A DNA stretch of 64,000 bases, from NCBI GenBank assembly GCA_006384855.1, contig VCJN01001385.1, forward strand, positions 1-64,000. The letters are read 5' to 3'. Under the pieces are notes generated by a model. It made no database searches, was not told the origin of the DNA, and saw only the letters and a program-made list of their open reading frames with translations. Positions 1-64,000 of this stretch are shown piece by piece. A program made the translations under genes and the position numbers. Source of the stretch: Tetraselmis striata (Eukaryota; Chlorophyta; Chlorodendrophyceae; Chlorodendrales; Chlorodendraceae). Position 1 is the first letter of the stretch. Each line of letters begins with the position of its first letter.

Positions 1-439
1 GGTGTTGATGCGGTGATAAGAACCGCCCGAACTAGAATCTGCGCACAACCTGTCCGAGGCTGAATAGAGACGAATAATCAGCGACACTATAGCGAGTGTT
101 GCTGTAGGCAACACGCAATCTGACCTTTGGGCATATGGTAAGGGCTCTGATAGGTGCGTTGGCACCGTACATAGGTTCTGCCCCTTTCAATCGCCAGCAG
201 AAGGGAGCACAAACTCCTCGAGATCCTGCGGCTTTGTGAGCCAAGCGGCGAATATGGAGGGCGGCCGCAAGACGTCCCGCCACGCCTGGCAATAGTCTGC
301 ATGGCATCACAGGGAGCAACATTGTCCACTCCGTAAACTCCTCAATGTTGACGGACGAGGACGGACGTAACCACGGCCGCAGCAACATAGTGTAGGGATC
401 ACCACAGCATCCCTCATATGTGTACATGCTAAGATGTTA
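1..439. other. Region downstream of the ADAT1-like gene, nothing recognised
   Basis: This stretch lies 3' of the minus-strand ADAT1-like gene. Open frames on both strands are short and overlapping, with no domain I recognise. It may hold the 3' untranslated region of that gene. Nothing else is supported. Confidence 0.4.
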
Positions 440-2811
440 CAGTACGGGTGCACAGCTGCATGCACCGTGGAGACGCACCGGATCCAAAGACCTCCTTCAT
501 CCGCCGGGTACGTCGGGCTGTCCCCCAGCTCGCCGATACGCGCGGGCCGGAGCAGGCGCCCCCCAGCTCGCCAGCAGCTCGCTCGCCCGCGCCAGCATGA
601 GGGCCTTGCAGAGCGTGGCCGCGTCTTCAAGGACCGTGGCCTTCTGGGAGGCTCCGGCCTTGCGCCCGGCTCGGCCTGCGAGGGTGACTTCGTGGGATGG
701 GGCGATGCTAAGCCGGGGAGCCCGTGTGACCCCGGCGGCATGCAGCTCGAGCATACGGAGGATCCACTGCTCCAGTTGATGGGACACACCTGAATGGATA
801 TGCCGCAAGTGCATGGAGGGTTGGCTTATGGCCACGAATAATGATTGCTCCTTCGCCAGTGATGTCCCATTGCACGCGCATATGGCGGGGGTCCGCAGAC
901 TCTATCAATCGACGACTGCCTCAATGAGAGTATTTTCTCCAGGCACCAACTCATGGATAAAATGCGCTTCTGGCATTCGTCATGTTGGTTCGGCATGCTC
1001 CCCGACCAATTGACATCCCGTGAATCCGGTGGTAGGGGCGCGCCAATGCGACATAAATATGTTTCCCGCCTCCTTGCCGTACACTCGCAAACGGGGCAGG
1101 GTCATTGGAACTAGCCGAGAGGGGTGCACATTGGCCGTGCGCACCTGACGGCACCGTCTCAGCATTGCCCAGAGTGATGCCGAGAGTGCTGTCCGGCGGC
1201 GGAACAACATCGACTTCCGGTGCCGGCAGCTTGAATCTGTCTGGTAGCCTGGATTGTAGCACGGCCCCGCTCAATGACGGCGCGCCCGCAGGGCCGCTTC
1301 CATGGCGCGTCCGGCTGCTTCCCCCTGCAGCGCGGCGAGGCGAGCACGACTCGGCATCAAGTGTGCGGCACGGCATTTCGACCCGGGGAATGCTGTTGCC
1401 GGATGTGAGGTTGGGCTCACGCAGCCCCGGCTGCTGCCGGCGGGGCGGTGTTCCCGTACGTGCTGGAGCGGGACCTGCTTGTGCGCTCGGAGGTGGGAGC
1501 GCCACTGTGATGGAGGCAAGCGCGATTGGCTTTGCGAGGAAGCCGGCCAGGATGGCGCCCTACACACAGCGATTTTGTGCTTAGGTCTTAGGCTAGGAGC
1601 CCCCCTCCCCCCCCCCCCCCCCCAATCTGCACACCATAAATGTCCAAGGCCGCTCCGGTGAGTAGGCAAGTCCCAAGGGTGGCTGGGCAGCGCATTGCCA
1701 TGCAGCCCCTAAGAGGCCTCCACTTGGCCAGCTTGTCGCCCTGCAGCTTCATATTGCAGAATCAGCGTCGCCGGCGCCCCGGCCTGTGTCAGGCGGCACC
1801 ATCAGGTCACAGTCGAAGCAACTAATATTGCGCACCATATCACCGAATCGGGGCTCAGTGTGTCCCCGATTGAGGCATTGGTGTATCCCTGTGCCCAACA
1901 AATGATTCCGGGAAGTGGGCAGTCTCCTCACCGTCCCATCGCTCTCCCTATGTTCTCGGTGTCGGTGCCTTAGCCGCTCAATTCTCTTTCCCACGTCCCT
2001 CCCGCTGCGAATGTCGGCGGCGCACCTGGTTTCCGCCTGATACAGGCTCACCGTCTGCAAGCCGGGCGCTTCCACTTCACCGGCCTGGGGAATTTTCCCG
2101 TCGCATGCCAGGGGCTTGGAGCCAGTGCGGTGCACAGCGCCGGCGGCTGGTTCGTCTCGCGCTTCCGCTGGTCCCAGTAGGCCATCGTCCGCCCTCGGCG
2201 TGCAGAATACCGCCGCAATCCCCGCACGGAGGTGCGGCTGACGTACATGTGGACCCGCGTGCCCGGACGCTGAACCAGTTGCAGATACCCGGCTGCGGCT
2301 TCGGGGCTCGGAACCGCCGGTTGGAACAGGGCGCCCGCTGCGGCATCGGCTCCGGCTGCGCCGGCCCAGAAGGGCGGCGTTCGCCTCAGCATACAGCCAA
2401 GCGCTGCAGGGCACGGCGCGCGACAACCTCCTACATGCCAGGCACGGCGGGCAGCATTCAGATATCAAGGGAAATAGAGCATGCAGATGATGAGATGGTT
2501 CGTAGTGCTCCTGCCCCGGGCAAAAGCGCCCCGGAGGCTCTCACCGCGTGCGAGTCGTTGATGAGGTCTCCCGCCGGCGAGCGCTTGTCCCCCGCGACGC
2601 ACTTCGTCCCGGTCCCCAGCGCGACGCACTTGGGACCCTCCCCATCGCTGCTCGGCACCTCAAGCACAAAGCCCGCCAAAACGGTGTGTTCGTTCGGCTG
2701 CGGCTTGCCGGTTTTGGGGAGAGACTGGTAGGTCGCCACCACCATCGGCGCGGTGTCGACGGCGGCTCGTCCGCCCGTCTGCCGCCTCTTCGCGGGGGGT
2801 TCATCGGCCAT
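440..2811 (-). pseudogene. ADAT1: ADAT1-like tRNA-specific adenosine deaminase, reading frame broken in several places
   Basis: ADAT1/Tad1 deaminates adenosine 37 of tRNA-Ala to inosine with a zinc-dependent active site. Seen here: a clean first exon 2545-2811 beginning MADEPP and carrying KTGKPQPNEHTVLA, LGTGTKC and GDLINDSHA, with a GT donor. A second exon opens at 2430 with EVVARRALQR, completing the catalytic HAE motif. Further down come VHMYVSRT and CGDCGGI (zinc Cys), RTGSKPL, DKLAKW, an exon at about 1559 reading GAILAGFLAKPIALASITV, and a C-terminal part at about 500-780 with HEVTLAGRAGRKAGASQKA and LCKALMLARASELL. The pieces follow ADAT1 order but sit in different frames, with extra bases near 2399, 2230 and 1750 and another break near 495. 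Family identity is firm. Whether it is a decayed gene or a consensus with indel errors is open. Confidence 0.75.
1607..1623. repeat. C17 homopolymer
   Basis: Uninterrupted run of 17 C just upstream (sense) of the ADAT1-like exon at 1559. One of about 20 long G/C homopolymers in the window. Confidence 0.9.
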
Positions 2812-3190
2812 CGTATCCGCCACCCAGACCACCGAGATCCTAGGGCAAGGCACTCCACTCCCTGATGTTGGCTGGCTGGCAGGTATTGGGTGCTGAGCAG
2901 GCCTACGGGTTTACGTCAACAGACGCGAGACGAGAAGAGAAGGCTTTCTCAATATGGGGATACTCTCCCTGTCTTAGCGACGACGAAAGCAATCGCGTGA
3001 CGACGACGCTGCGCAGACGAAAGCCACTCGTGTGAATATTACAAAATCGCTATTGCTGGTACCCATAGGTAAGGATTACTGCTGGTAACAAATCGACCAC
3101 AAAAAGCAGCGACTGCTAGAAGATCAACACGAAAAAGCCGCTTGTAAGCGGACCACAGCCCGTGATGCGCGCCCGGCTCCCGGAGTCCGG
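2812..3190. other. Intergenic region 5' of ADAT1-like gene
   Basis: Probable promoter and leader region of the minus-strand ADAT1-like gene. No coding pattern and no regulatory element that I can name. Confidence 0.35.
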
Positions 3191-3650
3191 GCCACCCGTG
3201 CCACCCGAGGCCGAATGCGAGTCCATGGCCGCGCTGTGCAACTTCGGCAACGGGATGACGGACGAGTCTACGATACCGCCTGATGAGGCATCAACGTGCA
3301 CGCTCTGGAACTGCCAGCAAGCTCAGCACCCCTATGAAATCGCCAGCGAGCAAGGCCTCCTGATGAGCTCGGGTGATGGACCAATTGCCTCGCGATGTAG
3401 AGGGCGCCCCTGCCCCTGCAAATCACGCAAAAGCGCGCACCGTGTGGCGCACCCTCTTGCTCACCCCACGATCCACTGTCCGGAAGACCATGCCCGTGTA
3501 CTGCTCCGACATGATTGTCCAATCCAAGATGTTTCGAAGGGCCCCCTGCTGCCCAGGCTCTGTCATGTGTTGCACGTCGCCCAGGTGTGCTCAAACCGAT
3601 CGGTTCCGCAGCAGTGGCCCTAGGCACTGCGGTGTACTGACCTCTTTGTA
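3191..3650 (+). repeat. Dispersed repeat family R1, copy A
   Basis: Shares a 24-base identical block with the minus strand at 20327-20350 (here 3242-3265) and colinear similarity with 55030-55335. The translated similarity is better than the nucleotide similarity: FGNGMTDE, LMSSGDGP and a block like VRRT..LTS....KTMPVYSEM recur in the copies. No copy keeps one long frame, so these look like decayed copies of a once-coding mobile or multicopy sequence. I do not recognise the protein. Confidence 0.6.
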
Positions 3651-3659
3651 CCGTATCTA

Positions 3660-4170
3660 ATCGTCACGAGTGGTACTTATATGAAAGGATTATCATTACT
3701 CATTCAAAAAACATATTGTTATCTTTAAAAGCTTGGAACGTTTTTATTAAGGGTGAGTGGTCGCTGCCTCCAATGCGGCGGCATATCTTGAAATCCCCGT
3801 AATTCGGTCTTCGAATAATTGGTATGCGCCATGCGGATGATGCCAATTTTGTGGTACGTAGAAATTGTCAAATATAATAAACGATCCATATGTACATATG
3901 GAACATATGAACATTATGTAAATGTAGATATATGCATATTTATGTAACTATATGAAGAAGTGATACGTCTTATATATGATACATACATATCTACATATAT
4001 ATTCATATGTTAATGATACGCCGTCGTCGGTAATATTCTATGCATAGATTATTGACCACGACAACGTATTGTTAGCATATATATAATTGCAGTTATCTGA
4101 CATGTACAATGATAATTATATGATTACATTATTATTGCTGGCAACTTCAGGGATCATCAGTTTGATGACT
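3660..4170. repeat. AT-rich low-complexity stretch
   Basis: Dominated by short ATAT/CATATG-type words, especially 3860-4110, in sharp contrast to the GC-rich flanks. No genes seen. Similar patches occur at 33.25-33.47, 36.96-37.13 and 50.05-50.24 kb. Confidence 0.7.
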
Positions 4171-4356
4171 TAAATTGTGATTTGCTATTGGGATTTCGTC
4201 ATGCGTGGACTTATTGATGCGGCCAATGATTTGGGTTGCTGTGATGAAAGCGTGAAGGGACAGGACACACGGAACGCCCGGCGGCGGAAGTAAGGATGTA
4301 TGCCAAATTGCGAAGGATGATGAACCGGCCAAGGGCGAGATACGTACGGTGATACG

Positions 4357-4376
4357 CCCCCCCCCCCCCCCCCCCC
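4357..4376. repeat. C20 homopolymer
   Basis: Uninterrupted run of 20 C in intergenic DNA between R1 copy A and the GNAT gene. Confidence 0.9.
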
Positions 4377-4977
4377 TCCCACCGCCTCATCCCCATTCCA
4401 CTGCCCCGTCCCCAACATCTACCTGTATGGCCTTCCATCTCTGACAGGTTAATTGCCTGCGTGCTAATCAATACGGCAGAGTGATGCTGGTGGATTGCTG
4501 ATGGATGAATAGGTTTCTATTTTGCCGTATCGGGCAGCACCGGGCCTAGCCTCCCACCATTTGCGGGAAGTCAGACAGCTATAGCCGACAGTGCTGCCCC
4601 GGAAAATGTAGCGACTATAAATGCAGCAAACTTCGTCCCTGTTTGGCAACATGAAGGGGGATACAAGGGTTACAGGTGGCCGCACGATGTTAAGACCTCG
4701 ACCTGTGCTACATGGCTCAAATCTAGACAAAAGAACGGCGAGTTATTCGCTGATGAAGTACTTACTAAAATGCCGGCACTCCGTATCTGGGAGCAATTAA
4801 AGGTAGTGATGCTAGCGCCATGCCATTCGGCACGTGTAGTACTAATGTGGGAATGCTCCCGGTACAGCGCAATGCGCTTTCTAGGCGGCGTAGCTCTTGT
4901 ATGGTCCCAAAACATTCTACACGGCGCGGCTTATAATCAGTCGCGCGGAATGAGCCTGCGCCGGGCGCTCACGTGCG

Positions 4978-7770
4978 CTAGAGGTCCTTGCACATGAGCG
5001 CTCGCTGGGAGTCGCCTCGCAGCCTGACCATGAAGCCATCCTCCGCCTGCGTCTTGTAGCCCCACTTGGCGTACAGGGCTTTGGCCGCGGTGGCGTCCAG
5101 GCGCACGTGCAACTGGATCCTCCGCATCTCCGTGTTTTCGCGCACGTACTTGTCGCACGCAGACAGCAGGGCGGTGGCGACGCCTTGCCTGCAACCGCGA
5201 AGGGGGTGATACTAATCGTCACGCACGTGGGGGGGTGGGAAGGAATTCTCCTGAATTGAGGAGTCAGAGTTAAACGATCCTGATTATCTGCCCCTGACAA
5301 TGATAGCCTCCTCAACATGACCATGGCAGGCGGGCTAATGAGGGCAATGTAAGACAATTAAGCCTTTAGCAAGCAACCAACATGTGATGAATCCAGGTTT
5401 TGGGTCAGGAGACGTGACATATCCATAGCTAGACTTTCGATTGAGAGATCCGAGCCCAACTGATCCAACACTTCATATACTGTACTCAGTGTAGAATTAT
5501 ACATAATCTTGATTCGGGTTCATGTGCTTGACGCGTAAGCCGAATTCGGCATCGATTTCATTCAATGTATACATCTCAGTGCACCTGAATAATCCACTAC
5601 ATCCGTTATAGCATGCGCGACTGAGTGTCACTGGCTCAAAACATGAAGAGAAATAGTTAATGTGGCGCGTTCCGTGCGTATGTGATCTTGATGTAAATGT
5701 ATCAACACGTGGTTGAGACCCTTATTCAGCATACATTTTGCTATAAATTGGCGAGGCATTCCAGTACCGCGAGGAAACATCCAGCATGGCCTGCTCGCTG
5801 TCACCATGGGCCTCCGTTCTGTGGTGAGAAACATGAGACAGTGCAACGCGCGATCGGCAAGCGGCACCGAGCTCACCTGCGCATCTTCTGGTCCACCGCC
5901 ATGTTGGAAAGGTAGCAGCACTCATTGCCAGGCTGCAGCGTGTTGAACTGGTCGCGCGTGGAGGCGGTGAACGACAGGCAGGCCAGCCCCACAACGCGCG
6001 ACTGTCCGCTCGCGGGATCTGTGCGGTGATGCGCCAGCCCAGGGTCAGCTGGCGCACAGCCACCGGCCATACTGAGACTGACATACCACAAAGAATCCAC
6101 CCGAATGCTATCTGTGGTGATGCGGCGAAGGCTCATAGGACCGGTATGTGTGCTAAATCATACACTCAGCGTGGCCTACCGTGCGACCCCTGCATTACAG
6201 AGCACATGAGGCTTATCTGGCATGATATTTGAGGGGAATCCACATCACACTCTCGCCGCTCTTATGTCACGACAGGCTCGGCATTGCGAGAAACGCATTG
6301 TGCCTGCCGTATTCCATAACACAACGCAACCCTCGAGCGCATACTCGTATCTCACACATTAACTTACAAAAGTCAAGGTTTTGATATTGGAATGTGTGCA
6401 GACCTGACTCGGCGGGGCCCCTACGCCCTCAGACTGCGTGTAGCCCCATGTGAACACATCAAACTGCACAATGCTGTGGCATCTATTCCCGAAATACAAC
6501 TCATTGTCAGTGCAGTTTGGCCGCCATGGCGTATCCGCATGCCATGGCTGCGGTGGCGTAGGGCTGGGGTGGCGGTGGGCTATAGAGCTCGCGACCACCG
6601 CCGCATCGGGACCGGGACCGGCACGCACCACTGGGGATGTACCGAGCCGCCAGGATGACCGCGTCCGGAAACTGCGCCCGCACTTGCGTCATGTACTCCC
6701 TGCATCGGCAAGCGACGCTCGCAGCTGTTATCTGTGACAGTGCCGGTGCCAATGCGCCTACAATAGCCCTTAATGGAACCCTCAAATTGGGCTCGCATGC
6801 AATCTATAACAGGAAATTTCGCTACATTTCCGCCATAGATTTGTCCGCATTTCACCTCTGGCATGGAGGGCAGGTTCTTATTCGCAGTGATCTTATCACA
6901 TCGCCGGCACGCATAGGAGCACGAGCATTCACAATCACGCAGGACCGTGCTGAAGTGGTGAGTGGGCAGGGTGCGGGAGCCCGGGGGCGATATTCCGCAT
7001 GCGCAGATGTAGAATCATGACATGGTGCGGTGCGGGCGTGGCTGCAGATCACGAGGTATGGCGCGTCCCACCTGATGTCGCTCAGGTTCCGCCCATCAGG
7101 CGTGCCGGCAAAGGCGCGAGTCAAGACCACGCGCGCGGCGCCCTCGTCCTCCTCAGCCAGCAGCTGCGTCATCACCTTCCCCGTGTTGACATCAGACTGA
7201 TGGGAAATGAAGGCGGCGGGCGCCAGGGACACCTTACTAAGAAATCAACCATTAAATGACACTGGCATCAACATGAAACTATGCATTCTTGCAATGCCAT
7301 ATTCAGAGCATTATTGCGACGTGCCAACCGGAATTCGTACTGACGTATTCTATGCATGACAGGCCCGCTCTGGACATCCGACCCCTCTTAGAGTCCCCTT
7401 GCCGGCCTGAATATCAGATATTGTCCCCCTTATTTCTGATAGCAGGTCAATGAGTTGTCTGCGGCATCTCATCAGGACAGCGCACCTCCACCGAGAAGGA
7501 ACTGGGACCGGTTGTGTCGATCTCGACACCGCTGACATGGGGGCTAGCAGCCAGCGCGAATCCTCGCTGCGCGTTCTCTGCGGGGCGAGCAGACCACCGT
7601 CCCCGCGCCGGCGCGTGTGGGGGGCAGGTGCGCGAGCGCAGGTGGGTGGTGGAGCGCAGGTGTGGTGGGCGCAGTGGCGGCGTCCGGGTTTGGCGTGGGG
7701 CGAGCACCGCGGCGTCGCGAGCCGTTGCAGCTGGTACGCGTCCAGTCAGGTAAGGAATGGGCGCAGCCAT
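4978..7770 (-). CDS. GNAT-family N-acetyltransferase, probably plastid-targeted
   Basis: Predicted to transfer an acetyl group from acetyl-CoA to an amine; the substrate is unknown. Five exons fit with consistent phases: 7486-7770, 7053-7232, 6632-6695, 5877-6018 and 4978-5188, giving 293 aa. The N-terminus, MAAPIPYLTG followed by an Ala/Arg/Ser/Pro-rich stretch of about 70 residues without acidic residues, resembles a chloroplast transit peptide. The GNAT core is clear: GLACLSFTAS (beta strand), CCYLSNMAVDQKMRRQGVATALL (motif A, acetyl-CoA pyrophosphate loop RRQGVA split by an intron) and AAKALYAKWGYKT (motif B, Tyr after the helix). The protein ends MCKDL. The donor of exon 3 could also lie ten bases upstream. 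A TGTAA polyadenylation-like motif lies at 4670-4674 (minus). Intact, no frame break. Confidence 0.85.
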
Positions 7771-8299
7771 CCCGGGAAAGTAGATGACGTTGCGTAGGTG
7801 GCGTGCGGTCAGGCTCTGGTTGGTTGCCTCGGCGCCACTGATGCGGGTTGATGACACGCGTTGACACCCCCGCGCGAGACGCCAACTTGCGCGATTCCTG
7901 ACCCGCACCCCCGCTGCTGCTGAGGTCAGGGCCTGCTGCTGTAAGAACGAGCCGCCGGACAGCGCTATTCGAGCCGGCGTAAGTAACTGTCTCACTGTGC
8001 CGGGCTCTGCCGGGCACAGGAATGGCGGCAACGGCGTGCAGTCCCAAACTCGGCGCGCATGGTAGTAGCGACTACAGGTAACCGGTATCGGGCAGACCCA
8101 CCTGGTCGCGCGCCATCGCTCGATAATCGCGACTATCGTTGCCCACGAATGATATTAGCGACTAATGGATGGCGCCAGCGCGCACGTGCCGAGTACGGTA
8201 CAGGTAGTGCCAAGGTACGAGAACGATCAGGACGAAATAATCGTTAATCCGTATTCCCGTGGCTGCGCCGCTGGGTAGCGGGCTCGTAAAACTAATACC
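7771..8299. other. Region 5' of the GNAT gene
   Basis: The minus strand stays open upstream of the chosen ATG at 7770 to about 8031, so a longer N-terminus is possible. I prefer the internal ATG because the peptide after it looks like a transit peptide. Repeats of TAGCGACTA and GGTA/GTAC words occur from 8060 to 8170. Confidence 0.35.
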
Positions 8300-8440
8300 T
8301 GTAAGGTAAAAGTAAAGTTCGCCCCGGCCGGAACACCGGCCGAAGCCGCGCCCCAGCACTGATGGACCTCTTGCTGCGCAGTGTTAGGTCTGGCATACTG
8401 TAGCCATTACCCCATTCCAACCCCGAAGGGCTTTAGGCGG
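8300..8440 (-). repeat. Dispersed repeat R3 (SINE body-like), copy 1
   Basis: The block from TAAAGTTCGCCCCGG through CCAGCACTGATGGACCTCTTG to the CGAAGGGC hairpin-like motif matches 41200-41330 with scattered substitutions and small gaps. The second copy is joined to a tRNA-like head on the minus strand, so this may be a truncated SINE body. No head is recognisable here. Confidence 0.5.
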
Positions 8441-8836
8441 ACTCGCGAAGTCCTTACTGCTCGCGCGTGCTGGCGCGCCGTGCAACGACGCGAGCAAGGG
8501 CTGATAGTTTCACGACGATTATAATACGTGATACAACAGACAATGTTACGACTCAAGCCACGACGAGCATCTCGTCGTCAAAGACATCGCTCAGCACACC
8601 GCATGCTTGATGTACCACCGCGTGTGAGTACTCTCGTACCTGTTGCAGGCATCGTCATCGGCGCGGTGTCCCGCGACCACTGATGCGCTACTGATGACGA
8701 TGCCTGTGGGCACCAACAACCCGCCACCTCGTCACCGCCAAACGAAAATGATATTTCTTGCACCGCCTGACACCGCGATTTCTGGATACGCCACACTACC
8801 GACTACCTGTAGCAGCCGTCGCGAAACGCCCTTCCT
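8441..8836. other. Intergenic region upstream of membrane-protein gene
   Basis: No recognised gene. Presumably holds the promoter and 5' leader of the plus-strand gene starting at 8837. Confidence 0.35.
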
Positions 8837-10711
8837 ATGGCGAGTCACCCGTGTTACAGGGCCACGGCGACGTGCCTTCTTTTCCTTGTAGTGTGCTCCT
8901 TTGCGGTGTCAGCGCAGGGGGAGCTGGACCACGACGTACCGCATCAGGATGAGTACTTTGGTCAGTACATCCTGCCAACGAAGGTTCGCGACGCCCCGGC
9001 CCGTCCTCCTCGGCCCATCCGCCTCCCTTGCGGACACCTGTGGCGCTGGTTTGGCTACTCGTCGTAGCACAGAAACCGACAGCAAGACGGAAAGCCGCAT
9101 TTCCGGACGTCGCAGAAGTCACCGTAGGTGGCGCTGCGTCGTATATGTCAGCGTGTCAGCGTGCCCCCCGCCCCCCCCTCCCCCCCCCCCCGTCCCCCCG
9201 TCCCCTTCGTTCCCAACCCCGCGCCCGGCCCGCCTGTCCCCGGCCCCGATAGGCGGGGGACTCCGTTTGCTCGTACTATACCTCGAGGGGGACCTCCGCG
9301 AGGATATCCTATTCGCGTTGCGACGAGCGGCCACCCGTGTGTCCAGAAACTGGTTGAGTCCAGGCAGGCTGATGAGAAGGGAAAGCAGCCAGTGTTGTCC
9401 CCAGTACATGCGGGTGCCCGCCTGTAAGTAGGGGACAGGGCTGCAGGCCATGGTTTGATCAGCTGCATGCCGGATGCTGGCAGCTCAGGTCCCCGGCGTT
9501 TGCGTTTGTCGTGAGGGGCGTTTGTTGGGGTGGCAGTGACGGTAATGTCACTAACTCTGACGCACGACATTGCTGCCATTTATACATATTGTATGTTTTA
9601 ATAATATATAGTATATCTCCTTGGGGATGCAGCTTGGGATAGCCCTATGTGGAACCTCTATGAATCAAGGCGGGTTATGCGCGAGCCCTATTGTGTTCTG
9701 CTTGTGCAGCACACGTTTCGGCCTGTCGCTGACACACGACTGAACTGCTTGCCTCCGGCCTAGGGCCTATTCGAGGCGAAATGGATGCTGGATGACAAGA
9801 TGCAGGATATCAACAAGGCCATCGCGCCTGACGATGACGTGATGGATGAGTTGGACGAGCGCCTCATGTGGCAGTTTTTGCAGCGGCAGGAGACCCCTGC
9901 CTCAGTGATCAAGCTGTCCAACCACGGCGCAATGTTTGGCGGCTTGGCTGATGTTTTCGGACAGGACCCCCTAAGCACCTGGTAAAGCCCACCTGGAATG
10001 CTCCCCAGCTCGCTATGTTTATGCTGATGCTGCATCGCAATCATTGTATTGCAGCGTATGTGCCGGTTTGGCTCGAACATTCTCCGCCAACTGGAAATGG
10101 GACTGACCCAATCAGTGCTTGCTTCCCTGCATGCGCGCAGGATCGACCACCAGATCCCGGTGTTCAGCGAAGTATTCGGCAGCGGCATGTCTCCGTTTGG
10201 CTCGGCCAGGGTGACTGTGTGGCGCCAGCTTGGCAACCAAGAGGAGCCGGAGGAAGAGTATGATGAGGAGGAGGACACGGTGCGGTGCCTGGGTGCGCTG
10301 TCCCGGCTTCGGTTTCTGTCGGACATGCACTCGGTGTCAGTGCCGTTGGAGATTCGCGACCCCGGTTGGCAGGCATTCACTTCCGGCGATGCGGAGGCGG
10401 CCATCCTCAACTCTGAACCTGCCTACCTGGCCGTGGACGAGGCACCGCATAGCGACAAGCGGAGCACCGCCTGGATCATCGCCGCTGCCGGGATTCTGGC
10501 GGCAATCGCCACTGCCGGCGGCTGCTACTGCTGCGTGCACTGCTCGTGCGTGGACGGCGGCCAGCAGCCTGGGCGCATCTGCAGCGCCTCGCAGCCTCTG
10601 CTGAGCTTCATTGCCGCGCCAAAGAGCCCGCCAAAGAGTCCGGTCAAGGTTGCTCCCGACCACGACCGCTACGCTGACATTCCCTACACGCCTCTCAAGG
10701 AGGAGCAGTAG
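8837..10711 (+). CDS. Single-pass type I membrane protein, unknown family
   Basis: I do not recognise the family. Exon 1 (8837-8983) encodes a classic signal peptide: MASHPCYRATATC, a hydrophobic core LLFLVVCSFAVSA, then an acidic mature start ELDHDVPHQDEYFG. Exon 2 (9764-9981) has an acidic helical segment with LDDKMQDINKA and DDDVMDELDERLMWQFLQ. Exon 3 (10056-10711) contains FGSNILRQLEMGLTQSVLASL, an acidic EEPEEEYDEEED patch, one transmembrane helix (WIIAAAGILAAIATAGG) flanked by Cys, then a basic/Pro-rich tail SPPKSPVK ending YADIPYTPLKEEQ. This order implies a lumenal or extracellular N-part and a short cytosolic tail. The exon 2 to exon 3 phases disagree by one base; one more C in the C5 run near 9966-9970 would reconcile them. 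A TGTAA motif lies at 10980-10984. Confidence 0.65.
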
Positions 10712-11329
10712 AGGGGCGGTGGGTCCACATGTCTCTTGCCACGGCCATGCATCTACTCCCTTGAATAATAGCTGGCAGATGTGGCCCCTTCTTAATTTCT
10801 TAATGACAGGGTGCGGGCCAGCTCGCACCGCTGTCGTAGCTACTACTAGTATTTCCACAGCAGCTGTTGGGGAAGTTTGTGTCTCCTGGCCGGGCTCGCC
10901 CCCTCCGTGACCGACCTACACGTCGTGGCACTGCCGCAGCCACGCTAGGCTGCTGTAGACGTAGACAGAGACTGCTGGGTGTAACTCAATCTGCAGCACC
11001 ACATCCTGTGCTTTCATGCTGTGCACACATTTTGTTTACTGCTGTCTGCTACGGAGGCCGGGTGGGTGTGCCCTTGGCTTGGCTATGGGCGTGGAGGACT
11101 TGTCGTAAGAATGGGCAGCATGGCCCCAGCAGTACTTGTTTGCGGAACGCAAGGAGGGCCCTCTCAGTGTCTTGTTTTAAAAGAAGTCTCTCACCCTCAA
11201 CACCAGTCACAGGCAAAATCAATCAGGTTTTGGTTACATATTCGAGAGCCAATCGTTCCATCTACGAGCAGCGGCGGGAGCTTCCTCCCTCGGCCATGAT
11301 GGGATCATCCACTGCCACTGCGGTCCGCC
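10712..11329. other. Convergent 3' region between membrane-protein and HYLS1-like genes
   Basis: Two genes end towards each other here. TGTAA-type motifs face each gene: 10980-10984 on plus and 11234-11238 on minus. No further coding sequence is seen. Confidence 0.45.
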
Positions 11330-13855
11330 TCAGTAGCTGTTCATCCAGGAGCGGACTTCAAAGCGTAGGTGGTCGCGCCGCTTCTCCTGCGGCGCCGCGC
11401 CGCCACCGGAGCGCAGGCTCTTCACGGTGTTGGCGCGCACCTCGCGGCTGACCTCCTGCCGCTCCCTCGCCACCGCCGCGTGCTGCTCGGAAAAGTACTG
11501 GTAGAAGTTGCAGGCCGGGCGGGCTGCCGCCCGGGCTGTGCCCCCGTGGCTGAGGAACTTGTCCTTCTTCCAGGTATCCGCCATCGCCCTGAGCCGCCAC
11601 AGCGCAAAGCATCGTCGATAAGGAACTGAGCAGTACAACAAAGCTGGCCTCGCCCCTGCCCAGCTGCTACTCAATGCAGCGACTACGCGGCAGTCACCCC
11701 CCATCCAGGCCGTAAACAGTTCATCCAGGTTGGATAAACTACACACCGGATGAACGAATCAGATCTGTACTACAGCCCACAAAACATCGCCAACGCATGC
11801 GTGCCCATATACTGTCAGCTGCTTTCGCTCTGAGGGAAAGAGGGGGCTATTGTTACCGTAAGAAAATGCATCATCAACTGATGTTCACTCGGTGTGAGTG
11901 GCGACCCAATGGGGTCAGCACTGGTCCATGATAGCCATGACAGCAATGACACAACAAAACCGCACTTCAGGCATTCCCTGCCCGGCAGGGGTCACCTGTT
12001 GCGCGCCACGCGGTCGACCTTCTTGGGCGCCGTCGCCTTGACCGCCTTCTTCCCCTGTCTTGAGGCGATGATGAAGCTGCCGTTGCCCGCGCCCCCGCCG
12101 GCCGCCGGGGTCAGGGGCCTCTGCCGCGGCGAGTCGGCGGGGTGTGGGCCGTGCTGCGCGGTGCGCCGCCTGCCCAGAATGGCGCTGTCGTCCCAGGAGG
12201 GCCTGTCCACGGGGTCGGGCACAGTTTCGGGGCGCCTGGGCGTCCCCTGCCAATGATGCCCCGCCGCCGCTTGCCTGTTGTTGAGCAGGCACATGCCGCT
12301 CAGCATGGCGACATCGCTGCCTAAACACCCATTCTAGTTATGTGGCACATGATATTCATACATAGAGCTTGCGGAGCGACATGCTGCTGCCATGCGAGTG
12401 AAAGCTCACCCGCGAGTGCCATCCCGCTGCCGCTGCTCTCGGCGTTCCTTCTCGCGACGTGAGGGCCCAACCTCCGGGGTCACCGGCCTGTACTTCTTGC
12501 CAGCTTTCCCGGTGTTTCCCGTGTTGGACAGCCACACGTTCTTTACCTCCATGGGCCTCCGCATCTCAGCCTGGGATGGGCACGCACGGAGAAGAGGGTC
12601 AAGAGGGTTCGGGCTTTTCAATGTTGCGCTGGAAAGAAAGTGCAGCTGGGGCAGCGCTATCCCGATTTCAGTATTCTGTCGCAAGGTCGGCGTGTTGTGG
12701 TAAGACATGTGTGGACGAAGGCAGTTTTAAAGTTTAATGTAGCAGTTGATTGCCTTATCACAATTTCCCCATATGAAACTGCCGTTTTCTCGCTTCGTTC
12801 CTCTGTGTGCATATGCGTGTATGTGTGTCGAGCCTAGGGAAGGAGCGACCTCGGGTACCTGCAAAAGTATTGCATATCGCCGCCGCTCACCTTGGAAACC
12901 TGCAGGTGGCGAAAGTCCACCTCGAGCCCCGCCGCCTCCTCCTCTTGCCCCTCCGCGACCTCATCGTCGAGGAAACTGTCGGAGTACACCCCATACGCGT
13001 CCTCCCTGTAGCCTCCCGCCTGCAGACCGCCGCCGCCGGCCTCCCAGAGGTAGCGGTCGTGCTCGCCGTACAGCGCCTCCTCGAAGTGAGCGACCCGAGC
13101 GGCGCGGCACTCCTCCACCGGCTCTTCCGCGGTGTCCTCGTCGCTGAAAGCACCTCTGCCTACGGCCGGTTTACTGGATCTCCTTCCATCTGCGAGCACA
13201 AGCGAGCAGTGTCGTCGGAAAGGCCCCCAGGACGGAAAGCAACGTGTGCCACTGTGCCGAGCTTCAAATCCTTACTATCCGGAATGCCAAGCGGCAAGCG
13301 ACGACAATGTGAGATTTATTAATATGTGCACTCCAGCGCTATCCCTACGGACCATGCCGGCGTGCCACATAGCTCGTGGCGGGCCGCTAGAAATGCAAGG
13401 ACTGTGATGTGTAGCATGGTGCGCGAGCGGACTGGTGTTGGATAAAAATAATTACTCAACTACCTTATTATGTGGCGCCAGGACGGCGTCGTATATCGGA
13501 GCGCGCGACGACGACTGGTGGATGCCGCCGATATGTCGTCGGTTGAGAGGGGGAAATCACCCGTTGGTCGACATACCTGCCGCCAGCGCACAGCCCCCAC
13601 GGACCCTCCCCGGACCCCCCCCCCCCTCCCCCCCGCGCCTTTCGTACCAAAAACTTATTGGGGAAAAGAAATTGGCTGCAGGCGCCTACCGTCCTGGGCT
13701 GGTGCTGGATCCCCTTCCACGGCCATCTCGGAAAGGAAGGAGTGTATGACGTGGTCCGGCACGTCGTGCCCCAGAAGCTGGAGCTGCTTCCTCACCGCGC
13801 CCAGGTCCACCGAGCCTAAGCCCGGAAGCGCAAGGTCCCTTTGTCGTGAATCCAT
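11330..13855 (-). CDS. HYLS1: HYLS1-like centriole/cilium protein
   Basis: HYLS1 is a centriolar protein recruited by SAS-4/CPAP and required for cilium formation. Five exons agree in phase: 13690-13855, 12900-13159, 12410-12570, 11996-12316 and 11330-11588, giving 388 aa. The N-terminus has VRKQLQLLGHDVPDHVIHSFLSEM, matching the short conserved HYLS1 N-terminal helix (LG..VPD.VI..FL). The middle is acidic and low in complexity. The C-terminus reads DRVARNRAMADTWKKDKFLS followed by DHLRFEVRSWMNSY, which fits the HYLS1 box (D.VAR...W..D.FL ... LRWEVR). That box is split by an intron exactly between DRVARN and AMADTW. The match is by motif memory, not alignment. If right, the organism retains centriole assembly factors. 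A downstream TGTAA lies at 11234-11238 (minus). Confidence 0.7.
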
Positions 13856-14640
13856 AGTGCCAAGTACTCAGGTTTCCTCCGTGCTGAGCGGATGGGTGCG
13901 GGTGCCGTCGCGGGTGGCAAGCAAGTGGTCGAAGATACAACAGCGCTGAAGATGCGAGGACGCCAGGTGTGTGGATGATTGTTCGAGGAGGAGCGGACGG
14001 GCGAAAAAAGCGCACGCCGGATGGCGGGGCTGTGGCGCGCGCCGCACGCATTCGCATGCAAGCAGTACTACAGTCCGCAAAATAACTTGGTCGCTACGAG
14101 TCCAGGGACACTCTTTGGCATGTCTGTTTTTTTTTCCGCTCCGGGGACAGGACTGGCACCAGTGAAACCCTGGCATGTCTGTTTATACCGAGTAAATAAC
14201 TAAGGATTAATCCTTTCAAATATACAGAGTCGCTTGCAGAATATCGACCTTGCAGAGTCGCGGATGGTCTGGAACACTGTACACGCACACGATTATAAAT
14301 TTATTCCTGCTGCGCGAGGCCGCAGAGGCCGCACCGATATCGGGACGAGATATAAATCATTTATTCGAAATTGTGTGTACTGGTATGTGGCTGTTTCAGT
14401 CTCCCGGCGATGGGTAGGAGTGAGTGTACGAGATATGCCTCGTGCGGGATGGGCGCAGGTTGGAAACCTGCCACTGACCATGACGCCCCGGCGCACACAC
14501 GTTGCGCACATCGCTCGCCCGCCGCCTACCGAAAGTTCGAAGTTTGAGCTTTTGGGTTTGAGCCTCCCGGTGACCTCGGGTGGTGCACTCATGAGTGTCA
14601 TTAAACATATAAAGAATAAAAGAAACAAATAGATTGACGA
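13856..14640. other. Gene-poor region, nothing recognised
   Basis: Upstream of the HYLS1-like gene. There are open frames on both strands but no recognisable motif. A short T-tract block at 14122-14165 (T run followed by CCGGGGACAGGACTGG) resembles 54607-54645, so a small dispersed repeat is possible. Confidence 0.35.
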
Positions 14641-14799
14641 GAATCATGCACGCACGACCCTCATGCGGACATTGGCGTATGCACGAGAGGGCCGCCGAAC
14701 CAGCGGCGCTCGCTCTTCAGGTGTTGGGGGCATGGGCTCGGGAGGTGTCTCAGGGAGGGGCGGGGCGGGCGGGGCCTCTAGGTGCGCGACGACCCATCG

Positions 14800-15245
14800 G
14801 CTAAGCGGGAGGGGCGCATAATCTGCAATCGCCCCGGGATGGGGCGCACCAACGGGGCATGAAAGGTGTTGTGAAGCCCCCTACCTCGCGAACGGTGCCA
14901 TGGACTGGAGAGTGCGCGCATGGGTCCGTGGCGCAGACGCATGGGCATGAGTAGTGGGAAGGGGTGTGGGAGTGGGGGAGGGTGTGGGTAGCTTTGGGTG
15001 CCGCGGGGGGGGGGGGGGGGGGGGGGGGGGACGTGCCTTGGGGTGCGCGAAAACCCGTTGAAAGGGCAGATGGGCGCATCATGTGTAGTCACCCCGGGGC
15101 CCGGGAAGGGGCGCACCGACGGGGGAGGAAAGTCGTGAAACTATGAAAGGCGATGTCAAGCCCCCTCGAGCGCGCGCCTTGGTCCGTGGAGCGGACGCAT
15201 GGGCATGCGTGGAAAGGCTGGTGGGAGTGGGGGAGGGTGTGGTGC
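14800..15245 (+). repeat. Imperfect tandem duplication of about 180-190 bases
   Basis: 14800-14990 and 15065-15245 share the same order of blocks: GGGCGCAT, a CCCCGGG box, GGGGCGCACC, a GTGAAGCCCCC/GTCAAGCCCCC box, GTCCGTGG.GC.GACGCATGGGCATG and GGGAGTGGGGGAGGGTGTGG. The copies are separated by the G26 tract at 15005-15030. No protein meaning seen. Confidence 0.7.
15005..15030. repeat. G26 homopolymer
   Basis: Longest clean homopolymer in the window, located between the two copies of the 14.8-15.2 kb duplication. Confidence 0.9.
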
Positions 15246-15354
15246 ACTCGTACAGTATTGCTTGTACGTCTAGTAGCGCACATATATCATCGCGCGGCGC
15301 GTCATACAGGAGTTGATTGTTGTGTAAATATGTATAGGTTCATACCATTAGGCT

Positions 15355-15670
15355 CTCGGTCTCTCGGAGTCGCCTGCGGCACCGTCCGAGGCACTTCAAA
15401 GCACTTTCTTCGCCCGTCGGTCCCCAATTCACGGTGACTCCGCATGCGCGCCGCCCGCCATGGTCCAAGCTGCACCCCTCTACTCCCTTCTCCTAACCAC
15501 CTCCGCTTCCCGCAGTCCTCATCAGCCCCGCAGCCACACCGCCGCCGGCACGCATCAGCCCCAAGTCACCGGCGGCAGCGTCCCATGCAGCGTTAAAGCA
15601 CTTGTCTGCGCTCGTCGGCCCTCATTTATTCACAGTTACTCCGCATGCGCTCCGCCCGCTATGGTATGTA
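15355..15670 (+). repeat. Second local direct repeat
   Basis: 15370-15465 and 15560-15665 share a block running from a GGC..CGTCC box through AAAGCACTT, CGTCGG and TTCACGGTGACTCCGCATGCGC to CCGCCCGC.ATGG. The copies differ at scattered bases. No coding function seen. Confidence 0.55.
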
Positions 15671-15956
15671 TGGGTTGGACCGCCCAGCCCACAAGCCTCC
15701 TGACATGAATATGAAGGCGGAGCTCATTCGTGCGGGGGCTTTCACAGCGCACTAATTGTTTCGATTACTCCAAAAAATGATGCTTCGGCAATTGCCTCAT
15801 ACGATACCGTTACACGCTGCGTCACCATGCCCCACTCACTCGCACACACCATGGGGCACCCCCACGGGGTAAGGTAGATAGTAAGCACACGCCACGATTT
15901 TTGTCGCCACTGCGGTGAGCCCCTCAGTCGCAGAGATCGAAACGAAGATTAACCAA

Positions 15957-15978
15957 GGGGGGGGGGGGGGGGGGGGGG
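15957..15978. repeat. G22 homopolymer
   Basis: Uninterrupted run of 22 G in the gene-poor region. Confidence 0.9.
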
Positions 15979-16329
15979 CTGTTGTGACGACCGCACGGCT
16001 AAGGACCCATGGTCAATTGCACTTGCGTAATCCTTGCGAGGGGCGACTAGTCGCCACTAGTCAAGCACGTGGGGCATCATATTCGACCGATTCAAGCCCG
16101 GTTTTTTCTCACACCATGTATTATATGGTGGCCATACAAACGCAACTTTTGACCGTGGCGTTTGTGCCGAGTCACTATGTATGCTTGCCGGTAGTGACCG
16201 GTTACGAGGTGGTGGTGCATGCTATGCTTCCCTACTTAGCGCCTTTTGTAGGGGCGAGTAAGATATGTTTACAATGATTTTGTAAAATGCTCTTCAAATA
16301 AACAACAAGGAGGTTGCCCCGAATCCACT

Positions 16330-19030
16330 TGCCCGCCTATCCACCACAAGAGGCCCTAGTGCTGAGGTAACGGCTGCGCTCCCTAGGCTTACACCGAGGT
16401 AGATCCGGCCCAGTCATGCAGGTAGCCTCGTGGAGCTCTGCATGGCCAGTCAACGAGTCGTAGACACGTGCGTTGGCTCTCCTACGGTCACCGACCGAGT
16501 GTACGATCCCCGATGCGGCATATGACATCGCCATGTCGCGATTTGTCACTTCAACACGAACGACCGCGGCCACTATGATCCACATGACGACATGGATAAC
16601 GGTCATCACGCAACCCTACTCTCTGCGCGGGGACGAGGTGGACGTGCGATTCCATTGGACAGGACCCATACTCCTCCGCCGCTTTTTACGGTGTTAAAAT
16701 AGTAGTATTGTACCCGTGTTGGAACCCGTGTGGACAAGGTCGGGGGAGAGAGGTCTCTATGGAGTACCCGCCGCCAACATGGCCCACATACCCAACCCGA
16801 CGCCTCAGCCGCCCGCATATCGAGCCGCAGCAACCCGTCGACCCTATAAGACCATCGCCACAGCGGCCGTTGACCATGATGTGCATAACGCCTCGGGACC
16901 GGCCGCGCCGGTCCTTGGCCAACGTCACCATATTCTGCGAAATACAGCCCCTCCGATCGCTACCTCGCCCGAACTTTCCGGGCGCAACAGCTCCGCGGCC
17001 GCAGCCGAACTACCCTCGCCCACTGGCTCGCCCGTCGCATCTACTGGCGGTGACGGGCGAGCAGAGAGGGTACCCTGAGTCTACTACCGTGTCCCTTATC
17101 GGTGAAATCCGGCCATCCGATCGACGCTGCCACCCAGGCCACGAGACGGAGCGGCGGGTAGTAGCGCAGATACCACTAGATGATGGGGCTACACCCCGAG
17201 CTCCGGCCAGTTCCGCGTCTGCTCCACGCCGCTGCCCACCGCGGCACCTAGGCAGCCGGGGGCCAGACAGACCCGTCGCATGGCGACTACCGGGTCGGTA
17301 AAACTACAGCTGCGTGCCGCGCAAGGACGGACGGCCGCCGGGTCCTCTTGCGGCATGCCGACGAGGGACATGTCTGTCGGAGCTGCTTCTCGACCGGAAG
17401 CAGCTCCGGCTATAGCCCAGAATCGACACGGCGGAGGATCCGAGGGACGACATCGAACGACTGCCCCACGTCGTGTCATTCGAGAGCCCCCAGCTTTCGA
17501 GCCTCACGGGGGAAGAGGTCACCCGGCACCTGGCCGACACCCTTCTCGAGCCCTACGAGTCGAGGGAGTAGGGGAGTCGAGCCGCGTGAGCTAGAAGCCA
17601 CCCCGCGCAACGCCACGAGCGCAGCATGGGACTACTACTACGACAACGTCGACAACCATGCCCCAGTCGCGGAGGTCCGCTGCCCCTATCATGCCTGCTT
17701 GAGCTACTGGAGATCAAGATCGTCTCCAAGACTTGGCCGCGGGCTACGTGTGCTCGCGTGCTGGACCTAGCCACTTCGCTGGCGGCGCGGGCGCTGGCTG
17801 CCTATCTAGAGGAAGCCCTCCTCTGCATCCCCGCCCGGCCACATGGGCGGCAGAGAGTGGGGACTACGTGTCAGTGGCGAGCGGCCGGGAGCGGCGGCTG
17901 GCGGCAACACCACCACCGAGGAGCGCGCATGCAAAGGCTTTTTCCGGTATGTCATTGAGTGCCGCGCGGCTCCCGCTCTCGAGTATCGATCGATGGCTCC
18001 ACCCCCCTTCCCCCCCGGTCGGCAGAGGAACAAGCGCGAGCAATATAGCGAGGGCTCTCGATTATCGGCTCAACCGAGGCCACACGGGGCAGACGCGCAT
18101 CGCAACAGCTATGAAACTCATAGCCGACGATGGCCTCGACCCGGCGGCGTACCGTCACACGTTAGACCTCCGGCCCTCGGGGCCCAGCGGCGAGACAACC
18201 ATCGTGGTGGGCATATACCGCTACGATTTGTGACGCGCGCAGATTCGTGGTGGCCTTCGAGTCGCCTATCGCTGCTATTTTAGCGGTTCAAACCCGTACT
18301 ATCCGGATTAACCTGGAGGACGGCCCGAACATCCCGGACCGCCGGCGCTTTCAACATAACGTGCCGGCTATCGAACCGGGCGAAATTGCGCTGCGGGCGC
18401 CGGTACATCCTCGTCGTATGAATGCCAACTCGTTCGGGCGCGTGAGTATATAGGTATTTGTAAGCTCCGGCCGGGGCTGCAGTGCGCCCCGGCCGACGGC
18501 GTGGAACATGGTGTCATGTATTATTGTAACCCTGGACAGCCACGGCATCGGCATGCGGGGGCTGAAAACTACCCAAAACGATTCGCGTGTGCATTTCTCG
18601 TCCCGGGCCGTTCCCCGACTTTCGCCGCCTGCACGATCGCGGCATCTGCCAGCTCGGGCGTTGTGGCCAGCGTCACGAGGAACGCCCCAGCCGAGCCGCC
18701 ACCCCGGGTGGAGGCTCGAAAGACGAAAGTATGGAAGAGGGGCCTCCGTGCCTCAACGAGGAACTGCTGGCTACCTCCCTCCCGGAAGCGGGGGCGGTGC
18801 CATGCCATGCGACGACTACGATTACCGTGATAGCGACACCGGACGCCACCGCGCGTTGCGACACCCTACCGGACCGTCCCCTCCCCCCCCCCCCCCCCCC
18901 CCCCCGGCGGCACGGGCCCTATCCGCCTCGACAAGAGGAATATATACGGGTAGAGTTGAGGAGCGGGTTTACAAAAACTGAAAAAGAAATACAATGGAGG
19001 CGGATTCCGCCCGTTAGATGAGGGACATGG
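16330..19030 (+). other. GC-rich, ORF-dense block of unknown origin, possibly a decayed mobile element
   Basis: Several plus-strand open segments follow each other in different frames. They include a Pro/Arg-rich stretch (about 16716-17300), an acidic helical piece reading DPRDDIERLPHVVSFESPQL (about 17440-17565), LLELLEIKIVSKTWP with an Ala-rich helix (about 17690-17820), TRIATAMKLIADDGLDPAAY (about 18090-18150), TIVVGIYRYD (about 18200) and INLEDGPNIPDRRRFQHNVP (about 18310-18370). The segments read as protein but are broken by stops. I recognise no catalytic motif. A gag-like retroelement remnant is one option, not shown. Confidence 0.35.
18883..18905. repeat. C23 homopolymer
   Basis: Uninterrupted run of 23 C inside the unexplained GC-rich block. 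Confidence 0.9.
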
Positions 19031-19825
19031 CCTCGAGAGGGTTGCACGCTACGCACTATTCACATTTCTCGCCGAATATCTCTGTCGGCACACCGGAAGC
19101 CGTCCCTTCTGCTTCGGCGGAAGATCTTTTAGGCCGGCCGGCCGACAATTACCTGCCGCATCGCCGGGCCCCGCGGCCCGGCGCTAAGAGGGTTCTGCTT
19201 AAATGTAGGCTTTTTCCTTCCCCAATACTTTGCGTGCATTCTCTGGAAGCTCTGTGTAACCAAAAAGATAAAACTATTCACATAGTGGACCCTATGCGGG
19301 GTCGTGCCGCCGGGCCATAGAACGGTTGGCCTGTGTAGCACCGAAGACTACGCGGGAACGAAGTTTTAAGATATTTCAAATATCGAGATGGTTGAAAGAG
19401 GATCATGGGACCTTAGCAGGCTTCCAACCCGGGAATCGTCAAAAATGGGTCGGTTTGCGTGATTTTATATTTCTTAGGACATGGGAGGTGGTGGAAGGGC
19501 CAGATGTTCTTATATGGCGCTCTATTTTAATTTCATTCGTAACTCGGATTCCCGCGGCACGGCTCTTAAAGTTAAAACGGCTGTAATGCTTAATATTGTA
19601 GCCCACAATAATCACCTCAAAGATATTTACTCGGCATGTACCTTATTTCAAAAGCCTCGCCGCACTGTGCGAGGCGCCACACGTCGACACAAGGTCCTTC
19701 ATGCATCTATATCAAACCTAACCATGGTTATATCAATTATAGATGTGGCTGAGGTAGTGAAATGTTCCGCGCCTCCCCGGTGGCGGGGCACGGGCTGTGT
19801 ACATGCACGTCCAGTACATGCCGGT
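19031..19825. other. Unassigned stretch
   Basis: No motif recognised. A perfect short palindromic patch of GGCCGGCCGGCC type occurs at about 19132-19144. Base composition falls toward AT after 19330. Confidence 0.3.
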
Positions 19826-19829
19826 AGAT

Positions 19830-20395
19830 GTCATCCTTGACTAGCCGATACATTCTCACACCCGCAAGCCCTCCTAGAGTGTGCCACACGTCCCTAAGGC
19901 ATGCCGCGACGTGAGATATCTCCAAGCTGCACAATAGCCGGTCGATAGGTCCTTCACATTTGCTTAAATACCCCTTACTGTTACGCATGTGAAATACGAC
20001 TAGGTCCCACCCATACTCCATACGCGGCACGGAGCGTGGACAGAAGGACGCACTTCAAGACACCTTAAACATTTCGGAGTACACGGCGGGGATGGTCTTC
20101 GGCACATCAGTGTGTGAGGTGAGCACGGGGGTGCGCCGCACGTATTGCGTTGTCGCGTGCTTGGCATCGGATAATTATTCGGATCGGGGCGCCCTAGTCT
20201 CATCGCGAGGAATCCGGTGCATCGCCCGAGCTCATTATGGTGCCTTGGTCTCCGGATATTGCATTGAAGTGCTGAGGTTGGTGGGGGCTCGAGATCGTGC
20301 ACGCTGCCTCGTCATGCGGCTTAGGTTCGTCCGTCATCCCGTTGCCGAAGCTGCAGAGCGCGGCCAGGGATCGCCCTCACACATATGCATCATAC
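19830..20395 (-). repeat. Dispersed repeat family R1, copy B
   Basis: Minus-strand copy. The block 20327-20350 is identical over 24 bases to 3242-3265. Downstream (lower coordinates) the order FGNGMTDE, IMSSGDAP, RYVRRTPVLTSHTDVPKTIP and AVYSEMFKVS matches copy A. It continues into an otherwise open segment containing MEYGWDLVVFHMRNSKGYLS. Frames are interrupted. The extra C-terminal part is not visible in the other copies. Confidence 0.6.
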
Positions 20396-20399
20396 ACAC

Positions 20400-21685
20400 A
20401 TCCACATGTGGCCAACACTCTAAGCCGAGCGCGCAATGGACATTCATCCGTCCCGCATTGCGTGGACGCGCGGCGGGTTGCAAGCAGCTTTGAAGCGGCT
20501 TATGTTGATCTCCTAGTGCTGCTTTATCCGGTGGATGAGTGAGTAGATTTGTTGCAAGCGCTTTTGTAATTCACACAAGTGACGATGTTTGGCGACGATG
20601 AGCAGCAGCAACATCATGCGCCAATTCATCTAATTTAGACGAGCCGAATAGGATTCGGTATTTAGAAGTAGAATAGAACTACGGATTAGTTAGAAAAATA
20701 GTAGTATGTTGACAATTTGGATGGCTGTTTTGAAAGAAAACGTCACTGACAGATACATCTTAGTCGTACTGCGAATTGATTTCAGCACTAAGTACATTGT
20801 TTGAGTTTGTACTATTTCCCATTCATTAAGGAAAAGTATACGAAGATTGTTTAGTATAGTATACGGGGGTCCCTTTCGTTCCTGGCAGCTAAGTGACTTC
20901 GTGGTTCCCTTGTCTCCTTCTTGGTTCTTGGCTCCCTGTCCTCCTGCTCGACCTTGGTTTCAGGCTTGTGTCTCTCTTTTGCTGGCAACCGTTCATAGTT
21001 GCTGTTAGTTCTGTTTGTAGTGCGCTTTTGTGAAAGCCCTTATGTAATAAATACGAAGATTGTTTGAACATAGTGATAGCGATAGCGATAGCGATACATC
21101 ACGAATGCGTACTGATGCCCACAGCAATAAGCAGTAAATTATGTCAATGATGACTGCACGTTATTAGCAGGTACGAGCGGACAATATCTTTCTGGAATCG
21201 TCGCAATGCTTAATGGTTATTCTCTTACTGGTTAGCGTGATACCATCGTCGAGGCAGCAATAATGGCCACGCCATTCTCGTGCGTGCCACTTGGGCCACG
21301 AGAACGCGATGTGGGCACGTATAGCCCTGCACTACTATAGGAAGGCTTCGCCCTACATCAAGGAGGCTGGGAAGCCCTCTCATGCGTATCTAGCTTGTAA
21401 CGATTACATACAAGTTTTTGCCATGAATTTGCTCCAAAACCGACCAAATCGATATATAGGGCTTGCTACATACCCTCAGTGGCCTTATTTTAATGCCCTA
21501 CATGCATTGCCAATAGTTTGCATATGAATGGGGACATGATATGATTTCGTCGCAAATAAGTGTGGCTTTGTGGCTACAAATGGGAACGGATGGCGCAATC
21601 TCTGGTATTGCAGCGTTGTCGCCACACACACTGTTTTGGTATAAATAGATGCAATCGCTGATGGTAACGGCTACACTGCGGCACT
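20400..21685. other. Gene-poor region with a short flanking direct repeat and a hexamer microsatellite
   Basis: The 14-mer TACGAAGATTGTTT occurs at 20839-20852 and again at 21052-21065. It brackets about 200 bases that include a TGTAATAAA-type 3' signal. A (GATAGC)n microsatellite follows at 21075-21096. No gene recognised elsewhere. Confidence 0.45.
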
Positions 21686-21686
21686 A

Positions 21687-21960
21687 TTATCGGCCTATCG
21701 GTATCGGGTCTGTCGCGCTATCACAGCATTCGACCCCAGGCTTCCTGGTAAAAACAAGATGCATGCAAGCGCGCACGGCTTCAATGTAATCATTTATGGG
21801 CATGTCAACTGAATGCGTAAACCCCGTACTTATGTGGAGGGGTGTATCATCGCCAATGTTGTTTTTGGAAATGCCGATGAGCAGATAATCGGGCAACTGA
21901 GAGCAAGGGCCCTTAGTGAGCGGGAAAACCGAGTTGGCCAGTGCCCCCAAAAATCAGCAT
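21687..21960 (-). repeat. Dispersed repeat family R2, copy 1 (coding remnant)
   Basis: An 87-codon open segment on the minus strand contains TPLHISTGFTHSVDMPINDY and IEAVRACMH. The plus strand at 37875-38030 encodes the related PLHISMGFANSIHMTGRGYT and EAVRACMH. Similarity is kept at the protein level despite many base changes, which suggests two copies of a real coding family. No known domain recognised. A third short piece, sharing CCCTCCACATAAGT, lies at about 38158-38175. Confidence 0.5.
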
Positions 21961-22019
21961 TCTGGTGTGGTTCATCTTTCAAGATGTCGCGGATTTTAGG
22001 TAGGATCTGTGTATGAGTA

Positions 22020-22710
22020 ATGGCTGGCTTAAATGTAATTATTGCCCGTCATCAGCATCTAATACATGTTGTTTGTTGATGACTCCGGTGCGGCACGGTG
22101 CGTATCGTTGCTCGTTTGTAGTTTCTGTGTGTACCTTGAGATGCTGTCCCCGGTAGGCAGGGACCGTGTCACCAGGTCACAGAGTAAACACAGCCTCAGC
22201 AACCCGCTCCTTGTACCGCTTTCACCACTACAAATGCCACCGTCCGCCGGCTGCGCAATCCTTTCAAGCGAGTCAATTGTGACAGGCACGAGAGATGAAT
22301 ACAGTACTATGTAGCCAAGATGGTGGGTGCCAAAACTGACAATACATCACAAACCTCTGAATCTCTCAGACAGTGTTTCTCAGAAAAGAAGTGTTACTCA
22401 TACACGATGCTGCAGACAGCTCGCACAATAAGTTAAGAGAGTACTGCCTCTCAGCTTGGCCCCTAATGCGCGTGCATCAATGGCGCGCGCGCACACACAC
22501 ACACACACACTTGACGGGATGCGGCCAGGTGCTGCAGGTTCCGGGATCAGCGACAATCAGTAATATAATGATGAATCACAGCGCGGGGTTACTTATACTC
22601 TCTTTCAAAATCAGGGCGCAAGGTGATGCGGGGACCATGAAAGACAACACGAGGTTATCATGATGCGCGGACACAGCGGAGGTCGGTAGCAAGGGCCAGG
22701 TGAGGATTGC
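22020..22710. other. Region 3' of cobS
   Basis: No gene recognised. A (CA)n microsatellite lies at 22491-22510. Probably includes the cobS 3' untranslated region. Confidence 0.4.
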
Positions 22711-25700
22711 TCAGCAGCTGGCGTTGAAGTCGACAATCCTTCTGGCGTAGAGGACCGGTACTGCGGAGACAGCGGCGCAGGCGAGAAGGGGCGGCCAAGC
22801 GGAGGCGCCCGCCAGGCTGTCCCAGCGCGCAGACAGCGCCATGTAGACCGCCAGCTCAGCGACCATGATGGTGGCGCCCAGGAAGTCACCAACGACCCCG
22901 CCGATGACCGCGTACCCGTAGGCCCCGGCTGCGACGCACAAACCCGTGCAGAGGCCCATCAGCGCGGCTGTCCACGCAGGGCCGACAGCCGCCGTGCCGA
23001 TCCCCGCTGCGGCAAGCGTCCCCAGGAGCAGACGGGGCTTGGAGAACAGCCGCTGACTCTGGGCAAACCAGTTGTACATGCCTCGCTTGGCGTCCTCATC
23101 ATCCTGCAGAAAGGCAACAACCATTGCTTATGTCTTGCCCAGTGGAGTGAAATATACAATACTTCATTACCATACGTATGTATAGCCTTTGCTTTCCATC
23201 ACCATGTGTGCAGTACTTCATGTTTCCCTTTTTTTAATATTTACAAATAGGGTTTTTGCATTTTATGGTGATAGCGGGTGGCATCCTGCAAAATTATTGT
23301 GGCGTAGGCGCTAAGGTATCAAATATACCATGGGAAACATTACAAATCTTTCACTGAGATTCAGTTTTCAATTAAAGACCCGATTCTCATCGCCGGATTT
23401 CAAAGCTTATGAAGCAGGGCCGTGCCGGGCAGGATATCTAGCCGCGAAGGCGCCCGATGCCCGGCTCGGTCGCCATGCGTGTAATTGGTCGATAGGCTTG
23501 TTTGGGGGCGGGGGGGGGGGGGGGCGGGGGGGGAGGGGGGGGGGTTGGTTGCTGGCGGGATACAGGGATAATCCTTAGTCGCTACAAGTACCGGTACCAG
23601 TGTGAATTACCGCCAACTCCACAAGACTCAAGACATGAAGACGGAGGCGGTGCTCATTCTCGCGTGGGCTTCTGGCAGCTTTATTGAAGTTGCCCATGAC
23701 GTTGTACTACGCCGTAGTCTCTTGTTGCTTACGCTTTTGTAATCCAAACTAGTGTGAATTACAAAAAAGGGCAGTTCCCCAGAATTAGAAAACCGGTACC
23801 AGTACCTGTACTCGTCGCTACCGATGCGCGAGATCGTTGCCCCGCCCTACCCGCACCCGGGCCGGGCCGCCAGCAAATGATGACGACTACTACGGCGAAA
23901 AAAGAACACATTTGAAATCCCGCGGTGATAATCGTGTCTTATACGAAAAAGTTGTTTCCAGAAAGAAGGAATATGTCGGTCTATTTCAGATTTAGTGCGG
24001 ATACCCGCGGATACACCACAGCAAGGTGCCAGGCGCCGAGATATATATAAACCAAAAAAGTCATAATCTAAACAAGATCACATCATTGTTAGTATAAGAT
24101 TGTTACAGGATCATTCTTAGTAAGATTGTCATATGCACACCGGTAAAATGCAGCCTCTCTTCCTTGCTGACTATTGTAAAGGCGCTGACTTCAGGCTGAT
24201 GAGGTCAATGTTGGAAGCGTACTACCAACATGCATCAGCTATATGCTGCGCTGTCCAGTGAGTCGTGATGAGGGTGTGGGGGGGGGAGGGGGGGGGGGGG
24301 GCAGGTAGTGCTCGCCTGGAGGTAGTGGCAGAAGTGAAGCAGGGGCAGGGAAGTCCAGCGGCCGATGGTGTGAGCGGCCACCAGCGCTCTGGGCACATCG
24401 GCGGGCTCCATCTCGGACAGCAGTGTGAGCTTGGCGTAGGTGCATAACAGGACGCCAACGAGCGCGTAGGTGCCCACACGGCTGTCTTTCATGATGCGCA
24501 GGATCTGCACGCGGCCCCAGCCGCCCCCGAAGCCGTCAAAGCAGTCGCTCAGCCCATCCTCGTGGAAGCAGCCTGGAGGCAGGGCAGGGCAAGCCGCCGT
24601 CAGGCAAAGGCGATACCAGTGCCGAAGCGAAGCAGGCAGGGCGAGAAGACAATGGACTACACGGCACGCCATTGCGCACACACTCTGCCTCGTGAGTTCA
24701 CAGGTGCTTTGGGCGGAACATGTTACGTGCACAGGGTAGGGCTAGGGCATCGCGAAGGCGAGGTGACGTTGCCATGGTCTAAAGGGCTCAGGTGTGAGGG
24801 ACCGTGCCAGTGTAGGCGGTGATGTGGGAGCGGTGTGGGCATCACTACCTGTTAGCCACACGCTTGCCAGGGTGGACAGCGCAGCCGCCACCCCTGGGCT
24901 CCACAGAGTCGCGAGGGCAGAGTACCACACGGCCGCCCAGCACCCCACCAGCGCGCCCAGGGCCGGGAACCACATGGCGGAGCGCATCAGGAAGGCTGGG
25001 TGGTGGTCGGTCCAGTGAGGGCACGGGAGGCGGGTCCTGATGGGCAGGGGCGGGGGGAAGCTTGGCACGTCAAGAAGCAATAAATTGCAGCCTGTGCGGC
25101 ATTGGCAAAGTGCACAACATACCACTGCAAGCGACGCCGGCAGCTGGGGAGGGGGGGGGGGGGGCTTGACTCACAGGAACATCAGACCAGTGAAGCACAC
25201 GCGGACTTCTGAGAAGAGGAACTGGCTGCTGTCGTACGTGTCCTGGTCCTCCTGATGCATGCATGGAGGGAGTAAATGCTATGTGGTCAGGAGAAGGACA
25301 CAGCGACTGCAGATCACATGTCACCACGCAGCCACCCAGCAGTTCCGATCGAAGTGCGCCGCATGCCGTGGCCGGTTGGGGCTGACCTTTGTGCCCGTTC
25401 CCCGGGCCTCGACCTCCTCCTTGCTGATCATCCCTCCCTCTGCAGGGCTGCTCTTGAGGGGCCCTGCGAGGGAAAATGCCGAGTGATCAGGATACAGGTA
25501 AGCAATCAAAAAATGCTTAGCCTGGCTTCGGTGTACTAAAAACCGTTCGCGCCTAGGAATGAATAGGCAGTGCTCTGGATCTTTGGAGGTGGGAATGAGG
25601 CGCATGGCATCCATCGGCAGGCTTTGAGCAGCACGAATCGCGCTCCAGCCAGCAACAACTGCAGCTGGGATTCCTCACCGCCTCGCTTGTTTGGGGCCAT
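22711..25700 (-). CDS. cobS: CobS-like adenosylcobinamide-GDP ribazoletransferase (cobalamin synthase)
   Basis: CobS is a polytopic membrane enzyme joining adenosylcobinamide-GDP to alpha-ribazole (or its phosphate), the last step of nucleotide-loop assembly. Six exons agree in phase: 25679-25700 (MAPNKRG), 25387-25463, 25175-25251, 24849-25036, 24316-24572 and 22711-23103, giving 337 aa. Family signatures: GLMFLTRLPCP (N-terminal LRFLTRLPVP motif), the signature LTGCFHEDGLSDCFDGFGGG with the acidic DG..D...DG residues, ILRIMKDSRVGTYA, and near the C-terminus VVGDFLGATIMVAE. Hydrophobic helices run throughout. The N-terminus is about 70 residues longer than bacterial CobS and may be a targeting or anchoring extension. 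The intron after HFCHYLQ starts with GC (CAG then GCGAGC). Poly-C lies within 15 bases of two donors. Head-to-head with cobT. Confidence 0.9.
23151..24240. other. Long last intron of cobS
   Basis: Within the 1.2 kb intron between the last two cobS exons. Contains an interrupted G tract at 23505-23545 and GGTACC/GTAC-rich short repeats at 23590 and 23790. No nested gene recognised. Confidence 0.5.
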
Positions 25701-25957
25701 CGCGGCTTTTTGTCCCTCGTCCGTGCGCAGTGGCCGAATTCACGCTCCGGCTCCGACAGTGGCCGACAGAACCGTTCTAGCGTATGGTGTCGACCGTGAG
25801 TCTGTGTCAACAGACCACCAGGAGCAGCGCCAGGTTTATTCCGAGCGTTGCTTGCAAGGAGCGAAGTATGATGATGGTGACGACGGCGGTATATGAGGTG
25901 ACGGCGGCGGCGCGATTTATGATGGAAGCGATTACCCGTACCTTATGATGTGTGTGC

Positions 25958-25976
25958 GGGGGGGGGGGGGGGGGGG
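25958..25976. repeat. G19 homopolymer
   Basis: Uninterrupted run of 19 G in the cobS/cobT shared upstream region. Confidence 0.9.
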
Positions 25977-26432
25977 CGACGACGGGCGGAAGTCAATAAT
26001 AATCGCATCATCAGTACCATTACCTGGTACAAGTACCCCGCCCGGCACCTGCTATTATCATCATTGTGTTAATAATCCTTTTACGTACCTCCCACGCGCC
26101 TGGCCTGCTAAATTGCTAATAATTCTTGTGCACTATCTCATGATGTAAAAGCCTGACTACAGGGTAGCGGTAACTCCCATTTATTTCCTGAGTGTACATC
26201 TCCTGCTGAGATAGCGACGTACCGCCGGTACCAATTAAGCTTAGAAATAACCATCGGCTGGATGCGCTCCAATGAGCCGATGATAGCAAGTCCTCGCCGC
26301 GCGTGGGCGGATGGTTTGCTCACAGACTCGCAGGGATAGCGTCCAGGAAATTCACGGAAAAGTACGTAGCGCTATTGGGGAAGGACGGTGGACGGCAATT
26401 GACGACCGGTCGGCCTGGATAAGTCAGTCCGT

Positions 26433-26480
26433 TTATATTGCGGGCGCACGGAAGGTCTCGTGGCACCGCCCGCAATATAA
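26433..26480. repeat. Perfect 14-bp inverted repeat with 20-base loop
   Basis: The arm 26433-26446 (TTATATTGCGGGCG) is the exact reverse complement of 26467-26480. The loop, 26447-26466, contains a smaller CACG/CGTG pair. It lies between divergent cobS and cobT, about 360 bases upstream of the cobT ATG. It could be a hairpin, a cruciform, a small MITE-like element or a dyad binding site. Confidence 0.8.
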
Positions 26481-26838
26481 CTACCAGTGCGGCGGCGGTC
26501 GTAGCACGCAAGAGATACTCCTGTGTGGTCAAGTATATATGCTGCATTATATCGAGCGCGCCACGCGCGCCGGCAGCTCGCGTGCGCAGGAGCATCGTGA
26601 GCAAGTCGTCGCCGCCGCCGACGACTACACTGTGAACGATGGGTTGATGCGCTGCTGATGGAATGGGAAGCAGTGAAGCACAATAACACTTGACGATTAT
26701 TCGGCTGCTAGTGTCAAGGCACTCCTCTCCGTAAAGTTGCACCCGTAGCGGAGGGCTGTGCGTCGCTGCGACGACCGGACGGCACATAACTCAACGCGCC
26801 GACAGGTGGATACGTGTATTCTTACCCGCGGCGAGCCG

Positions 26839-29276
26839 ATGGCTGCGGTTGAGGGGAGCTTCGAGGCCGAGGCCCGAGCGGCGATTGACTCCAAGGCCAA
26901 GCCTCCGGGCTCATTGGGCGGCCTTGAGGATTGGGCGGTGAAGCTATGCGCTTTGCAGCAGACGCTTAGGCCCGTCGGAGGCCCCGCGGCGACTCTCATT
27001 TTCGCGGCCGACCATGGCGTGACGGCATCAAGGCCGGTATGACGCACGCACGCACAATACATGCACCTACATACAAGAGCATGTAAGAGTCTACAGTGTA
27101 TTCAACTATTCCAAGCATACATTTAAACGCCGTAGCTTCATATCTAACAAATTATGCGCGGTATTTAGAGCCAGCGAGAGAGAGCGAGGAACCTCACATC
27201 CCAGCAGCCGCGGGGGCGCGCAGAGAACGGAAGGGGGCTGAGGGGCATCGCCCCATCCCGATTGGTTATGTGGCTGCAGCCCCGTTAGATTTTGGGAGGA
27301 ATTCCGGAGGAGGCGCAAATGGCCGCCTGCATGTGTGGCGTCGCTCGCGCTTTCCACCCAAGCACGGCCCAACGCCCCCTGGGACGGCATCAGTGCGGTG
27401 CCTACTAAAAATAAGTAAGGGCGCGGGGATGTATCGATATGCAGGCTAGCGGATCACTTGCGGGCTTGCTGCGTTGATCAGTCGGCGTCTTGAGGAGCGG
27501 TTCTGTGCTGCATTTTCCATGATTCATTACGTTAATTCGATGGTGTGAGTACTGAACATGGTATCATTATAACAGAGTGTCAAAATCACTTGGAACACAC
27601 AAGTCACATTTCAGCATCACGGAGACCGCCTGCTTGGCTGCTTTGCTGGCTAATTGGACTGACAGGTTGGCCATCCGGCGAGGTGTCCTCAGGTGTCCGC
27701 GTACCCCCGAGCCGTCACCACCGCCATATTCCGAGCCATCGCCAAGGGGCAGGCAGCCTCCAGCGTGCTGAGTGCCGCCCAGGGCATGACGCTCATGCTG
27801 GTGGATGTGGGAGTGGACGCTGATGTCGCGGACCTGCAGGGGGATGGAGTGAATGTCGTTGTCCGCCACGCCAAGGTGGGGGCATCTGCTGGGGAGCTGG
27901 CGGGCACACGTAGGGGAAGGGGGGGAAGGGGGGTGGGGGCACTGGGGCTAACTCACATTGTTGGCGGTGAGACCGGCGACCCCGCAGGTTTGCCACGCCA
28001 CGGCGGACTACGTTACCTCCCCAGCGATGACGCCAGGCCAGATGGAGGAGGCAATTCAGGCGGGCCGGGGCGCCGTGGCTGCCCTGCATGACGAGGGCAT
28101 CCGGGCGCTTTGCCTTGGGGAGCTCGGGATCGGGAACACCGCCTCGGCGGCTGCCCTTCTCGCTGCGGTCCTGCCCTGCGCCCCACCCTGCTGCCACAGC
28201 ATTGCAATGAGTGCGCCATCAGATTCATTGCTGTGCACGGCGCCATGCGACGCAGGCAGACAGCTTGCAATGGCACACAGAAGGATATAGCTGACGGTGT
28301 GTATCTGTGGCGGACCCATGCGATTGACGCGGCAGCTCTCCGGGCGCGCGGTGGAGGACGTAACGGGCCGGGGGACGGGGCTGGACGACAAGGGGGTAGC
28401 CGAGAAGGCCAGCATCATCAGCCAGGCGCTGCAGCGATGCTCAGGCTCGCACACCAATCCTAGAGAGCTGCTGCAGGTGAGAGAAGTCACAGCCCGACGC
28501 AATCACCGCTGCATTTAGCCGGTAATGATGGCGGAACGTATACGTATACAGCAACTACATGTACGAGAAATCACTGCACCCCAAAGACACCAAAGCTGCA
28601 TGCGGGCTGTGCATCGATGACGGTAATGTGTACGAGTGCAAATGCTACCGAGCCCCACTAGCCGTGGTGTCACCAGCTTGAGCTGCTCCGGGTTGTGCCC
28701 CTGCTATGTGTGATGGCTTACGGCCCGGGCTGCAGGAGGTCGGAGGGCTGGAGCTGGCCGCCATGGTCGGTGCGGTCTTCGAGGTGAATCAATCCCAAGC
28801 CAGCGTCCTGTGCTCACTGGCATGAAACGGTGGTCGCTGCGCCAAGCCACGTGGACTTACTGGTGGGGCATGCCGGTGTGTTTTCTTCAGGCGTCCGAGC
28901 GGCGCGTGGCGGTGCTGGTGGATGGCTTCATCAGCGGCGCGGCGGCTCTGGCGGCGCTCCGTATGGACCCGTCAGTGTCACGCGCCCTCTTCTGCGTACA
29001 CAAGAGCGCCGAGGCTGGCGGGGCAGCGCTGCTCGAGGTGCAGAGCCGGTCTGGCTTTCAGCGGCGGCTTTCTGCATGTGCCGACGCTGCCTTTGATGGG
29101 GCTGACGGCTCTGGTGTGGCATGTGGCGCTGAGCGTAGGCGCTGGGGCAGCCGGCTCCGCCACTGGATCTCAAGTTGCGGCTTGGGGAGGCTACTGGGGC
29201 CATCCTTGGGGCGCCACTGCTCAAATCAGCAGCCGCTCTGATGACGATGGCCTCTCTGGAAGAGGCAATGAGCTGA
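26839..29276 (+). CDS. cobT: CobT-like nicotinate-nucleotide:dimethylbenzimidazole phosphoribosyltransferase
   Basis: CobT transfers the ribose phosphate of nicotinate mononucleotide to 5,6-dimethylbenzimidazole, giving alpha-ribazole-5'-phosphate, the activated lower ligand of cobalamin. Seven exons agree in phase: 26839-27036, 27693-27875, 27988-28167, 28336-28476, 28736-28783, 28891-29037 and 29151-29276. They give 340 aa, the usual CobT length. Signatures in order: KPPGSLGGLEDWAV, FAADHGVTA, VSAYPRAVT, LVDVGVDADV, YVTSPAMTPGQ, LGELGIGNTASAAALLAA, VTGRGTGLDDKG, EVGGLELAAM, VAVLVDGFISGAAAL and C-terminal LDLKLRLGEATGAILGAP. The GELGIGNT and LGEATG loops hold the catalytic glutamates of the family. 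The start is the first ATG before the conserved core; no obvious targeting peptide is seen. The exon 3 donor (GCG then GTCCTG) is weak. Neighbour of divergent cobS. Confidence 0.93.
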
Positions 29277-29353
29277 TGTTATAATTCCGCCGCGACGATG
29301 AGGCGACATGGAGCGCAATTGTTGACCTCATTCATCATTTATTGCACCATGAG

Positions 29354-29377
29354 CCCCCCCCCCCCCCCCCCCCCCCC
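29354..29377. repeat. C24 homopolymer
   Basis: Uninterrupted run of 24 C about 80 bases after the cobT stop codon. Confidence 0.9.
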
Positions 29378-29735
29378 TCTAAGCGCCCGAGCGCGGCTCA
29401 TCAATAGCTGCATCAACCCTATTTGCAAAATAGAAAGTAAGTGCTCCGAAACCAAATTGCTGCATTGAAGCCACCAATCTGCAAAAATCCTTGTTTGCCA
29501 TGTTGCTAAGCGCCTGAGAGCGCACGATGGTGGCTGTGTCATAGCGTATGGGTACGAGTACAGTGCACCAAACAGAGTGCTCCAAACAGACCGTACTCCC
29601 GCCCCAAAGAAAACAACCACAAGAACATCTTTGCAAGGGGGTGGTGTGACGTGTAACCACTGCAAAGCCCTTATTGAGCTCAGCAGCAGCGCATTGATGA
29701 GTGCTGCGTGCATGAACGGGTTTTTTAAAAACCAT

Positions 29736-29757
29736 AAAAACCCTAAAACCTAAATCC
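29736..29757. repeat. Telomere-like CCCTAAA patch
   Basis: Reads AAAAACCCTAAAACCTAAATCC, a degenerate short array of the plant/chlorophyte telomere unit on the C-rich strand. Confidence 0.55.
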
Positions 29758-31431
29758 GTAAATCCCTGTGAAGCATGCTCCGAAACCGCGACATCCTGCT
29801 GCAAAAGACCGAAACCACTGCAGGTAACAGCTACATGTTATGTATTCGTCATGTCTTTGAGCTTCCCTTTCACTGAACTGAGTGGCGTATTGGTATAGGG
29901 GGTAATAGGGGGGGACGGCTGTATACCGGCAGGCGATAGATCTACTTATAGCATGTGACATATGATGCATACTGCCATCCGTCAGCGGCATGGGCCAGGA
30001 TGGGGAGTCATGCGATCCATATGATTTGCTGACTGATGTTGTTGACATGCAATATGCCCTACTGCGATACGTTACTGCATTTACTCTGAGAAGAATCGAG
30101 GGCCATTATTATACTTCCCGGTCGCTGTTTTGCCCTTACTGGTATACATTGATATGAATTCATCATTATTCATCGTCAATGAATCACACACTTTCACCAA
30201 ATAAGTTCGTCACCCCTGCTGCTCTTGTAACAGCAACACGGACATGAGGACAGCGCTACAGCTGGTTGTGATGTTCGTGCAAGCCAGTTACTCATATACT
30301 GACCTAACGACGACGTTTTTACTGATCGTATAATACGGTATTCGATGAGGGCTTCATGACTCACTGCAAACAGCGCCAAGAAGAGCATATACAATGCTGG
30401 ATGCTGCGCGGACATGCACCACGCATAAGCATCATATGTCAGCGCAAAGTACGATCCAGGTGATCCAGCACAGGGCGCGCGCCCGCATGCGGATGGCTGA
30501 TGTTATCCAGCAATATCATGGAATGATGGGAATATTTTGAACTGCAATAGTTGTAACGCCATTGTAGTCGTGGTTACGGCTGCACGAGTGAGCGAGTTTC
30601 ATCATCCGCATCCCGCATTCTCGCGTCAGCAGAGCGCGCAATATCGACAGCGCCGTCATGTCGACACTTACTAATTGGTTTCGGCGCGGGCTCGTTATCT
30701 TTTTTCGCGCGCAGCGCGCGGATACTCGGCGAGTATTATGTAGGCCTTATGATTATGAAATGATGCTGTAGCAACTACACCATTGCACACGTAGCAACGA
30801 AGGCACTACTGCGGACGCCACGATGATGATGAAGCCTCAGATGAAGCTTATAAATAAGATGGTCTATAGCAGCAGCAACTCATCCACGACGGCACAGACA
30901 AAATAATTATGTATGTCTCACTGAAGACTCTAGCTAGTTTTTTTCAGTTCGATTTATTACTGATTGTTTTTAAACACTGTATCATCATTTCGACCAAGCC
31001 GGGGAGTATTATTGGAGAGAATAAAGCTAGCAAATCGATAAAATACAATCCTGATTTTTTTTTTAATTTTTCACTTCTACCCGGACAGTACGCAAACTAC
31101 GGAGCGACTACTACCAGTAGCAGTCTACAGGAGTAGAAGTAGCTGTCTACTGGATACTATGTAGTCGCTGTAGTCGCCATACTGAAATCCTTGTACTGTT
31201 GCATGCGCGCTAGTACGCTGCGGTTAGCCCTCTGGGTTGGGTCCCGCAAGCCGAATCATGACATGCCGCAGTACGCATGCCTTACGCGGTCGCATCATCT
31301 TCTTCGCGACTGAGAGCGCGTCAAGTCGGAACAACGAGGAACTGAGCTCAAAGCAAGTAGCCAAACCCCATTATCATCGGCTTGAGACGGTCGATAGGCA
31401 CCTCAGTAGCGACAAGGGTGTTGGCGGTGGT

Positions 31432-34400
31432 ATGTTCGGCGAGGGCGGCGGGCCGGGCGAGGCGGCGCGGTCGGTGGAGGACGCGCGCACCTTCCGGGCG
31501 CCCAAGCTGTGCGTGACGGAGCAGCGCCTGCCGGAGGTGCCCGCAGGTCTGGCGCACCAAGAATTCGCAGCACTCCCTCAGCTGCCAGACCGCTGCTGCT
31601 TGACACAATACACACTCATAACCGCGCAACCGAGCCCCACCGGCCAAGCTCATTCCGGATGCGCTGCGCTCCAAAATTGAACACATTGTTAATTTATTTA
31701 CTTCATGGATAATGGGCAAATTGAAGATGTAAACTGTGGCTTGACGCGGGGCGGCCTCGCTGCTGCACCTGCAGGTGTGGAAAGCCTGCGTTTCCTCGAG
31801 GAGCTGGACCTATCCGGGAACCGCCTGTCGGCGATCCCGCCAGGCAGCGTCCCCCCCACCCTGCACGGCGTCACGCTGACGGGGAACAGCCTGGAGGAGC
31901 TGCCGGAGGCGGTGCTGAGGCTGCCCGCCCTGCAGCGCCTCAACTGCGGCGCCAACAGGCGAGCTGCTGGTCCCCTCCCTCGGCCCTCCGCGTTGCCAGC
32001 TACCAAGCCCCCTGTGAGCCGTGCGCTGCTCGATCCGCTCCCGCGCCTCCATGCCCCCCTCCGCTGCCAATCCACACAGAAGCTCAGCGTGGCCGACAAT
32101 GCGGCGCCCGTTCTGCACCTGACGCATTGCTGCGCACACATTGCGACGTCCAGGCTGTCCTCCTGCGATGCCATGTTCACCTGCGGCAGCCTCCTGCACG
32201 CCGGGCTGAGCTACAACAAGATTTCGGAGCTGCATGTGCCGGAAGGGCATGTGCGCCGCCCCGCCCCGCCACCCCGCGATTGACCCCACCCCCCAATTGC
32301 CATCATGCACCCTCGGCGGCGCCCTGACCCGGATCTACTGGCCTCACCCGCGCCTCGCAGCCATTGATGTCCCTGGACCTCGCGAACAACCACCTGGAGG
32401 ACCTGGACCAGACACTGTCCGAGCTGGAGAAGCTGCCGCGGTTGGCGGCTCTCTCCCTGCAGGTGGACACCCCTCCGCTAGCCCCCCCGCCCGCCTCAAT
32501 GATTCGCGGCTCCATGCGCGGCTGCCGAGCGCTGCCCTTGCGGACATCTGAGGCGGGCGGGCTGTCGGCAGGGGAACCCATTCTGCCTGCGGAAGGACTA
32601 CCGGGACGCGGTGCTGCAGCGGCTTCCGCAGCTCAGGTTCTTCGAGGGCAAGGTGCGCCCCCTCCCCCCCCCCCCCCCCCCCGACCTCCCCTTACCCCCC
32701 AATCGATTTGTCCCTACTGCCCACACCCATGTCCCCACCTCTCATCAAGCCCTGATAGGGACGGGCTTGATCATACCAGGCATGCCGTCTTTATCCCCGT
32801 CCACATATCCACCTCTCGTCATCCAAGCCTCGAACTCCATGTCCCCATCCCTCACTCATCCTGACCCTCCCCCCTCCATCTTCCATCCCCATCCCAACGT
32901 CGATTCTCATAGCGTCATCACAGCTACCAGCCGCGCCATCCTACCTGTGACATAACATGGTGACCCCTTTCACCCACGTGTGCGCATTGCGCCCGCAGAA
33001 ACGCATTGTCAAAGACACAGACGCAGGCGCGGAGGAGGCGGCGGAGGAGGGGGGCGCGCAGCAGGACCCTTTCCCCATGCCGGAGGGAGGGCAGGTGTGC
33101 ACAGACAGCCCCCCGCCCGCCCACACTCTCGCACGCACGCATGCACCCATGCGGCATGGGCACCCCCTGCCGCGATTGCCACCACTGCCGTTGCCATTGC
33201 CATGCTCCCCTCCTCTGCTGGCTGGCCGGACTAATTGAAAGCACCATATAACAATGCGTTGATATGTATGAAGTATATTAACAAAAACTTACGTATATAT
33301 ATGTACATATATAGTGCTGCATATACATTGATACTTATTGAAGTGTGTATATATAAATACATGTACATGTAAACATGTATACTTTTAATTGTATATTTAT
33401 ATGTATATATGTACTTATATATCTATATGTCTATATGTATCCATATATATATTATGTATATGCTTACTAAGACATTAATGTAACTGTACTATAATGTAAC
33501 AATAATGTAATACGCGTAGGCAGACGGTACAGATGGGACTGATCGCTTGGGTGCCGTCATGGGTGCCGTGTTGGGCGCCGCAGACGGCCGGGCCTGGTGC
33601 TGATGGAGACTCGGAGCCGGGCACAGTCGAGGTACGGCGATGTTGGTCCTTTGCAGTGAGCGCCTGGCGCTGCAGGCGACCGCGCGGCATGGTGGGCGCT
33701 GAGCTACCGGAGAGTCCGCACTCCCAGGTCGCGCAGGACTCGGCGGACTGCGTGACGCTGCGCCTGGAGATGGGCGGCCTAGCCGTGAAGGACCCGCACC
33801 CGCCGCGCGCCCCAGGTGCCGCCACGGGCTTAACCCTAATCCCTATAAACTCTAAATCTGCCCTTTCTCCACCGCTGTGACTCCCCCTTGATGTCAGCTT
33901 TGCGCCTCCGACACGGCCGGGTCGCGGCGCACGGTACTGACGCTGGCAGAGTGGCCCGTCCCGCCACGGCAGAGTGGGCCGTGCCCGCGGAGCCGGCTGC
34001 CGGGGCAGCCAAGGCCAAGAAAGCGAAGGCGGAAGGTGCGCTTCGGTGCCCCTTCACAATTGACCGCCCGAGTTTGCTTTCCTGATGTACGCTATTCACG
34101 ACGGCTTGTGTATTGATGGTCATGGTTATGATTATTTTCCTTCGTGAATTTTAAAACTTCTTAAAATAATATTCATAAATAGTGTCATTTTCATAGTAAT
34201 GATAACATAATGACGTCATTCCAGTGGTCTCATCTTTTTATGGTACCCTCCACTATAACATGCTGGTACTCTAACCTTAAAGTCGTGGTCGTTGTTATTA
34301 CCGCCAGTGTATTGTAACGGCCCATACGCCCATGTTATCATTGTTAATTGTTCCTGTCTACAGCCCGTCCAGTCTGGGCGGCTGCTTGGCGCTTCCGCGG

Positions 34401-36702
34401 CGCCCATGATTTGTCGTCGTGCGTGTGAGATGCAGAGGCGATGCCCGCCATCCCCCCCGTAAGCTACACCGTGGTGTGGGAGGGCGCGGACGGCTGCGCC
34501 GTGAGCACGTTCCGCAAGAAGGTGGAGATCGACCCGCGCAAGCTGGCGGAGATGGCCTCCGCCAGTGCCGGCAGCGGCAAGCCCGCTGCTGGCGGCACGC
34601 CCGGGAGCCGGCAGGGCAGCCGGGAGGGGAAGAAGAAGCCGCGGACGCCGCAGGTAGCGCGGGCGACACGCCGACGCAGCCAGGCGATGGCGCTATACCC
34701 TCACACTGATACCCCTCCCCCCTCGTGCTTGGTGGCGCCTCAACATCCGCGTCAGGGGAAGGCACCCCCGGCTGCCGTCCATCCCTGGACGTCGGCGCAC
34801 AGACACATCGCATCGCATCGCATCGCATTGCATTTCGGATTGCATCGCATCACATCGGATCGGATCGCCGTGTTGGTTTTTCGTTATGGAGGATAGGGCC
34901 AGGTCCATCCAGGTGGGCCAGGATGGACAGCGGCTGAGTGCGGAATGGACTCTCCTGGCTCGCCAGCCAGGATGACGACCCCTGTCATGACGGCCGGCGT
35001 GTGTGCATGTGCGCGACGCAGACGCCGTCAGACGCGACGCCGTCGCTGGAGGGGCGCGGCACCGTGGTGATGCAGCTGCCGGCCACCACGCGGACCAGGG
35101 ACTGGCTGCGCAACGGTGCCCCCCCCCCCTCCTTGCTTGCACTCATCCCTGCTCACCGCGTGGCAGAGCGGCGTGGCCGCGCGGCTACTCCGCCCGGCGA
35201 GTTTGATACGGCAATTCAGCGCGCCGTGTTGCCTCACTACACTGCTTGGTGGGGGCGCTGGCCATCTAATACAGTGCCCAGTATGGCGAATGTGTCACGG
35301 AGCACTTGCTCAATTATTCCCGCAGCCCTTAATTTCCAGCGCCTGACATTTCAGGGCAGTGCGCTGTTAACCGCCTCATGCCCGGAGGACTCATCTGAAC
35401 TTCGAACATTCTGCCAATATCCTGCCCCTGAAGCGGGTACCTGGCTATACCCCCCGCCCGACTCCCTTGAGTGATAAGGCACAGCAGTCGCTGCTTTTCA
35501 TCCCAGCACTTTGACGGCAAGGCGCGTCAATAAGCTCCTCAAGAGCTTCGAGTGGGCAGCCCTGGATAAACCCTAAATACCTAAACCCTAAAACCGGATC
35601 GCTCCGGAGGCCCAATATGCTGATATTAGTGCCGACATGTGGTGCCCTGCCCGCAGGCTTCCAGTGCAAGCTGTGGCGCCACGCGCACCTGCTCCAGCGG
35701 ACCCTGGTGGCTGCGGCCACGGAGAAGGAGGCGGAGCAGTGGGCGTACTCGTTTGAGGAGGAGGTGAGCGCGCTGGCGGCCGGCGTGTGCCGCGCGCCGG
35801 AGGTCATCGACAGGGCCGGCGAGTGCCGCGTCAAGGTGCCGCTGGTGCCGGAGCCGGCGCTGTGGGATGCCAACGACGTCCGGATGGGCCTGCACGACGA
35901 GCGCCACCGCACGTCCCCTGTAAGTAAACCGCATCCTTTTTGATGGTCGTCTAGCCGAGACTCGGCCAACCCGACGGCTTCAATGGAGCCTGTTGTCACA
36001 TTCCGACATATATGGTCGACGCTGCTCCGACATGGTCGGCGGCATGTGGAGGATATACAATAATGGATGGACATAGAAATGCCATCTGGCAACGTTATGT
36101 GAAACGCGGCGTTCGTCCCGCCCCCTTCATTCTTTTTGCTTTGCATTCCGACTCGTGGTTTCGGTCGAGTTTTTTGTTTCGTGGAGATCATTTGACAGGG
36201 GCATCTGCTCCGGCAGGGGGTGTACGTACGCAACTCGGGGATCGAAACTCATTGGCGATATTGGAATCTGCCATCGTACCCCACATAGTGCAGAGAATAT
36301 CAAAAGTTTTAATTATATGTATGTTATATTGAAGATCTAACTTTCTATGTAATGTATACAGTATATAGTTATTATTAAATACATCAGATATGTGTTAAAG
36401 TTATATCAACATAATTTGTTTCGGGTTTTAGGGTTTCAAACCCGTAGCGAATCAGGGACGAATGTTCGAATATACTCTTCATTGTTTTAGTTGGTGTCCC
36501 TTGTTAGAGGTTTGTTTGCAGCAGTATGAATCATCATCGAATGATCAATGTGCAGGGTTGTTGCACCAACTCAGCGGTGCTGTTGTTGCGCTGGCAGGTG
36601 GCGACCATTACGGCGACCTTCTATCTGCACTGGACGCCACCGCCGCCGCCGGAGCCGGAGGCCCCCGCCCCCACCGGCAAGGGGAAGCCAGCCAAGAAGT
36701 AG
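31432..36702 (+). CDS. Leucine-rich-repeat protein, 13 exons, possible LRRC43-like
   Basis: Exons agree in phase: 31432-31546, 31775-31958, 32080-32109, 32190-32250, 32361-32462, 32572-32652, 32999-33094, 33533-33815, 33898-34035, 34436-34653, 35022-35115, 35657-35919 and 36598-36702, giving 589 aa. The N-half has five or six LRRs of 20-26 residues (LEELDLSGNRL, HGVTLTGNSLEEL, LQRLNCGAN, AGLSYNKISEL, MSLDLANNHLEDL) closed by a cap, GNPFCLRKDYRDAVLQRLPQ. The C-half has beta-rich pieces (VTLRLEMGGLAVKD, VSYTVVWEGADG, GTVVMQLPATTRTRDW) and a Lys/Pro-rich end. This LRR-plus-beta layout recalls ciliary LRRC43, but that is a weak guess. The intron after GAN uses a GC donor. The start of the 33533 exon is the least certain junction. 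Introns carry telomere-like patches and poly-C. Confidence 0.75.
32664..32682. repeat. C19 homopolymer next to a splice donor
   Basis: Starts 11 bases after the donor at 32653 of the LRR gene and is preceded by a further CCCCCT. Confidence 0.9.
33245..33470. repeat. AT-rich low-complexity stretch in an LRR-gene intron
   Basis: Runs of ATATGTATATA-type words inside the intron 33095-33532. No genes seen. Confidence 0.75.
33831..33857. repeat. Telomere-like CCCTAA patch in intron
   Basis: TAACCCTAATCCCTATAAAC, just after the donor at 33816 of the LRR gene. Confidence 0.45.
34806..34870 (+). repeat. (GCATC)n pentamer repeat
   Basis: Imperfect GCATC/GGATC pentamers inside the LRR-gene intron 34654-35021. 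Confidence 0.8.
35566..35594. repeat. Telomere-like CCCTAAA patch in intron
   Basis: Two exact CCCTAAA units and one degenerate unit in the LRR-gene intron 35116-35656. A reverse-oriented TTTTAGGGTTT occurs in the next intron at 36426-36436. Confidence 0.6.
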
Positions 36703-37870
36703 CTGCTGCCGCCGCCGCTGTAGAATCCATGGACGTGCAGAAAACCGCAACGGCCGGTCCATGTATCAGTCCGTTTTCTGGCTAATGGTGCCGCCATCGA
36801 TTCGAAGCGCCCCTCGTTGTGAGCGTGCCGGGTTTCATGGTTGTTTTATTGCTGTTTGACCGCAACCACAATTCACCGGAATTATCAAACCAACGGGCCA
36901 ACAAGGCGCCCCCTTGAACTCATCAAATGCAGAGCCATCGTAGGAAAGTACCTTTTGTTTTGTTACTTGCATATAAGATGTATATACATATATTTTTTAT
37001 GAATAATAGATAATGATAATATATATACATGTATAGATGATATGGATGATATATAATGTATATATATAGATGATACAAATATGCGTATATACATATATGT
37101 GCATATATCTTTGAATAGTATATATCGTCATAACCCACAAGACCAGAAGTGCCGTCGCGCAGGCATCTCGTACCCTACCAGAGAAACGGTGTCAGTGTAT
37201 CAACTACAAGCAATTTGCCTCATGGCAACATAAATGCTCAACAGTTCGTTGCGCATTCATGACATCTGCACGCCAAATGTCATCTGCACCCCATCCAGAT
37301 CCAGCTTGGCCACACCCAGCAGCCCCCCCCCGCTGATCGTAGCCAGTCCCGGGCGATGAACCATGTGGCCAGCGCCGCTGTTTGCGGTGCTCATAAACAT
37401 AGCTACTTTTGTCTAAGTGCCGCGATTGAAAGGAAGGCCATGCGAAACACCCCCTACTGCTAAGCACTGGGTGCCCGCCGCACGGGCTTCCTTACATATC
37501 AACATATGGATGCGTACCAAAAAGGCAAGAGCTGTATACTAGCGGGGGGTTCGCCTGGCGGACTTTGTCCTACTTGTTCTACTATTCATGTTCTAAACCA
37601 GCGAGACTTATAAAGTGTAGTATGTATACTGTTACTACATAGCGACCGTACATATACCTCATTGATCATCGGCGGGGGCGTTGCGGCCGGAGTGCGCGCC
37701 GTGATGCGTATAATAATGTTGATATAGTATTATATAAATAGCTACATTGCTGCGAGTTTGCGACAACAAGTTGCGACTGCAACGACCTTCCAAACAGATT
37801 CCGCGACTTTCGGAGGCGGCGCGCAGCGCGCGCAGCATAGCGCGGCGGCGGCGCGCGCGGCGCGACGACG
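36703..37870. other. Intergenic region 3' of the LRR gene
   Basis: Contains an AT-rich low-complexity block (36960-37130). No gene recognised. Confidence 0.4.
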
Positions 37871-38060
37871 ATGACATATACCCCTCCACATAAGTATGGG
37901 GTTTGCGAATTCGATCCACATGACTGGGCGCGGCTACACTGAGGCCGTGCGCGCGTGCATGCATGTTAATCAGGGTCGTACGGCTGGAGGGAAATGTCGC
38001 GATAGCTCGATACACCCGATATTGCCACGCGGTAGCCGTTGCCGTCAACCCTTTCATTTA
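37871..38060 (+). repeat. Dispersed repeat family R2, copy 2 (coding remnant)
   Basis: The open segment encoding PLHISMGFANSIHMTGRGYT, EAVRACMH and CRDSSIHPILP parallels the minus strand at 21690-21850. A further fragment in reverse orientation shares CCCTCCACATAAGT at about 38158-38175, so this locus may hold an inverted pair of partial copies. Confidence 0.5.
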
Positions 38061-38917
38061 GGCAAAAAGCAGGGCTTCTGGCGCTAGCGCTTCAAAACCA
38101 CATATTGCGCCACTCGTGTGCAAAAACAGGCATGGGACACCACTGGGGCCTGGGACTTATGTGGAGGGGTGTAGATGGATAGCGACTATGACTGTAGTAA
38201 ATATGCTGGCGCTCAGATCAGCGACTACAGCATTTCCAAAATAACCACGCGCACTCGTGCGCGCTGCGATCACTATATACGATGATATCATGCATCGATA
38301 TTATGAAAAAATGCGCAGCATACAACATTCCAGAAATAATATAAATCGCGCGACGACGATGACCAAAACTATCGATCGATATCGTCGGATCATTGCGGTC
38401 GTTGGACAGGTGGTCGTCAGCGCGCCGCGGTGTTGCTGCCTCTACCCGTACTTGGCGGCGCGGCGGCGCTGCGAATACAACAGTCCAAAAACCTTCACAT
38501 GTATAAACCAAGAAGGCGTTGACCATACTCAAACTATATCCAGCCAAGCAGACACCCCCCCCCCCTCCCCCCCCGCCTTCTGTGGCTCCGCCATCGCCGC
38601 CCAACAACCGTGTATGGCAACTCTATTTCATCTACAATAAATGACGAATAGTGCAGCACGGCTTGTCATACCACTGATGCCGTGATAGAGCAACCCATCA
38701 ACAGCAGCGGCAGTGCTACGGGCGGTACTTCATGAGTTTGTTTCCCTTGCTTTTACAGAGTTTCCAATCTCCCAAACCGACCCCCCCCTCCCCCCTACAC
38801 ACACCCAGTTTCTTTGTGAGAGAGTTGTGACTTTTCGGGACGGCAGGACTGGAGGTCACGGTCGGCCTTGATGTAATAAAACGGGCCCCTGCCGAGCGCG
38901 CATTGGCCGCACCGTCC
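38061..38917. other. Region 3' of the WDR11-like gene
   Basis: No gene recognised. A TGTAA motif on the minus strand (38753-38757) lies about 160 bases after the WDR11-like stop and is a candidate polyadenylation signal. Confidence 0.4.
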
Positions 38918-41900
38918 CTACAGCGCCTCGGCGCGCACGCAGTGCGCGAACTCGCCGAGCAGTCCAGACACGTACTCCGCAAACTGCCCCGCGGCGACGT
39001 CGACGCTGCCCAGCGCGGGCGGCTCCGAGTGCCGCGAGGTGTCGCAGGCCTCGGATGACCCGGGCGAGAGGCGGGCGTCGCGACCGTCCCGCTCCGCATG
39101 CACCCCCAGCAGCAGGCAGATCTCGAGGTACGCCGCGGCGCCGTCCGCGCGGCCCTCCTCCGTCAGAGCCCTGCGCGACACGAACAGAAGCGGCGCGATC
39201 AAGCGGCTGCGGCGACATTGGGTCATCGATCTCTCCGACGCCGCTCTGCCATGTGTATTTATACACATGTATAGACAGATATAGAGAGTTATATAGACAG
39301 ATATACATGTATTCACATATAATGCCCAAGTTATGCTGCCGGCACTGGGGTAGCTTTCCCGACTGTGGATCATCGCTCTCCAGACGTGGCACACGCAGCG
39401 ACGTTGTAGTATACAGTGTACTACTCGCCAGTACTATTTTAATGTACAGCATCCGGGCGGACGCCCATGGCAATATACATAGTACACCCAGGATAGAAAA
39501 AACGCGGATGAATTTTGTTCCACGAGTAAATAATATGACCACTGGCCTAAATTATGACCCGTGACCCGGTGAGTAGCTCCACACGGCAGAAGCTAGAATA
39601 TTTTGTTTCACCTGACGCGCGCAAAGTGAGCTCTGAGCTGTGCGCTTTACTAGCTAGGACTTAATTTCCTTTCCTGGGCGGTGTACTCTATACACTACAG
39701 AACCACTGCTGGAAAGCAACGCACAGAATTGTGGCCAAGTGTATTGTGTTTTATAAGGGCAGGCGGGTTACATGCATGTGTGAATCCTGATAAGACATAA
39801 AATAATTCTGAAAAAGAAAACATCACTGCCAGGCTGCGGCGAAGCCCGTATCGATTTATCCAGGGGGGGGGGGGGGGGGGGATTCACCGGAGTGCCGCCC
39901 GGTGGCAGCCCCCCGCGGTGAGGAGGCCCACCGCGCGCCACAGGCCGCCCTCCACCTCCAGCACGTGCTCCGCCCAGCGCTCCAGGACGGCGCTTCGCTC
40001 CGCGCCCGCCAGCTGCGCCGCCGCCAGGGTGGCTGCGTGCCGCCACAGCCCTGAGTCCTGCCAGGGACACCACCAGGGGGGGGGGGGGGGGGGCAATGCG
40101 GGAAAGTTCACAGTTAGTTCACGGTTTGAGTGAAGTTCACAGTTTACGTCTGGAAATATCCCGGGAAGTGACAATTACACCTAAGTAAATACCAAACGTT
40201 CCAAAGTCAATCCAAACCCATTTTTTTACCCAAATTCAGTTGGAAAAGACGGGACTGAATTTGGATAGAGTCTCCGAACAATAATTTAGGCTGTCGCTGC
40301 ATTCCGGCAGAGATTCAGAGGAGAGCGCCCTGAGCTGCTGGGAGAGCGCTGACTGACCTGGAGCAGAGTCGCCGCCTCGGTGGGGAGACCTGTGTGGCGG
40401 TTGGGAGGGGAGGTTGGGAGGGGCAGAGGGTTGAAATAGTCCCAGGCCGTGATGACGCAGAAAGAGCGTGTCGGTGCGTGTGATAAAAAAGGGAGGAAGG
40501 GGGCGGCTGGGGGGGGGAAGGGGGGGATACAGATGAACGGGTGCCGATGCGGCATTATGAGCACTGCGAATGAGAGCCTGCCAGCGGTCAGTCGTAAACG
40601 GAACTATAGCGGAATACAGCGAAGGTTCTTATATGCGGCATGATAGTGGTCCAAATTGAGGCTTATCGAATACAGCGAAGGTTCTTATATGCAGGCCCAA
40701 TTTGAGGCTTATCGTAAGGGCTGTCGAGTAGAGGCAGGTGCGCCTGCGCGCGTGCAGCATGATTGTGCCATCGATGGCGGGCGGAATGGCGGCCTCGCGG
40801 CCGCGGCGCACCGACGGAGCAGAGCAGCGGGACGCCCAGCTGCGCGTCCCCCATCGCGGCGGTGTTGGCCGCCACCACCTGGCGGGCGGCGCAGCGCGGA
40901 TGAATCAGGCAGCCAGCGTGTGTCAGATCGCGCGCGCACCGGGTGACCTCCGCGCAACATGTGTGAGGCCTGCTGGCCCGCTGGTCTGGTACCGAAGGAG
41001 GCGGGTAAACTCAAGACTGTCCTTGAGCGTGCCGCCGCGTAGATCACGGATATATTTACGTTTTATATTACATATGATAAAAATGGCATGCCGTAACTAC
41101 GAGTACAGGTACCCGTACTCGTACACGGTAGTACGCAAATAATGTAATCCAGTAGTGCGGGTACTCGTACCGGGTATCGGCCGGTAGTCGCTGCTAAAAG
41201 AAAAGTTAAGTTCGCCCCGGGACATCGGCCAAAGCCGCCCCAGCACTTGACCTCTTGCTGCGCCAACTGCAGTCGTAGGTGAAAGGCCTTAGACTGTTGC
41301 CTTATTCGAAGCCCAAAGGGCGAATGCATCAACCGGGTAGACCCGGGACACGCCGGGCCGATATTGCCGAAATACATCGACCAGGAATGGATTCCGGGAC
41401 CTCTTGCATACGAGACGACCGCTCAACCGAGCGGGCAAGGGGATGTCGCTGCTACTAACTATTATCCAAAGCACGAAAAACGAGAATACCATTTGCGCGA
41501 ATTTGTGAACGAATATCATTGTCCCCATTTACATTGAGGAAAAGTTACTGAGAAAGTCATTTGCGATCTATCGAGGACCGCTTGGGCACAAGTTGTAGGT
41601 TATATTTGCATTTACGGTATCGACTTTTGGCCCAATTCGATCTCGGCTAAGGCCGTCAAATCTCGACGTGCCCAGGTGCCATTCGACGCGGAATGGCCGA
41701 GGTTGAAGTCCGAAGTTTGCTTAATTTTCCAATACTTCGCGTTTACATTTTTGCGTCACCCAAAAACACCTCCACTAGGACAGTCTGGAGTATACCCGCC
41801 TTATAGAAGGAACAAATGACTCGCAGCACGAGATGTCAACGTGCGCAGCCGACAGAACCCTCCGTTGGCCCATCGGATACCATCCAGAAAGTTAGTGAGC

Positions 41901-44900
41901 GACGACGATTCCGCCATCCTTCACGGGGGTCAAGCGCCCCGCCAGGCCGAAGGTGGTCAGAGGATTGCAGCAGGGGCGGACCTTGGCGGCTTGGATGTGC
42001 AGCGATGATGTCGCCGCGCTGCTGGCCGAGGTGGCCGCCGCCAGGCTGTGCGCACAGGCACACACACACACATATACACACACAGTGGCATCACGATGGC
42101 AAGTCAGATGTACTGTGGATACTGCGGCCAAAGCAAGGCTCCACACGCAGGCGAGGGGGGAAATGACAAGGGTTAGCGCAGAGTTAGCCCTGTGGAGCCG
42201 CACGCGGCGCGGCGCACCTGATGGTGCAGAGGGCGTTGCGGAAGTAGCGGGTCGTTTGCTCCGGCGTCGAGGCCAGCAGGAAGCCCACCTGCGTCATCGC
42301 AGCGACCTCAGCTCACAGCTCCCACCAGCATGCTCCTGCGCCTACTTTGGCCGCGAGCGTATCACATTGCGACGATGACGTAGCCTCTCAAAAGGAGACA
42401 CAACAGGAGGAGCGAAGTGGGGGTGGGGGGGTCTGGAGGATGATGGCGTGCTTGCAGCGGTAAATCACTGCCGACATGACACGGAGAGGTCGCTGTTGGA
42501 GGTGAAGGTGAATTGGGGATCGCTGCGCTCATGGGAGAAAACACAATAGGTAGAAGGGGGTGGGAGGGTCATAGGGTGATGAGCAACGTGGCCGCACCGC
42601 GCCCTCAAAGTCGCCCAGGGTGACGTACTGCAGCACCTGCCGCTCCTGCAGGATCTCCTGCGACAGGGAGGACGTCGAGGCGCCTACCGCGCCGTCGCGC
42701 GCGATGCGCTGCCATCGCAGATCCAGAGGAGCAGCCGCGAGAGGGACGGGCATGAGTGGGGGCAGCGGGGGACGGAGCGTAAGCAAGATGGGGAGGGGAG
42801 GGGCTTGGACAGCCGCTGCCTTAAGCTCAGCGCCGCACCTCGTGCCATTGGGAGCGCTGGCGCGCGGCCTGCAGCACGGCGGCTGGGCTCCACAGCGTGC
42901 CGCTGCTGGGAGGGGCAGACGGGGCCGCGGCGGGCTCGGCGGCATATGGGGCCGGCGTGGGCAGCGTAGAGGAGGGGTCCCGTGGAGGCGTAGTCGGGGT
43001 GGGGCTGTCTGCTGCGGAGGGCGCATGGGCATGCGGGCCTGGGGGTTCCAGCAGATGCATCGAAGGCTCAGGCGGCGATCTTGGCGGTGCCGTCGTGTCG
43101 TGCCTGTGGAGCCAGAGCAGCCCTCTTAATCGATTGATGTGGCGCAAAGAGAACGAGGGGAGGGGAACGGGTGAGGGGAGGGAGGCACGCTTTCATGGAA
43201 GGATTTCCGGGATGTCTTGTGTTACTCGTACTCAAGGGGGTTTTGTGGTTACGATTAGTGGCGACGGCACGGTTGAGAACCAAAAAGCCTTAAAAACTAA
43301 TGCGGTTCTGCCGCACGACACATTGACTCCGACGAGGGCATGCCAGTGTGGCCGATACGGGGCTACAGCCGATACTTTATCGGAGATTCGTCCCTTGTGG
43401 AGGGACATATTTGTTAGTTGGTGTACGACGTTATGCTCGTGTGGGTAGTTCCACCTTCTGCTGAACAAGTTGCGGTGATATGTGGGAAAGCATCCCCAAT
43501 GATGGATGGAATATATGCCTGAGGGCGTGTGGAATCTGTAAACGATGAGGAATACTAGGCGGGTGCAAATGGGGAAAGGCGCGGTAACTCAAGGACTTGT
43601 CGACAGGAGTTCGGCGCGCATCGATGACCGTGTTATCGCTCCGATGTATGGTTTCGGAGCACATAAAGTCGCCATCTCACAGCCTCGAGGGTAGATACCT
43701 CGACTCCATGGCACCTTCCAGCGTTGGTACAAGATGAGCCCAAAACGCGGCCTCGTCCAGGTTGCTGCTGACCTCGGCGGCGAGCTCCATCCGGGCGGCG
43801 AGCTCGCGCGCCGCCAGTTGCGGCCTGGCGGGCTTGGGCTCCGTCGGCGGGTCGGTCGCGCACATCGACAGCCTTCGCGAGGAGCAGACGCTCTCGTACA
43901 GCGCCAGCTGCGAGGCGCTTAGGAGGCGGCCCCGCAGGAGACGGAGCAGGTCTTGAATGAGCCGCAGCAGCATCAACGGTTCCCCCCCTGAGGATGGCGC
44001 CTCCACAGGTGGGGGCGCCGCATCGTCGGGAGAGGTCGTCCCCTGTCGAGCGCTGTCGCCTAGGGCGCTCCGTGGCTCGTCGTTACTATTCGTCGAGCGG
44101 CGGTGCGGGTACGCGTTCAGCAGCACGTTACGCAGCGACGAGCCCAACGAAGCAGGGGGCTCCCTGGTCTGATCGACGCTTGGACTCGATGGAGGGCTGG
44201 GCTCCGGTTGGCGATCATGTGGCTGATGAGCTGCAACCTGCGCCGTGTGGTGCAAGAACTAAGGAGTGAGTGATGAACGACCAGACACGCGCGTGACGAC
44301 AGCAACGGACTTCGATGACGACAGTATCGTGTTCAGCGACATGTGGACGACGTGCCGAGAACGAGGCGCAAACTACCCGATAGGCTCATCGTCCGCTATA
44401 TGTACATAATATTATGCATTGCAACATACATTTGTTATAGTATGTACCCTAGTAATTATTAATATTTATTTATTTAATATTTATCGGCGGTGAGCTTCAT
44501 TGCCGTACGGGTACCCGCATTGTGCAGCGGATCGGGCCTATAGGTGCATGGCAAAAGCGCTTATCTACTGTCATGTGCTACTAAGTACTATAATCCACCC
44601 ACCCGCCCGCCCGCCCGCCCACGGTCCTTAATTACACAGCCGTCCGATTACGATCTCACGGTTGGGAGGCTATGAGTACTGGTACTCGCTACTCACTGCT
44701 GGTAATGGAAAAAAAAACTCTGGTACTTCGAAGCGTTGGCAATGCAATTCATGGAACTGGAAGCCAGTGATACAGAACCCGTTCTTTTAAAATTTCCTGA
44801 AAATCGACGCATTGCTGATTCAACTGTCAAGTTACTTCATGATATATGATACTATGATAACACGCGCTTGCTTTCTTTCGACTCTTTTATACTGTTCCAC

Positions 44901-47900
44901 ACTCACGACGCGCCGATGATGAAAACGTGCGCGGCAGCAGAAGAAATAGCGACGCTCACCGCCCAGATATGCACAGTGTTTCAGAGTCTGAACAGGGCCC
45001 AAGAATGCGTATGCGAGGAGAAAATGCAGCCAGTATATACGAGTGACATAACGATGACGTCGGAAGACTAAAAACACGGACTGCCGTCATTGCTAATCTG
45101 ACCAGTACGGCAACAGCAAACAATCCGCTGCCAACATGAAGTGCGTTACGGGTAGCATTACTCGCAGCATTACTCCGGCATATTGGTACAGTACTGGTGC
45201 GTGGGGAGGCAGACGGGCGCCAACCTCAGCGCCGCTGCCTGGCTGCGCTGGCGGCATGCTGGCCGGATGCCGGCAGTCGTGGGGGAATAGCCCCCACAGC
45301 TCGGCCTCCGCGTCCCGTGCTTGGTGCGGGACATCTCCAGGCAGCTCGGGCTCGAGGCTGGGGCCGCCCTCTGCCCGGCAAGTCAAGCACAATGCCATGC
45401 AGGCGGTGACATCAGCCCCAAGAGCAGCGGCAACGGCGGCATGGAACCGTCGCTGAATGGCGTAGAATCTAACAATCATACTACAATGGAACCGTGCTGT
45501 GACGGTATGGGCCGGAACCCCAATGGATGTCAGTCTTATTGGGACAATACCTTGCGCAGGCAGGGCCTCCTCGGCCCCAGGAGGTTCTGCTTCTGAGACG
45601 GTGTGATCGTCATCATCAGACGGGCGCTGCCCGGAGACTTGGGGCGGCAAAGGGTGCCAGTCCGCCGTAGGTTCGTCCCTCTCAAAGAGGCGCTCGATGC
45701 GCCCCGGTTGCAGCATATCCGCCGGGACGCCCAGCAGCAGCAGCAGCCGCAGGAACTTGACCGCGGCGGGCGGCAGCGCCAGGATGGTTGCTGGCCGGCT
45801 CTGAGGGAAGGAGCAGGCGGTCTGGACGGGGGGCGGGCCGAGGCAAAGGGGAGCTCACGTGAGGCTGCTGATCCACAGCAACGGATGCAGCGTGTGGACA
45901 GCCTCGCCATGCTGGCCGCCAGAGAGCCCATGAGACATCACGCCGCGCGTCATGCGATCTTCCCAGCGCGTCGCGTGCCGAGCGACGACTGACACGGTTG
46001 TAAGCATGAGGGTATGCGCCGCGCGATCGTGAGGCATTAGATGCCCCGCGCACGAAAGGTAATCGCACGAGAGGACCCTTGACTACCGCAGGAGGAGTCG
46101 TGCAGGATCACACATTCCCCTCATCGCACATTAGCGATCGGTGATTGGCGAGGACAAGAATCCCAGCTACCGGGTAGTGATTTCGGCGGCTGCTGTTTCT
46201 CATGTCGCCTACAACCCGCAGAGGGCCCATTGATACTGGGAGCTGCTGGCCCCGGTCCACACATGATTCGGCTACCACTTCCCGCTCTTGACCTCCCATA
46301 AACACGTTGGAACAGGTGCTTTCCAAGACCCGCCGTGACAATTAAGATGTCCATATACCGTACGAGTATTTGTACGTGTACAATGTGTACCTGAGGCCAC
46401 GACGGGTACCGGTATATATACGACATCACGCCGCAGAGTGGCCAGCGTTGTGGTTTTGAAACGAACGTTGCCGAGATTGTTGCACTGGTTTCGGAGCATG
46501 AGTCTGGATCTGGAGCATGGATCTGGAGGTCACCGATTCAAGCCCTGATGATGTCAGCCGGCAGAATATCTGTCCGCTTGGGGGGGGGGGGGGGGGGGGG
46601 TCATGTAGTGTGACAATTACGGGTACGATATACAATGGGTAAGTACTACTACAATGTTTGCCTGAGACTGCGAGTATATGTGCAATATAATGCTGCCGTA
46701 TGGCCAGCGTTGTGCTTTTGAGGCGAATGTCCGTGAACTCGCAGGATGAGCCGCACCTCGCTGGCGACGTCCGTGAACGCCTCCATCACGTCGCCGCGGA
46801 GGCCTGCCGAAGGCGTGGATGGCGCAGTCTTCGGGGTGCTGGCGCCGGGGGCGGCCGCTCCACCTTCGCGCAGAGAAATGAACGCCAGGCTCGTGTCCTC
46901 CGCGGCAGCAGCCAGCATGCCGCCGGTCCCGCCCGGCCGCGGCAGTGGCAGCCAGTACAGCCCCGTCATGCGCACGCTGCCGGCGCCCTCCGCGTCCAAC
47001 TGGCTCGTGACGGGGACGGGGCGGATGGAGGAGCGCGCGTCCAGCTCCCAGATGCCCCACTGGCCGCTGCTGAAGAGGACAGCCACCTTGGCGATGGGGT
47101 CCCACATGGACGGCGGCCCCGCGTGCCGTGGGACCATCAGCCTGCCAATGCCACCCAACCACACAGAGCACACAAGGACAAGGCGGTCAGCCACAGTCGC
47201 CGGATGATAGCCGGCGCCCCCTTCCTCCCCCAGCTGCCCAATCGACCCAGGCGAGCACAGAAGATGGTATGTGCGAGTCGCCAGTGTGACAATGGTTAAC
47301 ACAGTTCCAGTCACTCATGCCATCACCCTGCAGGATGGTGCTGAAGCGATCCCACACGCGGGATCCCCGAGTCAGCCGTGCCATGCCGTATGCGCTTATG
47401 ATCACCCATGGGGCCCACGCCGCACCAAGATGCAGTCCGGGATGAGCCGTTGCCCAAGACTCATGCAGTGCAACAGGATCGAGTGAGGGGTCATGCCGGG
47501 TCGCACGATTCCCCGTCATGCGCCCCAAACGTGGAATTGCATGATGGAGCCCATTCATCGCCACAGGTCAGCAAGGGGGGAGTAGGAGGGAGCAGCCGGG
47601 CACATCTTGTGGGCACGTTGCGAGGAACGGTCCGGCTGCGGCATAGCTCAGCTTACCCGCATGGCGCCACCTGGACCTTGCGCACCGGGCCCATGCCGGT
47701 GGCCAGCGAGGAGGAGCGGCCGGTGGAGGTGTCCCAGCGCAGCAGATTGCCCTCCGCATCGCCCAGCAGCACGTTGGTGCCCCACGCCGCCAGCGCCATG
47801 CCGACGCACTCGCTGCCGGCCAGCAGCCCCCACGACGGCCGCCGCGGCTGCGTGTCCGCAATGCGGCGCCCCTGTTGAACAACGGCGCCGACAGGAAGCG

Positions 47901-50900
47901 GTGGCGCTCAGCCATCTGCGCCAGCCGGCCCAACACGGCGCAGGCAGCAGCAGCAGCAGCAGCAGGCGGTCTTTCGTGACGACTCGAATACGGCCATGAT
48001 GTCCTTTTGCGGCCTGACGATTATCATGAACCAACACCTGGGCGTAACAGGCTTCTCATACCGCCCGACTCCAAGCGTTGTCATCTCTACCTGACGTCCT
48101 GGGGGGACCTTCCCACCCCATCCGAGGGGTGTCCTCACACCTTGTCTCAAGGCCAAGTTCCAAGTCAATCTCCGCTACCCCCCCCCCCCCCCCCCCTGTA
48201 ACGACTCTCGACAGATTCATCGCTGAGGCGGGGCTGTCGCCTCAATTCGCAACGTCACCGGGGTGACCGACGCCGCCCTTCCCCGGTCCGTCGGCGCCAG
48301 ATGACCCCACGCTCTCCTCACCTTTACCGCCAGCATGCCAACGCGGCCGTCCGCGAGAGCAAACGCCAGGCGCTCCTCCGGATACTCCGCGTCGGCGCTC
48401 TGCGCATCCTCTCCCTGCAGGTGGGGCGTTCCGGACGGCACAAAAAGACACCCGTCCACACCTGAGAACATGAGGTGGGATGAGATGGACCCAGAAAGGC
48501 AGGCACGCCACGCCAGTCGCACTCGCGCAGAGCTGTCGCTTGTCGCGTGTCGCATCGTGATTGGCGTTGCGGGTGGGGGACGCACCTTGGGGGCGCTCGG
48601 GGCGCGGGGCGCGGGCGGCGCTGGGAGGGACCACTTGGCCCACTTGGATGGGGTGTCCGGCGCGTGCGCGGCGTCGCTGGGCAGCACCCACTCCACGCAG
48701 GTGAAGGGCAGGTCGAGCACGCGCACGCGCTGCGGCGCCGCGGTGGCACCCACCTGCCCACCGGAGGGAGCCGGCCAACACACGAGTGAGCGGGGCCATG
48801 GGACAGCCGTCTCGAGGTGTGACGCCGTTGAGCACAAAGGCAGGAAAAAGAAAAATGCGAATGAAATGAAATGCGGCCGCATTGTTTGCTGCTACTCACC
48901 AGTTATTGGATGTCTTAAAAACGATCCAAATAAAAGTGCTATTCTATTCAGCTAATATTATTCATAGCTAATATCATTCATTATTCATTATCATACTCGT
49001 TCTCATGATTTATTGTCATTTCTATTTCATTTATCATACTTTATTTCTCTTCGATTCTATTCAGTTCTATTTCATTCTTGACTTCATCATTGATTATTGA
49101 TTATGCAGCTAATACCCATTTATTGCAGCTTGCGGTGTTAAAACACATGAGCAGCTTTAAATCACGTGCGAAGCTGCGACACCTCCGGATGGCAACGAAG
49201 GGGGTTCAATGTAAACGATGGCAATTCCTCCAAAGGATTTACGAGTAACGGAAGAAAAACAGTCGACTGGTTATTTAGTCAAGCAGATACACCGTCCAGT
49301 CGGGTGTATCTCAGCGCATTGCCTCATCCGGCGGGGTCATTGCGAGGAGGGAGGGATGGATACACCTGCGGGCGCTGCCGGCATGATGCTTAAGAAGGAC
49401 AACCCAGGCAGAGGAGGCAGGGGGGGGGTGCACCACCCAGATCTCCGCCGGAGCGCCGCGGAAGAGGATGAGGAGGTAGCGGCCGGACGGCGAGGACCTG
49501 ACCGCCAGCATGGGGGAGATCTCGGGACCGACTTCGCGGAAGGGGAGGCTTGCGCGACTGCGGCAGGGGAATCCACAGCGCCGTGGCGTCAGCGCACGCG
49601 GAAGGACGCACACGCCGGCCGCAGCGGCGCGTCGCATTGCATGGCGGCAAGCGGCACCTCTGCATGTCGGTGAGGATGATGCAGTTGCGCCAGCCGTGCT
49701 GCTCCTTCTTGCAGCTGAAGCTCACCAGGCGCGGGGTGCTCCCCAGCCAGCGCAGCCCGCGGATGACCTCCTTGTGGACCTGCGCAGGCGCCGGCAGGGC
49801 ACAGCAAGATACATCTGCGCGTGACCCCCGCGTCAACACGTCCTACAGTGGTAAAACAGCCTGCCCTCAGTATATTCATTCCCCCAGGCTCGTCCCCCTC
49901 CCCGGCCCACTCTTCCGGTCCCCAACACATGCACGTACTCACTTACTTATTGATACAACCTATGCTCAGTGCTTTAAGCCAATCACGATGACGTTGCAAC
50001 CTAAAGCCGACTGCAGCTTCATGAAAGGCTGCTCTCTCCCTCTCCCTCTATATATATGTATGCATATATACATCTGTACATACATATATATTTATATTTA
50101 CGTACATAAGATAATATGTATGTATGTCTGTATGTATAAATATATACATGGATATGGATATACATTTCATATTCACATATATATATGTTTATATAGTGTG
50201 TGCGTGCGTGTGTTTATATGTCTGTGCACATAGACATTTAAGGCCGTCACTGTACATATTGCGGCGCCATCCCATACACTATCCAAGTGAGGTCATAATA
50301 GGCGTTCAATGCAATGCGGACTGTGCTTACGAGCGTGAGGTGGTCGGGTGGGGGCCGGCCTCTATCCCCTCACCTCGAGGCTGACGCTGATCACCGGAAG
50401 CAGCTGGCCGCCCAGACCCATACGCAGCGTGAGCACGTTGACCATGCCGTTGCCTGTGACCGCCGCCACCGTCACCATCGCGCGCGAAGCCGCTGGGCCG
50501 GGGCCGGCGGCCACGGGGGTGGGGCAGACCGCGAAGGAGGTGACGCCCTGGGGCAGCGCCGCCTGCAGGCTCACCAGCCGCGGTGTCGGCAGCCGCTTGG
50601 GAAGCGACAATGCGATGGACGGAACGGCCTGCGGAGGCAGCAGCGCACCGGCGAGCGCCAAGTCAGCAGGGCAACAGGACAACAGCATGGGCGTGGGTGG
50701 GCGATTAGGAGCGGCGGCGAGATGATCTGCGCACTCACCTGCTTTGCCGCCGCCGGCCCGGGCGCCGGCCCCCAGTCGATGTCCCACGTCCAAACACGGC
50801 AGTCCGCCGTCACCACCGCCACCACCAGGCTCTCCTGCCGCGGCGCCACGGCTACCCGGGAAGCGCCATCGCCGTGTCGGTCAGATGCTTCGAGCACGCC

Positions 50901-53900
50901 GTCTGCCGACAGATCGTTTGCCCCCCCCCCCCCCCTTTCCCTCGCGCCAACCCCCACCGCCCCTCCCCAACACACAAACACAGCCGCTCCCGAATTTCGC
51001 GGCCACAGCGGCAGCACTTCCTCCTCCGGCGGGCCCTTCCCAGCTTTGACTTCTATGCGCCGATTTTGGCGCATTTCGAGAGGCATTCAATGCCCCAGTT
51101 ACCAATGCTTTGCCGCGAGTACAATCAGCCAGTTCATACGAGGCGGCTCTTATCGTTCAAGAGGCAGGCATGATGGGGCCGTCAGAGCGGTGGGTTTGGT
51201 TGCGGGGACGGCGCACCGGTTGAGCCGAGGGCTGTCTGCGCCGACCGCGAGGTGTCCACATCCTCGGCAGCGTCGCCCGCGCCCGCCGCAGCGCCGCCGT
51301 CATCCCTGGACTTCCTTGAAGACAGTCTAGGGGGCACCACCAACATAAGCATGCTCAGTTGCGGACGTTAAGAACCATTATTGGGGTTCAAGGCTCTTTA
51401 AATAACAGCGGATGCTCCAATAGCATCAAAATCACAATACGGTTCTCTCATACAAAATCAGAATGATGCTTTTTGGTGATAGGAATATGTTGTTGATGAT
51501 GATCGCACCGTTTGGGAGGCAGCGCGACAGCAGATGGGATGAGCTCGCTGCCGGCTGTCACCGCATGCGGGCCATGCAAGGGGCCCCTCCACGGGCCCGA
51601 GGCGACGCTCAGGATGTGCGCGGCGGCGCCGGAGGGCGCTCGGGGCAGCTCCGGCATCATGCGGCGGGTCGCGGCCAGTGTGTACTGCAGCGCCTTGGAC
51701 TGGTAGCAGCTCCACACGCTCAGGCAGCCGTCCTGCACCGCACCGCACCGGAGTGAGCGCCGACATGCGGCTGGAACATGCGCCCGCTGGACAAGTCGCA
51801 GCGACAACCCGGTGTTGCGAGTGATTTTTTGATGCTTGACACCAGCTGATGACACGAGGTCGCTGCGGTGACGCCGCGGATCACAGGATGACATATGACG
51901 GCACATTATTTCCGATGCAATGCCCTTGCGAAGCTCTGGCAGCATATACCTGCAAACGCCCCACACTCTGCATGCATGTGCGCATGCAGGCTATGGCAAG
52001 GTGCATGCCGGGCGCAGGGCGGCAGCACTTTTCCCGGCATCCGGCACGGGGCATCCGCACCGTGTGCAGACACAGCAGAAAGTCGACGCCGCTCCCACGC
52101 CCGTCTCCCTGCGAGCTGCGCGGCAGGCTGCGCTCCGCCTGCACGTCCAGGATGCGGCTGAAGGCGGCCAGGCGGGATGGCCGGGCGATGCGGGACACCG
52201 GCCCGCCTAGCTCCAGGTCGAAGATCACCACCTGCGAGACGACGGCCATCCCGCCACCGTCCGTCACGCTGCCGCCCTTCCTGTCTCATGCCATGTCAAT
52301 GCATGATGGCATCGCGAGGTCATCGTCATGGTGTGATGGAGCGAGGAGCATAACATGATGATCATAACATGAGCAGAACATGATGATCATGGCATGTGGT
52401 GAGGCGGCATGATGGGGGATGGGATGGGTTGGGATGGGGCGATGGTCCTCAACCACAGCAGTCCCCAGATCTCAGCAGAGGACATGAGGCCATTGGCGTC
52501 GAATGTTGCCGCCACAAAGCGCTAATGGACAAAGTACTGATGTTCATTGATGCGGGCACCACAAGCACCACCCCCTGGCATCTCCCTGCCCAGCGTACCT
52601 CGGCCTCGCACATGACAAACAGCAGCTCCCGGGTTCGCGCCAGGAAGCAGCAGCGAACCGCAGCGGCGCTCCCCACGCCGGTCCTGAGCGCGTACTGCTT
52701 CACTTCCACGCGCTCCGCCCGCGGGTTCAGGAAGCGGAGCGAGACGATGGCGCCCTGCACGCGGTGGGCGGCGAGGTGCGGTGTGTCAGCGGCCCAGGCT
52801 CTTGCCGGCAGCATACTACCACCACAACAAGCAGCGCGCCTCCTTCGCCAAAGGTTAAGAATTTTATATTCGCAGTATTAATCGAGCTTATGTGAGTTTG
52901 CGGCCCTTTCCCTGTGATCCATGCGACAGGCCCACCTCCTCTCCACAGGCGCAGACGTGCGTCTGGTCGAGGGGGTCGCGCGTCAGGCACGTCAACGCCG
53001 CCCCGTGCCACTCCCTTGCCCAGACGCGCGCGCCGTCGCGGGGGTCCAGCAGCAGCAGGGCGCCGGGGGCCAGCAGCACCGCCAGAAGCGCGCCCCGGCT
53101 GGTCACCCACGCCATGTCCTGCACGCCCGGCTTGCCGGTAGGCGTGGCGGGGTCAGGCAGCCCCCCGGGACGGCTGTCCAGGAGCAGCCGGCGCGACGCC
53201 GCGGGAACGTCCCACAGGAACACGCGGCCCAGAGTGTCGCCGGCCGCCAGCCTGCAGCACAGCCGCCATCCAGCTCAGCGGGCGCACAGCAGCAAACCCA
53301 CCAGTGTGCCATGCCCCTTCAGTTGGCCGAGGGCGCGCAAGGAGGGACAGCCCTTTAGCGGGAGAAAGGGATTGGTGTCCTGTGATGAGATAGCACACTG
53401 CTCTTATAAGGCACACCCCCATCTACAGACTCAACTACCATCACAAAGGGCGGGCGGGAGAACAAATATGATTTTAAAATTCGATGTGATCAAATTACGT
53501 CCGTAGATTTGAAGAATTCTGTATTGGCGCGCTGTATAACACCGGAGTTTTACCCGCTTCCAACCCCTCATCGCGCGCGGGCCCTCGCCGGTTGCGGCGC
53601 ACCGCAAGTGAGACGCTCCCGCTCCCGCCGCCCGCGAGCTCGCGTCGTGGCATCCCGGGAACCTGCAGGCGCGTGAACCACCGTCAATGCGGCCCTTGAG
53701 TTCTCGCCCTGGCTACCGCGCGCTCGCGAAGCGCGGGCGCTGCCCCATCAGCTGAGGGGCGACGGCAACGCGCCCACCAGCGTACGCAGGTGACCGTCCC
53801 GCCGCTGTCGCCCTCGTGGAGCACGCCGATCACTTCGCTGCTCTGCAACTGGTGGGCCCAAGCAAGAACGGAGTGGTCAGGCCTCTCCCGGCATCTGCGG

Positions 53901-54228
53901 GGTGTCGGCTCTTTGCCGCACGCGATCCGTCGCCACGCAGCAGTCGTACCTATAAAATGCAATACACCAGAATGCCTACTCGCACCAGTAGCCTGGCGAA
54001 ATGATGTATGCAGCATTCGCGATCAGGGGGGCAGGCGCGGGGGGGGGGGGGGGGGGGGGGGAGGCGTACGTCTACAACGGCGATCGCCGTCGAGACGCCA
54101 TACGCGAAGACGGAGCCCTGCAGCACGTCACTCGCCCCGGCGTTGTGCTTGGAGGGAGGCGCAGGGACATGGCCAACCAGCTGCGCTCTCGTTGCTGCCG
54201 CGGCCGCCTCTGCAGTTTCACTGCGCAT
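38918..54228 (-). CDS. WDR11: WDR11-like WD-repeat protein (trans-Golgi tethering complex)
   Basis: WDR11 forms a complex with FAM91A1 that helps capture AP-1 vesicles at the trans-Golgi network; it is also linked to ciliary signalling in animals. Exons with agreeing phases: 54070-54228, 53778-53842, 52936-53251, 52599-52754, 52061-52231, 51509-51732, 51217-51305, 50739-50902, 50374-50628, 49658-49779, 49437-49557, 48586-48753, 48322-48414, 47657-47871, 46757-47141, then 42839-42905, 42598-42708, 42218-42288, 41982-42045, 40812-40878, 40358-40389, 39888-40057 and 38918-39170. Exons at about 45.5-45.85 and 43.7-44.25 kb are clear but their edges are not. Markers in WDR11 order: [87 protein letters not shown] and a C-terminal [15 protein letters not shown]. 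Two double seven-blade propellers then an alpha-solenoid are expected. Confidence 0.85.
39863..39881. repeat. G19 homopolymer (C19 in sense) next to a WDR11 splice donor
   Basis: On the minus strand the run starts 6 bases after the donor at 39887, in the last intron of the WDR11-like gene. Confidence 0.9.
40076..40093. repeat. G18 homopolymer (C18 in sense) upstream of a WDR11 acceptor
   Basis: On the minus strand this C run ends 19 bases before the exon starting at 40057, so it forms part of the pyrimidine tract. Confidence 0.9.
41098..41123. repeat. Short palindrome of GTAC words
   Basis: TACGAGTAC at 41098-41106 is inverted at 41115-41123. Lies in a WDR11-like intron. Related GTAC/GGTACC-rich words occur near 23590, 23790, 44680 and 46360. 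Confidence 0.6.
41195..41442 (-). mobile_element. tRNA-derived SINE-like element (R3 copy 2)
   Basis: On the minus strand the element begins with a tRNA-like head (about 41380-41442): GCCCGCTCGGTTGAGCGG resembles a D-arm/A-box and GGTCCCGGAATCCATTCCTGG a T-arm/B-box. A body follows that matches 8300-8440. It sits in an intron of the WDR11-like gene in the same orientation. The anticodon arm does not fold well, so this is tRNA-like rather than a tRNA gene. Confidence 0.5.
44596..44620 (+). repeat. (CCCG)n microsatellite
   Basis: Run of CCCGCCCG words in a WDR11-like intron. Confidence 0.75.
46580..46600. repeat. G21 homopolymer
   Basis: Uninterrupted 21 G, in the intron following the exon 46757-47141 of the WDR11-like gene. 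Confidence 0.9.
48178..48197. repeat. C20 homopolymer
   Basis: Uninterrupted 20 C in the WDR11-like intron 47872-48321. Confidence 0.9.
48950..49110. repeat. AT-rich intronic stretch
   Basis: ATTCATTATTCAT-type words in the WDR11-like intron 48754-49436. No genes seen. Confidence 0.65.
50047..50240. repeat. AT-rich low-complexity stretch in a WDR11 intron
   Basis: ATATATGTATG-type words inside the intron 49780-50373. No genes seen. Confidence 0.75.
54039..54061. repeat. G23 homopolymer (C23 in sense) next to the first WDR11 donor
   Basis: On the minus strand the run starts 8 bases after the GT of the first intron donor (54069). Confidence 0.9.
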
Positions 54229-55029
54229 TGAAACGCTCCTCGCCCGCCGGGCTGTTCACGCGTCCCTTCCTAGCTGCGCTGAGGTGGCTGTGCTGCTGCA
54301 AGGTCAGAGAGACATTAAAGAGAATAAGAGGCGGACTGCTGCTGCTGCGGGCAAGCAGGCGGCTGACTTTGTGTGGGGATGGCGATGATGAATAGCAAAT
54401 ATCTGCTCATGGTGATGGAGCGCGACCTCATCGCAGGCCGGTAGCGCGCGCCTCGCGCGGGCGGCGCGAAATAGCGACTATATTATTTAAAACTGCTACT
54501 TGTACTGATGCTGCCGTACTATATATATACGACGACTGGGGGACAAATGATACAGCAGCCCACAAAGATCTCGGCACGTTTTTCAAGTGATGATTCGATG
54601 TCGGCCGGTGATGTTTTTTTTCCCGCCCCCGGGACAGGACTGGCCGGTGATGTTATCAACCCCCGCCTTCACTTCCGGCCGCGCCCTTCCATTTGCAGTA
54701 TAATACATAGACATGTTGCGCTGTGAGCAGAGAGCTCCAAATCGAGGCGTTGGTTGCATTGTGCTCTTGCTACAACATAAAGAACCCTCTTGTACGCGTT
54801 TCGTTGTTTATTGTCAGTGTGGATGTCGCCATGCCAGTATGTCATATTGTCATGATCGAGGGTATGTTTGTGAAGTTATCGTGAGCATTTGGGCACTATG
54901 CCAACATACCATTACATTATATCATCATGGAGCAGCTACATTCACAAAGGCGCACTCTCCGCGTCGGCGGAGTCTACGCGGACGATCACTTCTGGCAACG
55001 TAGCAATAAAAAGGCCAATACTAACTATG
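54229..55029. other. Region 5' of the WDR11-like gene
   Basis: Presumed promoter and leader region. No recognised gene or element beyond a short block near 54607-54645 similar to 14122-14165. Confidence 0.35.
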
Positions 55030-55335
55030 CATGATGAGCTTGCTTGAGTGATGCACCCGGCTTCCTCGCGATGAGAGGGCGCCCGGATCCGCTGCCAAGC
55101 GCGCGACCGCGAGTACCGTGCGGCGCACCCCCTGGCTCACCCACCCAATGTGCCAAAGACCATGCATGTGTACTCCGACATGTCCATGATGTCTCGAAGT
55201 GGGCCCATGCTTCGTGCCATGCCACGTTGCATCCCACACCGCCCACCCCCGTGGCATGTCGCCCAAGAGGGTGTGCTGAAATCGACCCACAGCCGTGACC
55301 CGGGGCACTGCGGTGTGTACTTGACCCCGCACCAC
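55030..55335 (+). repeat. Dispersed repeat family R1, copy C
   Basis: Colinear with 3370-3640: GATGAGC, CGCGATGAGAGGGCGCCC, GTGCGGCGCACCC, CAAAGACCATG, CTCCGACATG, TCTCGAAG and GGCACTGCGGTGT. It lacks the FGNGMTDE part present in copies A and B. Frames are interrupted. Confidence 0.6.
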
Positions 55336-56888
55336 ACGGATCTACATGTAACGCTAAAGACATCAACCTTATTGGTCTTCTCACGCATTGCGCGAGGTAC
55401 ATACACACACAAATATTATAAACGCATTGCAATTTCAAGCCCGTGCGCCGGCATCGGCATTCAGCAATGCAGGTGCGTCTAAATAATGATATCGTGATAC
55501 ATATCGTCCCATACATACTCAATCATAGTTGCTATGGCATTATTGTGTGGGCTACAACCAACCACTCAACATGGCGAGTGCCCATGCTTCCGCTACCATT
55601 ACATTGTTGATCCGCGCCGCCACTTCAGATGACAAGGCTGCCAATGCCAACTAGCAGTCCCCGCCCATTGACAAGATCCTTTTTTCTTGTGGGGCAGAAA
55701 CACCCGCACGGCGCAGAATCTCTCGCCCAGCGTCGCTCACGCTTGCCACGGCACCTCGCCGTGAGCTATACGGACCCTCCCTACTGCCAACAGCTGAACC
55801 TGAAAGGTCACCGACTGGCTGGAGCCATCTACCACTAGCACATCCTGAAACCTCACTGCAAACATTCCCCTGCCTCATCCCAATATGTGTGACGCTCCCT
55901 CCGGCGCCTGGGTCCAGGTCCATCTTGAAGGCTATTATACTCTTGTCACATCACCGTGTCGGCCACAAGACAAACAGTCTGGGCCATATGAGAGGTACCC
56001 GTTGTTGCAGACACGCACACCTCGGAGAAGTTCTGCACCCCGATCTCGAAGTGAAAGGTGTACAATGGTATGGATTTGCTTCTTTACTGCGAGTGAATGC
56101 CTTGATCACTTGCCAGGCGCTCAACATCGCATAGTGACACCAGCGTCAAGTGCACCGCCTCTTCCTGCAAGCTCGTCTCTTCCGCCATCATATGCGCTCC
56201 GGGCATAACACACCACTGTGGGTACGCCGCGCCAATTTCAACCAAAACCTTGTAGGTGTTGCACGTCGAAGTCTCCATCAAGTATATTGTACGAATGTGT
56301 ACCCCGTTGCTGAAGCCCCCCCCCCTCCCCCGACCCGCCTCCTCCGCCCTTGCAAGGCAGCTAGGGCAACAATTTCGACAGCGTGACAAGCGTTTGTTGC
56401 GCAGCTAGTGCTCAACCGGCAATACCAGGAGAATTGCCGCAAATGTAGCTTGAGGGGCGCCGAAAAGTATGTCGGGAATAATCGTGAGGTCATGTGTTGT
56501 GGGTGACAGTTGACAAGTCCAAGCCGAGCATCATGGCAACATTATCATCAGCGGCAACGGAACCGCCATGGCATGTACGACTCGTCGATCCACTTTTATG
56601 GTGATATTGGTAGAATCGAGGTTTGAATTACATCGGGAAATGGCCGCTTCGTGTTCCGCTAGCAACGCCGCCATGTACGCCGATGACAAGCCGCGCACGC
56701 GCCAGCACCAGCCAGTCAGCCCAGTATGCTACATGACGCACCGGAGCAGCGACGGCTGTCCACTATCTGCCTTTGCGCCACCTTGACACCTTGCGCGAAG
56801 GCATCGCCTCTCTCGCAGGGGCGCAAGGTGTGACTACTCGCGAGTGTACGGTACCGGCCAACTCAACCACTCCCTATACCTTCTAGCT
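55336..56888. other. Unassigned region with coding-like minus-strand fragments
   Basis: Minus-strand segments at 56084-56280 (TCNTYKVLVEIGAAYPQW, VERLASDQGIH) and about 55950-56080 (EIGVQNFSEVCVSATTG) read like protein but are broken by stops. No family recognised. Could be a decayed gene or transposon. Confidence 0.3.
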
Positions 56889-57365
56889 ATGATGGCGGGC
56901 GGTAAGAAGGCGGGCGGTTTCTCGAGCGACCAGCCCACAGAGAAATTTCCCGACAAGACGCCGGAGCCTGTGCAACAAACGACCGCGGAGGCAACGCTTT
57001 CGACTCTGCAAACGCTAAAACTTCATTTCGACAGCCTATCGACCCGATTAGATATACAGAAGGAGATCAACGAGCAGCGTGCCAATGTCGCGACCAACGA
57101 CGACGAGGATGAGTGTGGTAACGACCCGTCGCACGATGCCCGGGCAGCATCCACGACGGAGGACGAAGACGGCGACGACTGCGGCGAATTTATCGACCCC
57201 CGCGATTGGGTAGACGACCTATACCCCGCGCTTATCATGCCATCCTCCCTCCCTTTGGGCGTGCGATGCTCCAGCCTCTTCAAGCCCCGGCGCGACGAGG
57301 CGGACCTCTACTTCACGGGGGCGAACAAGACGGCATACCAAGACGAGTACCGACACGTCTTGTGA
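56889..57365 (+). CDS. Gag-like ORF of a DIRS-like retroelement
   Basis: A 159-residue open frame begins MMAGGKKAGGF and includes a helical stretch (LSTLQTLKLHFDSLSTRLDI), a strongly acidic linker (DEDECGNDPSHD, TEDEDGDDCGE) and DPRDWVDDLYPALI. I assign it as gag-like only because of its position just upstream of a reverse-transcriptase remnant on the same strand. The sequence itself shows no known gag motif. Later segments to about 57700 (ALRALAAVSDAHEARVAYL, AEHKRSAFVVDGLLAALLDK) continue it in other frames. Confidence 0.4.
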   Translation: MMAGGKKAGGFSSDQPTEKFPDKTPEPVQQTTAEATLSTLQTLKLHFDSLSTRLDIQKEINEQRANVATNDDEDECGNDPSHDARAASTTEDEDGDDCGEFIDPRDWVDDLYPALIMPSSLPLGVRCSSLFKPRRDEADLYFTGANKTAYQDEYRHVL

Positions 57366-58550
57366 TGCTATGGCCTTTCCACAAGGCCGCGGAGGTATAG
57401 TCGGCGGCAACAACAGCTATGGCAACTCTTTGGGCGTCCAACGCCACCACCCACACCAAGAAGGACGCCCTCGACTTACTCTACACCGCGCTTCGCGCGC
57501 TTGCGGCAGTGAGCGACGCGCACGAGGCCCGGGTCGCCTACCTACGCCGCTTGAAGGCCAAGAAGGCACTCACCGGAGCGCCTCATATACTCCCGCGTCT
57601 TCCACCTTGCCGAGCACAAGCGCTCCGCCTTCGTCGTCGACGGCCTCCTCGCCGCCCTCTTAGACAAGCGACTCGAGGTCGGCCTCGCCACTGCAGCCTA
57701 GGCACATGCATCGGCACAATTCAAGAAAAAGGAGCGGGAGGAGGACCCCGAGACCGCCGCCTCGCGGATGGACAAGTCGGCGCGCGAAAAGCGTGAGCGG
57801 GAGAGCCGCGCGAGGCGGAGGCCAATAACAAGATCGACAAGGGCAAGGGCAACGAATGACGGTGTGGCGCGCCGTGCCAACAGCTACCACCCCGGCTCCG
57901 ACTTTATGCGACACCGCGTGCGTCGGAGCTGGCAACGATGGAGAAACATCGGCGCAAGCGCGCAAGCTGGATCCGGGATACGAGGGCGTACGAGTTACAT
58001 TCCGTAACGGCCGGCCACCCCCAAGATTCAACCAAGGCGTCTCCTTATTCCATGACGCAACCCAAGCCCAGCTCAAGTTCCTATACTCCGAGGACGCTTC
58101 ACGACTACACGACAGTTGGCGCGTGGGAGGGGTCGACGTGCGCGTGATGGGTGTCGCGGGCCTTCTTCGTGCCGAATAAGCCCGGCGACAACCAGTCGCG
58201 GATAATCATCGACCTACTCGTGCTCAACACCTACTGCGCTCGGAAGGTAAGGGCCTCCGGATGGAGACGATCATGGGTGTGCGCCACCCCACCAAGAAAG
58301 GGTACTACATGTTATCCTTCGACCTTCAAGACGGCTTCTACGCCTTGGGCATTGCGCCCTCTGACCGAGACTACTTCACGGTCAACATCCGCGGCGAATT
58401 CTACCGGCTATGTGGGCTACCGATGTGGTTGTCGCTGAGCTCTTACTACTTCGTCACCTTCACCATGACGTTCGTGCGGCACCTACCCTGCTGCCCGGCT
58501 ACCCCTACGCCGGCTGGCAACGTGCCACGCTCACGCCGCTGGTTCCGGAA

Positions 58551-58568
58551 GGGGGGGGGGGGGGGGGG
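58551..58568. repeat. G18 homopolymer inside a reverse-transcriptase remnant
   Basis: Uninterrupted 18 G between the motif B and YVDD parts of the DIRS-like fragment. Confidence 0.9.
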
Positions 58569-58999
58569 CACACGTCTTACCGTACGTGGATGATTGACTT
58601 CATGTTGTTCGCCTCATCGGAGCCGGAGACGCCAGAGCTCCGCCAGCGCGCCGCCGACATGCTGGACGTGTTGGGGCTGCAACGCAATCCCACGAAGGGG
58701 CTGTGGAAGCCATTAGTCTAGTACGGGCAGCACATGGGTGGGGACATCGGCACGGCTACGAGTCATTTTATGCCCCGAAAGCCGAGCTGGCCAAGCTGTC
58801 GCAGCATGCCAACCTGCTACTACAGCGGGCGGGCCGCCCGCAACGCGCGATGGCTGCCCATCCGAGAGTTGCAGTCCCTGGCGGGCCGGGCACAATACAT
58901 GTACCTGGCAATTCCGGCCGGCCGCCTCTTCTTGCGAGGAGCTCCGCGGCGTTGTGGGCTCCAAGTGGGGCGGCCGCGCTTGGATGACGCCGCAGCTTC

Positions 59000-61400
59000 A
59001 TCAATTCTTCGGATATCATGGCATGGGTGTTACGCATTTGTTGGACAATATTGACATGGTCATTATAATCCAAGGGTAGGGATAATAAGGCAGCAGGAAA
59101 AAGGGGGCTCATGCCATACAGAGCCTCAAAGGGCGAGCGTTTTATAGCGGAATGGTAGTAATCATTGTTGTGGGCAAACTCAGCAAGGGACATGATATTG
59201 AACCAATCGTCATGGTTATGGTGTACATTCATACGTAGAATCTTCTCAATAGTGCGGTGCGTGCGTTCGGTTTGTCCGTCGGTTTCGGGGTGAGACGACG
59301 ACCAAATATTCAATTTGGTGTTAAGGAAGCAGAATAACTTCTTCCAAAACGCAGAGGCGAAGCGGGCATTGCGATCGGAAATAATTGCACGACAAAGTAA
59401 GCCATGGTGTCGGAAAATGTTGTTCATAAATAACCGAGCGAGTTGAAGGGCGTCAATATGAATACTACATGGGATAAAATGGGCATGCTTAGTGAAGTTG
59501 CAAAAAAATAAGGCGATTGTATCAAAGCCATTTTATTGCAGAGGCAAGCCGGTTATAAAATCCATCGAAATTATTTCTTAGGGGTGGTAACCTTTAGGCA
59601 GTGGTGACAGAGAGCCTATTGGTATTTTTGTCGAGTTCTTCATGCGTTGGCAGGTCGGGCAAATCTTGCAGTAACGGCGAACAGTATTGCGCATGCATTT
59701 CCACCAAAAGATGCGCGAAATATTGAGGAGTAGTGTGCGTTCGAAAACGGGGTGACCGGGGGCATCATGAAATTCGCCGATAATCAGATTTGATAGTTTA
59801 TCGTCGAAAGTGGGGAGGCAGATTTTATCGGCCGTCCAATAAAGCTCATTAGTAGAATCAAAGCGAACTCCCTTAGGGAAGCGGGATCTCGCATGAGTGG
59901 GGCCGAGTTTGTAATCATATTTAATGCGGGCAACGGGAGCAGGGTCCACTTGTAAGCGGTACATGGTGGATAAGAAATTATATTGCATGTGTTCGGGGCC
60001 TTTGTCGAGTAATTGTCGGTATATATCTAAGTCGTAGCGCAGATCGGGGCTACGCCACAGGGCATCGGCCCCATTCTGAGAGCCTTTGCGGTACAGAGTT
60101 TCAAGCAATGGTTCACCAGTGCGGGGGTGTTTGGCCCAGTATAGAGAAATGGTGTGGAACCTTAATGTGTGGCGGTGGCCTAACTTACCCTGGCTAGGTA
60201 GGGAGGTGTCGAGGAGGGGCATGATAAGTAATAACAGTGATTTTTGAACTACCTTCTATGTAGCAAAGCCATTTATTCAGCGCACAAACAACATCAAGTA
60301 GTTTCTGATCATAAGTGGGATATCCGATGTGGGTTTCCTGAAGCACCTTGGCATAATAGGGACAAGGGCGAAGGTTGCCATAAGAGTCTTTTTGCATAAG
60401 TACCGCGCCAAGGGCGTGCGTGGACGCATCGGTGAATTTAATAAATTCGGAGTCAGGTGAGGGCCGGTTCGTGGGGACATGAGCACCGGGGCGGAGCAGA
60501 GGGCTTGTTTAAGAGCATTGAACGCAACATGCTTAGACACGCTCACCCAATACAAACTTTTGCGGTCTTTTGTCATATGTCATTAAGTGGAGCAGCCATA
60601 TGGAAATGTTTCCGTACAAACTGTTGGTAGAAGTTGCAGAAGCCTTAATAATGTTGTACTTCTTGTACCGTGCGGGGCGGGGCCCAGTCTAGCCTTAAAT
60701 CGAGTGTCAGAGGGACGGGGGCCCGAGCGGCTAACCATACGACCTAAGTATTCGAGTTCGTTTGGGGCAAAAAAACACTTAGGCAGGCGAAGTCGGATGT
60801 CAGGTGCAGCCAAGAGGCTTAGCATGGTGTATAAATGCCGTAAACGGTCGTCGAGGGAATTGCTGAAGATAAGTACAGCGTCGAGATAGACAAAGATGAA
60901 CGTGTTTTTGTGCGGTTGTAAGACGTGGTTCATCCAACGTTGAAAGTCAGACGGGGAAGTGTAAGGCCAAATGGCATGACCAAAATGTCAAGTTGACCGA
61001 ATTGACGTTTAAACGAAGTTTTCCGTGTGTCGGAATCGTGTATCTTAAGTTAGTTGTTGAATCCTAAAGCAAGGTCAAGGGCAAAGTAAATGGCAGCTAC
61101 AGAGAGCATATCGAATAAAATGTCGGCATGTGGAATTGGGAATTCGATACGCTTCGTATATTTGTTCAATTAGCTAGCAATATTGATGCAGAGGCGAAAG
61201 CCAACATTGCCGTTGCGAGCTGATAACACAGGGGCTGCATAAGGGGAAAATGATTCCTTGATAATAAACCTTTATCTAAAAAGTCGTTCATTGTCGTTAT
61301 AATTCGTCTAATCCAGCAGGGGAGAGGCGATATATTTTGCCGGAAGGGGCAGTTGCATCAGGGACTAATGGTATTTCAAAGTCAAACCCAGGGCGGGACA
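59000..61400 (-). mobile_element. Degenerate Ty3/gypsy-like pol fragment
   Basis: Reading on the minus strand from 61400: IPLVPDATAPSGKIYRLSP (start of the reverse-transcriptase domain), an interrupted stretch, then 60583-60933 with FVYLDAVLIFSNSLDD (the YLDD box reads YLDA) and LPKCFFAPNELEYLG. An RNase H part follows at 60200-60430 (GAVLMQKDSYGNLRP). Next come the integrase zinc-binding domain (GHPVFERTLLLNISRIFWWK, CKICPTCQRMKN) and an integrase core with ISDRNARF, SSHPETDGQTERTHRTIEKI and EFAHNNDYYHSAIKRSPFEA. There are multiple stops and a changed catalytic Asp. No long terminal repeats recognised. Cut off at about 59000 by the DIRS-like fragment. Confidence 0.85.
59001..60222 (-). pseudogene. 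RNase H tail and integrase of the Ty3/gypsy-like element
   Basis: Two open segments (59578-60222 and 59001-59427 on the minus strand) give the HHCC zinc finger (H and H in GEFHDAPGH, then CKICPTC) and most of the catalytic core, including the D of ISDRNARF and the E region near TERTHRTIE. A stop after GYHP at 59578 separates them. Nonfunctional as it stands. Confidence 0.8.
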
Positions 61401-61439
61401 CAGGGAGGGTGTCCAATGGTGTCCAAGTCAAACCCTGAA

Positions 61440-61512
61440 ATGACAGAGCCGGGAATCGATCCAGGGACCTTCTGAATAGGATACCACCGCTCTACTACCG
61501 AGCGGACAGACA
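61440..61512 (-). repeat. tRNA-like sequence (SINE head or tRNA pseudogene)
   Basis: On the minus strand CCGCTCGGTAGTAGAGCGG forms a D-arm-like stem-loop with A-box character. CCTGGATCGATTCCCGG forms a T-arm-like stem with B-box GGATCGATTCC. Only three pairs close the anticodon stem and the acceptor stem does not pair, so it is not a functional tRNA. Shares its head design with 41380-41442. Confidence 0.5.
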
Positions 61513-61548
61513 CCGAGGCCGGGGGTGGGGTTTCTCGCCATAGTCGCC

Positions 61549-61680
61549 ACAATTCGACGATTCCGGGGTCTTTATTACACAATACATAATGGTCAGGCAG
61601 TTTTTGGTAACCTTCGCCCATAATTTTTGGTACATAATTGGTCCACAATTCGACGATTCCGGGGGTCTTTATTACACGGT
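61549..61680 (+). repeat. Short direct repeat beside the gypsy-like fragment
   Basis: CCACAATTCGACGATTCCGGGG followed by TCTTTATTACAC occurs at about 61549-61582 and again at about 61642-61676. It might be part of an element terminus or a local duplication. Confidence 0.6.
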
Positions 61681-61975
61681 AAATAACCGGCCAGTAACCA
61701 AAATGGCGACTTTGTGATAACAACCAGCGACATGTATAGATATCCGCAACAACTCATCCGCAACAGCATTGAAAGGCACGATGATTACAACAGACTCTGC
61801 CATGTGCACTACCGGGGAGACACGAGCCTTACATCGCCCAACGTCGGTACTTGCGGGGCAGCTTGCGTGGACATGGCGGTGGCACCATGCACACAGACAG
61901 TACCCAAGTCCTGGCATCGCTCTTCACACAGACATGGCTACTGCGTAGGCCTTACGGCGTACCGCATGGGCGGCG

Positions 61976-63664
61976 CTAGCGCGGAATGGCCTGGTTGCTG
62001 AGGATGGTGCTCAGCTGCTCCACCACTGTCGCGGCAACGTGCGGGCTGACCGGCATGCGGTTGTCGTGGTACCACGAACGCGGTTCAATGACTTCGTCGG
62101 GAGCCGCCCTGAGGAGCACTCCCAGCACGCCCGGCAACAGCGGCACCGGCAGGACGCTCCAAGGATGCAAGAAGATGCGTTGCAGGCACGACAGCCGCCC
62201 CAGCTGCGCCAGCCCCTGCAGTGACACTTCGTCCCCGAGGTCGATGGAGATCAGCCTGGGGCAGCGCGTCGCCAGTGCCGCCAGGGTATTGTGGTCCAGA
62301 CGGCAAAACAAGAGGGCCAGGTGCTCCAGCTGGGGCGGCATCCTGGCAGCCATGCCGTCGTCAATCCGCATGCTTTGTATGTGCAGAGACTTGAGGGCTG
62401 GAAGGTTGCGCAGGAGTTCCAGCAGGTGCACCGGGAAGTCTGGGTGGTTGTGAGACTTCATGGTCAGGCTCTGCAGCTGCGTGAGGCTGCTCAGGTGTAC
62501 CAGCCCGTCGCCGATGACCCCGGTCCATTGGGCCATTGCGTCCCAATAGCATGACACCTCCAGGTGCGTGAGACCTGTAAGACGCCCCAGTGGCCGCAGT
62601 GCGTCGTCGTTCACAGTATACGAAAGAAGCGAAAGCGATGTCAGGCCCGGCAACGCATTTGCCAGCCGGTCCGTAAAGTGTGGCGGTAGGTAGAACATGT
62701 CAATGTGCAGCTGGCGCAGGCTGCTCAGGCCCAGGATGTCCTCCAGGTCGGACTCTTCACGGCTTTCGTCAAGCCCGAGCGTCAGGCTCCTTAGAGTGCT
62801 GGCGCCAGCGAGGCCCATGCTCCCGGAGAACCGGCACATGCCCAGCTCCAGGCTGGTCAGCGAGGGCAGTGCGACCAGCTTGGCAAGGCCGCCTTGCCCA
62901 AACCTTATCCCGGCCAGGCTCAGGCTGGTCAGACTGGGCGGCAGTGCGGCAAGGGCGTGCTCGTACATGGCATTGTAATCTGGCATTTTGATGGAACCAT
63001 CGCGCTCTTTGTAAGAGGTGTCAAGGTCAAGTCTGGCGACGGCGGTCATGGCACCAAAAGCATCGGTCAGCTCGGCCTGACTGACCTTGATGGCCCGAGT
63101 GGCCAAGCGGAGCGACTTGAGCCGCGGGAGCGCCGGCCTCAGCGCCCCAAGGTGGGCGGGCCCAAGCTGCTCTGCGAAAATGTTCAGAGACTGCAACTCC
63201 GGCAGGCTGCACGCCGCGCTGAGCAGCGCCACCGCCTCTGGCTCGGACAGCTCCTCCCACAGTGCGCCCCTCATGTGGACAGTGAGTTCCTTCAACTGGG
63301 TGCAGTGGCGTAGCAGCCCCTCCACCCGTGCCACACTCTGCTCCGAGGGCGTGTCCCAAGCCGGGTTCAGTGATTGCAGGCTGCCCAGGGCCTGCGCTGC
63401 CCAGCTGTGGCACACCAGCCTCGCGTTACCCAGTTGCCCCGCCTCCTCGCCCAGCAGGCCAAAGACCTTGGGAAGCCACTCGAGCTGCGCTGACCAATCC
63501 GCGTCTCCCGCCTCCTCTTCCAGACCACGCGAACGCGCCCATTCTTGGAGTGCCTCGTCCAGGATCTGGGCAGCCGACAAGCCACATGCCCTCGACAGCC
63601 GGTGCACAAGCCCCGCCGTGTGAGCGTCTACTGCCAGGGGCAGATGCCACCCGGGGGCCGCCAT
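61976..63664 (-). CDS. Intronless leucine-rich-repeat protein with F-box-like N-terminus
   Basis: A 562-residue open frame without introns; the ATG at 63664 (MAAPGWHLPL) is chosen as start. The frame stays open 16 codons further upstream, starting at a non-ATG codon. Residues about 60-110 (LEWLPKVFGLLGEEAGQLGNARLVCHSWA) resemble a weak F-box. The rest is at least ten irregular LRRs of the RNI/AMN1 type, such as LPELQSLNIFAEQLG, LTSLSLAGIRFGQGGL, LTSLELGMCRFSG, LRQLHIDMFYLP, LTHLEVSCYWDAM and LEHLALLFCRLDHNTLAAL. The protein probably acts as a substrate adaptor or scaffold; no partner can be named. Being intronless beside genes with 5 to 20 exons suggests a retrocopy or a lineage-expanded family. 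TGTAA on the minus strand at 61785-61789. Confidence 0.85.
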   Translation of the reverse strand: MAAPGWHLPLAVDAHTAGLVHRLSRACGLSAAQILDEALQEWARSRGLEEEAGDADWSAQLEWLPKVFGLLGEEAGQLGNARLVCHSWAAQALGSLQSLNPAWDTPSEQSVARVEGLLRHCTQLKELTVHMRGALWEELSEPEAVALLSAACSLPELQSLNIFAEQLGPAHLGALRPALPRLKSLRLATRAIKVSQAELTDAFGAMTAVARLDLDTSYKERDGSIKMPDYNAMYEHALAALPPSLTSLSLAGIRFGQGGLAKLVALPSLTSLELGMCRFSGSMGLAGASTLRSLTLGLDESREESDLEDILGLSSLRQLHIDMFYLPPHFTDRLANALPGLTSLSLLSYTVNDDALRPLGRLTGLTHLEVSCYWDAMAQWTGVIGDGLVHLSSLTQLQSLTMKSHNHPDFPVHLLELLRNLPALKSLHIQSMRIDDGMAARMPPQLEHLALLFCRLDHNTLAALATRCPRLISIDLGDEVSLQGLAQLGRLSCLQRIFLHPWSVLPVPLLPGVLGVLLRAAPDEVIEPRSWYHDNRMPVSPHVAATVVEQLSTILSNQAIPR

Positions 63665-64000
63665 GCCGACTCGGGGGCGGCCTTCCTGCCCCTTCGTCGT
63701 GACCCGGTTCAACCAGGGCTTACGTGGGCTCGGCGGCCCGCCGGCGGCACCAGGTTAAGAACGCTGCTGTCGCTGGATGAGAGTGTTGTTTCCGGAGACA
63801 CACAAAGTCGGCTCCTGAGGGACAAGGTGATAGGTTGAGGGTCATCCCCGAGAGGCCAGTGATTCTATCTACTGGGAGTGTTGCGTACCTGTACACATTC
63901 TGCTGTACGAGCAGCATTCAGCGCGTCATATCTAATAAAATATTTGGTAGCGCTCGTCGCAGACGACTAAGGAGTAGCGACCACATGTACGCTTGTTCCT
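63665..64000. other. Region 5' of the intronless LRR gene
   Basis: No gene recognised. Presumably contains its promoter. Ends within GTAGCGACCAC-type short repeat words. Confidence 0.35.

Follow-up and report, generated by a model that had tools for sequence, protein, structure and literature searches.

A head-to-head cobS–cobT gene pair in the nuclear genome of a green alga and its probable role in B12 remodelling

The question raised by this locus is whether two neighbouring genes that resemble bacterial cobS and cobT are genuine nuclear genes of an alga, what they would do there, and whether their adjacency has any meaning. The names CobS and CobT are used here in the Salmonella sense; the cobaltochelatase subunits that are also named CobS and CobT are unrelated. 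Within the window (the whole stretch of DNA analysed, 64,000 nucleotides), the features of the locus are as follows.

22711..25700, minus strand: CobS-like gene (adenosylcobinamide-GDP ribazoletransferase, or cobamide synthase), 6 modelled exons, 337 aa
25679-25700, 25387-25463, 25175-25251, 24849-25036, 24316-24572, 22711-23103, minus strand: modelled CobS exons in transcript order
24316..24572, minus strand: CobS exon 5, with the HxDxxxDxxD loop and a GC donor at its 3' end
22711..23103, minus strand: last CobS exon, which bears GxxGDxxG
25701..26838: intergenic region between the two ATGs, 1138 bp, candidate shared or paired promoters
26839..29276, plus strand: CobT-like gene (nicotinate-nucleotide:dimethylbenzimidazole phosphoribosyltransferase), 7 modelled exons, 344 aa
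26839-27036, 27693-27875, 27988-28167, 28336-28476, 28736-28783, 28891-29037, 29139-29276, plus strand: modelled CobT exons
29139..29276, plus strand: last CobT exon, which holds the aligned catalytic glutamate

The initial annotation had described a CobS-like protein of 337 amino acids on the minus strand, and we recovered the same length. The Pfam profile PF02654 spans the joined model in a single stretch (145.8 bits against a cut-off of 23.2, E = 2.5e-42), with residues 56-294 aligned to profile positions 2-206 of 207, so that the gathering score was exceeded over the full domain. The protein matched five NCBIfam equivalog models, all curated for bacteria and archaea, and fell under the cut-off of every one (best NF001277, 181.1 bits vs 273; TIGR00317, 77.8 vs 110; three others also below). 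On its profile match the protein is assigned to family PF02654 and is predicted to work like CobS; our claim stops short of NCBIfam equivalog status. The loops HxDxxxDxxD and GxxGDxxG are described as important in Salmonella CobS in the accessible text of PMC8092220, and they are fitted here by HEDGLSDCFD at residue 125 and GVVGDFLG at residue 276. In a Kyte-Doolittle hydropathy profile, windows of at least 1.5 were confined to 85-103 and to the interval from 232 to 331. A PDB search returned no solved structure resembling CobS at E ≤ 1. In the gene model, four of the five introns have GT-AG borders and the last has GC-AG borders (donor GCGAGC, identical in a second copy of the locus on contig C666); the intron phases are 1, 0, 2, 1 and 0.

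For CobT, the identity and the plus strand proposed earlier were upheld, and the length was revised from 340 to 344 amino acids through the choice of acceptor for the last intron. An acceptor 12 bases upstream (GCGTAG) would explain the difference, and it was chosen because it restores an 'EALG' stretch common with Thermus CobT. All six introns in the model are GT-AG and in phase 0; the donor after exon 3, GTCCTG, is weak by eye. The joined protein matched PF02277 with 334.2 bits (E = 1.1e-99) in a single stretch, residues 4-342 corresponding to profile positions 4-327 of 329. It also passed the cut-off of the equivalog model TIGR03160 (329 vs 319.3 bits; residues 7-342 aligned to positions 4-332 of 334). 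Its closest solved chains were those of Thermus CobT (1wx1, E = 6.7e-58, and 1j33), followed by ArsA 4hdk. We take Glu317 of Salmonella CobT to be the catalytic base and would expect a counterpart near the C-terminus; E316, in LRLGEATGA, aligns with the glutamate of LALGEGTGA in Thermus CobT. The use of dimethylbenzimidazole (DMB), rather than of other bases as in the ArsAB type, is predicted. Loss of key residues would have counted against the earlier reading; the CobS loops known from the literature and the glutamate of CobT are all in place.

The assembly searched comprises 224 Mb in 2903 contigs; it is fragmented and has bacterial contigs among its members. Plastid rbcL was found on contig C1177 with 1gk8 as its best PDB match, which we take to be the Chlamydomonas enzyme; the host is therefore a green alga. 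In the whole assembly, PF02277 and PF02654 were matched only on the contig of the window (C1114) and on C666. The latter is colinear with window positions 1-54496, with segment identities of 84.2-95.5%, and C666 carries an additional stretch of about 7 kb opposite 19.1-19.4 kb of the window. Since C666 represents either an alternate haplotype or a homeologue, it does not count as an independent case of conserved synteny. The cobS–cobT linkage is kept there, and none of the 13 exons showed a gap between the copies. The two CobT copies differ by 8 synonymous and 2 non-synonymous changes (dN 0.0027, dS 0.0292, dN/dS about 0.09), and the two CobS copies by 8 and 5, respectively (dN 0.0066, dS 0.0322, dN/dS about 0.2). 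The CobS and CobT models are not products of chance, and both are intact genes under purifying constraint. The complete, phase-consistent exon models of the initial annotation are borne out by the ungapped frames of both genes in C666 and by the Pfam profiles that span each joined model.

Bacterial contamination or an assembly artefact might be suspected as the source of the pair, since bacterial-looking contigs with B12 genes do exist in the assembly (CobU on C2098, METH on C695). However, the pair holds 11 introns of spliceosomal type, a second colinear copy exists, and pieces of a spliced WDR11 gene lie in the neighbourhood. Moreover, bacterial CobT proteins are only 34-45% identical in matches of more than 100 residues, which also means that any transfer must be old. 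We give this explanation next to no chance. Introns in both genes, spliced neighbours and a second algal copy all agree with the nuclear residence first proposed. The window contains 488 open reading frames of at least 70 aa. A larger B12 cluster around the pair was considered and rejected: in the 19 reading frames run against Pfam, only leucine-rich repeats and pieces of WDR11 were matched. The leucine-rich-repeat gene lies downstream of CobT on the plus strand (31693-32861; matches at 31693-32280 and, weakly, 32328-32861), and the pieces of the spliced WDR11 homologue lie on the minus strand (39887-47907; matches at 39887-40174 and 47656-47907). ARAGORN and Rfam gave nothing in the window, and a viral scan of 73 stretches gave no relative.

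The start codons had been placed 1.14 kb apart in a head-to-head arrangement, and the measured distance is 1138 bp. Bidirectional-promoter pairs are defined in the accessible text of PMC7817982 by transcription starts within 1 kb. The algal pair resembles such eukaryotic pairs in its divergent transcription and functionally related genes; here, however, the 1138 bp separate start codons. Between the two copies, the intergenic region differs at 93 of 1125 aligned sites (8.3%), and all 11 introns differ less (0-5.6%); a conserved shared promoter is therefore not favoured. No difference was found at 25601-25800, around the CobS start, and only one at 26201-26300, while the blocks 25901-26000 and 26301-26400 have 20 differing sites each. 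A pair of proximal promoters separated by loose DNA would fit this pattern no less well than a single shared element. Poly-G or poly-C tracts were noted in the introns and flanks (23509-23543, 24280-24300, 25958-25976, 29353-29378), and some of their lengths differ between the copies.

The assembly was also searched for other B12 genes. One interrupted (spliced) METH gene, on C1302, is algal; a second METH match, an 840-aa frame on C695, looks bacterial and was rejected as the algal gene. Canonical METE was not found, as no PF08267 match occurs in the assembly at E ≤ 0.001. The METE catalytic profile PF01717 gave one match above its cut-off (C1134:24692-25252), which covers only profile positions 144-312 of 324. 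It sits inside an 1848-aa frame of unusual multidomain composition, with carrier-protein (PP-binding) repeats, a METE catalytic-like domain and an FAD/NAD oxidoreductase, and it was rejected as METE; this protein may nevertheless supply a non-canonical METE activity, a caveat on the absence of METE. A spliced nuclear methylmalonyl-CoA mutase (MCM) was found as nine pieces on C2006, and the accessible text of PMC11439496 names Tetraselmis and Chlorella among green algae for this enzyme; the host is possibly a Tetraselmis. With METH present and canonical METE not found, the alga most likely depends on external B12.

Other candidate partners in the pathway did not appear as algal genes. The search for CobU or CobP gave a single PF02283 match (C2098, E = 6.1e-60), which was rejected as algal because it lies among intronless, overlapping genes of bacterial type, together with cobW and an ACT-domain reading frame. 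CobC had six matches in the assembly, none above the cut-off, and the best, on C1804, was rejected since it lies beside apparent bacterial dapB and phosphoglycerate mutase reading frames. Neither CbiZ (PF01955) nor CbiB (PF03186) was matched in the assembly at E ≤ 0.1, and the one BluB match reached 25.2 bits against a cut-off of 150. These absences (METE, CbiZ, CbiB, BluB, CobU, CobC) rest on a fragmented assembly of 2903 contigs; the profile searches did recover spliced genes in it, such as the nine MCM pieces, six CobT pieces per copy and METH. Four contigs have a bacterial look, i.e., C2098 (CobU), C695 (METH), C710 (intronless MCM) and C1804 (phosphatase/mutase), and such contigs possibly come from a bacterium that shares the culture with the alga and makes B12.

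We consider it likely that remodelling, i.e., exchange of the lower ligand, is the function of this CobT–CobS pair, two intact, divergent nuclear genes in an alga predicted to depend on B12. CobT would transfer phosphoribosyl from nicotinate mononucleotide to imported DMB, which would give alpha-ribazole phosphate, and CobS, a putative membrane protein, would attach this product to the corrinoid side chain. Poorly usable cobamides such as pseudocobalamin would then be converted into cobalamin for METH (and MCM). The B12-remodelling module of the initial annotation is consistent with a B12-using host, with intact genes and with published work on Chlamydomonas and Pavlova; as for its operation, we infer the enzyme activities, the physiological remodelling role, the dependence on an external base and any co-expression.

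According to the accessible text of Helliwell et al. (2016; PMC4850488), COBT, COBS and COBC are present in C. reinhardtii and expressed in P. lutheri, and both algae, when given pseudocobalamin together with DMB, turn it into a form that can be used. The same text reports no CbiZ or CbiB among the algae that it analysed. The present alga is like these two in having the same two enzyme families in a eukaryotic alga in which CbiZ and CbiB were not found. The text makes no mention of any linkage between the genes. In C. reinhardtii, moreover, METE is present as well; its canonical form was not found in the present assembly, which would be expected of a B12-dependent alga of the P. lutheri type.

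Bacterial CobT and CobS are established as last-step enzymes, and the algal pair might accordingly finish lower-ligand precursors taken up from outside, such as alpha-ribazole together with activated cobinamide, with no base exchange on intact cobamides. Free alpha-ribazole is described as influencing oceanic communities, protists included (PMC9296465, accessible text). However, CobS requires GDP-activated cobinamide, and no algal CobU was found in the assembly. Furthermore, growth of a B12-dependent mutant of C. reinhardtii was restored by pseudocobalamin plus DMB and not by cobinamide plus DMB, according to the available portion of PMC4850488. We judge such completion of precursors to be quite improbable, and remodelling remains our preferred reading.

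Remodelling demands a step that removes the original ligand. The accessible part of PMC7733943 describes the genes for remodelling in algae, and the enzyme that opens the cobamide there, as yet to be identified, and notes that the two algal species lack CbiR and CbiZ. Given the present gene set, CobS is left as the candidate for this step in algae. More tentatively, and with clearly less than even expectation, we propose that in a genome without CbiZ, CbiB, CobU and BluB the linked CobT and CobS alone would make up the remodelling core, with CobS exchanging the ligand. CobS would reverse its own reaction with GMP or swap bases directly; acting on pseudocobalamin or its 5'-phosphate, it would release the adenine nucleotide and accept the alpha-ribazole phosphate made by CobT, and no free cobinamide would arise. 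If true, CobS exchange would name the ligand-removing enzyme of algae, would account for the success of pseudocobalamin plus DMB in Chlamydomonas where cobinamide plus DMB fails, and would make cobS–cobT a minimal, transferable eukaryotic remodelling island. CobS of Vibrio cholerae has been mentioned as a remodelling enzyme (Ma et al. 2020, as cited in the accessible text of PMC7733943 and PMC8092220), and PMC8092220, in the same portion, treats this as a proposal without in vitro support. The algal protein would resemble the proposed Vibrio one in acting on cobamides without CbiZ. However, in our tree it did not cluster with the four rows of Vibrio CobS, and the Vibrio host is bacterial.

We explored the linkage of the two genes in 43 bacterial CobT loci of roughly 4 kb each. 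CobS was present in 32 of them (same strand in 31, of which 30 have it downstream and one upstream; divergent in one), and it lay within 150 bp of CobT or overlapped it in 22 of the 43, all orientations counted. The sole divergent case (L040) belongs to a Bacteroidales MAG. Eleven loci had no CobS, and 4 of these 11 span at most 542 bases downstream. Thus the neighbourhood is a bacterial habit in which the divergent order is rare. The algal pair resembles bacterial cobT–cobS salvage loci of the E. coli cobTSU type in having the same families as neighbours; however, those loci are mostly tandem (30/43), whereas the algal genes are divergent and intron-bearing, with no adjoining cobU seen.

Trees of CobT and of CobS were each built from the window and 31 of the 43 bacterial loci, with L056 and the 11 loci that have no CobS excluded. 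The algal rows were placed on long branches (1.62 for CobT and 1.31 for CobS). A Granulosicoccaceae MAG (L023) was nearest by path for CobT and had the joint lowest path length for CobS, and no bacterial donor was resolved by either tree of 31 loci plus the window. The adjacency probably descends from a bacterial cobT–cobS linkage or has been kept since the genes are only useful together; a single transfer of cobT–cobS followed by inversion, or a later regrouping, is possible.

An accidental linkage, in which real genes became divergent neighbours with no functional or historical meaning, was also weighed. Divergent neighbours are many in compact algal genomes, and no part of the locus changes as fast between the copies as the middle of the intergenic region. 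However, two given genes would adjoin by chance in only about 2 in 15,000 cases, if a haploid gene number of about 15,000 is assumed, and the same two genes adjoin in most bacterial loci (CobS within about 4 kb in the 32 loci above). Mere accident is therefore unlikely in our judgement, and we prefer inherited or maintained linkage. No published report of cobS–cobT linkage in a eukaryote was found in a search of largely open-access literature. The algal CobT and CobS enzymes and their tie to remodelling are already published; what is new is the physical linkage and a sharpened question about CobS.

The finding of the cobS–cobT pair is real, useful and of moderate surprise. Pseudocobalamin is the main cobamide of cyanobacteria, and most algae use it poorly, according to the accessible text of PMC4850488. 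The linked pair probably lets an apparently B12-dependent alga convert this inferior cyanobacterial form of B12 into a useful one. In an alga that bears METH, in which canonical METE and the known cobamide openers were not found and CobT and CobS adjoin, the candidates for the enzyme that opens the cobamide are narrowed down to CobS, or else a novel enzyme. Should further algae prove to have the same linkage, it would serve as a marker for phytoplankton able to live on cyanobacterial B12.
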